This document shows, piece by piece, positions 1 through 64,000 of a DNA stretch of 64,000 nucleotides (its first letter is position 1; each line of letters opens with the position of its first letter). The translations under genes and the position numbers were made by a program. The notes under the pieces were generated by a model. The model did no database searches. It saw only the letters and a program-made list of their open reading frames with translations, and was not told where the DNA came from. Source of the DNA: Citrobacter sp. 18056 (GTDB taxonomy: Bacteria > Pseudomonadota > Gammaproteobacteria > Enterobacterales > Enterobacteriaceae); contig CACSJR010000005.1 of NCBI GenBank assembly GCA_902706235.1, forward strand, positions 62,001-126,000, written 5' to 3'.

Positions 1-468
1 CAGCAGCGGCTGCGGCTTGCCGTTGGCGTTGCACGGCGTGCCCCATTCCCGGCAGCAGGCGTCGTACAGCCAGTCGCGCGCGGCGACGATCAGCGTTTCA
101 GCCAGATGACTCAACTGCTGCAAACTGTGTTCAGTGGAAATAAGAGAAAGCGCCTGCGCCCAGGCAATGCGCACCATCACGCGACGGCGGAACAGGCGCA
201 GCTCGCGCATCAGGCTATTTTCATCGCTGACGTTCGCCAGCGCGTCCTGCAACCAGGCGGCGTAATGCTGCCATTCATCGGCCTGTGGCGGTGTATTCTC
301 CAGCTCGCTAAGCCATGCTGGATACACGACCAGGCTTTGGCTGATAAAATCGCTGAAGGTCATTGCCGCCTGCGCCTGCGGGGTAAGGGCGTCGGAAGGG
401 AAATCTGTCGGCAGTCGGTCGACCACCGTCTGCCAGTGCTGCTGTAACTGCAAAGAAAACGGCGTCAT
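1..468 (-). CDS. glnE: Glutamine synthetase adenylyltransferase GlnE, N-terminal part (runs off window)
   Basis: This is the first 156 codons of the bifunctional enzyme that adenylylates and de-adenylylates glutamine synthetase in response to PII. The frame is open from the ATG at 468 to the window edge. The protein begins [15 protein letters not shown] and contains [24 protein letters not shown] and [14 protein letters not shown], which closely match E. coli GlnE. A GAGG ribosome site lies about 8 bases before the start. It follows ygiF on the same strand after 15 bases, as in E. coli, so the two are probably co-transcribed. The catalytic nucleotidyltransferase motifs lie outside the window. 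Confidence 0.95.
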
Positions 469-483
469 GACTACCTCGTTTCG

Positions 484-1398
484 CTATCGTCCGGTGACCA
501 GAAAAGCCGTCAGCATCAGTTTGGCTTGCGCAATTTGCGGTTTAAATGCCGCATCCTTTGCGCTGGTTGCTGCGGAAATCGCGTCGCCAATTTGCGCCAT
601 TTGTTCAGAAGCCATCTCGTGTTCGGATTGCAGGCTGGTGCGAATAAATTCCACTGCTTTCAACACTTCGGTTTTGGCTTTCGCATTACCACGCAGCCAT
701 AGCTCTTCGTGATACTGCCAGTGGGCCAGCGCCGCTTCGAGCGCCGCGTTACCATGGTCAGTGAAATCAGTCTTTTTCATGGCACGTTCGGCATTACCCG
801 CCGCCAGATGATAGCCGCGCGCCGCTTTGCTCAGACTGCCCTGACGCAGCACGCCTGCAGAAAGCAGCTGTTCTGCCACTTCAAGAATGTCTTCTACATT
901 ACCGTGCAGCAGTTCCAGTTCCAGCTCGCAAATCGGCTCCTGGTGGCGTCCGGCTTTAACGTCGCCCAAATCCAGCGCCAGTTCGATGCGGCTCTGATTG
1001 TGATTCACCAGCCATTTTTCGCGATAAAAATCGGTGCTGAACAGCGGGTTCACCTGCGAGGCGAGTTCTGGCGGCAGCGTACCCTCAGGCCAGACTTCAG
1101 CGGGCAGTTTTTCCAGCGCCAGTTCGGCTTTATCAAGATCAATGTTGTATTCCGGGCGCGAATGCAAACCGCCCACCACCTTCCCGGCGATTTTCATCGT
1201 CATTTCATAGCGACCGTTATGGCCACGGATCCGCAGCCCCATATCGTGGCGGCGCAGCCAATTATCGGCGGTTTCGTAGTAAATATTGAGGAGTTGAGCA
1301 GCTGGAACATGCTCCGCGGAGAGGGCGTTGAGCTGGGTGCGCAGCGTCTTGACGCCGTCCTGCTCAACGATGAACTTCAATTCGATTTCCTGATCCAT
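484..1398 (-). CDS. ygiF: Inorganic triphosphatase YgiF, C-terminally shortened
   Basis: YgiF hydrolyses inorganic triphosphate. The N-terminal CYTH domain (about residues 1-200) is intact: the ExExK signature reads EIELK at residues 4-8, followed by RIRG and the acidic CELELEL strand. The C-terminal CHAD domain starts near residue 215 (ALAHWQYHEELWLRGN) but the protein stops at 304 residues, against 433 in E. coli, ending AKLMLTAFLVTGR. The glnE start follows 15 bases later, so the missing 130 or so codons have been removed cleanly and no leftover CHAD sequence remains. Phosphatase activity is probably kept; any CHAD-dependent polyphosphate-related function is probably lost or altered. Confidence 0.9.
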   Translation of the reverse strand: MDQEIELKFIVEQDGVKTLRTQLNALSAEHVPAAQLLNIYYETADNWLRRHDMGLRIRGHNGRYEMTMKIAGKVVGGLHSRPEYNIDLDKAELALEKLPAEVWPEGTLPPELASQVNPLFSTDFYREKWLVNHNQSRIELALDLGDVKAGRHQEPICELELELLHGNVEDILEVAEQLLSAGVLRQGSLSKAARGYHLAAGNAERAMKKTDFTDHGNAALEAALAHWQYHEELWLRGNAKAKTEVLKAVEFIRTSLQSEHEMASEQMAQIGDAISAATSAKDAAFKPQIAQAKLMLTAFLVTGR

Positions 1399-1597
1399 GA
1401 CTGATTTCTTATGGTTGCATTGCCTGGATTGAACATTACGCCGAACTTCCGCGCATCTTTTTTGTCAGTAGAGTGTATTTCGCGGTACTTTCCCATGCAA
1501 CGTCCTCCTGGAGGATTCCGATTGCCGGAGAATGCCTGGCATCGTCAGACTGATGCCATTACTATCGATTCACTTTATGACAATAACGAATGACCTG

Positions 1598-2218
1598 ATG
1601 CCTAAATTACGCCTGATTGGATTAACTTTATTTGCACTTAGCGTTTCCGCCGTGGTTCACGCTGAAGAAACACGTTACGTCTCTGACGAACTGAACACCT
1701 GGGTCCGCAGTGGCCCTGGCGATAACTATCGCCTTGCCGGTACCGTTACCGCAGGTGAAGCCGTCACCCTGCTGCAAACCAACGACGCCACCCAATATGG
1801 CCAGGTTCGCGACAGCAACGGGCGTACCGCATGGATCCCGTTAAAAGAGCTGACCAGCGAGCCGAGCTTTAAAACGCGCGTGCCGGATCTCGAAAGCCAG
1901 GTCAAAACGCTGACCGATAAGCTGACCAACATTGATACCACCTGGAATCAACGCACTGCAGATATGCAGAAGAAAGTTGCCGAGAGCGACGGCGTGATTA
2001 ACGGGCTGAAAGACCAAAATCAGAAGCTGAAAAATGAGCTCATCGTGGCGCAGAAAAAGGTGAGTGCCGCCAATCTGCAGCTGGATGACAAACAGCGCAC
2101 CATCATTATGCAGTGGTTTATGTACGGCGGCGGCGTGTTGGGCGTGGGTCTGATCCTTGGCCTGGTTCTGCCACGTCTGGTGCCGAGCCGCAAACGCAAA
2201 GATCGCTGGATGAACTAA
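1598..2218 (+). CDS. ygiM: SH3-domain membrane protein YgiM (HtrG)
   Basis: This is a 206-residue envelope protein of the TIGR04211 SH3/coiled-coil family. I chose the ATG at 1598 because MPKLRLIGLTL begins the E. coli protein, although the frame is open from 1532. There is a signal peptide ending VHAEE, a bacterial SH3 domain (about residues 25-85, YVSDELNTWVRSGPGDNYR), a coiled coil (about 95-165), and one C-terminal membrane helix (about 172-192) before a basic tail RKRKDRW. It is divergent from ygiF and lies 80 bases upstream of cca, as in E. coli. Its precise role is unknown. Confidence 0.93.
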   Translation: MPKLRLIGLTLFALSVSAVVHAEETRYVSDELNTWVRSGPGDNYRLAGTVTAGEAVTLLQTNDATQYGQVRDSNGRTAWIPLKELTSEPSFKTRVPDLESQVKTLTDKLTNIDTTWNQRTADMQKKVAESDGVINGLKDQNQKLKNELIVAQKKVSAANLQLDDKQRTIIMQWFMYGGGVLGVGLILGLVLPRLVPSRKRKDRWMN

Positions 2219-2298
2219 CGCCCCACGGCGGCCCGATTAGCCATCTCCTCTACACTTACGTATTATCGTCGGATAAACAGTGAGAGGAGAAGGTTGGC

Positions 2299-3537
2299 GT
2301 GAAGACATATCTGGTCGGTGGTGCAGTTCGCGATGCGTTGTTAGGCCTGCCGGTCAAAGACAAAGATTGGGTCGTTGTCGGCGCCACACCGCAGCAAATG
2401 CTCGACGCGGGCTACCAGCAGGTAGGTCGCGACTTCCCTGTTTTTCTCCATCCGAAATCCCACCAAGAATACGCCCTGGCTCGCACCGAGCGAAAATCAG
2501 GTTCCGGTTACACCGGTTTTACCTGCTATGCCGCACCAGACGTAACCCTTGAACAAGATTTACTGCGCCGCGACCTGACCGTTAACGCCCTCGCCCAGGA
2601 CGATAACGGCGAGATTGTCGACCCGTATAACGGCCAACAGGACCTGCAAAACCGCCTGCTGCGCCACGTTTCCCCGGCGTTCAGTGAAGACCCTTTGCGC
2701 GTCCTGCGCGTCGCCCGTTTCGCTGCCCGCTATGCCCATTTAAGCTTCCGCATTGCCGATGAAACGATGGCGCTGATGCGCGACATGACCGCCGCTGGTG
2801 AGCTTGAACACCTCACGCCGGAACGCGTGTGGAAGGAAACCGAAAATGCACTCGGGACGCATAACCCACAGGTTTATTTCCAGACCCTGCGCGACTGCGG
2901 CGCGTTGAAAGTGCTATTCCCGGAAATCGATGCGCTGTACGGCGTACCTGCGCCGGCCAAATGGCATCCTGAAATCGACACGGGCGTACATACCCTGATG
3001 ACGCTGACGATGGCTGCGATGCTGACACCCGCGCTGGACGTGCGTTTCGCCACGCTGTGCCATGATTTGGGCAAAGGATTAACGCCGAGAGAACTCTGGC
3101 CTCGTCATCATGGTCACGGTCCGGCTGGCGTTAAACTTGTGGAGCAGCTCTGCACGCGTCTGCGCGTGCCGAATGAAATGCGCGATCTCGCGAAACTGGT
3201 GGCAGAATTCCACGACCTGATCCACACCCTGCCTATCCTCAAACCGGTGACGCTGGTGAAGCTGTTTGATTCCATCGATGCCTGGCGAAAACCGCAGCGC
3301 GTGACGCAGCTGGCGCTGACCAGCGAAGCCGACGTGCGCGGACGTACCGGGTTTGAAGCCTGTGATTATTCGCAAGGACGTTTACTGCATGAAGCGTGGG
3401 AAGCGGCAAAAGCGGTGCCGACCAAACCGGTCATTGACGCCGGCTTTAAAGGGCCAGAAGTGCGGGAGGAACTGACGCGACGCAGGATAGAGGCCGTCGC
3501 GCAGTGGAAGGAAAAACGCTGCCCGCAGGTTACATAA
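2299..3537 (+). CDS. cca: Multifunctional CCA-adding enzyme
   Basis: This class II tRNA nucleotidyltransferase adds or repairs the 3' CCA of tRNAs. It has 412 residues, the same as E. coli. The start is a GTG at 2299 preceded by GAGAGGAGAAGG. The nucleotidyltransferase core shows [10 protein letters not shown] (about residues 8-17) and RRDLTVNA; the C-terminal HD phosphohydrolase domain shows LCHDLGKG (about 252-259), typical of the gamma-proteobacterial enzyme with 2',3'-cyclic phosphodiesterase activity. Its last 8 bases overlap the end of the convergent uppP gene. Confidence 0.97.
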
Positions 3538-4351
3538 ACACTGCGTAAACCGCGGCCGCGACGATAAAGCGGTAGATGGCGAATGGAATGAAAGTGATGC
3601 GTTTGATGATATGCAGGAACGCTTTGATAGCGATCAGTGCGACCACAAACGCTGTCACGAAGCCCACGGCAAACATCGGAATGTCCGAGCTGCTCAGGAA
3701 TCCGATGCTTTTGTACAGATCAAGCGCCGTGGCTCCCATCATCATTGGCACTGCCAGCAGGAAGGAAAACTCCGCCGCCGCATAGCGGCTGATGCCCAGC
3801 AGCATCCCGCCCGCAATGGTTGAACCCGAGCGAGAGAAGCCCGGCCACAGCGCCAGACACTGGAAGCAACCCACCAGAAACGCCTGACGATAAGTCATAT
3901 CATCCAGACCCGCAGTGCGCGGCTCTTTCGGTTTAAAGACCTCGGCCATAATCAGCAATATGCCGCCGACAATCAGCGCGTACATCACGTTAACCGGGTT
4001 GAACAAAGACTTGATGAGATCGTGTAACACCAGGCCCAGTACCACCGCCGGGAACATCGCCAACAGCACGTGAATGAGCGATAGACGCCCGGAGCCTTCG
4101 CCTTCATGGACCGGCGGACGACCAAAATGAATGCCGATCAGGCCAAACAGACGACGCCAGAACATCACCACAACAGCGAGGATCGATCCTAACTGGATAA
4201 CCACCTCAAACGTATTTGCCGTTTCGCCTTCGAAGCCCAGCAGGTGGCCGACGATAATCATGTGGCCGGTACTGGAAACGGGTAAAAACTCCGTCAGTCC
4301 TTCGACAACACCCAGGATGGCCGCTATCAGCAGCGAGTGCATATCGCTCAT
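3530..4351 (-). CDS. uppP: Undecaprenyl-diphosphatase UppP (BacA)
   Basis: This integral inner-membrane enzyme dephosphorylates undecaprenyl pyrophosphate and so recycles the lipid carrier for peptidoglycan; extra dosage gives bacitracin resistance. It has 273 residues and about eight hydrophobic segments. The two family motifs are present: the N-terminal [19 protein letters not shown] (about residues 15-33) carrying the catalytic glutamates and serine, and the second [10 protein letters not shown] (about 170-179) with the key arginine. It is convergent with cca and co-directional with folB. Confidence 0.97.
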
Positions 4352-4449
4352 TAATAAACCCTTAAATAATAGAAAAAAAGAAGCTGAAAATTGGAACCAG
4401 CTTTAAGACATATGTATCGGCGTTTCGTTTAACCTGGATGAATCTATTC

Positions 4450-4812
4450 TTACGCTTTCGGATTAGCGCCACGCTCAATGATGACCCCAACGTTGGCCGC
4501 GCGCGCCACGGCGCCGGGTTTGCTCAGTTTGATGCGCACCCACGGCGAGTTAAAGCGCGTCAGAAGGATTTCAGCGACTTCCTCCGCCACGCGTTCCACC
4601 AGCGCGAAACGTCCCCCTTCAACGTGCGCAATGACCGCTTCGCTAATATCGGCGTAGCTCAGACAATCATTAACATCATCGCTGGCGGCAGATTTACGGT
4701 TGTCCCACGCCATTTCGATATCGAACATCAGCTTCTGTTCAATGGTCTGTTCCCAGTCATAAACACCAATTGTGGTGATGACCGAAAGTTGCTCTATAAA
4801 TACAATATCCAT
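4450..4812 (-). CDS. folB: Dihydroneopterin aldolase FolB
   Basis: FolB converts 7,8-dihydroneopterin to 6-hydroxymethyl-7,8-dihydropterin and glycolaldehyde in folate synthesis. I placed the start at 4812 ([11 protein letters not shown]), giving 120 residues; the open frame upstream to 4905 does not fit the family. The T-fold sequence shows [10 protein letters not shown] near residue 13, a conserved glutamate at about residue 22, and [11 protein letters not shown] in the middle. It is divergent from plsY with about 107 bases between them. Confidence 0.95.
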
Positions 4813-4919
4813 CACGCCCCGCCTGCTTTTTGTCCGTGCCGGATACCACTTCCGGCAAAATATGCGTATTATCCACAGATGAAGAGAATACCGATACATT
4901 TTCAAAACGGAACAGCGTT

Positions 4920-5534
4920 ATGAGTGCAATCGAGCCTGGAATGGTCTTCCTTGCCTATCTTTGCGGCTCAATTTCCAGCGCCATTCTGGTCTGCCGCATC
5001 GCGGGTCTGCCTGACCCACGCGTAAGCGGTTCCGGTAATCCCGGAGCGACCAACGTTTTACGAATTGGCGGCAAGGGAGCAGCCGTAGCAGTACTGATCT
5101 TCGACATCCTCAAAGGCATGTTGCCGACCTGGGGTGCCTGGGCGTTGGGTTTCACCCCATTCTGGCTCGGCCTCGTCGCCATTGCAGCGTGCCTCGGCCA
5201 CATTTGGCCCATCTTCTTCGGATTCCGCGGCGGGAAAGGCGTGGCCACGGCTTTCGGTGCGATTGCGCCCATCGGCTGGGATCTCACCGGCGTGATGGCG
5301 GGCACCTGGCTGCTGACTATTTTGCTGAGCGGCTATTCGTCGCTGGGCGCTATCGTCAGCGCACTGGTGGCCCCGTTCTACGTGTGGTGGTTTATGCCAC
5401 AGTACACCTTCCCGGTTTCTATGCTCTCGTGCCTGATCCTGCTACGCCATCATGACAACATCCAGCGTTTATGGCGTCGTCAGGAAACCAAAATCTGGGC
5501 GCGCCTGAAGCGAAAGAATAAACCGCAGAATTAG
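4920..5534 (+). CDS. plsY: Glycerol-3-phosphate acyltransferase PlsY (YgiH)
   Basis: PlsY is the membrane enzyme that transfers acyl groups from acyl-phosphate to glycerol-3-phosphate, the first step of phospholipid synthesis. I used the ATG at 4920 ([17 protein letters not shown]), which gives 204 residues, near the E. coli length. The three conserved motifs are seen: [11 protein letters not shown] (about residues 36-46), [18 protein letters not shown] (about 96-113) and the C-terminal RHHDNI. Five or so membrane helices are evident. In E. coli the next genes are ttdRABT; here they are replaced by the urease operon. Confidence 0.96.
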
Positions 5535-5540
5535 CACTTC

Positions 5541-5563
5541 CCTCGCCGCCGTTCGGGCGGCGA
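5541..5563 (+). terminator. GC-rich hairpin after plsY
   Basis: A nearly perfect stem, CTCGCCGCC with GGCGGCGA around a short loop, lies just past the plsY stop. There is no clear T run after it, so it may be a weak or factor-assisted terminator. Further along, a TATAAT hexamer at 5574-5579 has no convincing -35 partner and could contribute to a urease promoter. Confidence 0.4.
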
Positions 5564-5676
5564 CATCCATGATTATAATTCCTTAACATCATAAGCGTTT
5601 CCTATGACCGCGAAGTACCCCAGTTGATCCATACTCATTAGCGTCTGATTAATCACGCAATTGCAGGGGTGCCACT

Positions 5677-6501
5677 GTGTCTGGCGCGGAACGGGAGAGT
5701 GAAAAAACGGGCTGGCACGCCACGCTTGCCCTGCGGTTTTGCCACACGCCGGAGAAAACGGTACTGGCCTCTGCACGTCATTTCGGTCCATTGACCGTAC
5801 AACGCCCTTTCTATCCTGAAGGCACCACCTGCCATCTTTATCTGCTGCACCCGCCCGGTGGTATTGTCGGCGGCGATACCCTGGATATCAGCGTCACCCT
5901 CGAACCCGACACCCATACACTTATCACCATGCCCGGTGCCAGCAAGTTTTATCGCAGCCACGGCCCACAGGCGCGGCTGAATCAGCGTTTTGAGTTGGCG
6001 GAAAACGCCATTCTGGAGTGGCTGCCGCAGGACACCCTCTTTTTTCCCGGGGCGAACGCCACGTTACACAGCGTGTTTCATTTGCAGGAAGGCGCGCGCC
6101 TGCTGGCCTGGGAGCTATATTGCCTGGGGCGGCCGGTTATCGGCGAAACGTTCAGTCATGGTGAGATAACCAACCGGCTTGAAATGTGGAAGAACGGTTC
6201 GCCGCTGCTGATTGAGCGCCTGCATCTTACTGATGGTGACCTGAGCGCCGTGGCAGAAAAGCCGTGGATTGGCAGCCTGCTGTTTTATCCCGCCAATGAA
6301 ACCATGCTCGATGGGGTGCGCGAGTCCCTCACGCCGCTCGACGCTTTTGCCGGCGCCACGCTGGTCGACGGCCTGCTGGCGATACGTTTTTTATCGCACG
6401 ATAACCTGATTTGCCAGCGCGCGATGCGTGAAATCTGGCAGGCACTGCGCCCGCAGCTGCTGAACAAATCCCCTTTATTCCCCCGAATCTGGCTGACCTG
6501 A
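5677..6501 (+). CDS. ureD: Urease accessory protein UreD
   Basis: UreD binds urease apoprotein and, with UreF and UreG, delivers nickel to the active site. I read a GTG start at 5677 with AGGGG upstream, giving 274 residues, the usual enterobacterial length. Signature stretches are FGPLTVQRPFYPEG, HPPGGIVGGD, MPGASKFYRS and GANATLHS, which align with Klebsiella UreD. It opens a seven-gene operon on the + strand. No UreR-type activator gene is next to it, so control must be constitutive or by a distant regulator such as a nitrogen-control factor. Confidence 0.93.
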   Translation: MSGAERESEKTGWHATLALRFCHTPEKTVLASARHFGPLTVQRPFYPEGTTCHLYLLHPPGGIVGGDTLDISVTLEPDTHTLITMPGASKFYRSHGPQARLNQRFELAENAILEWLPQDTLFFPGANATLHSVFHLQEGARLLAWELYCLGRPVIGETFSHGEITNRLEMWKNGSPLLIERLHLTDGDLSAVAEKPWIGSLLFYPANETMLDGVRESLTPLDAFAGATLVDGLLAIRFLSHDNLICQRAMREIWQALRPQLLNKSPLFPRIWLT

Positions 6502-6510
6502 GAGAACGCT

Positions 6511-6813
6511 ATGGAACTGACGCCCAGAGAAAAAGACAAGCTGCTGCTGTTTACCGCGGCTCTGGTGGCGGAACGCCGCCTCGCCCGCGGCGTGAAGCTC
6601 AATTATCCCGAATCGGTGGCGCTGATTAGCGCTTTCATAATGGAAGGTGCGCGCGACGGCAAAACCGTGGCATCGCTAATGGAAGACGGCCGCCACGTGC
6701 TGACCCGCTCCCAGGTGATGGAAGGCGTACCGGAGATGATCCCCGATATTCAGGTGGAAGCGACATTTCCGGACGGCTCCAAACTGGTCACCGTCCATAA
6801 CCCGATACTCTGA
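6511..6813 (+). CDS. ureA: Urease gamma subunit UreA
   Basis: This is the smallest structural subunit of the nickel urease (UreA3-UreB3-UreC3). It has exactly 100 residues, as in Klebsiella, beginning [17 protein letters not shown] and containing the conserved [10 protein letters not shown] and [21 protein letters not shown]. It follows ureD after 9 bases and precedes ureB after 10 bases. Confidence 0.97.
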
Positions 6814-6823
6814 GGACACCGCG

Positions 6824-7141
6824 ATGATCCCCGGTGAATACAAGATCCAGAGCGGCAACATCGCCCTGAACGTAGGCCGTGAAACGCGTAAAACCGTCGT
6901 CGAAAACCACGGCGACCGCCCGATCCAGGTCGGATCGCACTACCACTTTTACGAAGTGAACCCTGCGCTGAAATTCGACCGGGAAGTGTGTAAAGGCTTT
7001 CGGCTGAACATCGCGGCGGGCACCGCTGTACGCTTTGAGCCGGGCCAAAAACGTGAAGTCGAACTGGTGGCTGTCGCTGGCGATAAGCGCATCTTCGGCT
7101 TTCGTGGCGAGGTGATGGGCGAACTGGAGACAAAATCATGA
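6824..7141 (+). CDS. ureB: Urease beta subunit UreB
   Basis: This is the second structural subunit, 105 residues, beginning [16 protein letters not shown]. Conserved stretches include [19 protein letters not shown] and the [12 protein letters not shown] strand. Its stop codon overlaps the ureC start (ATGA at 7138-7141), so the two are translationally coupled. Confidence 0.97.
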
Positions 7142-8841
7142 CCGAAATTTCCCGTCAGGCGTATGCCGACATGTTTGGCCCCACCACCGGCGACAAAGTA
7201 CGACTGGCCGACACCGAGCTGTGGATTGAAGTGGAAAACGACTTCACCACCTACGGCGAAGAGGTCAAATTCGGCGGCGGCAAAGTCATTCGCGATGGCA
7301 TGGGCCAGGGGCAAATGGTCGGCGAAGATTGCGTCGATCTGGTACTGACCAACGCGCTGATCGTCGATCACTGGGGGATCGTTAAAGCCGATATCGGCGT
7401 GAAAAACGGGAGGATCTTCGCCGTCGGCAAAGCCGGTAACCCGGATATTCAGCCCAACGTTACGATCCCGATTGGCGTGGGCACCGAAGTGATCGCCGCC
7501 GAAGGTAAAATCGTCACCGCAGGCGGCGTCGACACCCATATTCACTGGATTTGCCCACAGCAGGCGGAAGAAGCGCTGGTCTCCGGCGTGACCACCATGA
7601 TCGGCGGCGGCACCGGCCCGGCTGCGGGTACCAACGCCACAACCTGCACACCGGGACCGTGGTATATCAGCCGCATGTTGCAAGCTATTGACAGCCTGCC
7701 GGTAAATATCGGCCTGCTCGGCAAAGGCAACGGCTCGACCCCGGAGACGCTGCGCGAGCAGGTTGCGGCAGGCGTTATCGGCCTGAAAATTCACGAAGAC
7801 TGGGGTGCAACTCCCGCCGCTATCGACTGTTCGCTGACTGTTGCCGAGGAGATGGATATTCAGGTGGCGCTGCATAGCGATACGCTGAACGAATCCGGTT
7901 TTGTCGAAGATACTCTGGCGGCGATTGGCGACCGCACCATCCACACATTTCATACCGAAGGCGCGGGCGGCGGCCATGCGCCGGACATCATCACCGCCTG
8001 CGCGCATCCGAACATTCTGCCCTCGTCCACCAACCCGACGCTGCCGTTCACCGTTAACACCATCGACGAGCATCTGGATATGCTGATGGTTTGCCATCAC
8101 CTGTCGCCGGATATCGCCGAAGATGTGGCCTTTGCCGAATCGCGCATTCGCCGAGAAACCATTGCCGCCGAAGACGTGCTGCACGACCTCGGCGCCTTTT
8201 CTCTGACCTCATCCGACTCTCAGGCGATGGGCCGCGTGGGCGAAGTGATTTTACGCACCTGGCAGGTGGCGCACCGGATGAAGGTGCAGCGCGGCGCGCT
8301 GGAAGAGGAACGGGGCGATAACGATAACGTCCGCGTGAAGCGCTATATCGCCAAGTACACCATCAACCCGGCGCTGACCCACGGCATTGCACATGAAGTC
8401 GGATCCATCGAAGCCGGAAAAATGGCAGATCTGGTGCTGTGGTCACCGGCTTTCTTTGGCGTGAAACCCGCCGCTATCGTTAAAGGCGGGATGATTGTGA
8501 TGGCCCCGATGGGCGACATCAACGCCTCAATTCCCACGCCGCAGCCGGTGCATTACCGCCCGATGTTTGGCTCGCTCGGCGCGGCTCGCCATCACTGTCG
8601 CCTGACGTTTCTTTCCCAGGCGGCACTCGATAACAACGTGCCGCAGCTGCTGGGCTTAAAAAGCCAGACCGCAGTGGTGAAAGGCTGCCGAACGGTGAAG
8701 AAAGCCGACATGGTCCACAACAGCCTGCAGCCCAATATCACCGTCGATGCCCAGACTTATGAAGTGCGGATCGACGGGAAACTTATCACCAGCGAGCCAG
8801 CGGACGTGCTGCCGATGGCACAACGCTATTTTCTGTTTTAA
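7138..8841 (+). CDS. ureC: Urease alpha (catalytic) subunit UreC
   Basis: This subunit hydrolyses urea to ammonia and carbamate at a dinickel centre. It has 567 residues, identical in length to Klebsiella UreC, so family numbering applies. His134 and His136 (VDTHIHW) are counted directly. The carbamylated lysine lies in GLKIHEDWG, further ligands in ALHSDT and [15 protein letters not shown], the flap Cys-His in MVCHHL, and the aspartate ligand in [10 protein letters not shown]. All catalytic residues are therefore present and the enzyme should be active when loaded with nickel. Confidence 0.98.
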
Positions 8842-8850
8842 GGAGTAACG

Positions 8851-9324
8851 ATGCTGTATCTGACTCAGCGTGTCGATCACGCTCATCAACTGACTGCCAG
8901 CGTTACGCTGCCGATTGATGTGCGGGTCAAAAGCCGCGCCAAAGTGACGCTCAGCGACGGACGTGAAGCCGGGTTGATGCTGCCTCGCGGCCTGCTGCTG
9001 CGTGGCGGCGATATCCTGGCCAGCGAAGACGGCAGCGAATGTATCGAAGTGATTGCCGCCGATGAGGGCGTATCAGTGGTGCGCTGCGATGATTCATTCC
9101 AGCTCGCTAAAGCCTGTTATCACCTCGGTAACCGTCACGTTCCGCTGCAAATCATGCCCGGCGAACTGCGTTTTCATCACGACCACGTACTCGACGACAT
9201 GCTGCGCCAGTTTGGCCTGTCCGTGACCTTTGCCCATCTGCCGTTCGAACCGGAAGCCGGGGCGTATACCAGCGAAGCGCAAGGTCATCACCACCATACC
9301 CACGCGCATTCGCACAGCCACTGA
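8851..9324 (+). CDS. ureE: Urease nickel metallochaperone UreE
   Basis: UreE collects nickel for urease maturation. It has 157 residues, with the peptide-binding N-terminal domain ([16 protein letters not shown]) and the metal-binding domain with [13 protein letters not shown] and HHDHVLDDM. It ends in a histidine-rich tail ([12 protein letters not shown]) like the Klebsiella protein, which stores extra nickel. It overlaps ureF by one base. Confidence 0.95.
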
Positions 9325-9998
9325 TGACGGATACCACGCAGCGACTGCGTTTATTACAACTGGCGAGCAGCAACCTGCCGGTGGGCGGTTACAGCTGGTC
9401 GCAAGGGCTGGAATGGGCGGTAGAGGCGGGCTGGATTGCCGATACCGCCGCCTTTGCCCACTGGCAAACGCAGCAAATGGAGCAGAGCTTTTTTCACGTC
9501 GACCTGCCGCTGTTCGCCCGGCTGTATCACGCCTGGGAACAGGATGACGTTGAGGCCGCCACGCGATGGACCGCATGGCTGCTGGCGTGCCGGGAAACGC
9601 GTGAACTGCGCGAAGAAGAACGTAATCGCGGCCAGGCGTTTACTCGCCTGCTGTACGACTGGCAGCCAGATTGCCCCGCCGAATGGCGTGGGCTGTTTAA
9701 CCAAAGTCAGTTGTGCGGCATGGCGTGGCTGGGAGTGCGCTGGGGTATCGAACTGCGAGAGCTGGCGCTGACGCTCGGCTACAGCTGGATTGAAAGCGCG
9801 GTGATGGCGGGCGTGAAGCTGGTGCCTTTCGGCCAGCAGGCCGCACAAAAATTGATTATGTCGCTCTGCGAGCAGTACGCCGCAGGCATTGAACGCGGGC
9901 TGAACTGCCCTGACGAATTTATGGGTTCGGCGACGCCGCTGTCGGCCATCGCCTCGGCGCGTCACGAAACCCAGTATTCCCGCATATTCCGTTCCTGA
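9324..9998 (+). CDS. ureF: Urease accessory protein UreF
   Basis: UreF is part of the UreD-UreF-UreG maturation complex and modulates the UreG GTPase. It has 224 residues and is mostly helical. The family signatures are [23 protein letters not shown] near the N-terminus, [11 protein letters not shown] in the middle and the C-terminal [23 protein letters not shown]. It sits 9 bases before ureG. Confidence 0.95.
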
Positions 9999-10007
9999 GG
10001 AGAAGAT

Positions 10008-10625
10008 ATGGCAAGTTATAAACACCCTCTGCGTGTTGGCGTCGGCGGCCCGGTCGGCTCCGGTAAAACCGCCCTGCTGGAAGCGCTGTGTAAAGCGATG
10101 CGTGACACGTACCATCTGGCGGTGGTCACTAACGATATCTACACCAAAGAAGACCAGCGCATTCTCACCGAGGCGGGCGCACTGGAGCCGGACCGCATTG
10201 TCGGCGTCGAAACCGGCGGATGCCCACACACGGCGATCCGCGAAGACGCGTCGATGAATCTTGCGGCAGTGGAAGCGTTAAGCGAGAAATTCGGCAATCT
10301 TGAGATTATTTTCGTCGAAAGTGGCGGAGATAACCTCAGCGCGACCTTCAGCCCAGAACTGGCAGACCTGACGATTTACGTGATCGACGTCGCCGAAGGG
10401 GAAAAAATCCCGCGCAAAGGCGGGCCGGGGATCACCAAATCCGATTTTCTGGTGATCAATAAAACCGATCTTGCGCCGTACGTCGGGGCATCGCTAGAGG
10501 TAATGGAGCGTGATACCAACCGGATGCGCGGCGAGCGTCCGTGGACGTTCACCAACCTGAAAGCCGGGGATGGACTCGCGACGATCATCGCGTTTTTGGA
10601 AGATAAAGGAATGTTGAAAGCGTAA
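10008..10625 (+). CDS. ureG: Urease accessory GTPase UreG
   Basis: UreG is the SIMIBI-class GTPase that drives nickel insertion. It has 205 residues with a P-loop GPVGSGKT (residues 14-21), the metal-binding Cys-Pro-His motif at residues 72-74 ([11 protein letters not shown]) and the guanine-specificity motif NKTD. It is the last gene of the operon. No nickel permease (UreH, UreJ or HupE type) follows, so nickel uptake must come from elsewhere in the genome. Confidence 0.97.
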
Positions 10626-10690
10626 CGGATGTTGGTTGCCCGGCGGCGCTCGGGGAGTTGCAGGCCCGGTAAGCATTGCGCCACCGGGCA
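10626..10690. repeat. REP-type palindromic element
   Basis: The convergent gap between ureG and tsaD holds inverted copies of a GCCCGG(C/T)GGCGC-like core (TTGCCCGGCGGCGC and the mirror GCGCCACCGGGCA) separated by GCAGGCCCGGTAAGC. This is the typical enterobacterial repetitive extragenic palindrome layout seen several more times in the window. Confidence 0.75.
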
Positions 10691-10696
10691 CCGCAA

Positions 10697-11710
10697 TTAC
10701 GCCGCAGGCAATTCCGCCAGCGGCCAGCGCGGACGGACGGTAACGCCTAAATCAGCAGTCGCTCCGCTGTTCAGTCGGACCATACCGGCATAGGCGATCA
10801 TCGCACCGTTATCGGTACAAAACTCCGGACGCGCGTAAAACACCTCGCCCTTACGCTTATGCATCATTTCCGCAAGCTTCGTGCGCAGCGTGCGATTAGC
10901 GCTCACGCCACCCGCCATCACCAGGCGCTTAAAGCCGGTCTGATCCAGCGCACGACGGCATTTGATCATCAGCGTATCCACCACCGCATCTTCAAACGCA
11001 CGCGCGATGTCAGCGCGGGTCTGATCGTCGTTATCATTCGCCCTAATCGTGTTGGCCGCAAAGGTCTTCAGGCCGGAAAAGCTGAAATCAAGCCCAGGAC
11101 GGTCAGTCATCGGACGCGGGAACACAAAGCGCCCTTCGGTGCCCTGCGCCGCCATTTTCGACAGCATTGGGCCGCCTGGATAATCAAGACCCAGCAGTTT
11201 CGCGGTTTTGTCGAACGCTTCACCCGCGGCATCATCAATGGATTCGCCGAGCAGAGCGTACTCGCCAATACCGGTCACGCTGATCAGCTGCGTGTGGCCG
11301 CCGGAGACCAGCAGCGCCACAAACGGGTATTCAGGCGGGTTATCTTCCAGCATTGGTGCCAGCAGATGGCCTTCCATATGGTGCACAGGAATGGCCGGCA
11401 CGTTCCAGGCAAACGCCAGTGAACGACCGATGGTTGCACCCACTAACAGCGCACCGACCAGTCCAGGACCGGCGGTGTAAGCCACTGCATCAATATCTTT
11501 TGCCGTCAGATTCGCTTCTTTCAGCGCCGCCTGGATCAGCGGAACGGTTTTACGTACGTGGTCGCGGGAGGCCAGCTCCGGCACCACGCCGCCGTAGTCA
11601 GCGTGCAGTTTCACCTGACTATACAATTGGTTGGCTAACAGCCCCTGAACATCGTCATAAATGGCAATGCCGGTTTCATCGCAGGATGTTTCGATTCCCA
11701 GTACGCGCAT
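10697..11710 (-). CDS. tsaD: tRNA N6-threonylcarbamoyladenosine transferase TsaD (YgjD)
   Basis: TsaD, with TsaB and TsaE, transfers the threonylcarbamoyl group to A37 of ANN-decoding tRNAs. It has 337 residues, the E. coli length. The metal-binding histidines are His111 and His115 (HHMEGHL), and ASKHA nucleotide motifs appear as [11 protein letters not shown] (residues 4-14), SGGHTQ and [10 protein letters not shown]. It is divergent from rpsU, as in E. coli. Confidence 0.97.
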
Positions 11711-11898
11711 GGTTCGTTTTACCTCATTTCAATACCGCGCAGTTTAGGGTGAATGCGGGTCGATGTATACCCTGGGGGGCGAGTTCGTGTATACTCACAC
11801 CCCTTACAAAAGTCCCGTTCAAAAACGGCATTGGTGCTTTACAAAGCAGCAGCAGTTGCAGTAAAATTCCGCACCATTTTGAAATAAGCTGGCGTTGA

Positions 11899-12153
<255 letters not shown>

Positions 12154-12198
12154 TCTGTTGAGAGCGCACGCTCTCATTCCAGACTGAGTTCAAGCTGT

Positions 12199-12239
12199 AA
12201 AGGCCGTGCTTCCGGAAGGAATGCGCGGCTTATTTTCGT
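12199..12239 (+). terminator. Partial terminator between rpsU and dnaG
   Basis: A stem pairing GCCGTGCTTCC with GGAATGCGCGGC is followed by TTATTTTCG. It matches in position and sequence the leaky T1 terminator of the E. coli operon, which keeps primase expression far below that of S21. Confidence 0.75.
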
Positions 12240-12314
12240 TTATACATCTGCATACGCTATAGCATTCAGGTTGCATCTAAGCTGAAGGATGACGCGTATG
12301 AAAATGCGAGGCTT

Positions 12315-14060
12315 ATGGCTGGACGTATCCCACGTGTCTTTATCAATGACCTGCTGGCAAGAACCGACATCGTCGATCTCATCGACGCGCGGGTAAAGCT
12401 GAAAAAACAGGGCAAAAATTTTCACGCGTGTTGTCCCTTCCATAACGAAAAAACGCCTTCGTTCACCGTCAACGGTGAGAAACAGTTTTATCACTGCTTC
12501 GGCTGTGGTGCGCACGGAAACGCCGTCGACTTTCTGATGAACTACGACAAGCTCGAGTTCGTAGAAACCGTCGAAGAACTGGCGGCCATGCACAACCTTG
12601 AAGTCCCGTACGAAGCTGGCTCCGGCCCGACCCAGATAGAACGCCATCAGCGGCAAAGTCTCTATCAATTAATGGAAGGTCTGAGCGCGTTTTATCAGCA
12701 ATCCCTGAATCAGCCCACCGCCGAACCTGCAAGTCAGTATCTGACGCAGCGTGGTTTAAGCAGCGAAGTCATCGCCCGATTTGCGATTGGCTATGCGCCG
12801 CCAGGCTGGGACAACGTGTTAAAGCGTTTTGGCAACAACCGAGAAAATCAGCAATCGCTGACCGATGCGGGCATGTTGGTGACCAATGATAAAGGGCGCA
12901 GTTACGATCGCTTCCGCGAACGGGTGATGTTCCCGATCCGCGACAAGCGTGGCCGGGTGATTGGTTTTGGTGGTCGTGTGCTGGGCGATGGCGCGCCGAA
13001 ATACCTCAACTCCCCGGAAACCGATATATTCCATAAAGGCCGCCAGCTGTATGGCCTTTATGAAGCGCAGCAAACTGAAGCTGAACCGCAGCGTCTGCTG
13101 GTGGTCGAAGGCTATATGGACGTGGTCGCGCTGGCGCAATACGACATTAATTATGCCGTTGCGTCACTGGGCACCTCCACCACCGCCGACCATATCCAAC
13201 TGCTGTTCAGGGTGACGAATAACGTCGTCTGCTGTTACGACGGCGACCGCGCAGGACGCGATGCTGCCTGGCGTGCCCTGGAAACGGCACTGCCGTACAT
13301 GACCGACGGCCGTCAGCTAAGATTTATGTTTCTGCCTGACGGCGAAGACCCGGATACGCTGGTGCGTAAAGAGGGTAAAGCGGCGTTTGAAGCGCGGATG
13401 GAGCAGGCTCAGCCGCTCTCCACGTTCCTGTTTAACAGCCTGATGCCGCAGGTCGATTTGAGTACCCCGGATGGGCGCGCGCAGTTGAGTACGCTGGCGC
13501 TACCCCTAATCACTCAGGTTCCGGGCGAAACGCTGCGCATTTATTTGCGCCAGGAGTTGGGGAAAAAGCTGGGCATTCTCGAAGACGCCCAGCTTGAGCG
13601 CTTAATGCCAAAACAAGCAGAAAGTGGCACAGCTCGCCCCACTCCCCAGCTAAAACGCACGACCATGCGTATACTGATAGGGTTACTGGTGCAAAACCCG
13701 GAACTGGCAGGCCTGGCGCCGCCATTAACCGGGCTTGATCCGAAAAAGCTGCCAGGACTTGGCTTATTTTCTGAACTGGTCAACACTTGTGTGTCACAGC
13801 CAGGACTGACTACCGGCCAATTGCTTGAGCAGTATCGCGGCACAAATGAAGCCGCCACCCTTGAAAAACTGTCGATGTGGGACGATATAGCAGATAAGGA
13901 AATCGCTGAGAATACGTTCACCGACTCACTAAACCATATGTTTGATTCACTGCTGGTCCAGCGGCAAGAAGAGTTGATAGCTCGCGACCGCACACACGGT
14001 TTAAGCAGTGAAGAACGCCGGGAACTCTGGACGTTGAACCAGGAACTGGCAAAAAAATGA
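12315..14060 (+). CDS. dnaG: DNA primase DnaG
   Basis: DnaG synthesises the RNA primers for replication. It has 581 residues like E. coli. The N-terminal CHC2 zinc site is Cys40, His43, Cys61 and Cys64 (CCPFH and HCFGCG). The TOPRIM domain shows VVEGYMDV (about 261-268) and the acidic CYDGDRAG. The C-terminal DnaB-binding domain ends TLNQELAKK. Confidence 0.98.
   Translation: MAGRIPRVFINDLLARTDIVDLIDARVKLKKQGKNFHACCPFHNEKTPSFTVNGEKQFYHCFGCGAHGNAVDFLMNYDKLEFVETVEELAAMHNLEVPYEAGSGPTQIERHQRQSLYQLMEGLSAFYQQSLNQPTAEPASQYLTQRGLSSEVIARFAIGYAPPGWDNVLKRFGNNRENQQSLTDAGMLVTNDKGRSYDRFRERVMFPIRDKRGRVIGFGGRVLGDGAPKYLNSPETDIFHKGRQLYGLYEAQQTEAEPQRLLVVEGYMDVVALAQYDINYAVASLGTSTTADHIQLLFRVTNNVVCCYDGDRAGRDAAWRALETALPYMTDGRQLRFMFLPDGEDPDTLVRKEGKAAFEARMEQAQPLSTFLFNSLMPQVDLSTPDGRAQLSTLALPLITQVPGETLRIYLRQELGKKLGILEDAQLERLMPKQAESGTARPTPQLKRTTMRILIGLLVQNPELAGLAPPLTGLDPKKLPGLGLFSELVNTCVSQPGLTTGQLLEQYRGTNEAATLEKLSMWDDIADKEIAENTFTDSLNHMFDSLLVQRQEELIARDRTHGLSSEERRELWTLNQELAKK
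13858..13889 (+). promoter_or_regulatory. Heat-shock (sigma-32) promoter of rpoD inside dnaG
   Basis: CCCTTGAAA at 13858-13866 and the downstream GACGATATA at 13881-13889 reproduce the -35 and -10 of the sigma-32-dependent promoter PHS described within E. coli dnaG. It would raise sigma-70 synthesis on heat shock. The match rests on recalled E. coli sequence. Confidence 0.6.
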
Positions 14061-14215
14061 ATTTAACGGCTTAAGTGCCGAATATCAATCGGGACGATCC
14101 CGAAGGCCGCACCGAGGCGCAGCGGCAATAATATAAGCAGGCCCTCGCTTTAAAAGTCGGTAACTCGTTTTCGCCGACCGACACCAATCAATGAATTAAG
14201 TGTGGATACCGTCTT

Positions 14216-16060
14216 ATGGAGCAAAACCCGCAGTCACAGCTTAAACTTCTTGTTACCAAGGGCAAGGAGCAAGGCTATCTGACCTATGCCGAGGTCAATG
14301 ACCATCTGCCGGAAGATATCGTCGACTCCGACCAGATCGAAGACATCATCCAAATGATCAATGACATGGGCATTCAGGTGATGGAAGAAGCACCGGATGC
14401 CGATGATCTCCTGCTGGCTGAAAACTCGAACAACACCGACGAAGACGCGGAAGAAGCTGCCGCGCAGGTGCTGTCCAGCGTAGAATCTGAAATCGGACGT
14501 ACTACCGATCCGGTGCGCATGTATATGCGTGAAATGGGTACCGTTGAACTGCTGACCCGCGAAGGCGAAATCGACATCGCCAAGCGTATTGAAGACGGTA
14601 TCAACCAGGTACAGTGCTCCGTTGCGGAGTACCCGGAAGCCATCACCTATCTGCTTGAGCAGTACGATCGCGTTGAAGCCGCGGAAGCACGTCTGTCTGA
14701 CCTGATAACCGGCTTCGTCGATCCCAATGCTGAAGAAGATCTGGCCCCTACTGCCACTCACGTCGGTTCTGAACTCTCTCAGGAAGAGATGGACGACGAC
14801 GAAGAGAAAGACGAAGAAGAAGACGACGATTCCAGCGACGATGACAACAGCATCGACCCTGAACTCGCACGTGAAAAATTCGGCGAACTGCGCACCCAGT
14901 ACGAACTGGCGCGTGACACCATCAAGGCCAAGGGACGCACCCATGCGGCATCCCAGGAAGAGATCAAGAAACTGTCTGAAGTCTTCAAACAGTTCCGTCT
15001 GGTGCCAAAACAGTTCGATTATCTGGTCAACAGCATGCGTGTCATGATGGAACGCGTTCGTATTCAAGAACGTATCATCATGAAGCTGTGCGTTGAGCAG
15101 TGCAAAATGCCGAAGAAAAACTTCATTACACTGTTCACCAGCAACGAAACCAGCGAAACCTGGTTCAATGCAGCGGTAGCAATGAACAAGCCGTGGTCTG
15201 AAAAACTGAACGACGTCAAAGACGACGTACAGCGCGGCCTGCAGAAACTGCAACAGATTGAAGAAGAAACCGGCCTGACCATCGAGCAGGTTAAAGATAT
15301 CAACCGTCGGATGTCCATCGGTGAAGCGAAAGCTCGTCGTGCGAAGAAAGAGATGGTGGAAGCAAACTTACGTCTGGTTATTTCGATCGCCAAGAAATAC
15401 ACCAACCGTGGTCTGCAGTTCCTCGACCTGATTCAGGAAGGTAACATCGGCCTGATGAAAGCGGTTGATAAGTTCGAATACCGTCGTGGTTACAAGTTCT
15501 CCACCTACGCAACCTGGTGGATCCGTCAGGCTATCACCCGCTCCATCGCGGATCAGGCCCGCACCATCCGTATTCCGGTGCATATGATTGAGACTATCAA
15601 CAAACTCAACCGTATCTCCCGCCAGATGCTGCAGGAAATGGGTCGTGAACCGACGCCAGAAGAACTGGCTGAGCGTATGCTGATGCCGGAAGACAAAATC
15701 CGTAAAGTGCTGAAAATTGCCAAAGAGCCAATCTCCATGGAAACGCCAATCGGCGACGATGAAGATTCGCATCTGGGTGATTTCATCGAGGATACCACCC
15801 TCGAGCTGCCGCTGGATTCTGCGACCACTGAAAGCCTGCGTGCTGCAACGCACGACGTGCTGGCGGGTCTTACCGCGCGTGAAGCGAAAGTCCTGCGTAT
15901 GCGTTTCGGTATCGATATGAACACCGACCACACGCTGGAAGAAGTGGGCAAACAGTTCGACGTTACCCGCGAACGTATCCGTCAGATTGAAGCGAAGGCT
16001 CTGCGCAAACTGCGCCACCCAAGCCGCTCTGAAGTGCTTCGTAGCTTCCTGGACGATTAA
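14216..16060 (+). CDS. rpoD: RNA polymerase sigma-70 factor RpoD
   Basis: This is the housekeeping sigma factor, 614 residues, one more than E. coli. Region 1.1 starts [20 protein letters not shown]; an acidic run ([13 protein letters not shown]) marks the non-conserved region; region 2 has [20 protein letters not shown] and the -10-binding [10 protein letters not shown]; region 4 ends with the helix-turn-helix [19 protein letters not shown]. The 155-base dnaG-rpoD gap is as in E. coli. Confidence 0.99.
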
Positions 16061-16075
16061 TTCCAGGTAAACGTA

Positions 16076-16102
16076 AAAAGCTCCCGACCGGGAGCTTTTT
16101 TT
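16076..16102 (+). terminator. Rho-independent terminator of the rpoD operon
   Basis: The stem AAGCTCCCG / CGGGAGCTT with a three-base loop is followed by seven T residues. It is 16 bases past the rpoD stop and could also serve mug transcripts from the other side because an A run precedes it. Confidence 0.92.
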
Positions 16103-16163
16103 ATGCCTGAATTTTGTATAATTTCTCGCTCTCCTTGAGGGAAGGCATCATAGCGAAGAAGAT

Positions 16164-16670
16164 TTACCGTCCTCTCACCACCAGCGCCTGGTCCAACTCG
16201 CGATACGCCTCAACCAGCTTATCCAGCGTAATTCGGCTTAAACCGCTCGGGTTCGGCAAAATCCACACTTCGGTGTCCCCTATCGTCACCTCTTGCTTAC
16301 CCCATTTCGCACCGCGCTGGCTGAACGCCTGTTCAAACGCCTGCTTACCCAAAATGGCCAACGCCCTCGGCTGATAATCCTGCATTTTCGTAATCAGCCC
16401 ACGCCCGCCCTCACGCAGCTCGTGCATTCCTACCTCGCTAGCCTGAACCGTTGGCCGGTCTACGAGTTTGGTCACGCCACAGCCGTAATCAAGCATCTGC
16501 AGCGCTTCCTCAGGTTTGAGCTGCCTGTCGGTAAACCCAGCCAAATGAAGAACCTTCCAAAAGCGATTGGCGGGGTGCGCAAAGGGCATCCCCAGGTGCG
16601 CAGAGGACTTGCCCGGATTAATGCCGCAGAACACAACCCGCAGCCCCGGCTGAAGAATATCGCTAACCAT
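16164..16670 (-). CDS. mug: G/U mismatch-specific DNA glycosylase Mug
   Basis: Mug removes uracil and ethenocytosine from mispaired DNA. It has 168 residues, the E. coli length, and carries the active-site GINPG motif (residues 16-20, [12 protein letters not shown]), [10 protein letters not shown], and the second motif LPNPSGLSR. It is convergent with rpoD, as in E. coli. Confidence 0.96.
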
Positions 16671-16780
16671 GACATGACTCGCCTAAATGGATCATGCGTG
16701 AAGTATAAGAGATTGATTAGCCATTGTTTATAAAAACAGCACCCGTAGCACATTTACTGGATTGGCACCCGGAGTTCCAT

Positions 16781-16786
16781 TATAAT
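16781..16786 (+). promoter_or_regulatory. -10 element of the ileX promoter
   Basis: A perfect TATAAT lies 10 bases before the tRNA, followed by a GC-rich discriminator (TCCCGCCCAC), as expected for a stringently controlled tRNA promoter. No strong -35 hexamer is seen at the usual spacing. Confidence 0.6.
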
Positions 16787-16796
16787 TCCCGCCCAC

Positions 16797-16872
16797 GGCC
16801 CCTTAGCTCAGTGGTTAGAGCAGGCGACTCATAATCGCTTGGTCGTTGGTTCAAACCCAACAGGGGCCACCA
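16797..16872 (+). tRNA. ileX: tRNA-Ile (anticodon CAU, lysidine type)
   Basis: The 76-base cloverleaf begins GGCCCCTTAGCTC and ends CAGGGGCCACCA with encoded CCA. The anticodon CAT is at 16830-16832 in loop CTCATAA between GCGA and TCGC; the T arm is GTTGG-TTCAAAC-CCAAC. The sequence and its place after mug identify the AUA-reading isoleucine tRNA, whose C34 is converted to lysidine by TilS, and not a methionine tRNA. In E. coli yqjH follows; here a 16-kb accessory block intervenes. Confidence 0.96.
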
Positions 16873-16881
16873 GACAAAACA

Positions 16882-16915
16882 AGGAGTTAGATGAGAAATC
16901 ATCTGACTCCTTTTT
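16882..16915 (+). terminator. Terminator of ileX
   Basis: The stem AGGAGTTAGATGA / TCATCTGACTCCT with loop GAAA is followed by five T residues, 9 bases past the tRNA. Confidence 0.9.
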
Positions 16916-16981
16916 CATTTGATACGAATCGGGTCAGGTAAGGAATTGCCTCCCTGCCCTCTTCATCTCGCTGCCACATCA

Positions 16982-17315
16982 CTAACTGGCGACACAGCCC
17001 AGCTTTAGGTATTTGAGTCGCTCAATGTGCACTACGGGAACTTGTCGTTCATTAGCAACCACGGTCGTCCATAGCACCTTGCACCAGCCTACGACATTCT
17101 GCCTATGCGGTTCGCTCCCAGAACGGGTGGCGCAATCGTGAACGCGCTGCGACCGGCATCACTACCGGAAGTCATTAGCAGGATATCTGGCTGGGCCTGG
17201 CTGAGTACGTCTTTGTTATAGCCAGCTGTTGTGGGCGTTTCTACGCCAATTTCGCCCCATGCCTGGCGACATTACGCCATCATCTTGATTGAAGCCAGAT
17301 CGCGTATCGCCCGTA
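16982..17315 (-). pseudogene. Decayed coding remnant, possibly a periplasmic binding protein
   Basis: The 440 bases between the ileX terminator and the LysR gene contain no intact gene, but the - strand still reads as protein. From about 17315 a frame gives RAIRDLASIKMMA, a stop, then GEIGVETPTTAGYNKDVL and QAQPDILLMTSGSDAG, ending at a stop at 17089-17091. A second frame then gives TTVVANERQVPVVHIERLKY before a stop at 16982. The phrase QPDILLMTSG resembles the substrate-binding proteins of metal or siderophore ABC transporters, but the family assignment is weak. It looks like the decayed edge of an inserted block. Confidence 0.4.
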
Positions 17316-17357
17316 TGGGATAAAAAGCGATCTCAACTTTACTGGCCCGCTCATATT

Positions 17358-18305
17358 TTAAAATCCATCTTGCGGAATCAGCGTATTTTCAGCTTGCCGT
17401 TGAAAACAGTTAATAATAAATTCACGAAGGATCCTGCTTCGCCGGGAGCCCTGTAACGAGGAGGACTGCGCCAGTACAACATCATATTGCCGCTGGACGC
17501 CTTTTATTTCTCTGACGACCAGTTGGCGGCCGGTATAACTTTGCTGCATGGCCGAGGGGTGAAGTAAAACAGAGTAGCCAACGCCCTGGGCGACTAATGA
17601 GCGGACGGTTTCAATATTTTTTATCTTTGGCCCATAGCGTGGTGTTAAACCTAAATCAGAGAATATGCTGGCGGTATTTTTTGCAGAGGGCTCAACGGAA
17701 AATGAGATAAAATTCTCAGTGATTAAATTCGCGAGATCGATTTCCTTTTCCGCAGCGAGTGGATGATCGGCAGATAATAAAACTTTAGGTCGAACGCAAT
17801 ACAGAACATCATATTCCAGGACAGGATTAATATTGTAGGAATACATCACCGCAAGCTCACACTCTCCCGTCTGTAGCAGAGCATCCAGCTCTATACCTGA
17901 TCCCTCTTTCAGTTCGATTTCAGCTTCGGGGTGCTGCTGCATTAATGCTTCGACCAGTCCAGGTAAAACAAAGGGGGCCAGGGTGCTGTAACAACCCAGA
18001 GTGATCTTGCCTGTTAATTGTTGATCACAGCGGCCATTAGCAAGGTTTTGAATGTCTTGTGCGGCTTCCAGCAGTGAACGGCAGTAAATCAACAAATCTT
18101 TGCCGCTATCGGTCAGCGTGATGCCCTGCGCTCGTTTGCGCACAATTAACCGAACATTCAGCTGATCCTCAAGTGTATCAATCGCCTCACTCAGTGCACT
18201 TTGCGAGATCCCGGCTTTACTGGCGGCTTCACTTAAAGAACTGGTTTCAGAAAGGGTAACAAAGTAGTTGATCTGCTTGATGGAGAATCGTGGGTTGTAT
18301 TTCAT
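17358..18305 (-). CDS. LysR-family transcriptional regulator, probable regulator of the P450 operon
   Basis: This 315-residue protein has the LysR layout: an N-terminal winged helix-turn-helix (residues 8-67, INYFVTLSETSSLSEAASKAG followed by ISQSALSEAIDTLEDQL) and a two-lobe effector-binding domain from about residue 95 (GKITLGCYSTLAPFVLPGL). It is transcribed away from the P450 gene with a 120-base shared gap containing a T-N11-A palindrome, the standard arrangement for a LysR activator of its divergent neighbour. I infer that its effector is the P450 substrate or a product; the sequence does not say which compound. Codon use is AT-richer than that of the backbone genes. Confidence 0.9.
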   Translation of the reverse strand: MKYNPRFSIKQINYFVTLSETSSLSEAASKAGISQSALSEAIDTLEDQLNVRLIVRKRAQGITLTDSGKDLLIYCRSLLEAAQDIQNLANGRCDQQLTGKITLGCYSTLAPFVLPGLVEALMQQHPEAEIELKEGSGIELDALLQTGECELAVMYSYNINPVLEYDVLYCVRPKVLLSADHPLAAEKEIDLANLITENFISFSVEPSAKNTASIFSDLGLTPRYGPKIKNIETVRSLVAQGVGYSVLLHPSAMQQSYTGRQLVVREIKGVQRQYDVVLAQSSSLQGSRRSRILREFIINCFQRQAENTLIPQDGF

Positions 18306-18385
18306 CGTAGCCCTTTAGCGGAAAAACCTGACATCAAGCCGGAAATTCACGTTTTACAACTTAATCCCTCTATCGGTACTCTGCC

Positions 18386-18398
18386 TTGCAACCTGCAA
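18386..18398. promoter_or_regulatory. LysR-type (T-N11-A) operator upstream of the P450 gene
   Basis: TTGCAACCTGCAA is an interrupted palindrome (TTGCA-N3-TGCAA) fitting the LysR-regulator T-N11-A consensus. It lies 2 bases before a TATTAT -10-like hexamer at 18401-18406, so it covers the -35 region, and 28 bases before the P450 start. Assignment to the divergent LysR gene is inference from position. Confidence 0.5.
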
Positions 18399-18425
18399 TA
18401 TATTATTGTACGTGGAGGAATATCT

Positions 18426-19604
18426 GTGGATATGTTAGCACGCCCGTTAGGTGAAAACGTTAAACTCAATGAGTTACTCAGCGATCCTTATCCCATTTAT
18501 GCGCGTTTACGTGAAGCAGAGCCAATAAGCTGGGTGCCCGCCGCGCAACGTTATTTAGTGACCCGTTATGACGATATTGTGACGCTAGAACGAGATAAAG
18601 AAAATTTCAAGGCGGATGAAGACGGATCATTAATGAAACGTGTGATGGGTCACACAATGATTCGTAAAGATGGCGCGCAGCACATGCGTGAGAGAATGGC
18701 TTGCGAACCCTCTTTAAAACCACTGGTGATTAAAAATTACTGGCTGCCACAATTTCATCAGATTGTTGCGGAGACGATAGCCGAAATAAAAGAAAAGGAG
18801 TCGGCTGATTTATTTTCTGAATTCGCCTCGCCGGTTGCTTCGCGTGTGCTGGCGGTACTGCTGGGGCTGACGAATGTCGCGGCGGAAAATCTGGCGATAT
18901 GGTCGCAGGCAATGATGGACGGCACCGGAAATTACGCCAACGATCCGCAGGTCTGGCAACGCGCACAGGCGGCATCCCATGCGGTGGATGAGGCCGTCGA
19001 TGCCATCATCCCGTGGCTACGGGCTCACCCTGATCCTTCGTTAATTTCCTCCATGCTGCACGCTGACAACCCGCTCAGCCGGGATGAAATTGTCGCCAAC
19101 GTCAAGGTGATTATCGGCGGTGGTCTGAATGAACCCCGGGATGCGATGCTCACGGCTGTAGTGGGTTTACTGGAAAACCCGGCTCAGCTTGCGGACGTGA
19201 AGGCCAATCCTGAACTGTGGCGCAGCGTATTTGAAGAGACGATCCGTTGGGTTGCACCGATTGGCATGTATCCACGACAGACGATCCGGGAGGTTGAACT
19301 GGGGGGAATGCTGTTACCCGCAGGTGCGAAGCTGGGGGTGGTACTGGCTTCCGGGAACCGCGACGAACGCATATTCACCGTGGCCGACCGTTTTGATATT
19401 CACCGGGAAAAGAAGCCTCACGTTGCCTTTGGTGGCGGAGCGCATTATTGCCTTGGCGCCTGGGCTGCCCGTGCGCTGGTAGGACAGATAGCCCTTCCGG
19501 CGTTGTTCGGGCAATTGCCGCAACTGGCATTTAGCCGCGCGCCGCAGTGGTTCGGCTGGGTCTTCCGTGGGCCGGTGTCGGTCGCAGTAACCTGGAAATT
19601 GTGA
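18426..19604 (+). CDS. Cytochrome P450 monooxygenase with Asn-Glu in place of the acid-alcohol pair
   Basis: This 392-residue soluble P450 starts at a GTG (18426) with GGAGGA six bases before it; an ATG two codons on is too far from that site. The heme loop FGGGAHYCLG gives Cys342 as thiolate ligand, and ExxR is Glu271-Thr-Ile-Arg274. The I-helix reads IIGGGLNEPRDAM (229-241): where P450cam has Gly-Leu-Asp251-Thr252, this enzyme has Gly-Leu-Asn235-Glu236. As I recall it, the guaiacol O-demethylase GcoA (CYP255A) has a Gln-Glu-Pro there and a similar C-terminus (GW-FRGP-S---VTW; here residues 377-390). An aromatic ether or related aromatic substrate is therefore plausible but unproven. It is followed after 8 bases by a ferredoxin, then a reductase, making a complete class I system. 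Confidence 0.93.
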   Translation: MDMLARPLGENVKLNELLSDPYPIYARLREAEPISWVPAAQRYLVTRYDDIVTLERDKENFKADEDGSLMKRVMGHTMIRKDGAQHMRERMACEPSLKPLVIKNYWLPQFHQIVAETIAEIKEKESADLFSEFASPVASRVLAVLLGLTNVAAENLAIWSQAMMDGTGNYANDPQVWQRAQAASHAVDEAVDAIIPWLRAHPDPSLISSMLHADNPLSRDEIVANVKVIIGGGLNEPRDAMLTAVVGLLENPAQLADVKANPELWRSVFEETIRWVAPIGMYPRQTIREVELGGMLLPAGAKLGVVLASGNRDERIFTVADRFDIHREKKPHVAFGGGAHYCLGAWAARALVGQIALPALFGQLPQLAFSRAPQWFGWVFRGPVSVAVTWKL

Positions 19605-19612
19605 GGGATATG

Positions 19613-19933
19613 ATGAATACGATTATCTACAAATTAGCCAGCGGGCAAGAAATGCGCGCCAGTGCCGGGGCAGGCGTTTCCCTGATGCAAGCGGCGATCC
19701 AACACGGCGTTCCTGGGGTTGTCGGGGAATGCGGCGGTTCAGCGAGCTGCGGGACCTGTCACCTGTACATTGAGCAGGGTGGCGATGGCTTTCCCGCCCC
19801 CGATGAAATGGAACTGGGGATGCTGGAGTTCACCGCAGCGGCATTGAAAGCGGAGAGTCGGCTGGGATGTCAGTGCATTCTTCAGGAAGAGATGCCATTG
19901 ATTATCGTTCAGGTACCGGATACGCAGGTGTAA
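19613..19933 (+). CDS. [2Fe-2S] ferredoxin, putidaredoxin type
   Basis: This 106-residue ferredoxin passes electrons from the adjacent FAD reductase to the P450. The cluster ligands are Cys40, Cys46, Cys49 (GECGGSASCGTCH) and Cys86 (RLGCQC), the spacing of the vertebrate/putidaredoxin class. Two ATG codons are adjacent (19610 and 19613); I chose the second because GAGGG lies 5 bases before it. The gene follows the P450 after 8 bases and precedes the reductase after 2 bases. Confidence 0.95.
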   Translation: MNTIIYKLASGQEMRASAGAGVSLMQAAIQHGVPGVVGECGGSASCGTCHLYIEQGGDGFPAPDEMELGMLEFTAAALKAESRLGCQCILQEEMPLIIVQVPDTQV

Positions 19934-19935
19934 CA

Positions 19936-21204
19936 ATGAACAGACAGCACATTATCATCCTCGGCGGTGGTCAGGCTGGGCTACAGGCCGCGCTATCACT
20001 ACGGGAGTTAGGGTTTTCCGGCACGGTAAGCATCATCACCAATGAACCCGGATTACCCTATCAACGACCGCCGCTGTCGAAAGGCTACCTGCTGGGTAAA
20101 ATGCGGGCCGGCGATCTCGCTTTGCGCCCGGCGGATGTTCTGGCGCAGCAGAACATCGCCCTGATAGCCGGTGAAGCCATTTCAATTGACCGACGCGCGA
20201 GGCAGCTAACGCTTGCCGATGGCCAGCGGCTGACCTATGACCGGTTGATTATCGCCACCGGCTCTCGCGGGCGAATGTGCCCGCTTCCTGGGGCTGATTT
20301 GCCGGGGATTTATACCCTTCGCAGCAAGGCCGACGCCGATGCATTGGGCGCCGGGCTTGCATTGCTGGCTCAGGCCGGACATAAAGCCCCGGTGTTGATT
20401 ATGGGCGGCGGCTTTATTGGTCTGGAATTTGCCGCTGTCGCCACCGAATCTGGCTTTGCATGTACCGTTGTTGAGAGAGGGACGAGATTGCTCGAACGGG
20501 CGCTATCGCCGGAAAGTGCGGGTTATCTCCAGCAGTATCACGAGCAACGCGGCGTGCGCTTTCACTTGGCGACACAGGTTGCCGGGTTCTGCGCCGGGGA
20601 GCAGGGTCGGGTAGGCAGCGTGCGGTTGACTGATGGGTCAACGCTTGCGGCTCAGCTGGTACTGGTGGGGATCGGCGGTATTGCTAACGATGAACTTGCG
20701 GCCGCAAGTGGGCTGGCCTGCGATAACGGCATCCGGGTTAACGCCTGTCTGCAAACGTCTGATGACGCCATTTTCGCGATTGGCGACTGTGCGCGAGCGC
20801 CCCATCCTCTGGCGCCAGCAGGACTTCGGCTGGAGAGCGTCGGCAATGCGATTGACCAGGGGCGCCTGGTGGCGGCAAACGTGCTGGGCGAAGGGAAAGT
20901 CTGGCAGGCTACGCCCTGGTTCTGGAGCGATCAAGGGCGCGAAAAAATACAGATGGTCGGCCTGGGGGCCGCCTGTGAACAGTCGGTGATTCGCGGTGAA
21001 GTCGGGCAGGGGCGCTTTTCCGTTTTCTGTTTCCAGAATGAACAACTGCGTGCCGTAGAGAGTATCAATCGTCCCGTGGATCATATGATGGCGCGCAAAT
21101 GGCTGGAGCAGGGTCTTAGCCCAACCCTGGAGCAGCTTGCCGACCCCAACTGGGATCCAAAATCTCTGGGCAAGTCTTCAGCCACACCGCCCGTGCCAGG
21201 ATGA
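19936..21204 (+). CDS. FAD-dependent ferredoxin reductase (putidaredoxin reductase type)
   Basis: This 422-residue NAD(P)H-dependent reductase is the same length as putidaredoxin reductase. It has an N-terminal FAD fold (IIILGGGQAGLQAALSL, residues 5-21), a central pyridine-nucleotide fold (VLIMGGGFIGLEFAAV, about 155-170), the second FAD motif FAIGDCA (about 278-284) and the family C-terminal domain. It starts at 19936, although the frame is open from 19867 inside the ferredoxin gene. It completes the P450 electron chain NAD(P)H-FAD-[2Fe-2S]-heme. Confidence 0.95.
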   Translation: MNRQHIIILGGGQAGLQAALSLRELGFSGTVSIITNEPGLPYQRPPLSKGYLLGKMRAGDLALRPADVLAQQNIALIAGEAISIDRRARQLTLADGQRLTYDRLIIATGSRGRMCPLPGADLPGIYTLRSKADADALGAGLALLAQAGHKAPVLIMGGGFIGLEFAAVATESGFACTVVERGTRLLERALSPESAGYLQQYHEQRGVRFHLATQVAGFCAGEQGRVGSVRLTDGSTLAAQLVLVGIGGIANDELAAASGLACDNGIRVNACLQTSDDAIFAIGDCARAPHPLAPAGLRLESVGNAIDQGRLVAANVLGEGKVWQATPWFWSDQGREKIQMVGLGAACEQSVIRGEVGQGRFSVFCFQNEQLRAVESINRPVDHMMARKWLEQGLSPTLEQLADPNWDPKSLGKSSATPPVPG

Positions 21205-21212
21205 CGCTGCGC

Positions 21213-21252
21213 CGGCAACCAGACGGCCTGAATGCAGGCGGTCTGGTTGCCG
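21213..21252. terminator. Bidirectional hairpin between the P450 operon and mdtP
   Basis: CGGCAACCAGAC at 21213-21224 pairs perfectly with GTCTGGTTGCCG at 21241-21252, and the loop can pair further (GCCTG/CAGGC). It occupies the convergent gap, so it probably stops transcripts from both sides, although neither side has a long T run. Confidence 0.55.
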
Positions 21253-21261
21253 AAGACGCAA

Positions 21262-22698
21262 CTACAGCTTCCCGCCGCCCAGCGCTTTATTCAGCACAAT
21301 ATCTTTGCTGACCAGCTGTCCCTGCATTTCAATCTGCTGGATCTGCGCACTCAACCACTGGCGCTGGGCTTCGTTTGCCATCGCTTCGCTGATAAGTCCA
21401 CGCTGATAGCGGGCTTTCGCATTGTTCATGCCCGCCGCCGCAGAGCTGACTTTCTCATTTTGCAACGTCTGTTCTTCCTGTAAAGACTGAAGAGCCGACC
21501 CCGTCACCACTACGTCTTTCACCGCCGTCAGCACCGCCTGGTTGTATTGCGAAATCAGCATATCACGCTGATGACGGGTCTTATCGAGGTTGGCTTCAAG
21601 CTGCCCACCGGAGAAGATAGGCAAATAAAGGCCAGGAACAATATTGGCCTGCTGGCTTGAGTGATCAAAAAGATCGTCCAGATGCAGAGCGTCAAAGCCA
21701 AAGAACGCTTTGATATCGAACTTCGGATAGAACGCCGCTTTTGCCGCATCTATTTGTTTCATCGAAGATTGTACATACCAGTGTGCCGCCTGGAGGTCCG
21801 GACGACGCGCCAACAATTGATAGTTAAGCGACGACGGTAATTGCGTTTGCGCTACCGGTAACGGCATTGGCGTGATTTCCGCCAGCTCACCGCCGCCAAT
21901 CAATGCGCGCAGCGACTCACGGAACGCCACACGTTGCTGTTTCGCCATAGAGAGCTGTTGCTCAATAGTCAGCAGCATGGCTTTCGCCATTTCAGCATCC
22001 GAATGGGATTCAAGCCCTCGCGCCGCACGCGCTTCGTGGGAATTAAGCACGAATGTTTCGGACTGCTTTAACGCTTCCAGGCGCTGCGTTACCTGGTCAG
22101 TAGTTTGAATGCCGTAATAGAGTTGGGCCACGTCAGCGGAGATCTCTAACTCCACCGCTTTCTCTTCGAGCTTGTGCGCATTTTCCACCCCCATCACGGC
22201 ATCGAGGCGATCGCGATGTTCGCCCCACAGGTCGATATCGAGCGTGGCACCTAAGCCCACGATCCCTTCGGTATACCACGGGCCTGTGGTTCCCAGCCGT
22301 GGCCGGTCTTCCGCAAATGGGCCGAGATAACCATTCGACGACACATGCGCCTCGTTGATTTGCGCCATCGCATTCACTTTCAGCTGGGTGCCGGATTCAA
22401 TCAGCGCCACATCAGAACGTGCCTGAGCAACGCGCGCATGCGCCACGGCTATCGAGGGGGACTGCTTTAAGGCACGGTCGATCAGCGCGTTAAGCTGCGG
22501 ATCGTTGTAGTGTTTCCACCAGGTCGCGTCAGGCCACTGCTGAGAGGTTAATTTGATATCTTTCGGCAGCACGATTTCCTGCTGCGAAATCGGCTTCACG
22601 ATTGACGTGTCGTCTTTCATCGGCGCACAGGCCGCGAGCAGCGCACAGCACAGCAGTGCCAGCGGTTTGACTTTATTGACTCTTTTAAGAGAACGCAT
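21262..22698 (-). CDS. mdtP: Outer-membrane efflux lipoprotein, MdtP-like (TolC/NodT family)
   Basis: This 478-residue protein is the outer-membrane channel of a tripartite exporter. The signal peptide ends at a lipobox LLAACAP, and two OEP repeats follow with the typical RARVAQARSDVALIESG, ARRPDLQAAHWYVQ and QAVLTAVKDVVVTGSALQ segments. It starts 2 bases after the mdtO stop. The mdtN-mdtO-mdtP order and the upstream ytcA-like gene match the E. coli MdtNOP locus, described as exporting puromycin, acriflavine and sulfa-type drugs, but sequence divergence makes it safer to call it MdtP-like. Confidence 0.88.
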   Translation of the reverse strand: MRSLKRVNKVKPLALLCCALLAACAPMKDDTSIVKPISQQEIVLPKDIKLTSQQWPDATWWKHYNDPQLNALIDRALKQSPSIAVAHARVAQARSDVALIESGTQLKVNAMAQINEAHVSSNGYLGPFAEDRPRLGTTGPWYTEGIVGLGATLDIDLWGEHRDRLDAVMGVENAHKLEEKAVELEISADVAQLYYGIQTTDQVTQRLEALKQSETFVLNSHEARAARGLESHSDAEMAKAMLLTIEQQLSMAKQQRVAFRESLRALIGGGELAEITPMPLPVAQTQLPSSLNYQLLARRPDLQAAHWYVQSSMKQIDAAKAAFYPKFDIKAFFGFDALHLDDLFDHSSQQANIVPGLYLPIFSGGQLEANLDKTRHQRDMLISQYNQAVLTAVKDVVVTGSALQSLQEEQTLQNEKVSSAAAGMNNAKARYQRGLISEAMANEAQRQWLSAQIQQIEMQGQLVSKDIVLNKALGGGKL

Positions 22699-22700
22699 GG

Positions 22701-24671
22701 TTATGCCATTCCAGTTGCAGCCTGCCGGGTTCGCAGGCTGAGATTAAGCTGATCGATTTCGTAGAACAGGGTCTGCAAACGCCCTTCATTGACGTTTGTC
22801 ATCGGGGCCGCGTCATCCGACGGCTCGCCCGACGCTGCCAGCGCCGCACAATTTTGCAATAATTCTGCCGCCTGTTGGCGCTCTGCGGCGAAGTCCGTGT
22901 CTCCGTGCTCCGCTCTGAGGTGTTCAAACTGATAGATGATCTCACTGAGATGGCTCAGCACCTGTTGAGCGGCCAGAATATCGCTTTCTGACTGACGATG
23001 GTCTGATGACCAGCCCGGCTCCATCGCCACCCTGGCGGCAATCCCCTGACATCCGGCCAACGAACGACGCAGGGCGATTTCCGTCCCCGCCCCTTCGGCG
23101 TGCGTTTTCACGCGCTGGGCCAAAGCGTTGATTAAGCCGCTGACGCTACTCCAGAACAGTTTGCCTTCACGTTCAGGCCATAAAAAGAGATGGAAACAGG
23201 TTGCTATCAGCACCCCGAGCAAAATACCGATGATCCTGTCGCGTATTTCCACCAGTTCAAAGGTTGGGCCAAAGCTTTCCAGCAGAGCCAGCGCGAAAGT
23301 GAACATCATCTGAATACCGGCGTAGCTGATCTTCTCGGAGCCAGCATAGATCCAGGCGCCAAGGCCAATCACCGGCAGCGACATCGCCAGCAAACCGACC
23401 ACGCTTTCGATATGCGGCATGACCAGAATCACCATCAGCAACGCCGCCAGGCTACCGAGCACCGCGCCAATCACACGCAGCAATCCTCGCTGGGCGGTCG
23501 ATCCCAGGCTCGACTGCGCCACAATGATGCAGCTAAGCATAATGGTATGAATCCCCTGCCAGTCTGCGGCGATATAGATGAGATAGCAGACATAGGTTGA
23601 AAGCAGGGTTTTGAACGCGAAAGTACACCAGCTCTGGTTCATTACCAGCCCATTGCTACGGACTCTTTCTTTCGATTCTGCCTCAGACTCCACCGCGACA
23701 TGTTGGTAGTGCGAAAATGCCGTAACTGATTCCATCATCCGCACCAGCGTTCCCGATGTCGCGCCCTGGAAGACGTCGGTCTCATCGACCGCAAACAGTT
23801 TGTCTTCTGCAATGGCGGCGGAAAATCGCTTGCAGGCTTCGAGCAGTTTCTGCGCCAGCACAATATCAGCCGCATCGGGGTTAAGGGGCAGTTGTTGCAC
23901 CATCAAATATAATCCCGACACCGTACTGATTCGCGCCAGATGCCAGGCTTCATCCTGGCGATAACGCTTATCGCGCATTACCGAAAAGGCCAGCATGTGC
24001 TGGAGCATCAGCGTTTTTTCCTGAATGACCGCCGCCGGTAAAGGCTCAGGTAACGTTTCTCTGTGAATAAAGCGCTCTGTGCGTTCGATAATGTCGGCTA
24101 ATTGCGCCCGCAACGCCCCACGAAGTTGGGCGACCGGCTCCTGAGGAAGAAACAGCAGATTCACAATAAGCGTCAGAATGATGGCGTAATTGATAGCCAC
24201 CCACAGCCACAGAATCAGGCGTACCACGCTGTCTGCCTGATCGGTCAGGTCCGCGAAGGTTTGGGTATAAAAAATAACCAGACCGCTCAGGAAGAAGATA
24301 ACGCCATATTTGGTGGCCCGCATCAGATAGACGCAACCGAAAAACAGCCCGCCCGCCATCATCAGGCGCAGCATGGGATATTCCCAGGTCAGTTTTAAGG
24401 TCAGAATCGACAGCCCTACCGCCAGCGTCGTCCCGAGAAGAAACAAGGTACCGGTCAGTTTTGACAGCACAATATTCTTTTGCGTGACATAAAAAACGGC
24501 TATCAGAGACAGTGCCAGAAAAGGGATCTGTAGCGTCAATGAGATAACCATCACCAGCGAACAGGTTATCAGACAACGCAGCATCAGGTTGCCGCGCCCT
24601 GGATAAGGTCGCAGCAAACTGGCTAACTGTTGCAACCTGTTGGGGGTCGCGGTAATCGTTCGTGAAACCAT
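22701..24671 (-). CDS. mdtO: Inner-membrane FUSC/ArAE-type exporter subunit, MdtO-like
   Basis: This 656-residue protein has two clusters of membrane helices (about residues 30-180 and 355-505) separated by a cytoplasmic domain, the fusaric-acid/aromatic-acid exporter (FUSC) layout also seen in AaeB. Recognisable parts are LRPYPGRGNLMLRCLITCSL at the start and FLWPEREGKLFWSSV after the second cluster. It is one of the mdtNOP-like genes and probably moves amphipathic or aromatic compounds out of the cytoplasm. Confidence 0.87.
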   Translation of the reverse strand: MVSRTITATPNRLQQLASLLRPYPGRGNLMLRCLITCSLVMVISLTLQIPFLALSLIAVFYVTQKNIVLSKLTGTLFLLGTTLAVGLSILTLKLTWEYPMLRLMMAGGLFFGCVYLMRATKYGVIFFLSGLVIFYTQTFADLTDQADSVVRLILWLWVAINYAIILTLIVNLLFLPQEPVAQLRGALRAQLADIIERTERFIHRETLPEPLPAAVIQEKTLMLQHMLAFSVMRDKRYRQDEAWHLARISTVSGLYLMVQQLPLNPDAADIVLAQKLLEACKRFSAAIAEDKLFAVDETDVFQGATSGTLVRMMESVTAFSHYQHVAVESEAESKERVRSNGLVMNQSWCTFAFKTLLSTYVCYLIYIAADWQGIHTIMLSCIIVAQSSLGSTAQRGLLRVIGAVLGSLAALLMVILVMPHIESVVGLLAMSLPVIGLGAWIYAGSEKISYAGIQMMFTFALALLESFGPTFELVEIRDRIIGILLGVLIATCFHLFLWPEREGKLFWSSVSGLINALAQRVKTHAEGAGTEIALRRSLAGCQGIAARVAMEPGWSSDHRQSESDILAAQQVLSHLSEIIYQFEHLRAEHGDTDFAAERQQAAELLQNCAALAASGEPSDDAAPMTNVNEGRLQTLFYEIDQLNLSLRTRQAATGMA

Positions 24672-24682
24672 ACGGCCTCCGC

Positions 24683-25699
24683 TTAGCGAGGTTGCAGCGT
24701 TGCTACCGCAGAGGCGCCGACGCGGAACAGGTGCGGATCAGGATTCGTGACCCGAATTTTGACCGGGAAGCGTTGTGAAACATGCACCCAGTTAATGTTC
24801 CTTTTCACCGACGGTAAGCCTGCAATAATGCTGCCGCCATCGTCTGGCAACACCCCGTAGCTAATGGAATCAACCTGACCGTCAAAGGTTTTGCCGGTGT
24901 CGCTCATCAACCAGACACGTGCCGGTGTGCCTTCCTGAATATTCTTCAGCTCGGTTTCACGGAAATTAGCGATGACATACCAGTGCGTGGTGTCAATCAG
25001 GGTAAATACCGGTTTTCCTGCCGAGACAAATTCACCAATACTGGTTTTCAGAGATGCCACGCGCCCGGTAAACGGCGCACGCACTTCGGTATGTTCGAGA
25101 TTCAGTTTAGCGATATCAATCTGCGCTTCGATTTCTGCTCGTTGCGCCACCAGCGCATCGACACCGCTGACAGCGGCTTCGGCCTGTTTCGCCTGTAATT
25201 GCAGACTTTGCAGACGTGATTGCGCGCTGGCATTCGCCGCACGCGCCTGGTCAACTTCTTCTGCCGAAGCAAAGCCCTGAGAAAGCAGCGGTGCAAGACG
25301 GCGTAAGGTATCAGCGGCTTTTTTCGCATCGGCCTGCGCGCTGGCGATAGAGGCTTTTGCCGATCCAGCACTGAATTTCTGGGCATTGACCGAGCGCTGG
25401 GTCAGCTCAATCTGACGATTCAGTCCTGCAAGTTTCGCCTGTGCCTGCTTCAGCGCGGCTTCGTAAGTGGCGGGATCAATCCGGAATAGGAGGGCATCTT
25501 TTTGCACCAACTGGTTATCACGCACCGGTTGTACAAGGATCCGGCCGCTCACTTCGGGTGATACGGTGATGGTGTCCGCGTAGGCATAGGCATCATCGGT
25601 CCGGGGCCGGGCATCAATGCGCCAGACAACCAGAGCGAGGACAATCAGCGCCGCAACCGTCAGTACAATTAACGTTGTTTTTTGCTTATTTTTAAACAT
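24683..25699 (-). CDS. mdtN: Membrane-fusion (HlyD/EmrA) protein, MdtN-like
   Basis: This 338-residue periplasmic adaptor has one N-terminal membrane helix (residues 8-26, TTLIVLTVAALIVLALVVW), a first lipoyl half-motif (VSGRILVQPVRDNQLVQKG-like), a long coiled-coil hairpin (about 75-185), the second lipoyl half (TEVRAPFTGRVASL) and a C-terminal barrel. It links the MdtO-like pump to the MdtP-like channel. It is 11 bases upstream of mdtO. Confidence 0.9.
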   Translation of the reverse strand: MFKNKQKTTLIVLTVAALIVLALVVWRIDARPRTDDAYAYADTITVSPEVSGRILVQPVRDNQLVQKDALLFRIDPATYEAALKQAQAKLAGLNRQIELTQRSVNAQKFSAGSAKASIASAQADAKKAADTLRRLAPLLSQGFASAEEVDQARAANASAQSRLQSLQLQAKQAEAAVSGVDALVAQRAEIEAQIDIAKLNLEHTEVRAPFTGRVASLKTSIGEFVSAGKPVFTLIDTTHWYVIANFRETELKNIQEGTPARVWLMSDTGKTFDGQVDSISYGVLPDDGGSIIAGLPSVKRNINWVHVSQRFPVKIRVTNPDPHLFRVGASAVATLQPR

Positions 25700-25715
25700 G
25701 ATAATGGCCTGTCGG

Positions 25716-25979
25716 TTAACTAAAAATAAATAACCAAATAATCATTGAAAGGATTGCCGCAATTAATAACCATCCAGCAATAGTTAATTTGAAGCGCGCG
25801 TGCAATTTATCGCCCGTCAGGCTAAAAATAAGCCCGGTCAGAATCGAGCCGCCCGCGATGCAATAAAGCCAGTCAGGAAAAGCAGCCCCCAAAAAAGGCA
25901 ATGACGGAGAAAGTGAACATCCCGACAGGGAAAGTATTGCAGGCAGCAGTACCAGCAGTGTATGCAATCTTATTCTCAT
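25716..25979 (-). CDS. ytcA: Small membrane lipoprotein, YtcA-like
   Basis: This 87-residue protein starts at the ATG at 25979. It has a signal peptide ending in a lipobox (LSLSGCSLSPSLPFLGA), then two hydrophobic helices (about residues 38-55 and 64-85). The SGCSLSP core and the position just before mdtN match E. coli YtcA. Its function is unknown; I infer an accessory role in the exporter. The frame is open to 26036, but the upstream extension lacks the signal-peptide logic. Confidence 0.8.
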   Translation of the reverse strand: MRIRLHTLLVLLPAILSLSGCSLSPSLPFLGAAFPDWLYCIAGGSILTGLIFSLTGDKLHARFKLTIAGWLLIAAILSMIIWLFIFS

Positions 25980-26188
25980 GATGGCAGATGACCATTGAAT
26001 GTAAAAAGCGGAAGATGACCGCCCAGAGCGCGGCATCAGATATAAGCAGTGGATACCCTGATTATATCATCCAAAATCATAATTACATTGATGACTATTA
26101 GCTTGCTAACTGCTTTGGTGCTTTTTTTTGTCCAAAAGTAAATTATGTTTAATGATGAATCAGCCACACAGATGACAGAACAGAAATG

Positions 26189-26215
26189 AAGACCTGCTTT
26201 AAGGCAGGTCTTTTT
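26189..26215. terminator. Terminator between scsD and the mdt genes
   Basis: AAGACCTGC / GCAGGTCTT encloses a short loop, with TTTTTATTT on the + side and TTCATTTC on the - side. Its place 14 bases past the scsD stop suggests it ends the scs operon. The remaining 26040-26180 stretch is AT-rich and should hold the mdt promoter, although I see no clear hexamers. Confidence 0.75.
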
Positions 26216-26228
26216 ATTTACCTGTGCT

Positions 26229-26732
26229 TCACCATCCCGCCCACCATAAACGCAGCCTCATTCCCCAACTGCTGGTCAATCCGGTAGTGATACTTTTCAC
26301 CTCACCCCTCTCGATAAACAGCAGCGTTGGCGTGACCTGTACTTGCCAGTCGCGGGCCAGTTTGCCCTCCGGATCATTGATGGTCGGTAATGCATAGTGC
26401 TTTCGCGCCAACCACTGACTAAGCGTAGCAGCATCACCGGAACGCAGCGCGACGGATATCACGTTGGCACCCTCTTCGGCCAAATTAGCCACTGAAGGCG
26501 TGGTGTAGCGACATACGCCACACCACGTCGCCCAAACGTACACCAGCAACGGGCGCTCCTGGCTCATCTCAGACAGCGATACCGGCTTGCCGTCCAGGGT
26601 CTGCAACGGCGCGCTAACCAACGTCGAGGGCAGCGTGGGCTGGCGAAACTGGTCCATCACCAGCATCGCCGCCGCCGCAATCAGCAACAGTACTACACCT
26701 TCGCGCAACCAGCGTTTGAGCTTAGCCCACAT
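26229..26732 (-). CDS. scsD: Thioredoxin-like suppressor of copper sensitivity protein ScsD
   Basis: This 167-residue protein has an N-terminal membrane anchor (about residues 12-28) and a periplasmic thioredoxin/TlpA-like domain with the redox motif WCGVC (WATWCGVCRYTTPSV) and the cis-proline segment QVTPTLLF. It overlaps the end of scsC by 11 bases and is the last gene of scsABCD, a module best known from Salmonella for copper and oxidant tolerance. Confidence 0.93.
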   Translation of the reverse strand: MWAKLKRWLREGVVLLLIAAAAMLVMDQFRQPTLPSTLVSAPLQTLDGKPVSLSEMSQERPLLVYVWATWCGVCRYTTPSVANLAEEGANVISVALRSGDAATLSQWLARKHYALPTINDPEGKLARDWQVQVTPTLLFIERGEVKSITTGLTSSWGMRLRLWWAGW

Positions 26733-27306
26733 CGGCTTTCGCCAGTTCTTGTTTCACCAGCGCCTCCAGTTCATCGTACGGAATGGCACCCGCGACCATC
26801 GTTTTCCCCACCATCGTCGCCGGAGTGCCCTGCACGCCCAGTACCTGCGAGAGGATCAGGTTCATTTGCAGCGTCTCGCCGCTTTGTCCGTCGGCTTTGA
26901 TGTTCGCGGTCCCGGTTTTTTGCTGCGCCGCCAGAATAGACGCGTCATCGTGATAGCCTTTCTTCGACATCAACCGTTGATGCAGCGCCCAGAACTGCTG
27001 CGGCTGCTGACGCCACGCGGTGAGCGCGATGCGGGCGGAGTTAGCAGAACTTTCACTGCGAAACGGCAGCAGTTTTATCACCAGCTTCACATCCGGATAT
27101 TTATGGACGATTTTCTCCAGTTCCGGATCGAACTGTTTGCAGTACGGGCAGTTGTAATCAGTGAATGACACCAGCGTCAGCCGCGGTTTTTCCGCGCCCA
27201 TCGACGGCGTATTCGGGTCGTTCCAGAGCACGTTTTCCAGATCGGGTTCAGCAGCAAAGCTGAGAGTCGAGAAGCAAAACAGCAGGATAAAAGTCAAAAT
27301 GCGCAT
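26722..27306 (-). CDS. scsC: DsbA/DsbG-like periplasmic thiol oxidoreductase ScsC
   Basis: This 194-residue protein has a signal peptide (ending LSFAAEP) and a thioredoxin fold with the active site CPYC (YNCPYCKQF) and an inserted helical domain. The cis-proline segment is QGTPATMVG. In Salmonella and Proteus ScsC is kept reduced by ScsB and handles misoxidised or copper-damaged proteins. It follows scsB after 2 bases. Confidence 0.94.
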   Translation of the reverse strand: MRILTFILLFCFSTLSFAAEPDLENVLWNDPNTPSMGAEKPRLTLVSFTDYNCPYCKQFDPELEKIVHKYPDVKLVIKLLPFRSESSANSARIALTAWRQQPQQFWALHQRLMSKKGYHDDASILAAQQKTGTANIKADGQSGETLQMNLILSQVLGVQGTPATMVGKTMVAGAIPYDELEALVKQELAKADVG

Positions 27307-27308
27307 GG

Positions 27309-29321
27309 TTATTTTCCTTTAGCGTCGGACAGGGTTTGCAGCACGTCATCACGGCTCAGCAGAGGCGACATCACGCGCCCCTGCTCCAGTCCGGGTCCAT
27401 AAATCTGATTGAAAGGCACGGCCACGCTGTGGCGAGTACGAAGAAACTGGCTGATGGTGTCCGACGGGCGGCTCCAGTCGCCGCGCAGCGCCACCACATC
27501 CGGCGCAATGAGCGCGTCCTGGACCTCTTCGCGCAGCAGTACGTTGTATTTATTGGCTTTGCAGGTCACGCACCAGTCGGCGGTAACATCGACAAACACG
27601 CGTTTGTTGTCTGCCAGCGCGGCGGTGATGGCCTGTTCGCTCAGTGGCTGCCAGTCGATCCTGTCCGCGACAATGCCCTTGTCACCGGCATGCCACAGCG
27701 GGACCGCAATGGCGATAGCCAGCGCCGTTGCCAGCGTGCTGATGCCCGCCACGCGCCATCCCCAGCGCCGACCCGTCGCGAGCAGCAGAATGCAGGCGAG
27801 TGCCGCGAACAACGCGAGCGTCAGAGTCAGCCCGATATGCACCGCCAGCAGGCTGGCAAGCCACAGCGACGAGCCGAGCATCATTAGCCCGAGCAGGGTT
27901 CTGACCACGTTCATCCAACGGCCTGGACGCGGCATGTGCTGCGCCAGCCCAGGCCAGGCGGCAATCAGCAGCCACGGCAGACTCATGCCTATCCCCATGG
28001 CGAAGAACAAGCCCCACAGCAGCGGCAGCGGCGCGACCAGCGCCACCGACACCGCCGTGCCGAGAAACGGCGCAGTGCACGGCGTCGCCAGCAGCGTGGC
28101 AAACGCGCCCTGCCAGAAATGACCGGCCAGACCGTTCCCGCCGCGCGTCGCAAGGAATGTTGATAAACCCGAGGAGAGCCGGATTTCAAACAGTCCGAAC
28201 AGGCTGGCGCTGAACAGCACCATCACCAATGCCATCGTTGCAATAAACCACGGATTCTGGAACTGAATCCCCCAACCCAGCGCCTGATTGCTGAGACGCA
28301 GCACGGTCATCATCAGCGCCAGGGCGAGGAACGAGGTCACAATCCCGACCACTGATGCCATAAACTGCCGGCGCACGCGACGTCGATCGGTGGATTGCGT
28401 TTGAACCAGCGTGCCGAGCTTCATCGCCAGCACCGGCAGCACGCACGGCATCACGTTGAGAATAAGCCCGCCCGCCAGCGCCATCAGCAGCACCCAGCCC
28501 AAAGAAAGCGTCGATTCACTGGCGGGAGATTCCCCAACGGTGACGCGGCTTTCCTGCGCCTGACCGCTGTCCGCCAGCACCAGTGAAATCGCTTTCCCAC
28601 GCAGGTCCGGTGCCGTTTCGCCCCAGCCATCGCTGACCGGTAGCGTGGCGGTCAGCGTTTGTCCGTCAATTTTATAGCTGGGTTTGCCAAAATTGGTGTC
28701 GGCCAGGGTGTCGATGAACAGTTCAGGCTTCTGCCAGCCTGCATCACGGATGGCGGTGACGGTCAGTTCCCCGGAGCGATAACCGGCATCCAGCTGTGAC
28801 GTCAGGCCATCTTTGAGCGGAAGCGTGCCCGTTGCGCGGGTGAAATCGTAGCTAAAATTCGCCCCGGCTGGGGTGGTCAAATCCAGGGTAAACGGGTAGT
28901 CGGTCAGAATGCAGACGTTGCTGCAGGTCGACAAGGTCAGCACGCCTGACAATTTTTCAGGCAGCTTGCCGTGCAGCGTTATCGGGAACGTGACGTTACC
29001 GTGATAGCCCTGGGTAGAAATTCCAGCCACCTCAAAACGCTGCGGTACCGGCCATCGCCAGTCCATCTCCAGCGGCGTCTGCCATTTTATCGCAGGGGCA
29101 ATTCCGCCTTCTCCCGGCGAGCGCCAGTAGGTTTTCCAGCCTTTTTCAAGGCCTACATCCAGCAACACCTGCGTGTCACCGTTCTGCTGAGCCTCGGCCC
29201 GCAGCCTGACGCTGGCATGATCGTTATCGGCGGCGCGTAGCCAGCCCGTATCGGCTGCATGGCTGACGGGCAGCCATAGCCAGAACAGGCAGAGCATAAG
29301 CTGCCTGAAAATAATTCGCAT
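27309..29321 (-). CDS. scsB: DsbD-like membrane electron transporter ScsB
   Basis: I start this protein at the ATG at 29321 (MRIIFRQLMLCLFWL), which has GGAG upstream and a clean signal peptide; the open frame begins at 29369. It has about 670 residues in three parts: a periplasmic N-terminal domain with a cysteine pair (TCSNVCILTDYPF), a membrane domain with CXnC-type cysteines (MPCVLPVLAMK and ATPCTAPFLG), and a C-terminal thioredoxin domain with WCVTC (TADWCVTCKANKYN). It carries cytoplasmic reducing power across the membrane to ScsC. Confidence 0.94.
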   Translation of the reverse strand: MRIIFRQLMLCLFWLWLPVSHAADTGWLRAADNDHASVRLRAEAQQNGDTQVLLDVGLEKGWKTYWRSPGEGGIAPAIKWQTPLEMDWRWPVPQRFEVAGISTQGYHGNVTFPITLHGKLPEKLSGVLTLSTCSNVCILTDYPFTLDLTTPAGANFSYDFTRATGTLPLKDGLTSQLDAGYRSGELTVTAIRDAGWQKPELFIDTLADTNFGKPSYKIDGQTLTATLPVSDGWGETAPDLRGKAISLVLADSGQAQESRVTVGESPASESTLSLGWVLLMALAGGLILNVMPCVLPVLAMKLGTLVQTQSTDRRRVRRQFMASVVGIVTSFLALALMMTVLRLSNQALGWGIQFQNPWFIATMALVMVLFSASLFGLFEIRLSSGLSTFLATRGGNGLAGHFWQGAFATLLATPCTAPFLGTAVSVALVAPLPLLWGLFFAMGIGMSLPWLLIAAWPGLAQHMPRPGRWMNVVRTLLGLMMLGSSLWLASLLAVHIGLTLTLALFAALACILLLATGRRWGWRVAGISTLATALAIAIAVPLWHAGDKGIVADRIDWQPLSEQAITAALADNKRVFVDVTADWCVTCKANKYNVLLREEVQDALIAPDVVALRGDWSRPSDTISQFLRTRHSVAVPFNQIYGPGLEQGRVMSPLLSRDDVLQTLSDAKGK

Positions 29322-29369
29322 AAATTTTCTCCGTAAATGATTGATTAACCTGTAATGCCAGGCGAACAA

Positions 29370-29729
29370 TCATTCACGGAAGACGCATAATCGCAGATGC
29401 ACCCGTAGCCGGGGGGGAGAAATGACCCGCGGCGGCCATCGGCGCTCCGGGCGTTGAGGTACGACGGCCAGCACGGCCAACAGCAGTGTGATGGCAAATA
29501 TCGCGCCTTCAAACATCACCGGTGGCGTCGCAAACAGGGATTTCGCGCTCAGCTCGCACGGCGTCACCGGCGCGTCGCTGTCCTGATGTTGTTGAACGGA
29601 TTGTTGAGCAACCGGAGAGGCGTTCATCATCAGCGCGTGCAGCCCCGCCATGCGCTGCGCGGTGCAGATAAGCACCACCAGACATGCCAGAGCGACAAGA
29701 AGCAAAGCTTTACGCTGACGTGGGATCAT
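29370..29729 (-). CDS. scsA: Small membrane protein ScsA
   Basis: This 119-residue protein has an N-terminal helix (about residues 8-27), a periplasmic middle with a single cysteine (VTPCELSAKSLFATPPV), and a second helix (about 73-91). It is the first gene of the scs operon, with scsB beginning 48 bases past its stop. Length, place and the central motif agree with ScsA; its activity is poorly defined. Confidence 0.85.
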   Translation of the reverse strand: MIPRQRKALLLVALACLVVLICTAQRMAGLHALMMNASPVAQQSVQQHQDSDAPVTPCELSAKSLFATPPVMFEGAIFAITLLLAVLAVVPQRPERRWPPRVISPPRLRVHLRLCVFRE

Positions 29730-29936
29730 AAACGCCTCAATGAAATTCGAGGCTTATCTTAACGGCAGAATGCGCGGCATGCTGTAAAGAAGTGTCTTGA
29801 AAGGGGGGTGACGCTGGATGCGTGTCTTATGCGTTCTATGGAACGGTTCCGTTCACCCGATGTTCGGCAGGTTCCGCAACCTGTGCAGAACGCGAACGGA
29901 ACAATTCCACCGTTCCTGGCACGCGCGCGCCTACGA
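29730..29936. other. scsA-metQ intergenic region rich in GGAACGG palindromes
   Basis: This 207-base gap holds a dense set of inverted repeats built from GGAACGG: GAACGGTTCCGTTC at 29841-29854, CAGGTT-N4-AACCTG at about 29869-29884, and GAACGGAAC with ACCGTTCC near 29898-29920. They can fold as tandem hairpins after metQ, or could be regulator sites upstream of scsA. No known copper-regulator box is evident. Confidence 0.45.
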
Positions 29937-30749
29937 TCAATTATTAACCGGAATTACCGCACCTTTATATTTGGTACGGATCCAATCCTGAATCGCTTTG
30001 GAATGCAGCACGTTCACCAGCGCCACGATATCCTTTTTGTTTTCGTCGCCGCGATGGACGGTAATAATGTTGGCGTACGGGTTGTTCTCACCGCTCTCGA
30101 CCGCAATCGGGTCATGCACCGGGTCCAGACCTGCGTCGATGGCGTAGTTAGCGTTAATCACCACCGCTGCGCCTTCGTCGTTGTTGTACATCTGCGGCAG
30201 CAGCGAGGCTTCAACATTCGGCAGGAACTTCAGTTTTTTCGGGTTCTCGACGATATCGCTAATGCGCGCGGTCACTTTATCAATCCCCGGTTTCAGCTTG
30301 ATCACCCCCTCTTTCTCGAAGATTGAGAGAATACGGCCTTCTTCAGACACCGCATCACGCATGATGATTTTGCCGCCTTCCGGCAGGTCTTTCAGCGATT
30401 TGTATTTTTTGGAGTAAATACCAATCGGCTCGATGTGAATCGCGCCCGCACTGACGAAATCATAGTCTTTATCGCCCGCATGGTCTTTCAGCACGCTGTT
30501 CAGATACGGAATGTGCTGGAAGTAGTTAGCGTCGATTTCACGCCCGGCCAGCGCGGTGTTCGGCAGGATATAGTCCTGGAAACGTTTGATTTCCAGATCG
30601 ATGCCTTCTTTCGCCAGAATCGGCTTCGCCTGCTCCAGAATTTCAGCATGTGGCACATTGGATGCCCCCACGATCAGGGTGTCGGCCCAGGAAGCAAAGC
30701 TCAGGGCGCTCAGGGTTGCAGCGGCAATCAGTGTCAGTGTTTTTTTCAT
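29937..30749 (-). CDS. metQ: Methionine-type ABC transporter substrate-binding protein (MetQ/NlpA family), non-lipoprotein
   Basis: This 270-residue periplasmic protein starts at 30749 (MKKTLTLIAAATLSALSFASWADTLIVG). It matches the NlpA family throughout: VGASNVPHAEILEQ, DYILPNTALAGREIDANYFQH, YSKKYKSLKDLPEGG, and the C-terminal KYKGAVIPVNN. The signal peptide has no lipobox cysteine (ASWADT), so it is predicted to be a soluble periplasmic protein unlike E. coli MetQ. It is the last gene of metN-metI-metQ. Confidence 0.88.
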   Translation of the reverse strand: MKKTLTLIAAATLSALSFASWADTLIVGASNVPHAEILEQAKPILAKEGIDLEIKRFQDYILPNTALAGREIDANYFQHIPYLNSVLKDHAGDKDYDFVSAGAIHIEPIGIYSKKYKSLKDLPEGGKIIMRDAVSEEGRILSIFEKEGVIKLKPGIDKVTARISDIVENPKKLKFLPNVEASLLPQMYNNDEGAAVVINANYAIDAGLDPVHDPIAVESGENNPYANIITVHRGDENKKDIVALVNVLHSKAIQDWIRTKYKGAVIPVNN

Positions 30750-30768
30750 GATGTGTGGTCCCAAAGAA

Positions 30769-31452
30769 TTATCGTTTATCTAAAAGTGAAGTCACCACGT
30801 CGCCGCAGAACTGAATGATGAAGACGATGATCAGGATGGTCACCGTCGCCACCAGCGTGACGTCGTTATGGTTACGCTGGAATCCTTCCAGATACGCCAG
30901 ATTGCCTAAGCCACCTGCGCCGATCACGCCAGCCATCGCGCTGTAGCTCACCAGCGCAATCAGGGTGACGGTAATGCCCGAGACCAGCGCCGGAGAAGAC
31001 TCCGGCAGCAGGACGCGAAAAATCAGTGTCGACAGGCGTGCGCCCATTGAACGCGTGGCCTCAATGACCCCTTTGTCCACTTCACGCAGGGCCATCTCCA
31101 CCAGTCGTGCATAAAACGGAGCCGCGCCAACAATCAGGGCGGGCAGTGCCGCATCCGCGCCGAGAATAGTGCCGACAATCGTCTTGGTGAACGGGATCAG
31201 CAGCACAATCAGGATGATGAACGGGATGGAACGAAAGACGTTCACCAGCACTGAAATCACGCTGTACACCGCGCGGTTATGGAACAGGCCACCTTTAGCG
31301 GTCAAAAAAAGCGCCAGCCCGAGCACGATGCCGAGTACAAACGTCGCCACGCCGGACAGCATGGTCATGTACAGCGTTTCCTGCGTCGCCGCCCACAGTG
31401 AATCCAGGTCCAGATGCGGGAACCATTGTGCAGCCAGATTGAGTTCAGCCAT
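30769..31452 (-). CDS. metI: Methionine-type ABC transporter permease
   Basis: This 227-residue permease has five membrane helices and the EAA loop (EATRSMGARLSTLIFRVLLPES, residues about 143-164). Its ETLYMTMLSG and FIILIVLLIPFTK segments follow MetI. It overlaps metN by 8 bases. Confidence 0.92.
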   Translation of the reverse strand: MAELNLAAQWFPHLDLDSLWAATQETLYMTMLSGVATFVLGIVLGLALFLTAKGGLFHNRAVYSVISVLVNVFRSIPFIILIVLLIPFTKTIVGTILGADAALPALIVGAAPFYARLVEMALREVDKGVIEATRSMGARLSTLIFRVLLPESSPALVSGITVTLIALVSYSAMAGVIGAGGLGNLAYLEGFQRNHNDVTLVATVTILIIVFIIQFCGDVVTSLLDKR

Positions 31453-32467
31453 GTTTAATCACCTCGCTGTCGATATCGCTGCGTTGCAAATCCGCGAGGA
31501 TGTTGTTCAGCTGATCTTCTGTGGCCACCACGTGCAGCCAAAGTTGGCCAAACACGCCGTGCGCCGTTTGAGTCATCTTGCCGTGCAAAATGTTGAATGG
31601 CAGGCCGTAGCGCAGCGTTAGTTCGCCGACAATCGGCTGATGGGTGCTGTGCCCGGTAAACGTCAGTTTGATAACGCTGCCCTGTAAATCGTTCGCCAGT
31701 TCCGGGTTGAACGCCTCGTCTTCGGCATACTGGCTGACCTGACGCACAAATTGCTGGGTAATCGGCTTCTGCGGATGGGTGAAGACACGGATCACCTCGC
31801 CTTCTTCCACCACGCGACCGTTTTCCATGACCGCCACCCGGTCGCAAATCTTGCGTACCACGTGCATCTCATGGGTGATAAGCACGATGGTCAGGCCGAA
31901 GCGACGGTTAATGTCGAGCAGCAAATCCAGAATTTGGTCGGTGGTCTGCGGGTCGAGAGCCGAAGTAGCCTCATCGCACAACAGAACGTCCGGACTGTTC
32001 GCCAGCGCACGTGCAATACCGACGCGTTGTTTCTGGCCGCCGGAAAGCTGCGACGGCCAGGCATTTTCGCGACCTTTCAGCCCAACCAGATCGATAAGCT
32101 CCGCCACGCGAGTTTTGATCTGTGCCTTCGGCGCCCCGGCTATTTGCATCGAAAAAGCAATGTTCTCGCTGACGGTACGCGACCACAGCAGATTGAAATG
32201 CTGGAACACCATGCTGATTTTCAGTCGTGCACGACGCAGGGTTTCGCCCGTCGCAGCCGAGATATCCTGACCGTTAATCAGCACATTGCCGGAGGTCGGT
32301 TTTTCGAGCCCGTTCAGCAGGCGAATCAGGGTGCTTTTCCCTGCACCGCTGTAACCGATAATGCCGTAAATCTGCCCCTGCTCGACCGTCAGGCTGACGT
32401 CGTCGACCGCGGCGATGGGCGCTTTACCGTTATCAAAAATTTTTCGGATCTGGTTTAGTACAATCAT
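31445..32467 (-). CDS. metN: Methionine-type ABC transporter ATP-binding protein
   Basis: This 340-residue ATPase shows Walker A GYSGAGKST (38-46), the signature LSGGQKQR (about 140-147), Walker B VLLCDEATSALD and the H-loop LITHEMHV. A C-terminal NIL/ACT-like domain (about 265-340) is the methionine-sensing domain that closes the transporter at high internal methionine. Four tandem Met boxes lie just upstream, which supports a methionine or related sulfur substrate. It is probably a second copy beside the usual metNIQ near rcsF. Confidence 0.92.
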   Translation of the reverse strand: MIVLNQIRKIFDNGKAPIAAVDDVSLTVEQGQIYGIIGYSGAGKSTLIRLLNGLEKPTSGNVLINGQDISAATGETLRRARLKISMVFQHFNLLWSRTVSENIAFSMQIAGAPKAQIKTRVAELIDLVGLKGRENAWPSQLSGGQKQRVGIARALANSPDVLLCDEATSALDPQTTDQILDLLLDINRRFGLTIVLITHEMHVVRKICDRVAVMENGRVVEEGEVIRVFTHPQKPITQQFVRQVSQYAEDEAFNPELANDLQGSVIKLTFTGHSTHQPIVGELTLRYGLPFNILHGKMTQTAHGVFGQLWLHVVATEDQLNNILADLQRSDIDSEVIKHG

Positions 32468-32474
32468 TATTTTT

Positions 32475-32506
32475 AGATGTATAGAGCTATAGACGTCCAG
32501 ACGGTA
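32475..32506. promoter_or_regulatory. Four tandem MetJ boxes upstream of metN
   Basis: Four consecutive 8-mers read AGATGTAT, AGAGCTAT, AGACGTCC and AGACGGTA on the + strand, against the MetJ consensus AGACGTCT; the third matches at 7 of 8. They begin 8 bases before the metN start codon. MetJ-SAM repression is therefore expected. Confidence 0.85.
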
Positions 32507-32629
32507 GCATTACTTTCATGAATAACTCAACAACAAAATTCTCATATGGTTATGCCGCAATGCGATAACGACATCCTTTGCGATTTATCACTGGTAGTTG
32601 CGGTTAAGTTTTTAGATTGCTTTGAATAG

Positions 32630-32659
32630 TTAACACCATGAAATAACGAGACTTATAAT
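32630..32659 (+). promoter_or_regulatory. Sigma-70-type promoter for the J-domain gene
   Basis: TTAACA at 32630-32635 and a perfect TATAAT at 32654-32659 are separated by 18 bases. Transcription would begin about 75 bases before the downstream gene. Confidence 0.55.
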
Positions 32660-32741
32660 CACGCTTAACCGCTGACAGTCGCCAGGTCGCAATGGTACTC
32701 TGCCTGCCACTCCGCAGGCCTGGAAGCTGAGCAAACGCATC

Positions 32742-33722
32742 ATGAACAAACCCATTAAACGGCTGGAAATCATTAAAAATGCGATTGAGCTGGAGGACGA
32801 TGAGATTGTCCACGGCCAGCTTGCGCAGCTAAAAAAAGAGCCGCTGGATGAGGGACTAAAGGCCATCGTGCAGGCACTTGAAGCCCAACGCTATGCGGAT
32901 GCTATCGCCGCCATCACCGTCTGGTTGCAGAATCAGCGAGCGCTGACAACCTGGCAAGACCCGCGCATTGCTGCCAGCAAGCTCGAATTGAAAACGCTGG
33001 AAGCCGAACTGCAGGAATTGCTCGATCGGCGCAGCGCACGCATTCAGCGGCTGGATGAATTCAACGAGTTGTACATGACCCGTCTCGGCCCGCTGATGAC
33101 CGAGATCCTGCGTTTACGTAAAATACTTGCCGAGAAAATGCTGCGCCGGCAGCTGCGTGAGGGCAGCCGCAGCGAACCGGTGGCCGAAGAATCTGCGCGT
33201 CAGGCCGATGCCGCCAGCCAGGATTATGAATCGTACCGCCAGCGCCATCAGGAAGCCCAGCGTCACCAGGCCGCGCAGCAGCGGCTGGCAGAATCGGAGC
33301 GCCATGAGCTGAAACGCCTTTGGCGACAGGCCAGTAAACTGTGCCATCCCGATCTGGTGGATGATTCGCTGAAAACGGAGGCCACCACACTGATGGTACG
33401 GCTCAATCAGGCCCGTCAGCGCGGGGATCTCGCCACGGTGCGCACTATTCTTACCCGCCTGATGCAGGGTCAGCAGCCAATGCTGGCCAGCAATCGTTTG
33501 AACGATCTTGAGCCTTTACGCCAGAAGATAGCCGAGATTCGGCTGCAAATTCGCACGCTAAATCTGGAACTGACAGGGCTGGAGAAAGAGGGCGCATGGC
33601 AACTGGTGACGACGCTTCGCGACCAGGAAGGGTATTTTCAGCAGCAGGAAAAAGCGATGAGCAATACCCTTCGCACGCTGGAAAAACAGATTGTAGATGC
33701 GGGTTTTGATGAGGTGGCGTGA
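32742..33722 (+). CDS. Coiled-coil protein with an internal J domain
   Basis: This 326-residue protein of unknown function has a central J-domain-like helix pair (about 184-240, RHELKRLWRQASKLCHPDLVDD) carrying the HPD tripeptide at 202-204, the signature that stimulates Hsp70 ATPases. It is flanked by long charged coiled coils (about 76-182 and 243-318) and has no signal peptide. J domains usually sit at an end of the protein; here it is buried between coils. It stands alone between metN and yqjH with its own promoter. I infer a DnaK co-chaperone or scaffold role, but the client is not visible. Confidence 0.8.
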   Translation: MNKPIKRLEIIKNAIELEDDEIVHGQLAQLKKEPLDEGLKAIVQALEAQRYADAIAAITVWLQNQRALTTWQDPRIAASKLELKTLEAELQELLDRRSARIQRLDEFNELYMTRLGPLMTEILRLRKILAEKMLRRQLREGSRSEPVAEESARQADAASQDYESYRQRHQEAQRHQAAQQRLAESERHELKRLWRQASKLCHPDLVDDSLKTEATTLMVRLNQARQRGDLATVRTILTRLMQGQQPMLASNRLNDLEPLRQKIAEIRLQIRTLNLELTGLEKEGAWQLVTTLRDQEGYFQQQEKAMSNTLRTLEKQIVDAGFDEVA

Positions 33723-33727
33723 TTGTG

Positions 33728-33782
33728 GCCTCATCAAAACCATGTTGTATGCCCGCGCAAACGCAGTGCCGCCGGGCAATGA
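33728..33782. repeat. Partial REP element between converging genes
   Basis: The convergent gap holds one REP-type arm (GTGCCGCCGGGCAATGA) with GCCCGCGCAAACGC before it. It probably shields the 3' ends of the J-domain gene and yqjH transcripts. Confidence 0.5.
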
Positions 33783-33784
33783 TT

Positions 33785-34570
33785 TTAGCGCGATGCTCTG
33801 ATTGATGACTTCTTATGCCAATACGCCTGCGAACGCAGCAGTTGCGGGTCAATCGCGTCGGTCACAAAACCATCCTGCCATGATTTTACCACCGCGCCTT
33901 CGCCGGTCAGCCAGAGGAAATAATCTTCCTGCGGCACATTCAACGCCGCCAGTTTGTCCGCCACTGCCTGCTCGCTGTGACCGATGACCCAGTCGATTTC
34001 AAACCCGCAATCAGCCAGATAATCCTGATACGCCGCATCGGCGACGGTCACAATGGCTTTCACCTGCGGACGTTCCGGCAGTTCACGCAGCGCGGTTAAA
34101 CGACGCAGCAACGCAGGCATACCCGATTCATCGCACACATACAGCTGCCAGGCGTAATCTTCCGGCACCACCAGCGATCCGCGCGGGCCACCGATAGTCA
34201 GCGTGTCGCCCACCTTCGCTTTCATCGCCCACTGGCTGGCAAGACCGCCGTCGTGAATGAAGAAATCGTACGCCAGCTCATGGCGTTCGGCGTTGTACAG
34301 CGGCGTGTAGTCGCGTGACTGCGGCCGCGCGCCTTCGCCCCAGACAATGCCTTCCTCGGTGATTGTCGGCGGTGAAAAATGGCTGCCCGGCTGCGGGAAA
34401 AACAGCTTGGTGTGGTCGTCAAAACCGGCAGAGGTGAACCCCTCCAGCGACTCGCCGCCCAGCACGATACGCTGGAATGCCTGGCTGATGCGCTCTACGC
34501 GCAGGACGGTCAGCTCGCGGAAACGCAGTTCATTGCGCACGCGCTGCGGATATTTTTTCTGATGGCTCAT
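33785..34570 (-). CDS. yqjH: NADPH-dependent ferric-chelate reductase YqjH
   Basis: This siderophore-interacting protein releases iron from ferric siderophores. It has 261 residues; the N-terminal FAD-binding barrel starts YPQRVRNELRFRELTVLRVERI and carries the flavin motif RDYTPLY (about residues 102-108); the C-terminal NADPH domain has YVCDESGMPALLRRL and WLTGEGAVVKSW. A Fur-box-like palindrome lies upstream. In E. coli the nickel-responsive regulator gene yqjI is divergent from yqjH; here only about 100 bases separate yqjH from aer, so yqjI is absent at this site. Confidence 0.94.
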   Translation of the reverse strand: MSHQKKYPQRVRNELRFRELTVLRVERISQAFQRIVLGGESLEGFTSAGFDDHTKLFFPQPGSHFSPPTITEEGIVWGEGARPQSRDYTPLYNAERHELAYDFFIHDGGLASQWAMKAKVGDTLTIGGPRGSLVVPEDYAWQLYVCDESGMPALLRRLTALRELPERPQVKAIVTVADAAYQDYLADCGFEIDWVIGHSEQAVADKLAALNVPQEDYFLWLTGEGAVVKSWQDGFVTDAIDPQLLRSQAYWHKKSSIRASR

Positions 34571-34607
34571 TGGGGCATCTCATCGTTTATTCGGGTTGTC
34601 ATTAATC

Positions 34608-34626
34608 GTAAATGATAATGATTTAC
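34608..34626. promoter_or_regulatory. Fur-box-like palindrome upstream of yqjH
   Basis: GTAAATGATAATGATTTAC is a 19-base palindrome (GTAAAT ... ATTTAC) containing the GATAAT core of Fur sites, 37 bases before the yqjH start. Iron-dependent repression is expected. Confidence 0.75.
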
Positions 34627-34671
34627 AACAAAACCAACAGTGCATGATGTGCTTTCTGCCCCATAACAGGA

Positions 34672-36192
34672 TTAATGCAGCACCGTGACCGCATCCTGTA
34701 AGCGCCCGGCGCGGTGTTTGACCATTTCCGACACCTGAGCGCTTTCCTCCACCAGCCCGGCGTTTTTCTGGGTGATGGCGTCCAGCTCCGCGACCGCGCG
34801 GGTCAGGTCTGACAGCCCCGCGGCCTGCTCAGACGTCGACAGGCTGATTTGCGCAATCAACCCGGTGACGTTGCGCACCTGGCTGACGATATCGTCCATC
34901 GTTTTTCCCGCCGCATGAACCTGATCGGAACCCGACTGCACCTTACTGGCGCTGGCATCGATCAGCTTGCGGATATCGTTGGCGGCGCTGGCGCTGCGGC
35001 TGGCCAGGTGACGTACTTCTCCGGCGACCACCGCAAAACCTTTGCCCTGCTCGCCCGCGCGAGCCGCTTCGACCGCCGCATTCAGCGCCAGAATGTTGGT
35101 CTGGAACGCAATATCGTTGATAAGTTTGGTGATGGAGCCGATACGCTGCGTGCTGTCGGCAATCTCATCCATAGTTTTGACCACCGCGTGCATCGCTTGA
35201 CCACCATGCGTCGCCGCCGCGCTGGCGGCATTTGACAGTGTGTCAGCCGCCGTCGCCGTTTGTGCATTGTTCTGCACCGAGGCCGCCATCTGGCTCATGG
35301 TCGCCACCGTTTGCTGGACGTTCGCCACCGACTGACGGGTGCGTTCATTCAGGTCCTCATTGCCTTTCGCCAGCGTTTCGCTGCCCTGACGCACGCTCGC
35401 CACCTGGCCGGAAACATCATGAATAAGCCAGCGACACATCAAACCGAGCTGCCCTACCGAGCGCAAAATCAACCCGAGTTCGTCGCTGCGGTTGAGATGA
35501 GTCACGCTGTTGCGCGCGCCGGTCGCCACGTTCAGTGCCTGACGGGCGACATTTTCCACCGGACGCACAATCTGCCATTCGATAAATGCCGCCCCGATAA
35601 GCAACATCAACGTGCTGACGCCAATCGCCAGCCAGTGCGAACCGGTCACCAGCAGGGAAGCGATAAGCAGCAGCCACATCAGCGTCATCAGCGCCCGCAC
35701 TCGCCAGCGCAGCGCCATTGCCGGTAATGTGCCCCACCAGCGCTTGCTCACCACCAGTCCCTTACGCACGCGTTTCGTGCTACGGCCTTCGTTCAGCGCT
35801 TTATAGAGCGGCTCCACCGCCGCAATGTCTTCCGGTTGGGCTTTGGTGCGAATTGACATGTAACCGCTGATTTTGCCGTCGCGTACCATCGGCGCCGCGT
35901 TGGCCCGCACCCAATAATGGTCTCCGTTCTTGCGGCGATTTTTGACAATCCCGCTCCACGGCTCGCCCTGCTGAAGTGTGGCCCACATATCGGCAAACGC
36001 CGCCTTCGGCATATCCGGGTGACGCACCAGGTTGTGCGGCTGCCCGGTCAGTTCATCCAGGCGATACCCACTGACCGTCACAAACGTGTCGTTGGCGTGG
36101 GTGATGTGGCTTTGCAAGTCGGTGGTAGACATCAAAGTGGTGTCATCATCAAGCGCATAATCACGCTGCGTGACGGTAAAGTTGAATGACAT
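34672..36192 (-). CDS. aer: Aerotaxis/redox sensor Aer
   Basis: Aer senses cellular redox through FAD and steers flagellar movement. It has 506 residues, the same as E. coli. The PAS domain (about residues 10-120) includes NDTFVTVSGY and NRRKNGDHYWVRANAAP; a membrane anchor (about 165-205) and HAMP follow; the signalling hairpin is strictly conserved (ALNAAVEAARAGEQGKGFAV). As in E. coli it lacks the C-terminal NWETF tail of the main chemoreceptors. A flagellar promoter lies upstream. Confidence 0.96.
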   Translation of the reverse strand: MSFNFTVTQRDYALDDDTTLMSTTDLQSHITHANDTFVTVSGYRLDELTGQPHNLVRHPDMPKAAFADMWATLQQGEPWSGIVKNRRKNGDHYWVRANAAPMVRDGKISGYMSIRTKAQPEDIAAVEPLYKALNEGRSTKRVRKGLVVSKRWWGTLPAMALRWRVRALMTLMWLLLIASLLVTGSHWLAIGVSTLMLLIGAAFIEWQIVRPVENVARQALNVATGARNSVTHLNRSDELGLILRSVGQLGLMCRWLIHDVSGQVASVRQGSETLAKGNEDLNERTRQSVANVQQTVATMSQMAASVQNNAQTATAADTLSNAASAAATHGGQAMHAVVKTMDEIADSTQRIGSITKLINDIAFQTNILALNAAVEAARAGEQGKGFAVVAGEVRHLASRSASAANDIRKLIDASASKVQSGSDQVHAAGKTMDDIVSQVRNVTGLIAQISLSTSEQAAGLSDLTRAVAELDAITQKNAGLVEESAQVSEMVKHRAGRLQDAVTVLH

Positions 36193-36242
36193 TTGCGCGT
36201 CCTTTGCAGGTTTAATGGTTATTACTTTTTCTCTTAATTGTT

Positions 36243-36269
36243 ATTTCGGCGATAACCACTTTATCTTTA
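36243..36269 (-). promoter_or_regulatory. FliA (sigma-28) promoter of aer
   Basis: On the - strand, TAAA and GCCGAAAT are separated by exactly 15 bases, matching the sigma-28 consensus TAAA-N15-GCCGATAA except for two positions. It lies about 50 bases before aer, which is a known flagellar-regulon gene. Confidence 0.7.
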
Positions 36270-36500
36270 ATTGTTAAAGTTGATACAGATCGCAATTTGG
36301 GTTTAATCCCTAATATTGGTAGGCCTTCACCCGAACGGTGCAATGGCTGCACCAGCATGATCCACCCGTTCAATAAAATGAACGTTCTGGCCCTGAAGTC
36401 TCAGGAGTAAAAACCGCCGAAATGTTATGGGAATGATTAAATTTTGTAACCAGAGGCTCCGCACAGGCATTTATCCCGATTTTTACGTTCCGCTCCTGGC
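36270..36500. other. aer-patA intergenic leader region
   Basis: This stretch holds no convincing gene. Visible structure includes the dyad GGTGCAATGGCTGCACC at about 36339-36355, which is inside-out relative to the NtrC consensus, and an open run from 36427 that looks like a chance frame. It probably carries enhancer sites for the sigma-54-type promoter that follows. Confidence 0.4.
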
Positions 36501-37942
<1,442 letters not shown>

Positions 37943-37959
37943 AGATAGTTGCGTAAATC

Positions 37960-38038
37960 ATTGCCCGGCGGTACTACGTTTGCACGGGCCTACAACTCAG
38001 TGTCCTGTAGGCCAGGTCAGCGCAGCGCCACCGGGCAT
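37960..38038. repeat. REP/BIME element between patA and ygjH
   Basis: Two opposed REP arms, ATTGCCCGGCGGTACTACG and CGCAGCGCCACCGGGCATG, surround CGGGCCTACAACTC and CCTGTAGGCCAGG. It fills the convergent gap and probably stabilises both mRNAs. Confidence 0.75.
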
Positions 38039-38040
38039 GT

Positions 38041-38376
<336 letters not shown>

Positions 38377-38383
38377 TTACCCC

Positions 38384-39492
<1,109 letters not shown>

Positions 39493-39504
39493 CCCTGTTA
39501 CCTT

Positions 39505-39534
39505 GCCCGGTGGTGCTGCGCCACCGGGCGTTTT
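39505..39534 (+). terminator. Terminator/REP hairpin of ebgR
   Basis: GCCCGGTGG and CCACCGGGC form a perfect 9-bp stem with a TGCTGCG loop, followed by GTTTTCC. It is REP-derived sequence placed as a terminator. Confidence 0.65.
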
Positions 39535-39600
39535 CCCCCACCGTTGAACCCGCTTATTTTCGTGATCCACTTAACCCATTTCGGTTTTACTGATTTTATC

Positions 39601-39617
39601 TAGTAAAATATTTACTA
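39601..39617. promoter_or_regulatory. EbgR operator upstream of ebgA
   Basis: TAGTAAAATATTTACTA is a perfect palindrome (7 + 3 + 7) 41 bases before the ebgA start. It shares half-sites with the ygjH-ebgR gap. Confidence 0.7.
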
Positions 39618-39633
39618 AACTCCCCGGCAATGA

Positions 39634-43169
<3,536 letters not shown>

Positions 43170-43194
43170 AAAATATCCAGCGGCGCCAATGTAG

Positions 43195-44664
<1,470 letters not shown>

Positions 44665-44667
44665 TAA

Positions 44668-48110
<3,443 letters not shown>

Positions 48111-48116
48111 TCTTTA

Positions 48117-48195
48117 TCGCCCGGTGGCGCTGCGCTTACCGGGCCTACGACGCACTCTATTGTAGGCCGGTAAGCAACGCGCCGCCGGGCGTCTC
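48117..48195. repeat. REP/BIME element after ygjK (copy 1)
   Basis: Opposed arms ATCGCCCGGTGGCGCTGCGC and GCAACGCGCCGCCGGGCG surround GGGCCTACGACGCAC and TTGTAGGCC. Closely related blocks recur at about 49580 and 54190, each preceded by a ygjK-tail-like sequence. Confidence 0.8.
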
Positions 48196-48258
48196 GTTTT
48201 TAGCGCACGACCTTTTCGGCTTCCCAACGTGGCGCTTTCATATCTGCCGCGAACATCC
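48167..48258. repeat. Perfect 92-bp direct repeat, copy 1
   Basis: The sequence from CCGGTAAGCAACGCG to GCGAACATCC is identical base for base to 49636-49727. It contains the right half of the REP element and the last 18 codons plus stop of the 49669-50109 gene (FAADMKAPRWEAEKVVR, - strand). It is thus an orphan 3' end of that gene. Confidence 0.92.
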
Positions 48259-48296
48259 TCTGCTTTGCGAAAAGAGCAGACATTTCATGATTAATA

Positions 48297-48845
48297 TCAG
48301 CAGCCCTGACGAGCATTCCATTCGTCACGGGTGATCTCCCACAGCTCAGAATCCAGAGTACCACTGACATACTCTTTTTTTTCTGTCCTGACGAGCCGCA
48401 TGCCGCTATCGACTGAAATACGCCTGGAACTGCTATTGAGGGAGGCTTTCGGCGCACGCAACAGGGGCTTATTCAGCGTATTAAACCAATAATTAGTCGC
48501 CACAATACTGGCCTCACGCATGTAACCCAGCCCCTGATATTCAGGTGCTAGCCAGAATCCACGGTTATTATCCTCAACGTCATAAAGACAGATCAGGCCC
48601 ATAAGGTCGTCAGGCGACTCACGGCGTCTGATAGTCCAAAACCAGGCAATCCCTTTTGCCATATCCGGCAGGGCTACGTTATTGACGTAATTCTCAGCAC
48701 CGTTATCAGGATAGGGCCAGGGTACTGAGGCGACCATATAGCGAACTATCTCCCAGCGCGGGTAGAGCTTCTGAATCTGAATAGCATCTTCTGAGATCAG
48801 CGGTTTAAGTAACAGGCGTTCTGTGATGAGCGTGGTCATTGTCAT
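48297..48845 (-). CDS. GNAT acetyltransferase, RimJ/RimL type
   Basis: This 182-residue protein starts MTMTTLITERLLLKPLISED after AGGA and has the RimL-like GNAT pattern: an N-terminal TERLLL strand, the acetyl-CoA strand RGFWLAPEYQGLGYMREA (about residues 95-112), and ATNYWFNTLNK in the next helix. Such enzymes acetylate protein N-termini, amino acids or antibiotics; the substrate cannot be read from the sequence. It is cargo of the small islet bounded by the 92-bp repeats. Confidence 0.82.
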   Translation of the reverse strand: MTMTTLITERLLLKPLISEDAIQIQKLYPRWEIVRYMVASVPWPYPDNGAENYVNNVALPDMAKGIAWFWTIRRRESPDDLMGLICLYDVEDNNRGFWLAPEYQGLGYMREASIVATNYWFNTLNKPLLRAPKASLNSSSRRISVDSGMRLVRTEKKEYVSGTLDSELWEITRDEWNARQGC

Positions 48846-49106
48846 CTATCAATTTCCTTATGCTTATTCCAGTGTTTTCAGACAGTGATTAAGATCTCTC
48901 TTTTGGTAAAACTGGTTTCTTAATTTTGTTTTTAAACTATTTTTTTTGGGTTACACCAGAATACGCATTAATTATAGAGTTCAATAGGTTATCACCAAGA
49001 TCTCACAATAGTTAACGTAGTAAGGGATTAGCAACGTCCACCTTTGACACGAGCTTCCTTGCAAGATCCCGTGGCCGCTCTGCGCAAGGTGCGATAGGTA
49101 TAAATG
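48846..49106. other. AT-rich gap without a gene
   Basis: Apart from A/T runs near 48920-48950 (TTTTGTTTTTAAAC and similar) that may hold the promoter of the acetyltransferase gene, I see no gene or clear repeat here. The composition is clearly lower in GC than the backbone. Confidence 0.5.
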
Positions 49107-49394
49107 TTATGGCTGTTTTTTTCGAAAAAGATAATCTGCAACTGCCGTCAGAACACCTATAAGCGGCATTACGCCAGCACCTGATAAGAAGTTACGCTGA
49201 TCTATCCGGTTTTCTCTGCGGATCTCAGCAAAGCGTTTAAGCGCGAGGGGTTTAGTGGTAGCGCTGATTTCTTCAAACTGCTTTTCATAACCCTGGTCAC
49301 ATAACAGAGCGGCTTCTTCCACATCCGATTTTTCCAGCGAAACTATTTTTTCCCCTTTTTTATAGAAACAGTAATCAGGCATCTGCTTATCCAT
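49107..49394 (-). CDS. Small hypothetical membrane-anchored protein
   Basis: This 95-residue open frame begins MDKQMPDYCFYKKGEKIV. It has a soluble N-terminal part with many charged residues, an arginine-rich segment (RFAEIRRENRID) and one hydrophobic C-terminal helix (LSGAGVMPLIGVLTAVADYLF) before KKQP. I do not recognise the family. Low GC content and position between decayed repeats suggest transferred cargo. Confidence 0.55.
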   Translation of the reverse strand: MDKQMPDYCFYKKGEKIVSLEKSDVEEAALLCDQGYEKQFEEISATTKPLALKRFAEIRRENRIDQRNFLSGAGVMPLIGVLTAVADYLFRKKQP

Positions 49395-49445
49395 TTTGAA
49401 AGAAATTGATAATCAATATAGCTGTATAGACTTAATTTTGTACAT

Positions 49446-49517
49446 GCCGATAATTCTGTCACATGGAATGAAGAGGGTTATTCGGCGTACCCCATTTGCT
49501 GCAGTCACCGTGCGTAT
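49446..49517 (-). pseudogene. Short remnant of an alkylguanine-DNA alkyltransferase gene (copy 1)
   Basis: The - strand reads VTAANGVRRITLFIPCDRIIG, the active-site strip of Ada/Ogt proteins with PCHR changed to PCDR. Upstream it runs into ygjK-tail-like DNA, downstream into AT-rich sequence. It is about 80% or more identical to the longer remnant at 53955-54137. Confidence 0.75.
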
Positions 49518-49577
49518 TTTCTCGTGAGGTGCGGCGCATTTGTCTATGTTGTATAAAGATTTTTTCCGTAAACAATC
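49518..49577 (+). pseudogene. Decayed copy of the ygjK 3' end (copy 1)
   Basis: TTTGTCTATGTTGTATAAAG and ATTTTTTCCGTAAACAATC correspond to the last 15 codons or so of ygjK ([13 protein letters not shown]) with several changes. The sequence then continues into a REP block just as ygjK itself does. Confidence 0.75.
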
Positions 49578-49579
49578 AC

Positions 49580-49662
49580 ACCTGTCGCTTGGTGGTGCTG
49601 CGTTTACCAGGCCTACGATGCACTCTGTTCCAGGCCCGGTAAGCAACGCGCCGCCGGGCGTC
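49580..49662. repeat. REP/BIME element (copy 2)
   Basis: GTCGCTTGGTGGTGCTGCG and GCAACGCGCCGCCGGGCG flank GGCCTACGATGCACTC and CCAGGCCCGG. The right part belongs to the perfect 92-bp repeat. Confidence 0.75.
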
Positions 49663-49727
49663 TCGTTTTTAGCGCACGACCTTTTCGGCTTCCCAACGTG
49701 GCGCTTTCATATCTGCCGCGAACATCC
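49636..49727. repeat. Perfect 92-bp direct repeat, copy 2
   Basis: This copy is identical to 48167-48258 and here is joined to the complete gene 49669-50109, so it is probably the original context. The 1,377 bases between the copies hold the RimL-like gene and the small hypothetical gene. Confidence 0.92.
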
Positions 49728-50109
49728 ACACCAGTTCGCACAATAATCCTCGCAACGTTTTTTCCGTTTCAGGCAGCAGCGTTTGCTGGCAAAGCACCTG
49801 GGTCAGCGTCTGGCTGTATTCACACAGTAATTCAGGGTCTGGTTCGAAAAATTGTTGTGCCGCAGGCAGCGTCTCGACGGTCAAACGGTCAATCAGGTGT
49901 GGCGGAATCGGGCCATTCAGCGTCGGGGCAAGTAATGCCAGACAGGCGCTGAGTCGGCCTAATAGCGCCATTTTATAGATGTCATCGTCGTCGCATTCAA
50001 TCAGGGTTTCCGCAAAGCGATCGCAGATATCAGCCAGAACGAGAAAATCTGTAGCGGCGCTAAAGGGAAGTGTCAGTAAATCGCAGTCGGAATTGAGGAT
50101 TGTCGCCAT
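49669..50109 (-). CDS. Hypothetical protein with a P4-phage-like leader
   Basis: This 146-residue acidic, mostly helical protein starts at 50109 (MATILNSDCDLLTLPFSAATD) after GGAGG; the frame is open to 50166. It has no signal peptide or recognised domain; the middle DRFAETLIECDDDDIYKMALLGRL is highly acidic. Its upstream DNA resembles the leader regions that precede small accessory genes of P4-like satellite prophages. Its final 18 codons are duplicated at 48200-48256. Function unknown. Confidence 0.7.
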   Translation of the reverse strand: MATILNSDCDLLTLPFSAATDFLVLADICDRFAETLIECDDDDIYKMALLGRLSACLALLAPTLNGPIPPHLIDRLTVETLPAAQQFFEPDPELLCEYSQTLTQVLCQQTLLPETEKTLRGLLCELVWMFAADMKAPRWEAEKVVR

Positions 50110-50119
50110 AAGGGCAGCC

Positions 50120-50430
50120 TCCAGTGTGTGGTATTTGAATACCGCCAACGGAGAGGTCAATCTCACGGGTGGCGGAACCGGACGGGGTTGACCTTACCGA
50201 CCACACTGACATCGGCGCGTCTTGCGACGCCCCCGCCCGGTCCGCCATTGTAGCGTAGCCGTGCGCACGACACAAAAAAGCGCGGACGCGCAATTGTGTC
50301 GCCAGTGTGCTTTCAGGAGGTCAATCCCGTCACCTGATTTTGCAGGTGCCGGAGGAGAATACGTCGATAGCCTGACGGCGACAAGGGGTATTGCTTGAAG
50401 CAACCTCTCATTATGGAGTGAAATCACTTT
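50120..50430 (-). ncRNA. Possible C4/icd-like structured leader
   Basis: Upstream of the 49669-50109 gene the - strand has several strong stems: GGTTCCGCCACCCGTGAG with CTCTCCGTTGGCGG, and GCGACACAA pairing with TTGTGTCG around GCGCGTCCGCGC, the last followed by TTTTTT like a terminator (50274-50291). Three short overlapping frames read through it, including ALFCVVRTATLQWRTGRG, a phrase I associate with Icd/Ash-type satellite-phage proteins. The layout recalls the P4 immunity region with the C4 antisense RNA; this is a resemblance from memory, not an alignment. Confidence 0.35.
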
Positions 50431-50609
50431 TGGCTAGTTACATCATTTAAATCAATGTATTGCACGTTTTCATATGTCTGATGTATTGCCTGCGACGACG
50501 GAAGGATTTCAGAAATAATTAATAGCGGGAGGAGCGTGTTTTTAAGATTTGGAGAGGCAGTTTGCATACGTGGAGAGCGTCCACTTTGAGCGAGGAGTGG
50601 ACCTGAGTC

Positions 50610-51119
50610 CTAAAAGGTCATCCACATTGCTACACGTCGCGCCGGAATAAAACCTTTAGCGATCTCTTCAGCGATTAGGCTTACCAAATGCGGTGGTCGT
50701 TCGTGGCCTTCCACAATATTAAATCCCAATGTCCCGTAAAATCTGGCATTAAAAGCGACCATCTTGTCTGTTGTCAGCGTGGCACCAGCCAGACCGCGTT
50801 GTTGCCCAGTATGGAGAATTCTCTGCATAAGCCGTCTGCCTATCCCATGGCGCTGCCATTCCGGATGCACATCAATTTCAGCAATGTGCAGCCATGTGTC
50901 TTCAACTTTTCCTGCTACAAATCCTACAGGAACTGAATCAGACGTATAGGCCGTGAGCAACAGACCGTTACGACTGAAATTGCTCAATTCCTCGAGGCTA
51001 CTTGCGCCCGCCTCGCCTGTTACTGCACCTGCATTACGCAATGTTTCAAAAGCAGCCAGTTCAATAGCGCGAAGCTTGTCAAAGTGCTCATGATGAGTGG
51101 GACTGATAGTGAAATCCAT
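50610..51119 (-). CDS. GNAT family N-acetyltransferase
   Basis: This protein of 169 residues starts at 51119 (MDFTISPTHHEHFDKL), which has GGAG ten bases upstream; in-frame starts at 51134 and 51146 are less likely. The acetyl-CoA site is IAEIDVHPEWQRHGIGRRLMQ (the QRHGIG loop is the Q/RxxGxG/A motif), preceded by PVGFVAGKVED and followed by FYGTLGFNIVEG. Substrate unknown. It lies downstream of the fluoride genes but is separated from them by a perfect hairpin. Confidence 0.88.
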   Translation of the reverse strand: MDFTISPTHHEHFDKLRAIELAAFETLRNAGAVTGEAGASSLEELSNFSRNGLLLTAYTSDSVPVGFVAGKVEDTWLHIAEIDVHPEWQRHGIGRRLMQRILHTGQQRGLAGATLTTDKMVAFNARFYGTLGFNIVEGHERPPHLVSLIAEEIAKGFIPARRVAMWMTF

Positions 51120-51320
51120 GACTTGGTTCTCCATGAATACTGTCATAATTTTTCAGGTCTTTAGTTCTTTATGAGCTGGAAACAGAAGTGAACTCTTCTC
51201 ACTGCATGAATCATAACATGATGCTTGCCTCGCCAGCGTCTGGTACAAACCTGACTTATACAATGGGTTGAAGGTCTGCTGTGAGCGAGAAAAGGACATT
51301 CATGATATTTGTCAGTGTCT

Positions 51321-51354
51321 GCAAGTAATGGGCTAACCCCAGCCCATTACTTGC
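51321..51354. terminator. Perfect 14-bp hairpin between DUF190 and GNAT genes
   Basis: GCAAGTAATGGGCT and AGCCCATTACTTGC flank the six-base loop AACCCC without mismatch. It lies 66 bases past the DUF190 stop on the same transcript and probably ends the fluoride operon, although no T run follows. The rest of the 51120-51420 gap shows no gene. Confidence 0.6.
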
Positions 51355-51420
51355 TCGCAGTTGCCTTTAAACCCATGGTGATTCAGAGCGGCCCGGGCTA
51401 TTACAACGGATGTATTTCAT

Positions 51421-51786
51421 TCATGATAATATTGCTTCCGAAGCGATGGTATGTTCCTCAGATATTGAGATGATACAGCGCAATCCTCCGAGATGTTCTT
51501 CATAATCGGCGATGAATTTTTTTAATTCCGCAACATGCCCAATCAGTTCAAGGCATTCTGGGTGAGCACCTGCCTTAATCTCCTGGTGGGAATAGCTTAT
51601 TTTCATCCCGGCAAGATAACCTGCGCTTACGTTGTGAATGATAGCCTGAGGTATGCCCTCTGCCCGGGCCTGACGGAGCAGATAATGGCTCAACGGAGGA
51701 GCCGTTAATTTTTTCACAAATCCCGATGCTTTTACCCGGGAGCCTGATGGAATATATATCCGTAGCGTCGATAGTGTATGCATCAT
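51421..51786 (-). CDS. DUF190 (PII-like) protein of the fluoride operon
   Basis: This protein of 121 residues matches the DUF190 family of PII-like folds: STLRIYIPSGSRVKASG at the N-terminus, LLRQARAEGIPQAIIHNVSAGY in the middle, and the ferredoxin-like return strands ECLELIGHVAELKKF and LRCIISISEEH. The clc stop and this start overlap (TGATG at 51784-51788), with GAGG in the clc end as ribosome site. DUF190 genes commonly accompany CrcB/Fluc fluoride channels; here one accompanies a CLC exporter under a fluoride riboswitch. I infer a trimeric regulator or accessory of the transporter. Confidence 0.75.
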   Translation of the reverse strand: MMHTLSTLRIYIPSGSRVKASGFVKKLTAPPLSHYLLRQARAEGIPQAIIHNVSAGYLAGMKISYSHQEIKAGAHPECLELIGHVAELKKFIADYEEHLGGLRCIISISEEHTIASEAILS

Positions 51787-53117
51787 CACTCACTCACCTC
51801 TACCGCGCTGGTTTCGCTGCTTTTCTGCTTCCGGGAACCAGCGTGGGTTGCCACCCAGGCCGGGACATCTGCAAGTTTAATGTTCTCCGGCACGAAGCCA
51901 TGTTTCAGGCACGCCACGCGCTGGGAACGATAAATGCCGGTATAACCCGATATCAGCCAGGCAACAGCGCAGGCCAGTGCAGCATAAATGCCCATCTCAG
52001 AGCCAAATAACTCAATCGCCATCAGTGTTGAAGCCACAGGGGTATTCGCAGCTCCAGCAAAGACGGCCACAAAGCCAATCCCGGCCAGAAAACTGACCGG
52101 TAAATGCAGCAGGGGAGCCAGGGCGTTACCCAGTGTGGCCCCAATATAGAAGAGCGGTGTGACTTCCCCACCTTTAAAACCTGCCCCCAGAGATGTGACG
52201 GTAAGTACCAGTTTGCCCAGGAAATCCCATGGCGCAAGATGCTGATGAAAGGCGTCAACGATAACGGGAATACCCAGACCGATATAGCGATCGGCACCCA
52301 GACAAAAGACCGCCACAGCCACTACCAGCCCGCCAATGAACGGTCTCAGCGGTGCATAATGGATAGTTTTCTTCATGAAACTGCCGATGGCATGTGTTGC
52401 GCTGGCAAAAGCCCTGGCTGTCAGACCAAAGAGCCCACCGGCGATAATGACAGCAATCAGTGCCCAGGCAGACATATGAGGAATAAACGAGACGGCGTAA
52501 TGGGTATGATGTACTCCCCATAATAACCCAGTTTGATCGGCCACAATGGCAGCGAAAATACACGGTATTAATGCGTTGTAATTCATCCGACCTACGGCCA
52601 GAACCTCAAGCCCAAAAATGGCGCCCGCAAGAGGGGTGCCAAATACTGATGAGAAACCGGCGCTGATACCGGCCATCAGGACAATGCGCCGGGTATCCGG
52701 CGTCAGGCCAAACAGGCGAGTAAACTGATCGGCAATAGATGCCCCCATCTGTACTGCGGTCCCTTCTCGACCGACAGAGGCACCAAAGAGGTGAGAAACA
52801 ACAGTGCCGACAAAGACCAGTGGGGCCATGCGCAAACGAATAATTTTTTGCGGATCATGAATCTCATCGAGCACGAGGTTGTTTCCGCCCTCTACAGCGC
52901 TGCCGTAGCGCAGATAAACCCATCCCACGGCAAATCCTGCAACGGGAAGCAACCAGATAAGCCAGTGGTGGCTGAGCCGGGTAGCAGTAGCCCAGTCAAG
53001 GGAAAACAGAAAGAAAGCAGAAGCTGTGCCGGTCAGCACGGCAATCAGGAAAGCAAGGCCAAGCCATTGCGCAAGAGAATTGATTGAATTATTGAGCAGG
53101 AAGTGATTTGAGCGCAT
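51786..53117 (-). CDS. CLC-type fluoride/proton antiporter (CLC-F, EriC-F)
   Basis: This 443-residue CLC transporter has about ten to twelve membrane helices. The gating glutamate is Glu118 in VGREGTAVQMG. The anion-selectivity loop, GSGIP in chloride transporters, reads EGGNNLV at 76-82; an Asn or Met at this place marks the fluoride-exporting CLC clade as I recall it. The 260-base leader contains a fluoride riboswitch, which settles the physiological ion. It should expel fluoride in exchange for protons. The start has GAGGATG upstream. It resembles plasmid- or island-borne cargo and sits in a patchwork islet. Confidence 0.9.
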   Translation of the reverse strand: MRSNHFLLNNSINSLAQWLGLAFLIAVLTGTASAFFLFSLDWATATRLSHHWLIWLLPVAGFAVGWVYLRYGSAVEGGNNLVLDEIHDPQKIIRLRMAPLVFVGTVVSHLFGASVGREGTAVQMGASIADQFTRLFGLTPDTRRIVLMAGISAGFSSVFGTPLAGAIFGLEVLAVGRMNYNALIPCIFAAIVADQTGLLWGVHHTHYAVSFIPHMSAWALIAVIIAGGLFGLTARAFASATHAIGSFMKKTIHYAPLRPFIGGLVVAVAVFCLGADRYIGLGIPVIVDAFHQHLAPWDFLGKLVLTVTSLGAGFKGGEVTPLFYIGATLGNALAPLLHLPVSFLAGIGFVAVFAGAANTPVASTLMAIELFGSEMGIYAALACAVAWLISGYTGIYRSQRVACLKHGFVPENIKLADVPAWVATHAGSRKQKSSETSAVEVSE

Positions 53118-53180
53118 TGAAGCATCCTCAGATGGTTAATCATCCCGGACACACAATGCTGCATGGCTGATAAAACGATA

Positions 53181-53262
53181 CGCCTGCCTCTTCCCGGTCC
53201 GGGAATAAAAGCAGGCATCATTAGCCACATGGCGGTTCAAGGGGGAATGCCATCCCCTGTAG
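53181..53262 (-). promoter_or_regulatory. Fluoride riboswitch (crcB motif) controlling the CLC-F gene
   Basis: Read on the - strand, GGGGATGGCATTCCCC (53257-53242) has the pattern of the known aptamer start GGCGATGGTGTTCGCC. It is followed by AACCGCCATGTGGC, a short stem, and then CTAATGATGCCTGC, equivalent to the conserved CTGATGACTCCT 3' strand. Next, GCCTGC pairs with GCAGGC around TTCCCGG/CCGGGAA (53216-53183); this alternative hairpin competes with the 3' strand of the aptamer and is the likely expression platform. The clc start is 64 bases further on. Confidence 0.9.
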
Positions 53263-53378
53263 TCTCTATCTTACTACAGGAATCGATTCAGCAAAAGGAT
53301 GTAGTAAACGATCAAGTGATTAAAAGTTGCTCATTCTATTTGCTGGCTACGCGTTAGCGATGCCACAACCAAAGAACT

Positions 53379-53780
53379 TTAGCTTTGTTTATTCTGGTAA
53401 AGATCCCACCGGTTACCATAAAGGTCTTCAAATACCACGACCATACCGTAATCCTCCTCGCGAGGCTCCTGGCAGAATGCCACACCTTTTGCTTTCATAG
53501 AATTGTAGTCCCGCCAGAAGTCATCGGTCTGAAGGAAGAGGAATACCCGACCGCCACATTGATTACCAATAAAGCCATCCTGCCTTTCGTTTGAAGCACG
53601 AGCCAGAAGAATATTGCAATCGCTTTCCGGATTAGGTGTAACCACGACCCAGCGCTTCCCCGGCTGCGGTGTATCTTCAACGAGGGTAAAGCCCAGCTTG
53701 TCCGTGTAATATTCAATTGCCCGATCATAGTCATCGACTACTATGGCCACATATCCCATGCATCGCTTCTGTGTTCTCAT
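53379..53780 (-). CDS. VOC-superfamily (glyoxalase/bleomycin-resistance-like) protein
   Basis: This 133-residue protein shows the paired beta-alpha-beta-beta-beta units of vicinal-oxygen-chelate proteins: GYVAIVVDDYDRAIEYYTDKLGF (residues 8-30) and the C-terminal GMVVVFEDLYGNRWDLYQ with the conserved metal glutamate region. The first metal histidine of glyoxalase I is replaced (YVAI), so a classical methylglyoxal activity is unlikely. It has its own transcription unit between the riboswitch leader and the alkyltransferase remnant. Function not predictable. Confidence 0.85.
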   Translation of the reverse strand: MRTQKRCMGYVAIVVDDYDRAIEYYTDKLGFTLVEDTPQPGKRWVVVTPNPESDCNILLARASNERQDGFIGNQCGGRVFLFLQTDDFWRDYNSMKAKGVAFCQEPREEDYGMVVVFEDLYGNRWDLYQNKQS

Positions 53781-53954
53781 TCTCGGCTCTGTCAGTTTCA
53801 GGCATAACTACCCAGATATTTCATCTTATTATAAACAACCGCATTCATCGTCTGTAATGACTCAAAGTACCGACGTCCGCTCCTGGCACTCAACAGACAT
53901 TCTAACGGGGCAAAATGCCTGCTTTAAGCGAAACAGCGCCATTCCTACCCGGGT

Positions 53955-54137
53955 TTATTTTAACCATCCGCTGGCATCATTTCTTTTCCGCTGTTTCCGT
54001 TCACGCTCAATAAACCATTCTTTACGCGTAATACCACCGACAAAACCGGTCATTGCCCCCTTTTTGCCGATAATTCTGTGGCATGGAATGAAGAGGGTTA
54101 TCCGGCGTACCCCATTTGCTGCAGTCACCGCGCCTAT
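53955..54137 (-). pseudogene. C-terminal fragment of an Ada/Ogt-type DNA alkyltransferase gene (copy 2)
   Basis: The - strand reads VTAANGVRRITLFIPCHRIIG followed by KKGAMTGFVGGITRKEWFIERE, the active-site and C-terminal portion of O6-alkylguanine-DNA alkyltransferases, with the catalytic Cys in PCHR kept. The N-terminal two thirds are missing: the frame runs upstream directly into reversed ygjK-tail-like DNA. About 60 codons survive, too few to fold as an enzyme. A shorter related copy lies at 49446-49517. Confidence 0.82.
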
Positions 54138-54180
54138 TTCTCGTGGATCGCGGCGTATTTTTCTATGTTGTATAACATAA
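54138..54180 (+). pseudogene. Decayed copy of the ygjK 3' end (copy 2)
   Basis: TTCTCGTGGATCGCGGCG and TTTTTCTATGTTGTATAA correspond to the end of ygjK, with the last few codons deleted. As at 49518 it joins an alkyltransferase fragment on the left and a REP block on the right. Confidence 0.72.
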
Positions 54181-54186
54181 GCAATC

Positions 54187-54268
54187 ACCCTTGCCGCACG
54201 GTGGTGCTGCGCTTCCCGGGCCTACGATGCACTCTGCTCCAGGCCCGGCTAGCAACGCCGCCGCCGGG
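54187..54268. repeat. REP/BIME element before lsrG (copy 3)
   Basis: CCGCACGGTGGTGCTGCGC and AACGCCGCCGCCGGGCATC flank CGGGCCTACGATGCACTC and CCAGGCCCGG. It is the third member of the ygjK-tail plus REP series. Confidence 0.75.
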
Positions 54269-54270
54269 CA

Positions 54271-54567
54271 TCACACCTCCGGCAGCAACCCGACAAAGCT
54301 GCGTTTTTTGCGCGGCTCCGACATCATCTCGTCAAGCTTTTCCACACACGCCAGATAGTGCGGGGTCTTCTTGTGTGCCAGCACCGCCGCGTCATCCTTA
54401 TACGCTTCGTAGATATAAAACCGCGTGGCGACGTCCGGGTCCTGTAACACATCAAAGCGCAGATTTCCCGGCTCGGTCAGCGCCCCTTCGTGGTTGGCGC
54501 GAAACACATCGAGAAACTCATCCACCCTTTCCGGTTTGATGTTGATCTCCACCAGCGTCACATTCAT
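54271..54567 (-). CDS. lsrG: Phospho-AI-2 isomerase LsrG
   Basis: LsrG isomerises phosphorylated DPD so that LsrF can cleave it. It has 98 residues and an antibiotic-biosynthesis-monooxygenase (ABM) fold: [22 protein letters not shown] at the N-terminus, [19 protein letters not shown], and [22 protein letters not shown]. The start overlaps the lsrF stop by four bases. It is the last gene of the lsrACDBFG operon. Confidence 0.95.
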
Positions 54568-55451
54568 GGCTGTTCTCCCTGTTTTTCTTCCTGCCAGAAC
54601 TGATACGCCTCACGGGCGTTCATGTTCTCATGCACCACTTTTTTCACCGCTTTGAGCATCGCCAGCGGCGCGCTGGACTGGAAGATATTGCGCCCCATAT
54701 CCACGCCGGATGCCCCCTGGTCGATTGCCCGCCAGCACATATCCAGCGCGTCATCTTCGGGCAGCTTTTTGCCGCCTGCAATCACAATCGGCACCGGGCA
54801 ACTGGCGGTGACTTTTTCAAAGCCCTCTTCCACGAAGTACGTTTTGACGAAGGTCGCACCCATTTCTGCCGCGATTCGGCTGGCAAGCGAGAAGTAACGC
54901 GCATCGCGGGTCATCTCTTTGCCGACGCCGGTGACGGCCAGTACTGGCATGCCGTAACGGTTGCCCGCGTCCACCAGCTTGATGATGTTGCTGATCGACT
55001 GATGCTCATATTCGCTGCCGATATACACCTGCGCCGCCACCGCCGCGACGTTGAGCCGCAGCGCATCTTCCATCGCTACCGCCACGCACTCGTTCGACAG
55101 TTCGCTTAAGATAGAGTTACCGCCGGACGCCCGCAGTACCACCGGTTTATTGGTCGCCGCGGGCACCTGACTACGCAAAATGCCCCGGGTGCACATCAGC
55201 ACATCGGTTTCAGCAAACAGCGGCGCAATCGACAAATCTATCCGCTCCAGTCCGGTGGTCGGCCCCTGAAAATAGCCGTGGTCAAACGCCAGCATCACCG
55301 TGCGGTTACTGTGCGGATTAAATATCCGCGCCAGACGCGACTGCATCCCCCAATCCAGCGAACCGCAGCCTTTCAGGGCATAAACCGTATTCTTCTGCGG
55401 GCGGTCGAGCCCGAAATCTTTCCCGTCTTTGATATCGTCTAAATCAGCCAT
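54564..55451 (-). CDS. lsrF: 3-hydroxy-2,4-pentadione 5-phosphate thiolase LsrF
   Basis: LsrF transfers the acetyl group of the LsrG product to CoA, ending AI-2 degradation. It has 295 residues with a DeoC/FbaB-type barrel: [29 protein letters not shown], the Schiff-base lysine region [15 protein letters not shown], and [12 protein letters not shown] followed by [14 protein letters not shown]. It lies 11 bases after lsrB. Confidence 0.96.
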
Positions 55452-55462
55452 TTTCCCCTCCC

Positions 55463-56476
55463 TCAGAAATCGTATTTGCCAATGTTCTCTTTGGTGAACA
55501 CCACGCGCTCTGGCAGCAGCACGATACCGTTGCCCTTGGCCTCATACTGGTAACCTTGCACGCTGTTCGGCTCGACTTTCAGGTCGCCGATGCCTTTCAC
55601 CGCCACGCTGTCGCCCACGTTCAAATCGCCTTTTTTCAGCAGGTGATTGGCGACGTTAACCGCAATATTGCCCTGCTCGACCACATCCCACAGGCCAAAG
55701 GCTTTCACCGTGCCGCGCTCGACGTACGGACGCATCACGTTCGGCGTGCTGAAGCCGACAATCGCCACGCCCTGACGTTTGAGGTTTTCCGCCGCCTGGG
55801 CCGCAGCCGGCAGCGCATTGGCGTCCGGGGCGATGATCGCATCGAGATCCGGATACGCCTTCAGAATGCCTTCGGCTGTTTGCAGCGATTTGGTGGCATC
55901 GTTATAGCCAAACTGAGTCGTGACCACTTGCCATTGCGGATGGTCTTTGGCGATTTTGGCCTTCGCCTCTTTCACCCACTGGTTCTGATCGGTGACGGTT
56001 GGGCTGGAATAAAAGAACGCCACTTTGGCATTCGGTTTGGTGACTTGCTTTCCAGCCATATCCACCAGCAGGCCACCGAGCTGTTCCGGCGTGCCCTGGT
56101 TGATGTATATGCTGCGGCATTCCGGCTTGGTGTCGGAATCCCAGGTCAGTACTTTGACGCCGCGCTGCATCGCACGTTTCAGCGCCGGGCATAAGCCGTC
56201 CGGCGAGACGGCGGAAACGATAATCGCGTTGTAGCCCTGATTAACGAAGTTGTTAATAAGCTGCACCTGGCCGGAGACACTTGGCTCCGTTGGGCCATCG
56301 TAGGTGACATCCACGCCGAGCTGTTTGCCCGCCTCTTTCGCGCCGTTGCCGCCGCTGGTGAAGAAACCGACACCCACCAGTTTCGGGATAAACGCAATTC
56401 TGTCCGCCGCCTGTACGACAGCCACGCTCATTGCCAGCGCCAGGGCGCTCACCTGCACACACCGTTTTGCTTTCAT
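55463..56476 (-). CDS. lsrB: AI-2 periplasmic binding protein LsrB
   Basis: LsrB captures autoinducer-2 (the R-THMF form) for the Lsr transporter. I start it at 56476 ([21 protein letters not shown]), a signal peptide ending VQAADR, giving 337 residues; the longer frame to 56536 lies inside lsrD. It belongs to the ribose-binding-like family: [51 protein letters not shown] and [11 protein letters not shown]. Confidence 0.95.
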
Positions 56477-56477
56477 C

Positions 56478-57470
56478 TCATGCTCCGATTGATTTGCGCG
56501 AACTAAGCCGACGCCACACCGTGCGTACCCCTTCACGATGCAGACTCAGCGAACGTCCCATGACCACCACAACCAGCAGCGCCCCCGAAAGCGCGCTCGA
56601 CACCTGGTTGGGAATACCGACCATCTGTAAACCTTGTTGCAGATACCCCACCAGCAGCGCCGCCAGGGCCGTACCGATAACCGAGCCAGAGCCGCCATAA
56701 ATATTGGCCCCACCGAGCACCGCCGCGGTCAGCGCGGGCATCAGTAAATCGCGGCCCAAATCCGAACGGGCCGAGCCGAAATAAGAAACCAGCACCAGCG
56801 CCGCAATGGCCGACGCCAACCCGACCAGACCGTACAACACGTACGGCATACCGTTGACGGAGAGCGCCGCATAGCGTGCCGCGCGCGGGTTCTGCCCGAG
56901 TAAAAAGAGATGACGCCCAAAGCGCCCGCGATGAGCGAGCAGCCAGAAGAAAAAGGTGATGACGATAAACAGCACCAGTGGGACGGGCAGGCCGAACAGC
57001 GTCAGGTTGGCGAATGCAGTAAAGCTATCCGGGAAGCCACCGATACCTTCGTAGCCCGTCGCACCCGCCATGCCGGAAAGCAGCAGCGCCGCACCGCCAT
57101 AGAGATATAGGGTGCCGAGCGTAATCACCAATGGGCTAATGCCGGTGTAATGAATCAGCGCCGCGTTCACCAGGCCGCACAGCACACCAAGCAGCAACGT
57201 CAGCGGAATGGCGACGCTCATCGGCCAGCCCGCCTGCATCATCACGCCAAGCGCGATAGCGCACAGGCCAATGGTCGAGCCGAGCGAAATATCAATCCCG
57301 CCGCTGATGATCACCAGCGTCAGCGGCAGCGCCACGATGCCGATGCAGATAAAATCGCTGGTGCTGAACAGCAGCATATTCACGTCGAGCATCCGCGGGT
57401 TCAGCGCTCCGAACAGGCCAATCTCCAGCACCAGTAAAATCAGCAGCGCGCTTTCCCAGTTGAGCTTCAT
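56478..57470 (-). CDS. lsrD: AI-2 ABC transporter permease LsrD
   Basis: This 330-residue inner-membrane permease pairs with LsrC. It has about nine helices and the RbsC-like signatures [40 protein letters not shown] and [17 protein letters not shown]. Its stop is 1 base from the lsrB start. Confidence 0.95.
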
Positions 57471-58505
57471 TTACGCCACCTCTTTGTTTTTACGTTTCGG
57501 AAAGGAGGCGATGTTCTTTCCCCCTTTATTGCCCGGCTGGAAACGGCTGTATTTGAGCGCGCGCTGGTGACGGGTCAGCGCCTGACGCAAACGCCCGTCG
57601 AGCACCAGCACGCCCAACAGCACCAGTCCGGCGATGAAGTCGTTCCACCAGGCCGGGAGCCTGAACAGCACCAGCACGGTATCGATTTGGGTCAGGAAAA
57701 AGGCGCCGAGAAATGCGCCGAGCAGCGTGCCGGTGCCACCCAGCAGCGACACGCCGCCGAGCACGCAGGCGGCGATGGCTTTCATCTCCAGCCCGCTGCC
57801 GGTCTGGTTCGGCACGAAGCCAATCTGCGCGGCAAAAATAATCCCGCCGCAGGCGGCGAGCATCCCGTTGAAGGTGAAGGCCAGCATCCGGGTGCGGTTG
57901 ACGCCAACCCCGAGCTGGCGTGCAGCGGCGAGGTTATCTCCCACCGCGTAGAAATCACGCCCGAATGTCGTACGGGCCAGCAGCCATGCGCCCGCCAGCA
58001 GTATCAGCAGCACCAGCCAGCCGAGCGGCGACACGCCAACGAATGCCGGTTCAGAAAGGGATTTCAGGCTGTCAGGCAGCCCTTCAATCCACTTCCCGCC
58101 GGTCCAGAGCAGCATAATGCCGCGATATAACCCGAGCGTGCCGAGCGTCGCGACAATCGCCGGAATACGCAACCCGACCACCAGCAAGCCGTTGAACGCC
58201 CCGGCCAGCGCGCCAATCGCCAGTGCGAACACAATGGCGACCGGCAAACCGTAGCCGCTGTTGAGCGCCACGCCGACCGCAATCGCGCTCAGCCCAACGG
58301 TCGACCCCACGGAGACGTCAATGTTACGCGTGAGCATCACCATTGCCGCGCCGATTGCCAGCAAGCAAAGGATCTGCGCACTGGAAAAGATCATCGCCAG
58401 GGTCTGCAAGCTAAAGTACGACGGATTGAGCGCAACCAGCACCGCGAACAGTGCCAGAATGGCGAGGAACGCGCTCAGCTCACGGTTCTTCAGCAACGTT
58501 TTCAT
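57471..58505 (-). CDS. lsrC: AI-2 ABC transporter permease LsrC
   Basis: This 344-residue permease has RbsC-like motifs [41 protein letters not shown] and [15 protein letters not shown]. It abuts lsrD without a gap and overlaps lsrA by 4 bases, so the three are translationally coupled. Confidence 0.95.
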
Positions 58506-59989
58506 ACCTGCCCTCCGAACGCTAAGGTCATCATCCGATCGACGCTGACCGCCTGTTTGTTCAGTTCCCCGCTCATTCGCCCCTGATGCATCACCAGCAC
58601 CCTGTCGGCAAGGCCCGGGAACTCATCCAGATCGCTGGAGATCATCAGCACCGCGACGTTTTGCGCCGCCACGCTTTTCAGCAATTGGTAGATGTCGGCC
58701 CGGGCGGAAACGTCCACGCCGCGCGTCGGCTCATCGACAATCAGCAGCAGCGGATTCGCCTCCAGACAGCGCGCCAGCAAGACCTTTTGCTGATTACCGC
58801 CGGAAAGCGTACGCACCGGCTGATCCGCGTGGTTGAGTTTGATCCCCAGCGCCCGGTGATAGCGCTCCACCACCGCCGCCTCGCGTTTGCCTTCCTGCCA
58901 CAGCGACGGCTGGTTGAACATCACCGTGTTCCAGCGCACCGGCGCATCAAGAAATAGCCCGGACACCTGCCGGTCTTCCGGCAGATATACCAGGCCGCTC
59001 GCCAGCCGCGCACGGGTGCTGTCCTTGCTGATTTCACGATTTTCCAGCCACACGCGCCCGGCCCTGACGGGGCGCAGGCCGTACAGCGTTTCGGCAAATT
59101 CAGTGCGCCCGGATCCCACCAGGCCCGCAAGACCTAAGATCTCCCCGGCGCGGATCTCAAGACTCAGATCGATAAACCCTTCGCCGGTCAGATCCTCGAC
59201 GCGCAATACCGGGAAATCCTGCGGCTGAGTACGCCGATTGCCCGGCAGCGCCAGCCACAGCTTTTGCGTATCGCTCAGGGCATTATCACGACAAGCGGGC
59301 GTCATCGCGGCGATCAACTCGCCGTCGGTGTGATCCGCGGTGTCGCCACTCAGCACGATTGCGCCGTCGCGCATCACTGAGACATGGCTGGCCAGCGCGC
59401 GGATCTCGGGCAATTTGTGGGAGATAAAGACGATGCCGACGTCGAGCGCCTGCAAAGATCGCACCTGGCGAAATAACCGTTCCGTTTCACCGGGCGTTAA
59501 TGACGCGGTGGGTTCGTCGAGGATCAGGATCTGCGCGTCGCGCATCAGCCCACGTAAGATCTCCACCATTTGTTGATCCGCCACCTCCAGAGTACTGGCC
59601 GCGGCCTGCAGGTTTATCTGGCAGTTCAGCTGCTGCAATTTTTCCGTCAGCCGGGCTTCGGTATCCGGTTTGCGCGGCAGGCGAAAAAGGATGTTTTCCT
59701 GCACCGTTAGGTTGGGAAACAGCATTGGCTCCTGCGGCACCAGGTAAATGCCAAGTTGATGCGCCTGGCCCGGTTTCAGCCGCGCAAAAGGTTTGCCGTT
59801 TATCCGAAGTTCACCGTCGTCCGGCGTTTCCACCCCGGCAACAATCTTCATCAGCGTCGATTTCCCGGCCCCGTTGCCACCCATCAGCGCATGCACCTGG
59901 CCAGAAAATAGTGTGAAATCAATGCCCTTCAGCACGGCGACACCGGAAAACTGCTTGCGGATGTTATGGGCTTCAATCAGTGGCTTCAT
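58502..59989 (-). CDS. lsrA: AI-2 ABC transporter ATP-binding protein LsrA
   Basis: LsrA energises AI-2 uptake. I use the ATG at 59989 ([16 protein letters not shown]), 7 bases after GAGG, giving 495 residues; an adjacent ATG precedes it. Two fused ATPase domains are evident: the first with GGNGAGKST and [12 protein letters not shown], the second with [31 protein letters not shown] and [11 protein letters not shown]. It heads the lsrACDBFG operon, divergent from lsrR. Confidence 0.94.
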
Positions 59990-60002
59990 CATCACGCCTC
60001 GG

Positions 60003-60037
60003 TTGAACAAATGATTTTTAGAATTAATAATGTTCAA
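60003..60037. promoter_or_regulatory. LsrR operator-like palindrome near lsrA
   Basis: TTGAACA and TGTTCAA form an inverted pair 35 bases across (TTGAACAAATG ... AATGTTCAA), 14 bases before lsrA. A related pair sits next to lsrR, which fits LsrR repression of both sides with release by phospho-AI-2. Confidence 0.6.
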
Positions 60038-60134
60038 AAGCGTAGACCGTGAACTATATTTACAACCGTGCAAGGATCACAGTTTTACCCTTTCGATCGC
60101 TTAGCACAGGCTGTAAGTAAACAATGATCGGTTT

Positions 60135-60150
60135 TGCCAGTGGCTTCACA
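60135..60150. promoter_or_regulatory. Possible CRP site in the lsr intergenic region
   Basis: TGCCA-N6-TCACA fits the CRP consensus TGTGA-N6-TCACA with one perfect half-site. In E. coli the lsr operon needs cAMP-CRP, which makes a site here expected. Confidence 0.4.
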
Positions 60151-60168
60151 TTTTCAGTCCGCGCAACT

Positions 60169-60203
60169 GCGAACATATGATCTAGATTTTTATAAGAGTT
60201 CAA
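60169..60203. promoter_or_regulatory. LsrR operator-like palindrome near lsrR
   Basis: GCGAACATATGATC and AGAGTTCAA are arranged at the same spacing as the lsrA-side site, ending 3 bases before the lsrR start. It probably gives LsrR autorepression. Confidence 0.55.
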
Positions 60204-60206
60204 TTT

Positions 60207-61178
60207 ATGAGCGAAAAACGCATTACGGAAGAGAGCCGTTACGCAGGTCTGGCGCTGGCGGAAGAAGAGCTGGTGGCACGTGTGGCCTGGTGCTATTACC
60301 ACGACGGCCTGACCCAGAACGATATTGGTGAGCGGCTTGGGCTGCCGCGACTCAAGATTTCACGGTTGCTGGAAAAAGGCCGCCAGTCCGGGGTTATCCG
60401 CGTGCAGATCAACTCCCGCTACGAAGGCTGTCTGGCGCTGGAAACCGAGCTCCAAAAGCGCTTTAACCTGAAAATGGCCCGGGTTCTGCCCGCGTTAAAT
60501 ACCTCGCCGATGAACGTGCGGCTAGGGATTGGCGCCGCGCAGTCGCTGATGGGCGTGCTTGAGCCTGGCCAGCTGCTGGCGGTGGGGTTTGGTGAGGCGA
60601 CCATGAGCTGCATTCAGCATCTGAGCGGGTTTATCGGCTCGCAGCAAATCCGTCTGGTGACGCTGTCCGGCGGCGTCGGGCCGTATATGACCGGCATCGG
60701 CCAGCTGGATGCGGCATGCAGCGTGAGCATGATCCCGGCACCGTTACGCGTTTCCTCGCCAGAAGTGGCGGAGATCCTGCGTCGTGAGTCCAGCGTGCGC
60801 GATGTGATCCTCGCGGCGAGTGCAGCCGATGCCGCTGTGGTTGGGATCGGTGCTATCGATCAGCGACGTGATGCGACGATCCTGCGATCCGGCTACATCA
60901 GCGAGGGCGAACAGTTGATGTACGCGCGCAAAGGCGCGATCGGCGACATTCTGGGCTATTTCCTGCAAGCGGATGGCGAACGGGTGGAAGGGCTGGAAAT
61001 CCACCGTGAATTGCTTGGCGTGACCCTTGATGAACTGGCGCAGTTGCCGACCATCGTCGGTGTCGCCGGGGGTGAAGAAAAAGCGCAGGCCATTTACGCG
61101 GCACTTATCGGTAAGCGGATTAACGGCCTGGTAACGGAAGAGACAACAGCACGCGCGGTGCTGTCGCTGGCGGGATAA
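60207..61178 (+). CDS. lsrR: Transcriptional repressor LsrR
   Basis: LsrR is a SorC/DeoR-type repressor of the lsr genes that is inactivated by phospho-AI-2. It has 323 residues. The N-terminal helix-turn-helix is [20 protein letters not shown] with [10 protein letters not shown] (about residues 26-56), and the C-terminal sugar-phosphate domain has [18 protein letters not shown] and [12 protein letters not shown]. It is divergent from lsrA and followed by lsrK after 37 bases. Confidence 0.96.
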
Positions 61179-61215
61179 CCGCCGCGCGCCGCGCGATAAC
61201 AGCGAGGCGCACGTC

Positions 61216-62802
61216 ATGAGTTACCTTTTAGCGTTGGACGCAGGCACCGGCAGTATTCGGGCGGTGATTTTCGACCTGACAGGCCGTCAGATTGCCGTCG
61301 GTCAGGCGGAATGGAAACACCTGAGCGTGGAAAACGTCCCCGGCTCGATGGAGTTTGACCTCAACACCAACTGGCTGCTCGCCTGTCAGTGCATCCGTCA
61401 GGCACTGGAAAACGCCCACCTGAGCGCCGCCGATATTCAGTCCGTCGCCTGCTGTTCCATGCGCGAAGGGATCGTGCTGTATGACCGCAACGGCGACGCC
61501 ATTTGGGCCTGTGCCAACGTCGACGCGCGCGCCAGCCGCGAAGTCTCTGAGCTGAAAGAAATCCACAATTACCGTTTTGAATCCGAAGTGTATGACGTCT
61601 CCGGTCAGACGCTGGCGCTTTCCGCGATGCCGCGCCTGTTATGGCTCGCCCATCATCGCCCGGATATTTATCGCAGTGCCGCCACCATTACTATGATCAG
61701 CGACTGGCTGGCGGCGAAGCTTTCTGGCGAGCTGGCGGTCGATCCGTCTAACGCGGGTACCACCGGGATGCTCGATTTATTCAGCCGCGACTGGCGTCCG
61801 GCGCTGCTGGACATGGCCGGGCTGCGAGCCGACATTCTCTCCCCGGTGAAAGAAACTGGCAGCGTGCAGGGGGCCGTCACTAAACAGGCGGCGCAACAGT
61901 GCGGCCTGCGCATCGGCACGCCTGTGGTCATGGGCGGTGGCGACGTTCAACTGGGCTGTTTAGGATTAGGCGTGGTACGCCCCGGCCAAACCGCGATACT
62001 TGGCGGTACGTTTTGGCAGCAGGTGGTCAATCTGCCGGAGGTGCGCACCGACCCGGAAATGAACATTCGCGTTAATCCGCACGTGATTCCCGGCATGGTG
62101 CAGGCCGAGTCGATTAGCTTTTTCACCGGGCTGACGATGCGCTGGTTCCGTGACGCGTTTTGTGCCGAAGAAAAGCTGATTGCTGAACGGCTCGGGACCG
62201 ACACCTACGCCCTGCTGGAAGAGATGGCCAGCCGCGTACCGGCGGGCTCCCACGGCGTAATGCCGATCTTCTCCGATGCGATGCATTTTAAACAGTGGTA
62301 TCACGCCGCGCCGTCGTTTATTAACCTCTCCATCGATCCAGAAAAATGCAATAAAGCCACGCTGTTCAGGGCGTTAGAAGAAAATGCGGCGATAGTGTCG
62401 GCCTGCAACCTGGCGCAGATTTCGCAATTTTCCGGCGTCACTTTTGACAGCCTGGTCTTCGCGGGCGGCGGCTCTAAAGGCGCGTTATGGAGCCAGATTT
62501 TAAGCGATGTCACCGGGCTGCCAGTACGTGTGCCGGAGGTCAAAGAAGCCACCGCGCTGGGCTGCGCGATTGCCGCCGGAGCCGGTGCGGGATTGTACCC
62601 CGACATGGCGAGCGCGGGCGAAAAGCTGGTCAGCTGGAGCCGGGTCTTTACCCCGAACCGCGCCCATCGCGAGTTGTACGACGGCATGAAAGAAAAATGG
62701 CAGGCGGTGTATGCCGACCAACTGGGCCTGGTCGACAGCGGTTTGACCACCTCAATGTGGCAGGCGCCTGGACTTGGGAAACGCGCGCCAACCTCGCCCT
62801 AA
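61216..62802 (+). CDS. lsrK: Autoinducer-2 kinase LsrK
   Basis: LsrK phosphorylates AI-2 in the cytoplasm, trapping it and creating the LsrR inducer. It has 528 residues and the FGGY-kinase fold: [16 protein letters not shown] (residues 5-20), the catalytic-site strand [16 protein letters not shown], and the FGGY signature region [18 protein letters not shown] followed by [13 protein letters not shown]. Its last four bases overlap the convergent DUF1861 gene. Confidence 0.96.
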
Positions 62803-63704
62803 AAAGGAGCCGCGATTTCGCGCCAGTGCACTTCGCAATCACTGGTGCCGCAGAACAGAAGATTACGCTGCCCATCGCGGGTTAACCCGCCGGGGAAAAT
62901 CACATCGCGCAAGTCATCGCGCTTGCTTTCTCCTGGCTGAAAATCGTCTCTGCTACAGATAATGCGCAGGGGCGTGATGTGCCCGCTCATCACGTTAAAA
63001 CGGAAGGAGGCCGCGTAGTAATGACGGTTTCCGGATGCATCAAAACAGGCCACGTGGCCCAGCACGCCGACCCATTGTTGATCGAGAACGTGCGCTTCGT
63101 TGACCCCGCACCAGCTGTCATCATCAAGCTGAAGCAGCAACCTGCCCTGCTCAAAACAGGATGGTTTCAACTCGCTCAGGCTGTTAAGGATAAGCCAGCC
63201 AATTTTGCCGCGCCCGCCGACCACGCCCTGTGGCCGGGTGAACATCAGGATCCGTTTATCAGGTAGCTGTAGCAGGCGAATATCTTTCATGCCCCACGGT
63301 CCAACGGCGAGGGGGCGAAGCGTAAAAATTGAATCGCCCTGCCAGAACTGCGTTCGCCATCGCCATCCGTCATGTTCAGGATTGGCGCTAATTTCCACGC
63401 CGCCAAACACCCAGCCGTTGTCGATTCGACAGAGAAACGGGTCCTGCAAATTGAACGCTGGCGCGTCTTCCGCCAGCCTCGCTGTGCCCTGCCCATCCCA
63501 GTGAAAAAACCGCACCTGTGCGTTTTCACTGTCCCGGGCTTCGACCCGGGCGGCAATAAAATGCTGTTCATCTTCGCGAAACGGCGCGGTCGGGTTGTAG
63601 ACATCACACCCCGGTACGCCGATGAACGTGACCTTACCGCTGGCCTCCGATTGTCTTCGCAGGCAGTACTCGCGATAAAGCGCATCGGTGGTGGGCAGGA
63701 TCAT
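62799..63704 (-). CDS. DUF1861 family protein (five-bladed propeller-like)
   Basis: This 301-residue protein begins [20 protein letters not shown] and shows repeated beta-propeller-type blades: [54 protein letters not shown] and [19 protein letters not shown]. The family is related to the GH43/GH62/GH130 propeller superfamily but has no settled activity. Its ATG directly follows the stop of the upstream GH130-type gene, so the pair is one transcription unit, probably acting on the same glycan, perhaps a manno-oligosaccharide. Confidence 0.8.
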
Positions 63705-64000
63705 TTACACGCGTTCCAGATGCTGCCACAGAGCGGCCATCGGCAGGGTTGCCAGCGCGATGCTTTCGTCTGCCGCGCCGTACCAGACATACAGCGTCTG
63801 CTCCCGGATTAATGCGCCGCAGGTGAACACCACGTTGCCGAAAAAGCCTTCCCGTTCGTACGGGGCGACAGGTTCCAGCAGCGGAATGGCGGATTTGGCG
63901 AGGATCTGCGTCGGATCGTTGGCATCCAGTAGCAGCGCCCCCAGGCAGTAGCGCTGCTGGGCATCAACGCCGTGGTAGATTTCCAGCCAGCCGCGATCGG
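63705..64000 (-). CDS. GH130-type glycosidase/phosphorylase, C-terminal part (runs off window)
   Basis: The - strand is open from the window edge to a TAA at 63705-63707 and ends QTLYVWYGAADESIALATLPM then AALWQHLERV. The LYVWYGAAD-ESIALAT strand is the closing blade typical of GH130 mannoside phosphorylases and related mannosidases. Upstream codons read FFGNVVFTCGALIREQT-like propeller sequence. Only about 97 codons are visible, so the subfamily and substrate cannot be settled. Confidence 0.75.
   Translation of the reverse strand, partial: DRGWLEIYHGVDAQQRYCLGALLLDANDPTQILAKSAIPLLEPVAPYEREGFFGNVVFTCGALIREQTLYVWYGAADESIALATLPMAALWQHLERV

What the first reader, a model, noticed from the sequence alone, without database searches (positions are those of the whole stretch)
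18426..21204. Complete class I P450 system in an enterobacterium, with an Asn-Glu pair replacing the catalytic Asp-Thr
Seen: P450, [2Fe-2S] ferredoxin and FAD reductase genes in tight succession with intact heme, cluster and flavin motifs. The I-helix reads GGLNEPRD, so the acid-alcohol pair used for oxygen activation in P450cam (Asp251-Thr252) is Asn235-Glu236. Known: GcoA-type guaiacol O-demethylases carry a Gln-Glu there as I recall, and share the C-terminal GW-FRGP motif, but use a single fused reductase (GcoB). Inferred: a GcoA-like aromatic-oxidising P450 served by a putidaredoxin-type chain, a combination I do not know as described; the acid at the Thr position may also permit peroxide-driven chemistry. 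P450s are rare in Enterobacteriaceae.
Basis: partly seen in the sequence, partly recalled or inferred. Interest (0 to 1): 0.82.

Follow-up and report, generated by a model that had tools for sequence, protein, structure and literature searches.

The report
Horizontally acquired P450 demethylase gene cassette
An enterobacterium has acquired a small, self-contained set of genes (a regulator, a cytochrome P450 and its two electron carriers) that probably strips methyl groups from plant-type aromatic acids so that its existing phenylacetate-degradation pathway can use them; the enzyme family is known, but its use with these partners and in this kind of bacterium appears little studied.

Summary
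In detail: 18426-21204 encodes an intact P450, putidaredoxin-type ferredoxin and FAD reductase, with Asn235-Glu236 in the I-helix. But Asn-Glu is a family trait: 79 of 79 homologous loci and PDB 6g71 have it. The P450 is 43.6% identical to 6g71 (recalled as CYP1232A24, an Arthrobacter O-demethylase), only 31-34% to the GcoA group. The three-component chain is common there (48 of 79 loci). In 7 of 7 held genomes of its clade, an HpaD (homoprotocatechuate ring-cleavage) gene lies 0.5-19 kb from the P450, and its own genome has an hpa operon elsewhere. Best reading: an O-demethylase of methoxylated phenylacetates feeding the hpa pathway. Linkage is clade-bound, with exceptions. New member of a known kind; substrate and peroxide chemistry are untested, and no structure model could be made.

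The parts
17358..18305 (-). LysR-type regulator, divergent from the P450; proposed regulator of the cassette
   Evidence: Pfam HTH_1 + LysR_substrate; best match among the loci is the LysR beside the Martelella P450, 45% identity; a LysR gene within 1.2 kb upstream in 67 of 79 homologous loci, 65 of them divergent
18340..18359 (+). CGGAAAT-N4-GTTTTACAA, proposed LysR activation site overlapping the P450 promoter's -35 region; a degenerate CGGAA palindrome (seen by eye) lies about 32 bases upstream
   Evidence: Exact in the window and in the same intergenic region of L003 and L102, near-exact in L006; a looser form of the whole site was found in these 3 of 86 loci examined, the core TTTTACA in 5 of 86. 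In the window 1 exact match and 1 with 3 mismatches; shuffles give 0.39 on average at up to 3 mismatches. Function inferred
18426..19604 (+). Cytochrome P450, N-E-P-R-D family (same family as PDB 6g71); proposed O-demethylase of methoxylated phenylacetates
19128..19133 (+). Codons of Asn235-Glu236 in place of the Asp-Thr acid-alcohol pair
   Evidence: Sequence and alignment
19610..19933 (+). Putidaredoxin-type [2Fe-2S] ferredoxin
19936..21204 (+). FAD-dependent NAD(P)H:ferredoxin reductase, putidaredoxin-reductase type
21213..21252 (.). Inverted repeat between the convergent reductase and mdtP-like genes; possible bidirectional terminator
   Evidence: Self-match on the opposite strand, 90% over 40 bases, (query 5414-5453); sequence; not reported by the terminator scan
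16797..16872 (+). tRNA with CAU anticodon (ileX-like); left edge of the segment that differs from the sister genome
   Evidence: ARAGORN, listed as tRNA-Met; the E. coli counterpart is annotated tRNA-Ile; homology with sister genome G006 stops at 16872
16873..21268 (.). Segment without counterpart in the sister genome G006, which has about 0.83 kb of other sequence in its place

Best explanation
A horizontally acquired catabolic cassette (LysR - P450 - ferredoxin - reductase). NADH or NADPH reduces the FAD reductase, which reduces the [2Fe-2S] ferredoxin, which passes electrons to the P450. The P450 hydroxylates the methoxy carbon of a ring-methoxylated phenylacetate (homovanillate or 3,4-dimethoxyphenylacetate type); the hemiacetal releases formaldehyde and leaves 3,4-dihydroxyphenylacetate (homoprotocatechuate), which the host's hpa operon cleaves and takes to central metabolism. 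The LysR protein, binding the conserved site upstream of the P450, would switch the cassette on when the aromatic acid is present. In oxygen activation Glu236, next to Asn235, would take the proton-delivery role of Asp-Thr. Shown: gene content, motifs, family placement, the inserted segment, linkage to hpa genes in relatives, an hpa operon in the host. Inferred: substrate, regulation, role of Asn-Glu, electron flow.
For: Nearest solved relative 6g71, 43.6% identity; the Arthrobacter enzymes CYP1232A24 and 1232F1 were published as acting in papaverine metabolism (Klenk et al. 2019: title and one citing sentence seen in PMC9687028; that they demethylate 3,4-dimethoxyphenylacetate and homovanillate, and that 6g71 is CYP1232A24, is recalled). 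The sister group includes the aromatic O-demethylases GcoA and relatives (abstract and passages of PMC6021390 and PMC13101465). Martelella, the closest relative by tree, has the cassette inside an hpa cluster: HpaR, HpaE, HpaD, HpaH, HpaI and HpaD_Fe over the NCBIfam cut-offs, HpaG below. In 7 of 7 held genomes of the clade (L002, L003, L004, L005, L007, L008, L014; L006 not held) an HpaD gene lies 0.5-19.2 kb from the P450 on the same contig, 6 of the 7 over the family cut-off; also 16.8 kb on an Agrobacterium plasmid. Own genome: all 8 Hpa proteins tested (G, E, D_Fe, H, I, X, A, B) over cut-offs at C4:264.9-274.6 kb; 2 of 7 genus genomes have HpaD_Fe, and only this one the P450. No gentisate 1,2-dioxygenase match in the own genome. 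0 of 19 control loci of about 17 kb around other enterobacterial P450s carry Hpa-like genes by the same search.
Against: No assay, no substrate-bound structure, no structure model (13 refusals). The hpa operon in the host is on another contig, so it is not shown to be linked to the cassette. Linkage is not a rule of the whole family: within the loci themselves (about 8 kb each side) an HpaD-type gene is seen in only 4 of 79 (L003, L005, L008, L017). Of the 11 relatives in the wider clade, L103 and L105 (Rhodococcus) show no HpaD within 10 kb (L103 has an intradiol dioxygenase and a fumarylacetoacetate-hydrolase-type gene instead), and L006 none within 8 kb. The L008 HpaD match is below the cut-off. 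Outside the clade, L010 and L019 have an HpaD but not within 20 kb, L057 none; L017 (4.0 kb) was picked after its genes had been seen. The 19 controls are from Enterobacteriaceae, not from the relatives' own groups, so they are a weak control. A Rhizobium relative (L104) sits by gentisate dioxygenase, so the family serves several pathways. The window's P450 is on a long branch (0.77).
Confidence: 0.62

Rival explanations
1. O-demethylase of another methoxylated aromatic (benzoate, cinnamate, phenol or alkaloid fragment) that enters a pathway other than hpa.
For: Family members sit beside gentisate dioxygenase (L104) or an intradiol dioxygenase (L103, in the window's wider clade); CYP255 relatives act on guaiacols and syringol.
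Against: HpaD lies near the P450 in 7 of 7 held genomes of the clade; no gentisate 1,2-dioxygenase match in the own genome. Other aromatic pathways of the host were not searched.
Confidence: 0.17
2. A ring hydroxylase of phenylacetate or hydroxyphenylacetates that makes 3,4-dihydroxyphenylacetate directly rather than an O-demethylase.
For: The hpa linkage would fit equally; a self-sufficient P450 for 2-hydroxyphenylacetate has been reported (title seen in a reference list).
Against: The host already has HpaB, the 4-hydroxyphenylacetate 3-hydroxylase (1109 bits), and two relatives have HpaB-like genes nearby (L002; Agrobacterium), so a second such hydroxylase would be redundant; the characterised relatives named here are demethylases.
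Confidence: 0.1
3. A natural peroxygenase: Glu236 allows H2O2 to drive the reaction in the cell, and the electron carriers are secondary.
For: An acid at the Thr position; the related enzyme SyoA is described in a paper title as one of a rare class of heme peroxygenases (reference list).
Against: Ferredoxin and reductase genes are beside the P450 in 48 of 79 homologous loci, and 24 more carry a fused reductase, which would hardly be kept if peroxide sufficed.
Confidence: 0.05
4. A passenger: recently acquired, not expressed or not useful in this host.
For: Found in 1 of 7 genus genomes, 1 of 392 family genomes (other hits at most 30% identical) and 1 of 394 order genomes at E <= 1e-60; the LysR gene and the first half of the P450 gene differ in composition (GC3 0.47 and 0.51 against 0.56-0.67 in six neighbouring genes).
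Against: All four frames and the motifs checked are intact, the operator-like site is conserved and a matching lower pathway is present.
Confidence: 0.06

Closest known systems
PDB 6g71 / CYP1232 family (recalled as CYP1232A24 of Arthrobacter; Klenk et al. 2019, J Biochem 166:51, not held, known here by title and a citing sentence)
   Same: 43.6% identity over 388 residues, N-E-P-R-D I-helix, GWVFRGP C-terminus; inside the same supported family
   Different: 6g71 groups with enzymes fused to an FprA-like reductase and flavodoxin, and the Arthrobacter enzymes are cited with flavodoxin and flavodoxin reductase as partners; the window has a [2Fe-2S] ferredoxin chain and lies in another clade
CYP255A group: GcoA (5ncb), 8u09 (recalled as SyoA), 9ia1 (probably AgcA)
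   Same: Glu at the Thr position, following Pro, GW-FRGP end, aromatic O-demethylation
   Different: 31-34% identity, Gln not Asn before the Glu, G-H not R-D after the Pro, separate branch; GcoA uses the three-domain reductase GcoB (abstract and passage)
P450cam system (CYP101A1 with putidaredoxin and putidaredoxin reductase)
   Same: Same kind of three-component electron chain
   Different: P450 of a different family; its Asp-Thr pair is Asn-Glu here
CYP199A / PbdA, methoxybenzoate O-demethylases
   Same: O-demethylation of lignin-type aromatic acids (abstract and passages of PMC11530827)
   Different: Much lower similarity (E about 1e-29 for CYP199A4)

Membership tests
CYP1232-like family (that of 6g71) | More than 40% identity to a named member (usual P450 naming rule, recalled) | tested here: met
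   43.6% to 6g71; the label CYP1232A24 for 6g71 is recalled
CYP1232-like family (that of 6g71) | Groups with 6g71 apart from CYP255 | tested here: met
   100/100 split; other P450 families were not in these trees and are ruled out only by search scores (next after the CYP255 chains E 2.5e-40)
CYP1232-like family (that of 6g71) | N-E-P-R-D in the I-helix | tested here: met
   Window, 6g71 and 79 of 79 loci; 7 of 7 plasmid copies read
CYP1232-like family (that of 6g71) | O-demethylation of methoxyphenylacetates | not testable with these tools
   Needs an assay; the published activity is recalled, the paper was not held
CYP255A (GcoA) | More than 40% identity | tested here: not met
   31.0, 31.4 and 33.6%
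CYP255A (GcoA) | Gln-Glu pair | tested here: not met
   Asn-Glu
CYP255A (GcoA) | Partner is a fused three-domain reductase (GcoB) | tested here: not met
   Separate ferredoxin and FAD reductase of putidaredoxin-reductase type
Class I (three-component) bacterial P450 system | Adjacent intact P450, [2Fe-2S] ferredoxin and FAD reductase genes | tested here: met
Class I (three-component) bacterial P450 system | Electron transfer between the three proteins | not testable with these tools
   Needs reconstitution
P450cam (CYP101) | Asp-Thr acid-alcohol pair | tested here: not met
   Asn-Glu
P450 peroxygenases | Turnover with H2O2 | not testable with these tools
   Needs an assay

The most novel reading that the evidence does not exclude
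The N-E P450s with a putidaredoxin chain are a widespread, hardly studied route that brings methoxylated phenylacetates into the homoprotocatechuate pathway in alphaproteobacteria, actinobacteria and now an enterobacterium; they activate O2 with a Glu in place of Thr as a conserved rule, and the whole unit, operator included, moves between classes of bacteria as a plug-in for hosts that already have hpa.
Probability: 0.45. Interest if true: 0.55.

Novelty: new member of a known kind. Interest (0 to 1): 0.42.

Why it matters
Aryl-O-demethylation is often a bottleneck in using lignin-derived aromatics (abstract of PMC6021390). A compact cassette that has entered an enterobacterium, would work with a lower pathway that some E. 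coli strains own (recalled), and carries its own regulator is a convenient test bed. The family also offers a natural comparison: one invariant N-E P450 family served by two quite different electron chains (separate ferredoxin and reductase, or a fused FprA-type reductase plus flavodoxin, the latter one clade), and a natural test of how O2 is activated without the Asp-Thr pair.

Tried and rejected
Rejected: N-E as a one-off mutation (79 of 79 relatives have it). CYP255 membership (identity, motif, tree). A prophage or plasmid setting: the flanks are shared with sister genomes; I did not search the segment for an integrase by a family scan, and saw none among the ORFs listed; a scrap that looks HipA-like by eye (not scanned) lies between tRNA and LysR. 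The sigma-70 consensus scan gave 2 promoter-like sites against 2.8 in shuffles, so nothing usable.

Led nowhere: structure prediction, and therefore any fold search or pocket model (not completed). Papers: the term CYP1232 has no hit in the held library (one search listed 20 papers, none with CYP1232A24; none); the Klenk 2019 paper and the SyoA paper PMC11842817 are not held. I found no paper describing a P450 for homovanillate beside hpa genes in three searches (0 papers; 3 papers, passages of one read: 12 of 30 listed by title); that is a statement about this library only.

In one search, 6 of the 21 other-P450 enterobacterial loci were dropped because their ORF was 500 residues or longer; 15 were kept. 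In one search one of the 20 control regions asked for was dropped (only 3.3 kb long). L010, L019 and L057 were chosen as out-of-clade comparison and L017 because hpa-like genes had already been seen; only the 7 clade genomes are an unselected count, and they are related to each other, so the binomial figure printed should not be taken as a probability. The 7 plasmid regions read were taken by hand from the best-listed of 1,230 records; the plasmid gene table is incomplete.
Full report
What is there. The window carries, on the + strand, a P450 (18426-19604), a ferredoxin (19610-19933) and an FAD reductase (19936-21204) in a tight row, and on the - strand a LysR gene (17358-18305) that faces away from the P450 across 120 bases. 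Pfam names all four, and the solved-structure search agrees for the three redox proteins. The motifs checked are intact.

The Asn-Glu pair is a family rule. A scan of 84,980 species genomes, capped at 80 places, gave 79 loci with relatives. In an alignment, 79 of 79 have N-E-P-R-D at this place; PDB 6g71 has it too; GcoA, 8u09 and 9ia1 have Q-E-P-G-H; of 15 other P450s of Enterobacteriaceae in the same alignment (6 more were dropped for length) all 15 have E or D at the first position and 14 have T at the second. More distant relatives in three genomes of one gammaproteobacterial genus read N-E-P-R-D in 4 of 5 copies and Q-E-P-G-H in one.

Family placement. Identity is 43.6% to 6g71, 31.0% to GcoA, 31.4% to 8u09 and 33.6% to 9ia1. 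In a tree of 84 rows the three CYP255-group chains stand apart (100/100) and the window protein joins Martelella (94/79) in a nine-row clade of the window, four alphaproteobacteria and four actinobacteria (99/92); with seven plasmid copies added, window + Martelella + Agrobacterium leguminum are supported at 95/93, in a 12-row clade (95/97). I recall that 6g71 is CYP1232A24 of Arthrobacter and that CYP1232A24 and F1 demethylate 3,4-dimethoxyphenylacetate and homovanillate; the paper (Klenk et al. 2019) is not held, and I saw only its title and a citing sentence, which names flavodoxin and flavodoxin reductase as electron partners there.

Electron partners. Of the 79 loci, 48 have both ferredoxin and reductase beside the P450, 4 ferredoxin only, 1 reductase only, 2 neither by this test, and 24 carry one long ORF in which the P450 is followed by an FprA-like reductase (24 of 24) and a flavodoxin (23 of 24; the other, L040, lies at the end of a short contig) (Pfam was run on one of them). 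The fused form is one clade with 6g71 (100/99). A LysR gene lies within 1.2 kb upstream in 67 of 79, divergent in 65. The 7 plasmid regions that I read have LysR, P450, 2Fe-2S protein and FAD oxidoreductase in a row. So the three-component arrangement is the commonest one.

Substrate class. Martelella, the nearest relative, has the cassette between hpaE-hpaD-hpaG-hpaH-hpaI and a Liv-like transporter (weak LivH match) followed by a second HpaD; HpaR, HpaE, HpaD, HpaH, HpaI and HpaD_Fe pass the NCBIfam cut-offs, HpaG does not. For 12 loci I asked for HpaE and HpaD genome-wide; 11 genomes are held. Of the four outside the clade, L017 has it at 4.0 kb (picked because this was already seen), L010 and L019 have HpaD but not within 20 kb, L057 none. 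On the Agrobacterium plasmid hpaI, hpaH, hpaD and hpaE lie about 13-18 kb away (hpaD at 16.8 kb), with an hpaB-like gene and hpaR further on.

Against this: two Rhodococcus plasmids within the 12-row clade show no HpaD within 10 kb, Bradyrhizobium L006 none within 8 kb, and over the whole family only 4 of 79 loci show an HpaD-type gene within their flanks of about 8 kb. A Rhizobium relative sits by gentisate dioxygenase. In 19 control loci of about 17 kb around other enterobacterial P450s no Hpa-like gene was found with the same search; this control is from another group of bacteria than the relatives, so it is weak. The link is thus a feature of the window's clade, not of the family.

The host. 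The window's genome has HpaG, HpaE, HpaD_Fe, HpaH, HpaI, HpaX, HpaA and HpaB, 8 of 8 tested, all over cut-offs, in one run on another contig; HpaC and HpaF were not looked for. HpaD_Fe is in 2 of 7 genomes of the genus, the P450 in 1 of 7. Gentisate 1,2-dioxygenase gave no match. Product of the proposed reaction and substrate of the operon would be the same compound, 3,4-dihydroxyphenylacetate.

How it got there. Homology with the sister genome G006 (93-98% identical in the flanks) stops at the last base of the CAU tRNA gene (16872) and resumes at 21269; G006 has about 0.83 kb there, G001 about 10 kb. A scrap that looks HipA-like lies at 17028-17323. Close relatives of the P450 are absent from the other 391 family genomes and 393 order genomes sampled (overlapping samples), and the E. 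coli collection gave no match by DNA search. The relatives that the tree puts nearest are alphaproteobacterial. The intergenic element CGGAAAT-N4-GTTTTACAA is exact in the window, Martelella and Agrobacterium and near-exact in Bradyrhizobium; it was not found in the other loci examined. So regulator, operator and enzyme seem to have moved together.

Active site, inferred. The column reported in print as a specificity position (Thr296 of GcoA, Ser300 of SyoA, Ala293 of AgcA; passage of PMC13101465) is Tyr282 here, Tyr in 80 of 81 sequences; Arg42 (79 of 81) and Arg80 (81 of 81) are conserved here and not basic in the three CYP255-group chains. I propose these as candidates for holding the arylacetate; no structure model could be made.

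Verdict. The two features that made it look strange are ordinary for its family. What remains of interest is the mobile four-gene unit, its clade's link to homoprotocatechuate catabolism, and a P450 family with an invariant Asn-Glu and two alternative electron chains.

Noticed in passing
L021, L023, L042, L043, L047 and 19 more loci: 24 actinobacterial relatives are single ORFs of P450 + FprA-like FAD reductase + flavodoxin (flavodoxin seen in 23), one clade that includes 6g71: a self-sufficient layout that I do not recall as a described fusion class (one paper search, two papers, passages of one read).
   Followed up: partly
window 16873-21268; L129 6622-7448 (G006); L132 (G001): The stretch between the CAU tRNA gene and the mdtP-like gene varies in the genus: 4.4 kb here, 0.8 kb in G006, about 10 kb in G001.
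   Followed up: partly
window 17028-17323: Fragment similar to part of a longer gene that looks HipA-like by eye; related copies at G001:C2:2146128 and G000:C1:383316.
   Followed up: partly
window 21262-25699: MdtP/MdtO/MdtN-like efflux operon beside the cassette; the MdtP- and MdtO-like proteins fall short of the NCBIfam cut-offs for those names, MdtN passes.
   Followed up: no
L102 1193-10831; L002 12471-17170: Aminotransferase, aldehyde dehydrogenase and APC permease genes next to the cassette in Agrobacterium (annotated) and, by eye, Mesorhizobium suggest that the arylacetate there may arise from an aromatic amine.
   Followed up: no
L002 15347-16537 (-): A second, more distant P450 near the cassette in Mesorhizobium.
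   Followed up: no
plasmid collection, e.g. CP125156.1 and NZ_CP134663.1: Some records held as plasmids are chromosome-sized (CP125156.1 carries rpoD and mug), so they look like mislabelled chromosomes.
   Followed up: no
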